A DNA stretch of 9,750 nt from a bacterium (GTDB lineage Bacteria; CG2-30-53-67; CG2-30-70-394), in NCBI GenBank assembly GCA_024278555.1, contig JAJRSX010000165.1, positions 1 to 9,750 of the forward strand, read 5' to 3'. Each line of letters starts with the position of its first letter. Position 1 is the stretch's first letter. The notes under the pieces were generated by a model. That model saw nothing but the letters and a program-made list of their open reading frames with translations. It was not told the origin of the DNA and ran no database searches. A program made the translations under genes and the position numbers. Below are positions 1-9,750 of this stretch, piece by piece.

Positions 1-536
1 AGACCGTCATCGATCTGATCAAGGGCGTCGACGCCCGCCTCTTCCCCGTCGGCCGTCTCGACCGGGACGCCGAGGGCCTCCTCCTGCTCACCGACGACGG
101 CGACCTCGCCGCCGCCCTCACCCACCCGGGCCACGGGGTGGAGAAGGTCTACCACGCCCGGATCAGCCGCCACCCGAATGACAAGGAGCTCGCCCGCCTG
201 CGCCGCGGGGTCCGCCTGGAAGACGGCCCGGCACTGCCCCTGCGGGTGAAGGTGGTGAAGAAGAACCCGAAATCCGCCTGGGTGGAGATCGTCTTCGTCG
301 AGGGGCGCAACCGCCTGGTGCGGCGCTACTTCCGGCACATCGGTCTCGACGTGGAGCGGCTCGTGCGGGTCGCTGAGGGGCCGCTGACCATCGCCGGCAT
401 GGCCCCCGGCGACTACCGCCCCCTCACCCGCCCGGAGGTCGCCCGGCTCCGCCAGTTGACGACCGCGGGGGGGATGCCCAAAGCGCCGCCTCGAAGGCGG
501 CCGCGGACAAAGAAACCGGCGGGCGGCAGGCGATAG
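1..536 (+). CDS. rRNA pseudouridine synthase, RsuA/RluB family (5' end missing)
   Basis: This enzyme would isomerise a uridine in ribosomal RNA to pseudouridine in the cytoplasm. The reading frame is open from the left edge (first full codon at 3) to TAG at 534-536, leaving 178 visible codons. Visible residues 17-20 are GRLD, followed by a GLLLLTDDG stretch. This is the catalytic motif of the family, with the catalytic Asp at visible residue 20 (codon 60-62). Further family hallmarks are GVRLEDGPA and EGRNRLVRR. The C-terminus is a Lys/Arg/Pro-rich tail, as is common in RluB-type proteins. The N-terminal S4 RNA-binding domain expected in this family would lie left of the window. I cannot separate RluB (23S rRNA) from RsuA (16S) or RluE on this fragment; RluB-like is my preference. 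The stop codon directly abuts the repeat cluster that starts at 537. Confidence 0.93.
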   Translation, partial: TVIDLIKGVDARLFPVGRLDRDAEGLLLLTDDGDLAAALTHPGHGVEKVYHARISRHPNDKELARLRRGVRLEDGPALPLRVKVVKKNPKSAWVEIVFVEGRNRLVRRYFRHIGLDVERLVRVAEGPLTIAGMAPGDYRPLTRPEVARLRQLTTAGGMPKAPPRRRPRTKKPAGGRR

Positions 537-567
537 CAGAACCTTGGGGTCAGGTCTTGCCTTGCCA
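537..567 (+). repeat. Repeat copy 1, left end only
   Basis: The left foot CAGAACCTTGGGGTCA is followed by GGTCTTGCCTTGCC and then stops where the next copy begins. It carries the T variant of the arm (CTTGCC). No matching right end is seen after 888, so this copy is truncated. It begins at the base after the TAG stop of the upstream gene. Confidence 0.75.
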
Positions 568-655
568 CAGAACCTTGGGGTCAGGTCTTGCCTCGCCACA
601 TTTCTTGAAGCAACGAGTCTGCCCATTCGGTTTGAATAGCCGAAGAAATGTGGCG
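568..655 (+). repeat. Repeat copy 2, left arm, loop and partial right arm
   Basis: The complete left arm lies at 577-606, identical to the left arm of copy 5. It is followed by the full loop (607-642) and the first 13 nt of the right arm (643-655, AAGAAATGTGGCG). The remaining right arm and right foot are missing, and copy 3 starts immediately at 656. The arm has the C variant (CTCGCC), and the partial right arm ends GGCG, which matches it. Confidence 0.8.
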
Positions 656-671
656 CAGAACCTTGGGGTCA

Positions 672-874
672 CAGAACCTTGGGGTCAGGTCTTGCCTTGC
701 CACATTTCTTGAAGCAACCAGAACCTTGGGGTCAGGTCTTGCCTCGCCACATTTCTTGAAGCAACGAGTCTGCCCATTCGGTTTGAATAGCCGAAGAAAT
801 GTGGCGAGGCAAGACCTGACCCCAATTCCGTGAATAGAAGAAATGTGGCAAGGCAAGACCTGACCCCAATTCCG
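672..874 (+). repeat. Repeat copy 4, split by copy 5: 672-718 and 831-874
   Basis: The left half runs from the foot through the arm 681-710 to GAAGCAAC at 718. The right half resumes at 831 with TGAATAG, which is loop sequence lacking the following CCG, and continues through the right arm 838-867 to the foot ending at 874. Arms 681-710 and 838-867 are perfect 30-nt reverse complements. Both carry the T/A variant (CTTGCC / GGCAAG), which differs from copy 5. This shared variant supports reading the two halves as one element interrupted by copy 5. Confidence 0.7.
719..830 (+). repeat. Repeat copy 5, complete palindromic element
   Basis: This is the only uninterrupted copy. It has a left foot at 719-734, a left arm at 728-757, a 36-nt loop at 758-793, a right arm at 794-823 and a right foot ending CAATTCCG at 830. 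The two 30-nt arms are perfect reverse complements with the C/G variant (CTCGCC / GGCGAG). Transcribed, this would be a very stable hairpin. It is non-coding and is about the size expected of a REPIN-type non-autonomous element. Confidence 0.8.
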
Positions 875-892
875 TGACCCCAATTCCGCTCC

Positions 893-921
893 TTGGCACC
901 GCACCACGTGTGGGCTATAAA
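893..921 (+). promoter_or_regulatory. Predicted sigma-70 promoter for the bamA operon
   Basis: A TTGGCA -35 hexamer (893-898, 5 of 6 to consensus) and a TATAAA -10 hexamer (916-921, 5 of 6) are separated by exactly 17 nt. Transcription would start near 928, giving a leader of about 86 nt before bamA. This is one of the few AT-containing patches in the region and begins 5 nt after the last repeat foot. It is a prediction by eye only. Confidence 0.6.
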
Positions 922-1013
922 CCGCGCGCGTTTTGCTCCCCTCCTCGCCCATCCATCGTGCCCCTCGGGACCGCCCTGCCCGGCGCCCCCGCCTTCCGGA
1001 GGTCGTCGTCGGC

Positions 1014-3311
1014 ATGAAGTACGCCATCGCCCTCCTCGTCTGCTGCGTCGTCCTCACCGCGTCGATCCGCAACTCCTACTCCGACGCCCCCGAGGGCAAG
1101 CGGGTGGTCTCCATCGACGTGGTGGGCAACCGTCGGGTCGACACCCAGACGATCATCACCAAGTGTCTCACCAGGGTGGGCAAGGCGTACTCCTCCTACC
1201 TGGTGCGCAACGACATCGCCACCCTCTTCAAGCTCGGCCAGTTCGATGACATCCAGGTCGACGCCCGGGACGTCGCCGGCGGCGTCGCCCTCACCTTCCG
1301 GGTGAAGGAGAAGCCGGCGGTCGTGTCGGTGGAGCACACCGGCAACGACAAGATCCGCAACGAGAAGATAGACCCGGAGATCCACGTCAAGGTGGGCGAC
1401 GTCTACGACGCCCGGCGGGTGGAGGAGGATCGCAAACGGATCCTGGAGCTGTACAAGAAGGACGGCTACGTCTTCGCCGAGGTGACCGCCAAGGAGGAGC
1501 GCAGCGAGACCGGCGGAGTGAAGCTCACCTACGAGATCGACGAGGGGTCGAAGGTGGAGGTGCGAGAGATCGTCTTCTCCGGCAATACCCACTTCAAAGA
1601 GCGCGAGATCCGCAAGGTGATCGCCACCAAACGCTACAACCTGCTCTCCTGGCTCACCGGCTCCGGGGTCTACAACCGCGACCTGGCGAAGGTGGACAGC
1701 GACCGGATCCGGGCCCTGTATCACAACCACGGCTACATCGAGGCGAAGGTGGGCGCCCCCAAGGTGGTCCTCTCCGAGGACCGCAAGGAGGTGACGGTCA
1801 CCTTCCCGATCGTCGAGGGGCGGCAGTTCACCATCCACTCGGTGGCGGTGCGCGGCAACGACCACATCGCCACCGATGAGCTGGTCGCCGGCCTGGAGAC
1901 CGCCACCGGTGAGATCTACAGCCGCGAGGATGTGCGCAAGGACATCGCCAAGCTCACCGAGCAGTACGGCAACAAGGGCTACTTCTTCGTCGACATCGTG
2001 CCGCGCACCATGCCGGTGGAGGGCAAGACCGAGGTCGATATCGTCTTCGACATCGACGAGGGCAAGCAGGCGCACATCGGCCGCATCGACATCACCGGCA
2101 ATGACCGCACCCGCGACAAGGTGATCCGCCGCGAGCTCCGCTTCGAAGAGGGCGACCTCTACAGCAGCAAGGATGTGCGCCGCTCCTTCGAGCGGCTCAA
2201 CAACCTGGGCTACTTCGACAACGTCGAGATCATCCCCAACCGCGAGCTCGGCACCGACATCCTCGATACCGAGATCCGGGTGAAGGAGCGCCCCACCGGG
2301 TCGCTCACCATGGGCGCCGGCTGGGGCTCCGCCGACGGCTTCCTCGCCACCTTCTCGGTCAGTGAAGCGAACCTCATGGGCACCGGCCGCAAGCTCAACC
2401 TCGTCCTGGAGCTCGGCGAGCAGCGTACCCGGGTGAACCTCCGCTACCTGGAGCCGTACCTCCTCGGCACCGACATGACCGGCCAGGTGGACGTCTTCAA
2501 CACCCTCCAGCAGTTCAACGACTTCGACCGCAAGTCCAAGGGGTTCGGCCTCACCCTGAGCAAGCAGATCGGCGAGTACGACTCGGGTGAGCTCGGCTAT
2601 CGCCTCGACTCCCTGAAGGTCGAGCCGGCGAGCGGCGACAACGGCATCGAGGCCACCGACACGGTCTCCTCCACCCTGCGCCTCGGCTGGGTGCGCAACA
2701 CCGTCGACTCGCGCTTCGACCCGACCCGCGGCTTCCGCCTCGCCGCCTCCGCCGAGTGGGCGGGCGGCCCCCTCGGTTTCGACAACGACTACGAAAAGCT
2801 GAGCGCCAACTACAACTGGTTCCACAAGCTCCTGTGGAAGACCGTCTTCGGTCTCCACCTGCGTACCGGCTACCTCGCCGACCGGGAGGACGACGAGCAG
2901 CAAAAGGAGGACATCTACCGCCTGGAGGGGTTCTACCTCGGCGGCATCAACTCCCTGCGCGGCTACGAGCCCCGTTCGGTGGGGCCGAAGTCGGGTGACC
3001 TCACCGGCCAGCCCCACGAGGGGATCGCCCTGGGGGGCAACTTCATGCTCCTGTCCAACGTCGAGGTCACCTTCCCGCTGGTGGAGGAGGCCGGCCTGAA
3101 GGGGGTCATCTTCCTCGACGCCGGCGACGCCTGGGGCCGGCAGGAGTCGGTGGATCTGTCGGATCTCAAGTACTCCGCCGGCTTCGGCGTCCGCTGGCTC
3201 TCCCCCATGGGGCCGCTGCGCCTCGAGTGGGGCTACAAGCTCTCCGACACCGACGACGTCTCCGACACCAACAACTCCCGCTTCGAGTTCTCCATCGGCT
3301 CGTTCTTCTAG
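1014..3311 (+). CDS. bamA: Outer membrane protein assembly factor BamA (Omp85)
   Basis: BamA is the central subunit of the BAM complex, which folds and inserts beta-barrel proteins into the outer membrane. I chose ATG 1014 because GGAGG lies at 998-1002 and the protein then begins with a signal peptide (MKYAIALLVCCVVLTAS, cleavage near residue 23). In-frame upstream codons back to 933 give a non-signal-like Pro/Arg-rich stretch. The product is 765 aa, normal for BamA. Five POTRA domains can be followed at roughly 31-99, 102-178, 181-268, 271-350 and 353-426; GN turns (GNRR, GNDK, GNTH, GNDH, GNDR) recur at their starts. The 16-strand barrel is about 430-765. The conserved loop-6 RGY motif is at 649-651, and the protein ends in Phe-Phe, as expected for an outer-membrane beta-signal. 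It is first in an operon with skp, lpxD and fabZ. Confidence 0.96.
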   Translation: MKYAIALLVCCVVLTASIRNSYSDAPEGKRVVSIDVVGNRRVDTQTIITKCLTRVGKAYSSYLVRNDIATLFKLGQFDDIQVDARDVAGGVALTFRVKEKPAVVSVEHTGNDKIRNEKIDPEIHVKVGDVYDARRVEEDRKRILELYKKDGYVFAEVTAKEERSETGGVKLTYEIDEGSKVEVREIVFSGNTHFKEREIRKVIATKRYNLLSWLTGSGVYNRDLAKVDSDRIRALYHNHGYIEAKVGAPKVVLSEDRKEVTVTFPIVEGRQFTIHSVAVRGNDHIATDELVAGLETATGEIYSREDVRKDIAKLTEQYGNKGYFFVDIVPRTMPVEGKTEVDIVFDIDEGKQAHIGRIDITGNDRTRDKVIRRELRFEEGDLYSSKDVRRSFERLNNLGYFDNVEIIPNRELGTDILDTEIRVKERPTGSLTMGAGWGSADGFLATFSVSEANLMGTGRKLNLVLELGEQRTRVNLRYLEPYLLGTDMTGQVDVFNTLQQFNDFDRKSKGFGLTLSKQIGEYDSGELGYRLDSLKVEPASGDNGIEATDTVSSTLRLGWVRNTVDSRFDPTRGFRLAASAEWAGGPLGFDNDYEKLSANYNWFHKLLWKTVFGLHLRTGYLADREDDEQQKEDIYRLEGFYLGGINSLRGYEPRSVGPKSGDLTGQPHEGIALGGNFMLLSNVEVTFPLVEEAGLKGVIFLDAGDAWGRQESVDLSDLKYSAGFGVRWLSPMGPLRLEWGYKLSDTDDVSDTNNSRFEFSIGSFF

Positions 3312-3334
3312 TGCCGTCTGCTGCGCAGACGGCA
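3312..3334. other. Perfect 10-bp hairpin after bamA stop
   Basis: TGCCGTCTGC and GCAGACGGCA flank a 3-nt loop (TGC), starting directly after the bamA TAG. There is no T-run behind it, so it is not a standard intrinsic terminator. It could attenuate transcription, stabilise the bamA mRNA 3' end, or belong to the family of 3-nt-loop palindromes also seen after queA. The gap to skp is 146 bp. Confidence 0.6.
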
Positions 3335-3336
3335 GA

Positions 3337-3355
3337 GGCGGCGCGTGGCGCCGCC
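3337..3355. other. Second hairpin in the bamA-skp gap
   Basis: GGCGGCGC and GCGCCGCC flank a 3-nt loop (GTG), two bases after the preceding hairpin. A G-rich stretch follows rather than a T-tract. A further small palindrome, GCGGAT-A-ATCCGC, lies at 3417-3429 and contains a GATAAT that could serve as a weak -10. I see no convincing -35 for it. Confidence 0.5.
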
Positions 3356-3457
3356 GGGGGTGGAGAGCGGGGGCCAGGCGCCGACCAACCTGCCCCTTTC
3401 ACCCACCCCCCGCGTGGCGGATAATCCGCTCCGCTGTTTTCCTACCCGGAGAGACCC

Positions 3458-3979
3458 ATGAAAAGCCGCCTGATCCTGATCGTCGTTGCCGCCCTCCTCT
3501 GCCTCGCACCGGTGGCCCATGCCGAGGCGAAGCTCGGCATCGTCGACGTGCAGCGGGTGATCGACGAGTCGAACCGCGGTAAGGCGGCGCGCGACCTGCT
3601 CCAGGAGCGGTTTGAAAAGGAGAAGGCGGACCTGGAGCAGAGGGGCAAGGCGATCGAGCTCTTCAAGGAGGACCTGGAAAAACAGGCCCTCGTCCTCACC
3701 CCGGAGAAGCGGGCGGAGAAGCAGGACGAGCTGCAGCGGCGGATCAAGGAGTTCACCCGCCTGAAGAAGGACAAGCAGGAGGAGTTCAACAAGAAGCAGA
3801 TGCAGGTGTTGCGCGAGGTGATGGGGGCGGTGATGAAGGTAATCCAGGGATACGGCAAGGAGCAGGGCTACACCGCCATCCTCGACGGCACCCAGGGGCC
3901 GGTCCTCTTCGTGGGCGACGGTGTCGACATCACCGCGCAGATCGTCGAGCGGTTCAACCAGAGCGCCGCCGGTAAGTGA
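3458..3979 (+). CDS. skp: Periplasmic chaperone Skp/OmpH family
   Basis: Skp is a soluble periplasmic holdase that binds unfolded outer-membrane proteins and hands them to the BAM complex. The ATG at 3458 follows a GGAGAG Shine-Dalgarno at 3448-3453. The 173-aa product has a clear signal peptide (residues 1-22, cleavage AHA/EA). The mature protein starts with the OmpH hallmark [15 protein letters not shown] long Lys/Glu/Gln-rich coiled coil (about 40-130) follows, the tentacle helices of the trimer, and then a short alpha/beta C-terminal part that closes the core. Length and charge pattern are normal for the family. Its place between bamA and lpxD is the classical arrangement. The reading frame ends 8 nt before the chosen lpxD start. 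Confidence 0.93.
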
Positions 3980-3987
3980 GGCCGGTG

Positions 3988-5037
3988 ATGGAACGGAGCC
4001 TGGAGGAGCTGGCAGCCCTGGTCGACGGGGAGGTGGAGGGTGACGCCGCCGTACGCGTCACCGGCCTGGCCACCATCGACGAGGCGACCAGCAGCGATCT
4101 CACCTTTCTCGCCAACCCGCGCTACCGCCGCTTCCTCGCCACCACCGGCGCCGGGGCGGTAATCCTCGGCCCCGGGGTGGCGTGCGACCGGATCCCGGTG
4201 ATCCGCTGCGACGACCCCTACCTCGCCTTCGCCCTGATCCTCCGCCTCTTTCACCCCCTGGAGCGCCCCGCCGCCGGGATCGACCCGGCCGCGGTGGTGG
4301 AGGCGGGGGCGCAGATCGGTGACGGCTGCACCCTCATGGCCGGCGCCTTTGTCGCCGCCGGGGCCTACCTCGGCGAGCGGGTCGTCCTCCACCCCGGCTG
4401 CTTCGTGGGCCAGGGGGCAAAGATCGGTGACGACTCCTACCTCTACCCTAACGTGGTGGTCCGCGAGGGGGTACGGATGGGGGCGCGCTGCATCCTCCAG
4501 CCCGGGGCGATCATCGGCAGCGACGGCTTCGGCTACGCCCAGAGCTCCGAAGGGGCCCTGAAGATCCCCCAGGTGGGCGGTGTGCGCATGGGCGATGACG
4601 TGGAGATCGGCGCCAACGCCTGCATCGACCGCGGCGCCCTGGGGGACACGGTGATCGGCGACGGGGTGAAGATCGACAACCTCGTGCAGATCGCCCACAA
4701 CGTGCGGATCGGTGACCACACGATTATCACCGCCATGGTCGGCGTCGCCGGCTCCACCACCATCGGCGCCGGCTGCGCCATCGGCGGCCACTCGGCGATC
4801 GCCGGCCACATCGAGATCGGTGACGGGGTCTCCCTGGCGGCGATGAGCGGCGTACCCGGCAACCTGCGCGGCGGCCGGGTCTACGCCGGCATCCCCGCCC
4901 TGGAGCACCGCGCCTGGCGGCGGGTGATTGCAACCGTTCCGCGCCTGCCGGAGATGCGCAAAGAGATCGAGTCGCTCCGCAAACGCCTCGCGGCCCTGGA
5001 GGCAAGCGCGGGCGACAACGGCACCACGGAGGCGTAA
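3988..5037 (+). CDS. lpxD: UDP-3-O-(3-hydroxyacyl)glucosamine N-acyltransferase LpxD
   Basis: LpxD transfers a 3-hydroxyacyl chain from acyl carrier protein to the 2-amino group of UDP-3-O-acyl-glucosamine, the third step of lipid A synthesis, at the cytoplasmic side. I prefer ATG 3988 (349 aa), with GAGG at 3978-3981. An in-frame GTG at 3976 that overlaps the skp TGA would add four residues. The N-terminal uridine-binding domain (about 1-95) contains [14 protein letters not shown]. It is followed by a left-handed beta-helix of hexapeptide repeats (about 100-300, recurring IGDG/IGAG). The conserved GSDGFGYA is at 177-184. The presumed catalytic His is His237 in QIAHNVRIG, matching His239 of the E. 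coli enzyme. A C-terminal helix (about 318-340) is charged and coiled. The GGAGG for fabZ lies within the last codons. Confidence 0.95.
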
Positions 5038-5043
5038 CCAACC

Positions 5044-5478
5044 ATGAACATCTGCGAAATCATGCGGCTGTTGCCGCACCGCTACCCCTTTCTCCTCCTC
5101 GACCGGATCACCGGCCTGGACGAAGAGGCCCACCAGTGGGCGGAGGGGCTGAAGAACGTCACCATCAACGAGCAGTTCTTCCAGGGCCACTTCCCCGGCC
5201 ACCCGGTGATGCCCGGGGTGCTCATCGTCGAGGGGATGGCGCAGCTCTCCGGCGCCCTCGCCCTGACCACGGTCGAGGACCCCACCACCAAGGTGATCTA
5301 CTTCATGTCCATCGAGCAGGCGAAGTTTCGCCACCCGGTGGTCCCCGGCGACACCCTCCACTACCGGGTGGATCTTATCCGCCAGCGCAGGAGCGTCTGG
5401 ATCATGGCGGCGAAGGCGAGGGTCGGCGACACGGTCACCACCGAGGCGCGCTTCACCGCCATGGTGGTGGATCGGTAG
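5044..5478 (+). CDS. fabZ: 3-hydroxyacyl-ACP dehydratase FabZ
   Basis: FabZ dehydrates 3-hydroxyacyl-ACP to trans-2-enoyl-ACP in fatty-acid elongation. It competes with the lipid A acyltransferases for hydroxyacyl-ACP, which explains its place beside lpxD. The 144-aa length is typical. The sequence opens with the family signature LPHRYPFLLLD (10-20). The active-site segment has GHFPGHPVMPG, with catalytic His49 and Glu63 (in VEGMAQ) at the same numbers as in the Pseudomonas enzyme. A hot-dog fold is expected throughout. GGAGG at 5028-5032, inside the end of lpxD, precedes the ATG, and only 6 nt separate the genes, so they are probably co-transcribed and coupled. In many Gram-negatives lpxA follows fabZ directly; here it does not. 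Confidence 0.96.
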   Translation: MNICEIMRLLPHRYPFLLLDRITGLDEEAHQWAEGLKNVTINEQFFQGHFPGHPVMPGVLIVEGMAQLSGALALTTVEDPTTKVIYFMSIEQAKFRHPVVPGDTLHYRVDLIRQRRSVWIMAAKARVGDTVTTEARFTAMVVDR

Positions 5479-5502
5479 GCGCGCCGCGCCCTCCACTGCG
5501 CG

Positions 5503-6531
5503 GTGAAGCTCTCCGACTTCGACTACCACCTGCCACCCGACCGCATCGCCCAGCGACCGGCACCGCGGCGGGATGGGTCGCGGCTCATGGTGGTCCCGCG
5601 CCACGGCGACGGGGTGTTGCACCACCGCTTCAGCGACCTGCCGGAGCTCCTGCGCCCCGGCGACCTCCTGGTAGTGAACGACACCCGGGTGGTACCGGCC
5701 CGCCTCCGCGGCCACAAGGAGAGCGGTGGACAGGTCGAGCTCCTCCTGTCGCGGCCCCTGACAGACGGCCGCTGGGAGGCGATGGTGCGCGGCAAGACCC
5801 GGGTCGGCAGCCGCCTCCTCCTGGCCGACGGCAGCCTCACCGCCACCGTGGAGGGGGTGGAGGCGGGACCGACGCGCATCGTGCGCCTGGAGCCCGCCGC
5901 AGAGCTCGACGCCATCCTCCGCGACCACGGGGAGATCCCCCTGCCCCCCTACATCGACCGCCCCACCGGCGACACCGAGGAGGACCGGGAGCGGTACCAG
6001 ACCGTCTTCTCCGCCCGGCCGGGGGCGGTGGCCGCCCCCACCGCCGGCCTCCACTTCACCCCCGAGCTCCTCGCCCGCCTGGAGGAGCGCGGAATCGAGC
6101 GGGTGGCGGTGACCCTCCACGTGGGGCCGGGCACCTTTCGGCCGGTGGTGGCCGAGCGGATCACCGACCACCGGATGGAGACCGAACGGTACAGGGTGAG
6201 CGCGGCGACGGCCGAGGCGATCGAGACGGCGCGCGCCGCCGGCCGGCGGATCATCGCCTGCGGCACCACCGCGACCCGGGTCCTGGAGACCCTCTGGCAG
6301 CGCCACCGGGCGGTGGTGGCGGGGGCGGGAGAGAGCGACCTCTTCCTCTACCCGGGGGAGCGGTTCGGGGTGGTGGATGGCCTGATCACCAACTTCCACC
6401 TCCCCCGCTCCACCCTGCTCATGCTGGTGGCCGCCTTTGCCGGCCGCGACCGCATCCTCGCCGCCTACCAAGAGGCGATCGCCGCCGGCTACAGCTTCTA
6501 CAGCTACGGCGACGCGATGCTGGTGGTGTAG
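5503..6531 (+). CDS. queA: S-adenosylmethionine:tRNA ribosyltransferase-isomerase QueA
   Basis: QueA transfers and isomerises the ribosyl moiety of S-adenosylmethionine onto 7-aminomethyl-7-deazaguanine in tRNA, giving epoxyqueuosine, the penultimate queuosine intermediate. The 342-aa product has the expected blocks in order: LSDFDYHLPPDRIAQ at the N-terminus, VNDTRVVPARLRG (58-70), PTAGLHFT, HVGPGTFRPV and TNFHLPRSTLLMLV near the C-terminus. The start is GTG 5503; no ATG occurs near it, and the protein from here aligns with the normal QueA N-terminus. No good Shine-Dalgarno is visible in the 24-nt gap after fabZ, so translation may depend on coupling to fabZ. It is functionally unrelated to the envelope genes and is likely the last gene of that transcript. 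Confidence 0.95.
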   Translation: MKLSDFDYHLPPDRIAQRPAPRRDGSRLMVVPRHGDGVLHHRFSDLPELLRPGDLLVVNDTRVVPARLRGHKESGGQVELLLSRPLTDGRWEAMVRGKTRVGSRLLLADGSLTATVEGVEAGPTRIVRLEPAAELDAILRDHGEIPLPPYIDRPTGDTEEDRERYQTVFSARPGAVAAPTAGLHFTPELLARLEERGIERVAVTLHVGPGTFRPVVAERITDHRMETERYRVSAATAEAIETARAAGRRIIACGTTATRVLETLWQRHRAVVAGAGESDLFLYPGERFGVVDGLITNFHLPRSTLLMLVAAFAGRDRILAAYQEAIAAGYSFYSYGDAMLVV

Positions 6532-6541
6532 CGAGGGCTGG

Positions 6542-6560
6542 CGCCTGCCTTCGGCAGGCG
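6542..6560. terminator. GC-rich hairpin downstream of queA, possible terminator
   Basis: CGCCTGCC and GGCAGGCG (8 bp each) flank a TTC loop, 10 nt after the queA stop. It is followed by GGGATGGGG and not by a T-run, so intrinsic termination is doubtful. The position at the presumed end of the bamA-queA transcript is the main argument for a terminator role. It may instead belong to the neighbouring repeat region. Confidence 0.35.
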
Positions 6561-6749
6561 GGGATGGGGCTCGCTTCGCCCGCCGGGATGAGGGATGAGG
6601 GGAGGTGCCGGCCTACGGCCGGAGAAACCCGTGGTTAGGGTGCTCGTCCTCGCCATGATCGTTGGCCCGGAGGGCCATCGTCTCCCCCACCCCTCATCCC
6701 GCGCGCATAGCGCGCCCATCCCGCGAGCGCAGCGAGCCCATCCCCCGCC
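6557..6749. repeat. Composite imperfect inverted repeat with internal mini-hairpins
   Basis: The outer ends 6557-6575 and 6731-6749 are nearly reverse complementary; one C is shifted within a C-run. Inner ends GGGATGAGGGG (6592-6602) and CCCCTCATCCC (6690-6700) are perfect inverses. Inside or beside them are three perfect 6-bp palindromes with 3-nt loops: CCGGCC-TAC-GGCCGG (6608-6622), TGGCCC-GGA-GGGCCA (6663-6677) and GCGCGC-ATA-GCGCGC (6701-6715). Direct repeats also occur (GGGATGA twice from 6585; GCGAGC twice around 6723-6737). I see no credible gene here. I do not recognise a named element. Confidence 0.55.
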
Positions 6750-6762
6750 GACCCCAATTCCG
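6750..6762. repeat. Solitary right-foot remnant of the upstream repeat family
   Basis: GACCCCAATTCCG is identical to the right foot of the repeats at 817-888, some 5.9 kb upstream, minus the leading T. No arm, loop or left foot accompanies it. It is likely a decayed or recombined copy at the edge of the composite inverted repeat. Confidence 0.6.
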
Positions 6763-6783
6763 TCACCCCCTTGACGTGCCACC

Positions 6784-6797
6784 GCCACGGCCGTGGC
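6784..6797. other. 14-bp perfect palindrome upstream of motA
   Basis: GCCACGGCCGTGGC is a perfect dyad about 100 bp upstream of the predicted sigma-54 promoter. That is a distance at which enhancer-binding activators often bind. It may equally be chance in GC-rich DNA. I cannot assign a regulator. Confidence 0.25.
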
Positions 6798-6894
6798 TCC
6801 GGCTGACGGGCGATCCCGCTCCGGCCACCACGCCAACCCTGTAACCACGTGCCATTGCTCAAAAAGGAGCCGTGGGACCGGTAGGAATCAAACC

Positions 6895-6910
6895 TGGCAT
6901 CCGGCTTGCT
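6895..6910 (+). promoter_or_regulatory. Predicted sigma-54 (-24/-12) promoter for the stator genes
   Basis: TGGCATCCGGCTTGCT contains the -24 element TGGC (6895-6898) and the -12 element TTGCT (6906-6910), with the required 10 nt between the invariant GG (6896-6897) and GC (6908-6909). The consensus is TGGCAC-N5-TTGC[A/T]. Transcription would start near 6921, about 37 nt before motA. Sigma-54 control of flagellar genes is well known in proteobacteria, so the context fits. Confidence 0.65.
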
Positions 6911-6934
6911 TTGGAGCAGGCAACGACGCCGTTG
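6904..6934. other. Two small dyads at the motA promoter and start of transcription
   Basis: GCTTGCT-TTGG-AGCAGGC (6904-6921, one G:T wobble) overlaps the -12 element, and CAACG-ACGC-CGTTG (6921-6934) lies at the predicted transcript start. The first could influence promoter melting or be a binding site; the second could form a 5' mRNA hairpin. Both are short and may be fortuitous. Confidence 0.25.
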
Positions 6935-6957
6935 GTGCGCCCCCCTCCCGAGAGACC

Positions 6958-7761
6958 ATGGACCTCGCAACCCTACTTGGCACCCTCTCCGCCTTTGGCC
7001 TGGTGGCCGTGTCGATCCTCCTCGGGGTCGGCTTCTCCGCCTTCCTCGACCTCCCCTCCCTGCTCATCGTGGTGGGCGGCTCCCTTGGGGTAGCATTGAT
7101 GAACTACCCCTTCCGGCGGCTCCTGGGCGCCGCACGGGCGGCGGTGCAGCTCCTCCGCGACCCGCGTCCCGATCAGCAGGGGATGCTCAAGCGGCTGGTG
7201 GAGCTCTCCCAGCAGGCACGCCGCGATGGCCTCTTCGCCATCGGCGACAACCTCGAAAAGGTCAAAGAGCCGTTCCTCAGGAAGGCCCTGGAGATGGTGG
7301 TGGACGGTGTCGACCACCCGGCGATCGAGAAGATCCTCGAAGAGGAGCTGGAGATTCTCGAGGAGCGCCACAACGGCGCCGCCGAGGTCCTCGCCAGCCT
7401 CGCCGCCTACTCCCCGGCCATGGGGCTGATCGGCACCCTGATCGGCCTGGTGGGGATGCTGCAGAACATGTCCGACCCCTCCTCCATCGGGCCGGCCATG
7501 GCGGTCGCCCTGCTCACCACCTTCTACGGCGCCATCCTCGCCAACATGCTCTTCCAGCCGGCGGCCGGGAAGCTCCGGGTCCGGACCCAGGAGGAGGTGC
7601 GCTTCAAGGAGCTCATCGTCCGCGGTGTCCTCTCCATTGCCGACGGCGAGAACCCGCGCGTCCTGGAGCAAAAGCTGCACGTCTTCCTGGCGCCCAGCGC
7701 CCGAATCTCCGCCTTCCCCACCCTGGGCCAGGGCCGCACCGAGGGGGCGAAGGCGTGGTGA
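6958..7761 (+). CDS. motA: Flagellar stator protein MotA/PomA
   Basis: MotA forms the pentameric ring of the inner-membrane ion channel that turns the flagellar rotor. ATG 6958 gives 267 aa starting MDLATLLG, the usual PomA-type N-terminus; GAGAGA at 6950-6955 is a weak, closely spaced ribosome site. Four membrane segments are visible: about 3-24, 33-50, 146-168 and 178-199. The cytoplasmic loop has Arg88/Arg89 and a following acidic patch (Asp97, Glu100), where rotor contacts are known. The channel-lining blocks PAMGLIGTLIGLV (153-165, Thr160) and GPAMAVALLTTFYGAI (178-193, Thr188) are close to Vibrio PomA. Thr160 aligns with the PomA Thr linked to Na+ use, so Na+ coupling is possible but unproven. 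The stop overlaps the start of the next gene (GTGA), and a sigma-54-like promoter lies upstream. Confidence 0.95.
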   Translation: MDLATLLGTLSAFGLVAVSILLGVGFSAFLDLPSLLIVVGGSLGVALMNYPFRRLLGAARAAVQLLRDPRPDQQGMLKRLVELSQQARRDGLFAIGDNLEKVKEPFLRKALEMVVDGVDHPAIEKILEEELEILEERHNGAAEVLASLAAYSPAMGLIGTLIGLVGMLQNMSDPSSIGPAMAVALLTTFYGAILANMLFQPAAGKLRVRTQEEVRFKELIVRGVLSIADGENPRVLEQKLHVFLAPSARISAFPTLGQGRTEGAKAW

Positions 7762-8477
7762 AGCGGCGCCCCACCCCGGCCGGTGAAGGCGGCAACTTCG
7801 TCGTCCTCTACACCGCTCTGAGCGTCATCCTCCTCTCCTTCTTTGTCCTGATGAACAGCATCGCGGTCCCCGACGCCGATCGGCGTGCGCGCGCCATGGG
7901 CTCCCTCGGCGAGGCCTTCTCCCTCTTCGACGACGGCGAGCGCACCCCGAACGACGACGCCATCAAGCCCGAGGCCCTCGACCTCGGCGGTGGTGACGCC
8001 GGCGACCTCGCCGACCTCACCGCCCGCTTCAGCCGCCGGATCGCGGCCCTTGCCGGCGGCGACGGGGTCGAGGTGCAGCGCGGCCACGACGACGTCCGCA
8101 TCACCCTCTCCGGCGCCCTGCTCTTTGCCCCGGGCAAGGCGGCCCTAAACGACACCGGCGATCTCCTCACCCGCGTCGCGGCGGCGGCCAAGGCCTTCCC
8201 CGGCACGGTACGGATCGAGGGCCACACCGCCGCGACCGAGGGGGAGACTGCGACCGCCGGCTGGCACCTCTCCGGCAGTCGAGCGGTGGCGGTGATGCGC
8301 TACCTCCACGAATCGGCCGGCATCGCCGAGTCACACCTCGCCGCCGCCGGCTTCGGTCCGTACCGACCGGTAGGCGACAACGACACGGTGGCCGGACAGG
8401 ACGAGAACCGGCGGGTGGAGATCGTCTTCGTCGGCGCGAGCCGCTGGACCGAGGAGAGGAGCCATGGCCGGGGATAA
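7758..8477 (+). CDS. MotB-like OmpA-domain protein lacking the ion-binding Asp
   Basis: GTG 7758 overlaps the motA TGA (GTGA); an in-frame GTG at 7755 is an alternative start. The 239-aa product has the MotB layout: short cytoplasmic N-terminus, one membrane helix (14-36, ending LLSFFVLMN), a linker (about 40-110) and a C-terminal OmpA-like peptidoglycan-binding domain (about 112-226, with EGHT, LSGSRA and NRRVEIVF). Aligned on FFVL with the following MotB, the essential ion-binding Asp is replaced by Ala20, and the helix contains no acidic residue. In the OmpA domain the usual GHTD reads GHTA (155-158), while the Arg of the RA motif (Arg175) remains. The frame is intact and encoded in a tight overlap, so it looks functional rather than decayed. 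It probably pairs with MotA/MotB as a non-conducting or structural subunit. The last 14 nt overlap motB. Confidence 0.88.
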   Translation: MKRRPTPAGEGGNFVVLYTALSVILLSFFVLMNSIAVPDADRRARAMGSLGEAFSLFDDGERTPNDDAIKPEALDLGGGDAGDLADLTARFSRRIAALAGGDGVEVQRGHDDVRITLSGALLFAPGKAALNDTGDLLTRVAAAAKAFPGTVRIEGHTAATEGETATAGWHLSGSRAVAVMRYLHESAGIAESHLAAAGFGPYRPVGDNDTVAGQDENRRVEIVFVGASRWTEERSHGRG

Positions 8478-9195
8478 ACGCCGGGGTATAGAGGTCGACG
8501 GGCAGCGGTGGATGGTCACCTTCTCCGACCTCATCACCCTCCTGCTCACCTTCTTCGTCCTCAACCTCGCCATGTCGTCGATGGAGGGCGGCGCCCTGGA
8601 AGAGACCTTCGGCACCCGTTCGAACGGTGCCGCGGGCGGCGGCAGCGCGCTGGTCAACCTCACCGACGAGCCGGGACAGGCCGGCTTCGGCGGCGGCCAG
8701 GAGGCGGCGGATGTGCCGGTCGCCACCGGCGACGGCAGCGGCGTCCTGGAGGCGGTCGCCGACGGCGTCTCGGATCTCGGCCTCGACGAGACCATCGAGG
8801 TACGCGAGAGCGGCCGCGGCCTCTACCTTACCCTCCCCGGCGACCTCCTCTTCTCCGTCGGCAGCGCCCGCCTCTCCGGCGGCGGTGAGAAGACCCTGCG
8901 CGCCCTCGTCCCCCTCCTTCAGCGGCCGGGACTGGAGGTCTCGGTGGAGGGCCACACCGACGGTACCGTTTCCCGTTCGTGGAGCTACCGCGACAACTGG
9001 GACCTATCCCTTGCCCGCGCGGTGGCGGTAGCCACGGTTCTGGAGGCGGGAGGGATCAACCCGGCGCGCCTGTCGGTGGCCGGCTACGGCAGCGCCAGGC
9101 CGCGGGTCGCCGGACGCCCGGCCGAGGTCGGCCAGTACAACCGCCGCGTCGAGCTGCTCCTGCACCTCGACCACCCCGTTCACGACATCTCGTAG
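8464..9195 (+). CDS. motB: Flagellar stator protein MotB/PomB
   Basis: MotB anchors the stator to peptidoglycan and carries the ion-binding carboxylate used for torque. ATG 8464 follows GAGGAG (8451-8456) inside the end of the preceding gene. The 243-aa product has RWMVTFSDLITLLLTFFVL (15-33) with the essential Asp at residue 22, the position equivalent to Asp32 of E. coli MotB and Asp24 of PomB. A Gly/Ala-rich linker containing the plug region is about 40-110. The OmpA-like domain (about 115-235) contains VEGHTDGT (Asp166), WDLSLARA (Arg185) and YNRRVELLL, the residues expected for meso-diaminopimelate binding. It is therefore a canonical, active-looking MotB, in contrast to its upstream neighbour. 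fliL follows after 24 nt. Confidence 0.95.
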   Translation: MAGDKRRGIEVDGQRWMVTFSDLITLLLTFFVLNLAMSSMEGGALEETFGTRSNGAAGGGSALVNLTDEPGQAGFGGGQEAADVPVATGDGSGVLEAVADGVSDLGLDETIEVRESGRGLYLTLPGDLLFSVGSARLSGGGEKTLRALVPLLQRPGLEVSVEGHTDGTVSRSWSYRDNWDLSLARAVAVATVLEAGGINPARLSVAGYGSARPRVAGRPAEVGQYNRRVELLLHLDHPVHDIS

Positions 9196-9219
9196 ACCCC
9201 CCACTCGGAGGAGACCACC

Positions 9220-9750
9220 ATGGCCAAGGCCAAGATCGAAAAAGAGCCGGACGCAGAAGAGACCGCGGAAGAGACCCCAAGAAAGGGAGGCAAGCTGGGG
9301 ACCATCCTCCTCGCCGCGGGCGTCGGGGTGATCTTCTTGCTCGTCGGCGCCGGTGGCACCTTCTTCCTCCTCAAGGGGCAGATCGCCGCCATGATCCAGG
9401 CCCAGGCGCCCCCCCCCGCGGCCACCGAAGAGGGCGCGGCGGCCGCCGACGGGGCGAAGGAGGAGGAGGAGGGGTTCATCGGCACCCTCTTCGAGCTCGA
9501 CCCCATGATCGTCAACCTGGAGCAGTCCAAGGGCAAACGCTACCTGAAGGTGAAGATGTCCTTCGAGCTCAACAAGGAGGCGGTACAGGAAGAGCTCAAG
9601 GCACGGCTACCGCAGCTCCGCGACGCCATCCTCCTCATGCTGTCGAGCAAATCGTTCAAGGACGTCTCCACGGTGGAGGGGAAGCTCGCCCTGCGCGACG
9701 CCCTGCTGACCCGGATCAACGGGCTGCTCACCACCGGCTTCATCAAGCGG
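9220..9750 (+). CDS. fliL: Flagellar basal body-associated protein FliL (3' end missing)
   Basis: FliL is a single-pass inner-membrane protein that surrounds or supports the stator and is often needed for full torque or swarming. ATG 9220 sits 6 nt after a strong GGAGGAG (9207-9213). The frame stays open to the right edge, giving 177 visible codons. The N-terminus is charged (Lys/Glu), followed by one membrane helix (about 26-51) and a Pro/Ala/Glu-rich linker (about 60-85). The FliL domain then begins at FELDPMIVNL (91-100), with GKRYLKVKMSFEL (105-117), the conserved LPQLRDAILLMLSSKS (130-145) and the start of the EGKLALRDALLTRIN helix. The final strand leading to the usual VYFTEFVVQ-type end is outside the window. 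Its position right after motB fits co-expression with the stator. Confidence 0.93.
   Translation, partial: MAKAKIEKEPDAEETAEETPRKGGKLGTILLAAGVGVIFLLVGAGGTFFLLKGQIAAMIQAQAPPPAATEEGAAAADGAKEEEEGFIGTLFELDPMIVNLEQSKGKRYLKVKMSFELNKEAVQEELKARLPQLRDAILLMLSSKSFKDVSTVEGKLALRDALLTRINGLLTTGFIKR

Follow-up and report, generated by a model that had tools for sequence, protein, structure and literature searches.

The canonical flagellar stator is a MotA5-MotB2 (PomA5-PomB2) complex in which the B subunits are identical and each carries the ion-binding Asp. Current models of 5:2 rotary motors let ions alternate between two identical axle Asp sites, and the published turnstile model has two sites and 36-degree steps. 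ExbB/ExbD belongs to the Ton system and lacks the OmpA-like domain. Two MotB-type genes beside one MotA-type gene have been described in Aquifex aeolicus, whose operon has the order motA-motB1-motB2; MotB1 and MotB2 share 97% identity in their N-terminal and transmembrane regions, and weak motility is obtained with chimeras of either one (PMC4525482). In the Myxococcus gliding motor AglRQS, AglQ and AglS are TolR-like and both are described with the conserved aspartate, and whether they form a heterodimer or homodimers is undecided (PMC9389320).

We analysed a 9,750-nt stretch of bacterial DNA (the window; contig JAJRSX010000165.1) that carries a motility operon on the forward strand. It comprises motA, encoding the stator ring subunit (6958..7761, 267 aa; Pfam MotA_ExbB 103 bits, cut-off 22.9), a MotB paralogue without the ion-binding Asp, hereafter B* (7758..8477, 239 aa), an intact partner motB, hereafter B (8464..9195, 243 aa; Pfam MotB_plug 44.3 bits, OmpA 58.9 bits), and fliL, which is truncated by the contig end (9220..9750; Pfam FliL 74.7 bits, cut-off 24.6). 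The tight packing pointed out in the preliminary description was reproduced: motA lies directly 5' of B*, the GTG start codon of B* overlaps the motA stop by 4 nt (GTGA), and the start of B overlaps the end of B* by 14 nt. Note that a GTG one codon upstream is an equally possible start for B*. Upstream of the operon are genes for an OmpH-like chaperone, LpxD, a FabA/FabZ-like dehydratase and queuosine synthesis, and what we take, from its translation, to be a BamA-like outer-membrane protein. A FliG gene was found in the window's own genome. The same genome has a second motA-motB pair (G000:C69, L054 6599-8236) in which the Asp is kept and motB is broken by an in-frame TAG; an intact copy of that second motB is present in the sister species (L036 2132-2941). 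If the TAG is real, this genome may have no intact MotB proteins other than those of the window operon.

B* has the architecture of a MotB protein. It scored above the cut-offs of Pfam MotB_plug (PF13677; 26.7 bits, cut-off 24), the family with a single N-terminal membrane helix, and of Pfam OmpA (PF00691; 46.7 bits, cut-off 27.2), and its best full-length PDB matches were MotB-type chains, with 6ysf and 8ucs as solved MotB structures. In the AlphaFold2 model and the alignment, the membrane helix spans residues 12-36 (7791..7865) and is followed by a predicted plug-like helix at residues 40-55 (7875..7922, moderate confidence) that carries the motif GSLGEAF. The OmpA-like peptidoglycan-binding domain (8121..8411) was delimited by Pfam at residues 122-218 and by alignment, and Foldseek matched the periplasmic domain to OmpA-like, MotS, MotB and PomB domains. 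In a gap-free alignment on FFVL (FVVLYTALSVILLSFFVL in B* vs WMVTFSDLITLLLTFFVL in B), Ala20 of B* (codon gct, 7815..7817) stands opposite Asp22 of B (codon gac, 8527..8529), exactly as first read, so that Asp22 is the sole membrane Asp of the pair. The accompanying statement that the B* helix has no other acidic residue also holds, as there is no charged residue at all from -3 to +14 around this position. B* thus lacks the ion-binding Asp of MotB/PomB. In NCBIfam, B* fell below every curated cut-off (best PRK09038, 96.7 bits, cut-off 283), and four further B* proteins scanned were likewise below the cut-offs among the matches listed. In addition, the window's B* has GHTAATEG (8206-8250) in its OmpA-like domain, without the usual peptidoglycan-binding Asp of GHTD, which most aligned relatives keep; a simple motif count for the peptidoglycan-binding residues was too loose and was discarded.

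Relatives of the pair were collected in two ways. Whole-genome searches found the arrangement in a Candidatus Tectomicrobia genome (G055, JACPUC010000007), in each of the four G041-family genomes, and in G223 and G322. GTDB genome contigs were scanned with two short transmembrane motifs, neither of which includes the Asp position; this gave 51 loci, one of them already known (G055, as L145). The window protein alone gave no match as the query of such a scan, and eight diverse members gave an alignment too degenerate for searching. In the 60 Asp-less B* loci that were read, the Asp position was occupied by Ser (36), Ala (10), Gly (8) or Thr (6), and none of the 60 proteins had a charged residue from -3 to +14 in the helix. 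The Asp was present in all 57 partner MotBs scored; the loci with no scored partner were three at contig ends and G144, whose Asp-bearing partner escaped the anchor pattern. Wherever the contig extends far enough, an Asp-bearing MotB adjoins B*. The two genes were adjacent in 56 loci, the others being those at contig ends, the sister genome, where the locus is split over two contigs, and G144. The order was B* then B in 54 of these 56, many pairs overlapping or lying at most 10 nt apart, and it was reversed in the verrucomicrobial and lentisphaeral loci. The usual order is motA-B*-motB-fliL, and the conservation that the preliminary description had proposed to check extends, fliL included, to distant phyla. 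Carriers were found in Thermodesulfobacteriota, Myxococcota, Pseudomonadota (mostly alphaproteobacterial), Nitrospirota, Nitrospinota, Tectomicrobia, Sumerlaeota, Planctomycetota, Verrucomicrobiota and Lentisphaerota, that is, about ten named phyla plus further lineages, with the proviso that taxonomic labels of metagenome bins can be wrong. The arrangement is rare, occurring in 9 of 386 genomes (six families) in a broad panel.

Several neighbouring cases were recorded, two of which were treated separately from the main family. In G144 (L109 2006-3503) the order is reversed (motA-motB-B*) and B* has Ser where the Asp would be; this B* fell outside the main B* clade, and its Asp loss perhaps had a separate origin. 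G217 and G346, members of one genus (L110 2012-3463, L111 1992-3447), have motA, an Asp-bearing MotB and then a MotB with Asn in place of Asp (VIPYGNLM), so that the Asp was possibly lost independently there. In several lineages, including Aquificota-like ones, two motB genes lie in tandem and each encodes the Asp (L105, L106, L107, L108, L112, L113, L049). For the alphaproteobacterial B*-B pairs (L153-L162, L164-L166, L169-L171, L174), no adjacent motA was detected; the loci inspected by eye resemble chemotaxis or flagellar clusters. A conserved C-terminal tail similar to FxFKxFxF was seen in 14 of the 60 B* proteins (L132, L135, L136, L138, L140, L141, L143, L145-L148, L163, L167, L168) and in none of the 57 partners.

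Next to the Asp, a second feature separates the two proteins. In the main, mostly motA-linked group, a plug-helix motif, GSLxGxFG (scored as GSL..[FL]), was present in 39/43 B* proteins and 2/40 partners, vs 16/36 ordinary MotBs taken as the comparison set, and the Asp in 0/43, 40/40 and 36/36, respectively. The motif is part of the plug helix and lies about 28-34 residues past the Asp position. The AlphaFold2 models of the window proteins differ in the same region: B* has its separate plug-like helix, whereas B has one continuous helix (residues 13-49), along which confidence falls, and no separate plug-like helix. Such a complementary split is what one expects of two specialised subunits sharing the work of one former MotB dimer. 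The pore helices of the associated MotAs were also examined for an acidic residue that might compensate, and none was present, indicating that the Asp of partner B is the only candidate ion site.

One rival explanation is that B* is a decaying motB duplicate or a sequencing artefact. Between the window and the sister species (G001, the only other genome of the genus), pN/pS was 0.69 for B* (115 codons), indicating weak constraint, and 0.15 for motA; the value for B*, together with the missing peptidoglycan-binding Asp in the window's copy, would fit decay. However, the open frame is kept across phyla, the Asp position is fixed to small residues and the plug motif is conserved, and the sister species likewise lacks the Asp. 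Specifically, the preliminary description had singled out an Asp in sister genomes as the sign of a recent mutation or an error, and Ser was found there. The sister B* is divided between two contig ends; motA precedes it and motB-fliL follow. Since the sister species has Ser within the same gene order, Ala20 is neither a sequencing error nor a recent mutation, and we consider decay or artefact highly improbable.

The history of the B* proteins was then addressed with trees. In the full-length tree, 58 of 59 B* proteins fell on one side of a branch with an SH-aLRT value of 96, which favours one old B* family. Note that the transmembrane region may drive this grouping, and that the motif search biases helix residues +6 to +13 of the 51 scanned loci, which may favour it as well. 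With the OmpA-like region alone, B* did not form one clade, and a single origin was not rejected (AU p 0.449, in a test that left out alphaproteobacterial and long-branched rows).

To what extent carriers depend on the pair was estimated with Pfam MotB_plug. No MotB beyond the B*/B pair was detected in 23 of 48 genomes searched, most of which are draft genomes where further motB genes may be missing, and FliG was present in 23/23; in one of the 23, MotB_plug detected only the partner, not B*. Pfam MotA_N was insensitive to the B*-associated type of MotA and was unusable for counting MotA genes. The B*/B pair is the best candidate for the sole stator in those 23 organisms.

Given the pairing and the division of motifs, we lean, with somewhat better than even expectation, towards B* and B forming the axle pair within one MotA ring, in a stator where only B provides an ion-binding Asp. 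One operon would yield two specialised MotB subunits and a single MotA; B* would contribute the conserved plug helix, one of the two axle helices and an additional OmpA-like anchor, and B would contribute the only ion-binding Asp of the two-helix axle. Relative to the two-site turnstile, a single site would require either a larger step per ion or passage of the ions by a modified cycle. The broader proposition, that these operons encode an ancient and widespread stator class with an obligate B*/B axle, in which one Asp suffices for rotation and plug control and ion binding are divided, we hold at close to even chances. The suggestion in the preliminary description of one conducting and one silent B per stator is strengthened by the strict pairing, the genomes with the pair as sole MotB set and the way plug motif and Asp are divided between the two proteins, whereas we infer that B* and B share one complex, that their ratio is 1:1 and that a one-site stator turns.

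Several points weigh against a mixed axle: the dominant-negative behaviour of Asp mutants, the search bias behind the B* grouping and its loss once the transmembrane region is removed, the alphaproteobacterial pairs without an adjacent motA, the pN/pS of B* and the missing peptidoglycan-binding Asp of the window's B*. The first is the main objection. In E. coli and Salmonella, MotB mutants affected in proton binding act dominant-negatively when wild-type MotB is also present, and a D32A-type MotB mutant loses motor occupancy (PMC12288467). For this reason a mixed dimer would need adaptation, and a natural mixed axle must, if it exists, have adapted around the dominant-negative effect.

The scaffold-or-brake alternative raised in the preliminary description we regard as less likely. 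As a scaffold, which is the chief rival reading, B* would stay outside the ring of B and form a separate non-conducting complex around the motor, alone or with MotA, for example as a peptidoglycan or FliL-ring anchor for MotA5-B2. The inactivity of canonical mixed dimers (PMC12288467) is in line with this, as are the retained OmpA-like domain, the C-terminal tail that is frequent in B* and unseen in partners, and the location of the alphaproteobacterial pairs away from motA. However, the B* helix is of MotB length and preserves FF(I/V)L, the core packing inside MotA, and B* also keeps the plug-helix motif; a mere scaffold would need none of these, and we regard this role as rather unlikely. 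As a brake or regulatory subunit, B* would swap for B under some condition and give idle stators, which agrees with the poor motor binding and dominant-negative effect of Asp-to-Ala MotB variants in model bacteria (PMC12288467). On the other hand, B* is fixed in position with motA and motB, often overlapping them, so that it is probably cotranscribed and the ratio would be hard to vary by transcription; a brake thus appears improbable.

Were the mixed axle with its single Asp correct, it would matter beyond these lineages. Whether both Asp sites are needed is hard to test in model bacteria because mixed dimers are dominant-negative there, and a natural one-site axle would allow direct tests of how large a step is, how many ions a turn takes and whether symmetry is needed. 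It would also serve as a warning that many MotB-annotated genes do not encode ion-binding subunits.

Our literature searches, which covered open-licence papers so that a description elsewhere is possible, returned no account of an Asp-less MotB paralogue or family, and the B* family is apparently undescribed in the literature searched. ExbB with ExbD1/ExbD2 resembles the present operon in that two axle-type paralogues are encoded beside one ring protein; loss of the Asp in one of these paralogues was not found in the published account examined. AglRQS likewise combines one MotA-like with two MotB-like proteins, but it is not flagellar and both of its B-type proteins are described with the Asp. 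The Aquifex operon is alike in that a single motA precedes two motB genes; however, neither MotB1 nor MotB2 is described as silent (PMC4525482), whereas in the window operon only B has the Asp. With the canonical stator, the locus shares the MotA ring gene, single-helix B proteins with a plug and an OmpA-like domain, and the adjoining fliL, and it differs in having two different B genes, one of them without the Asp. The B*/B arrangement is, in this comparison, a new variant of the 5:2 stator.
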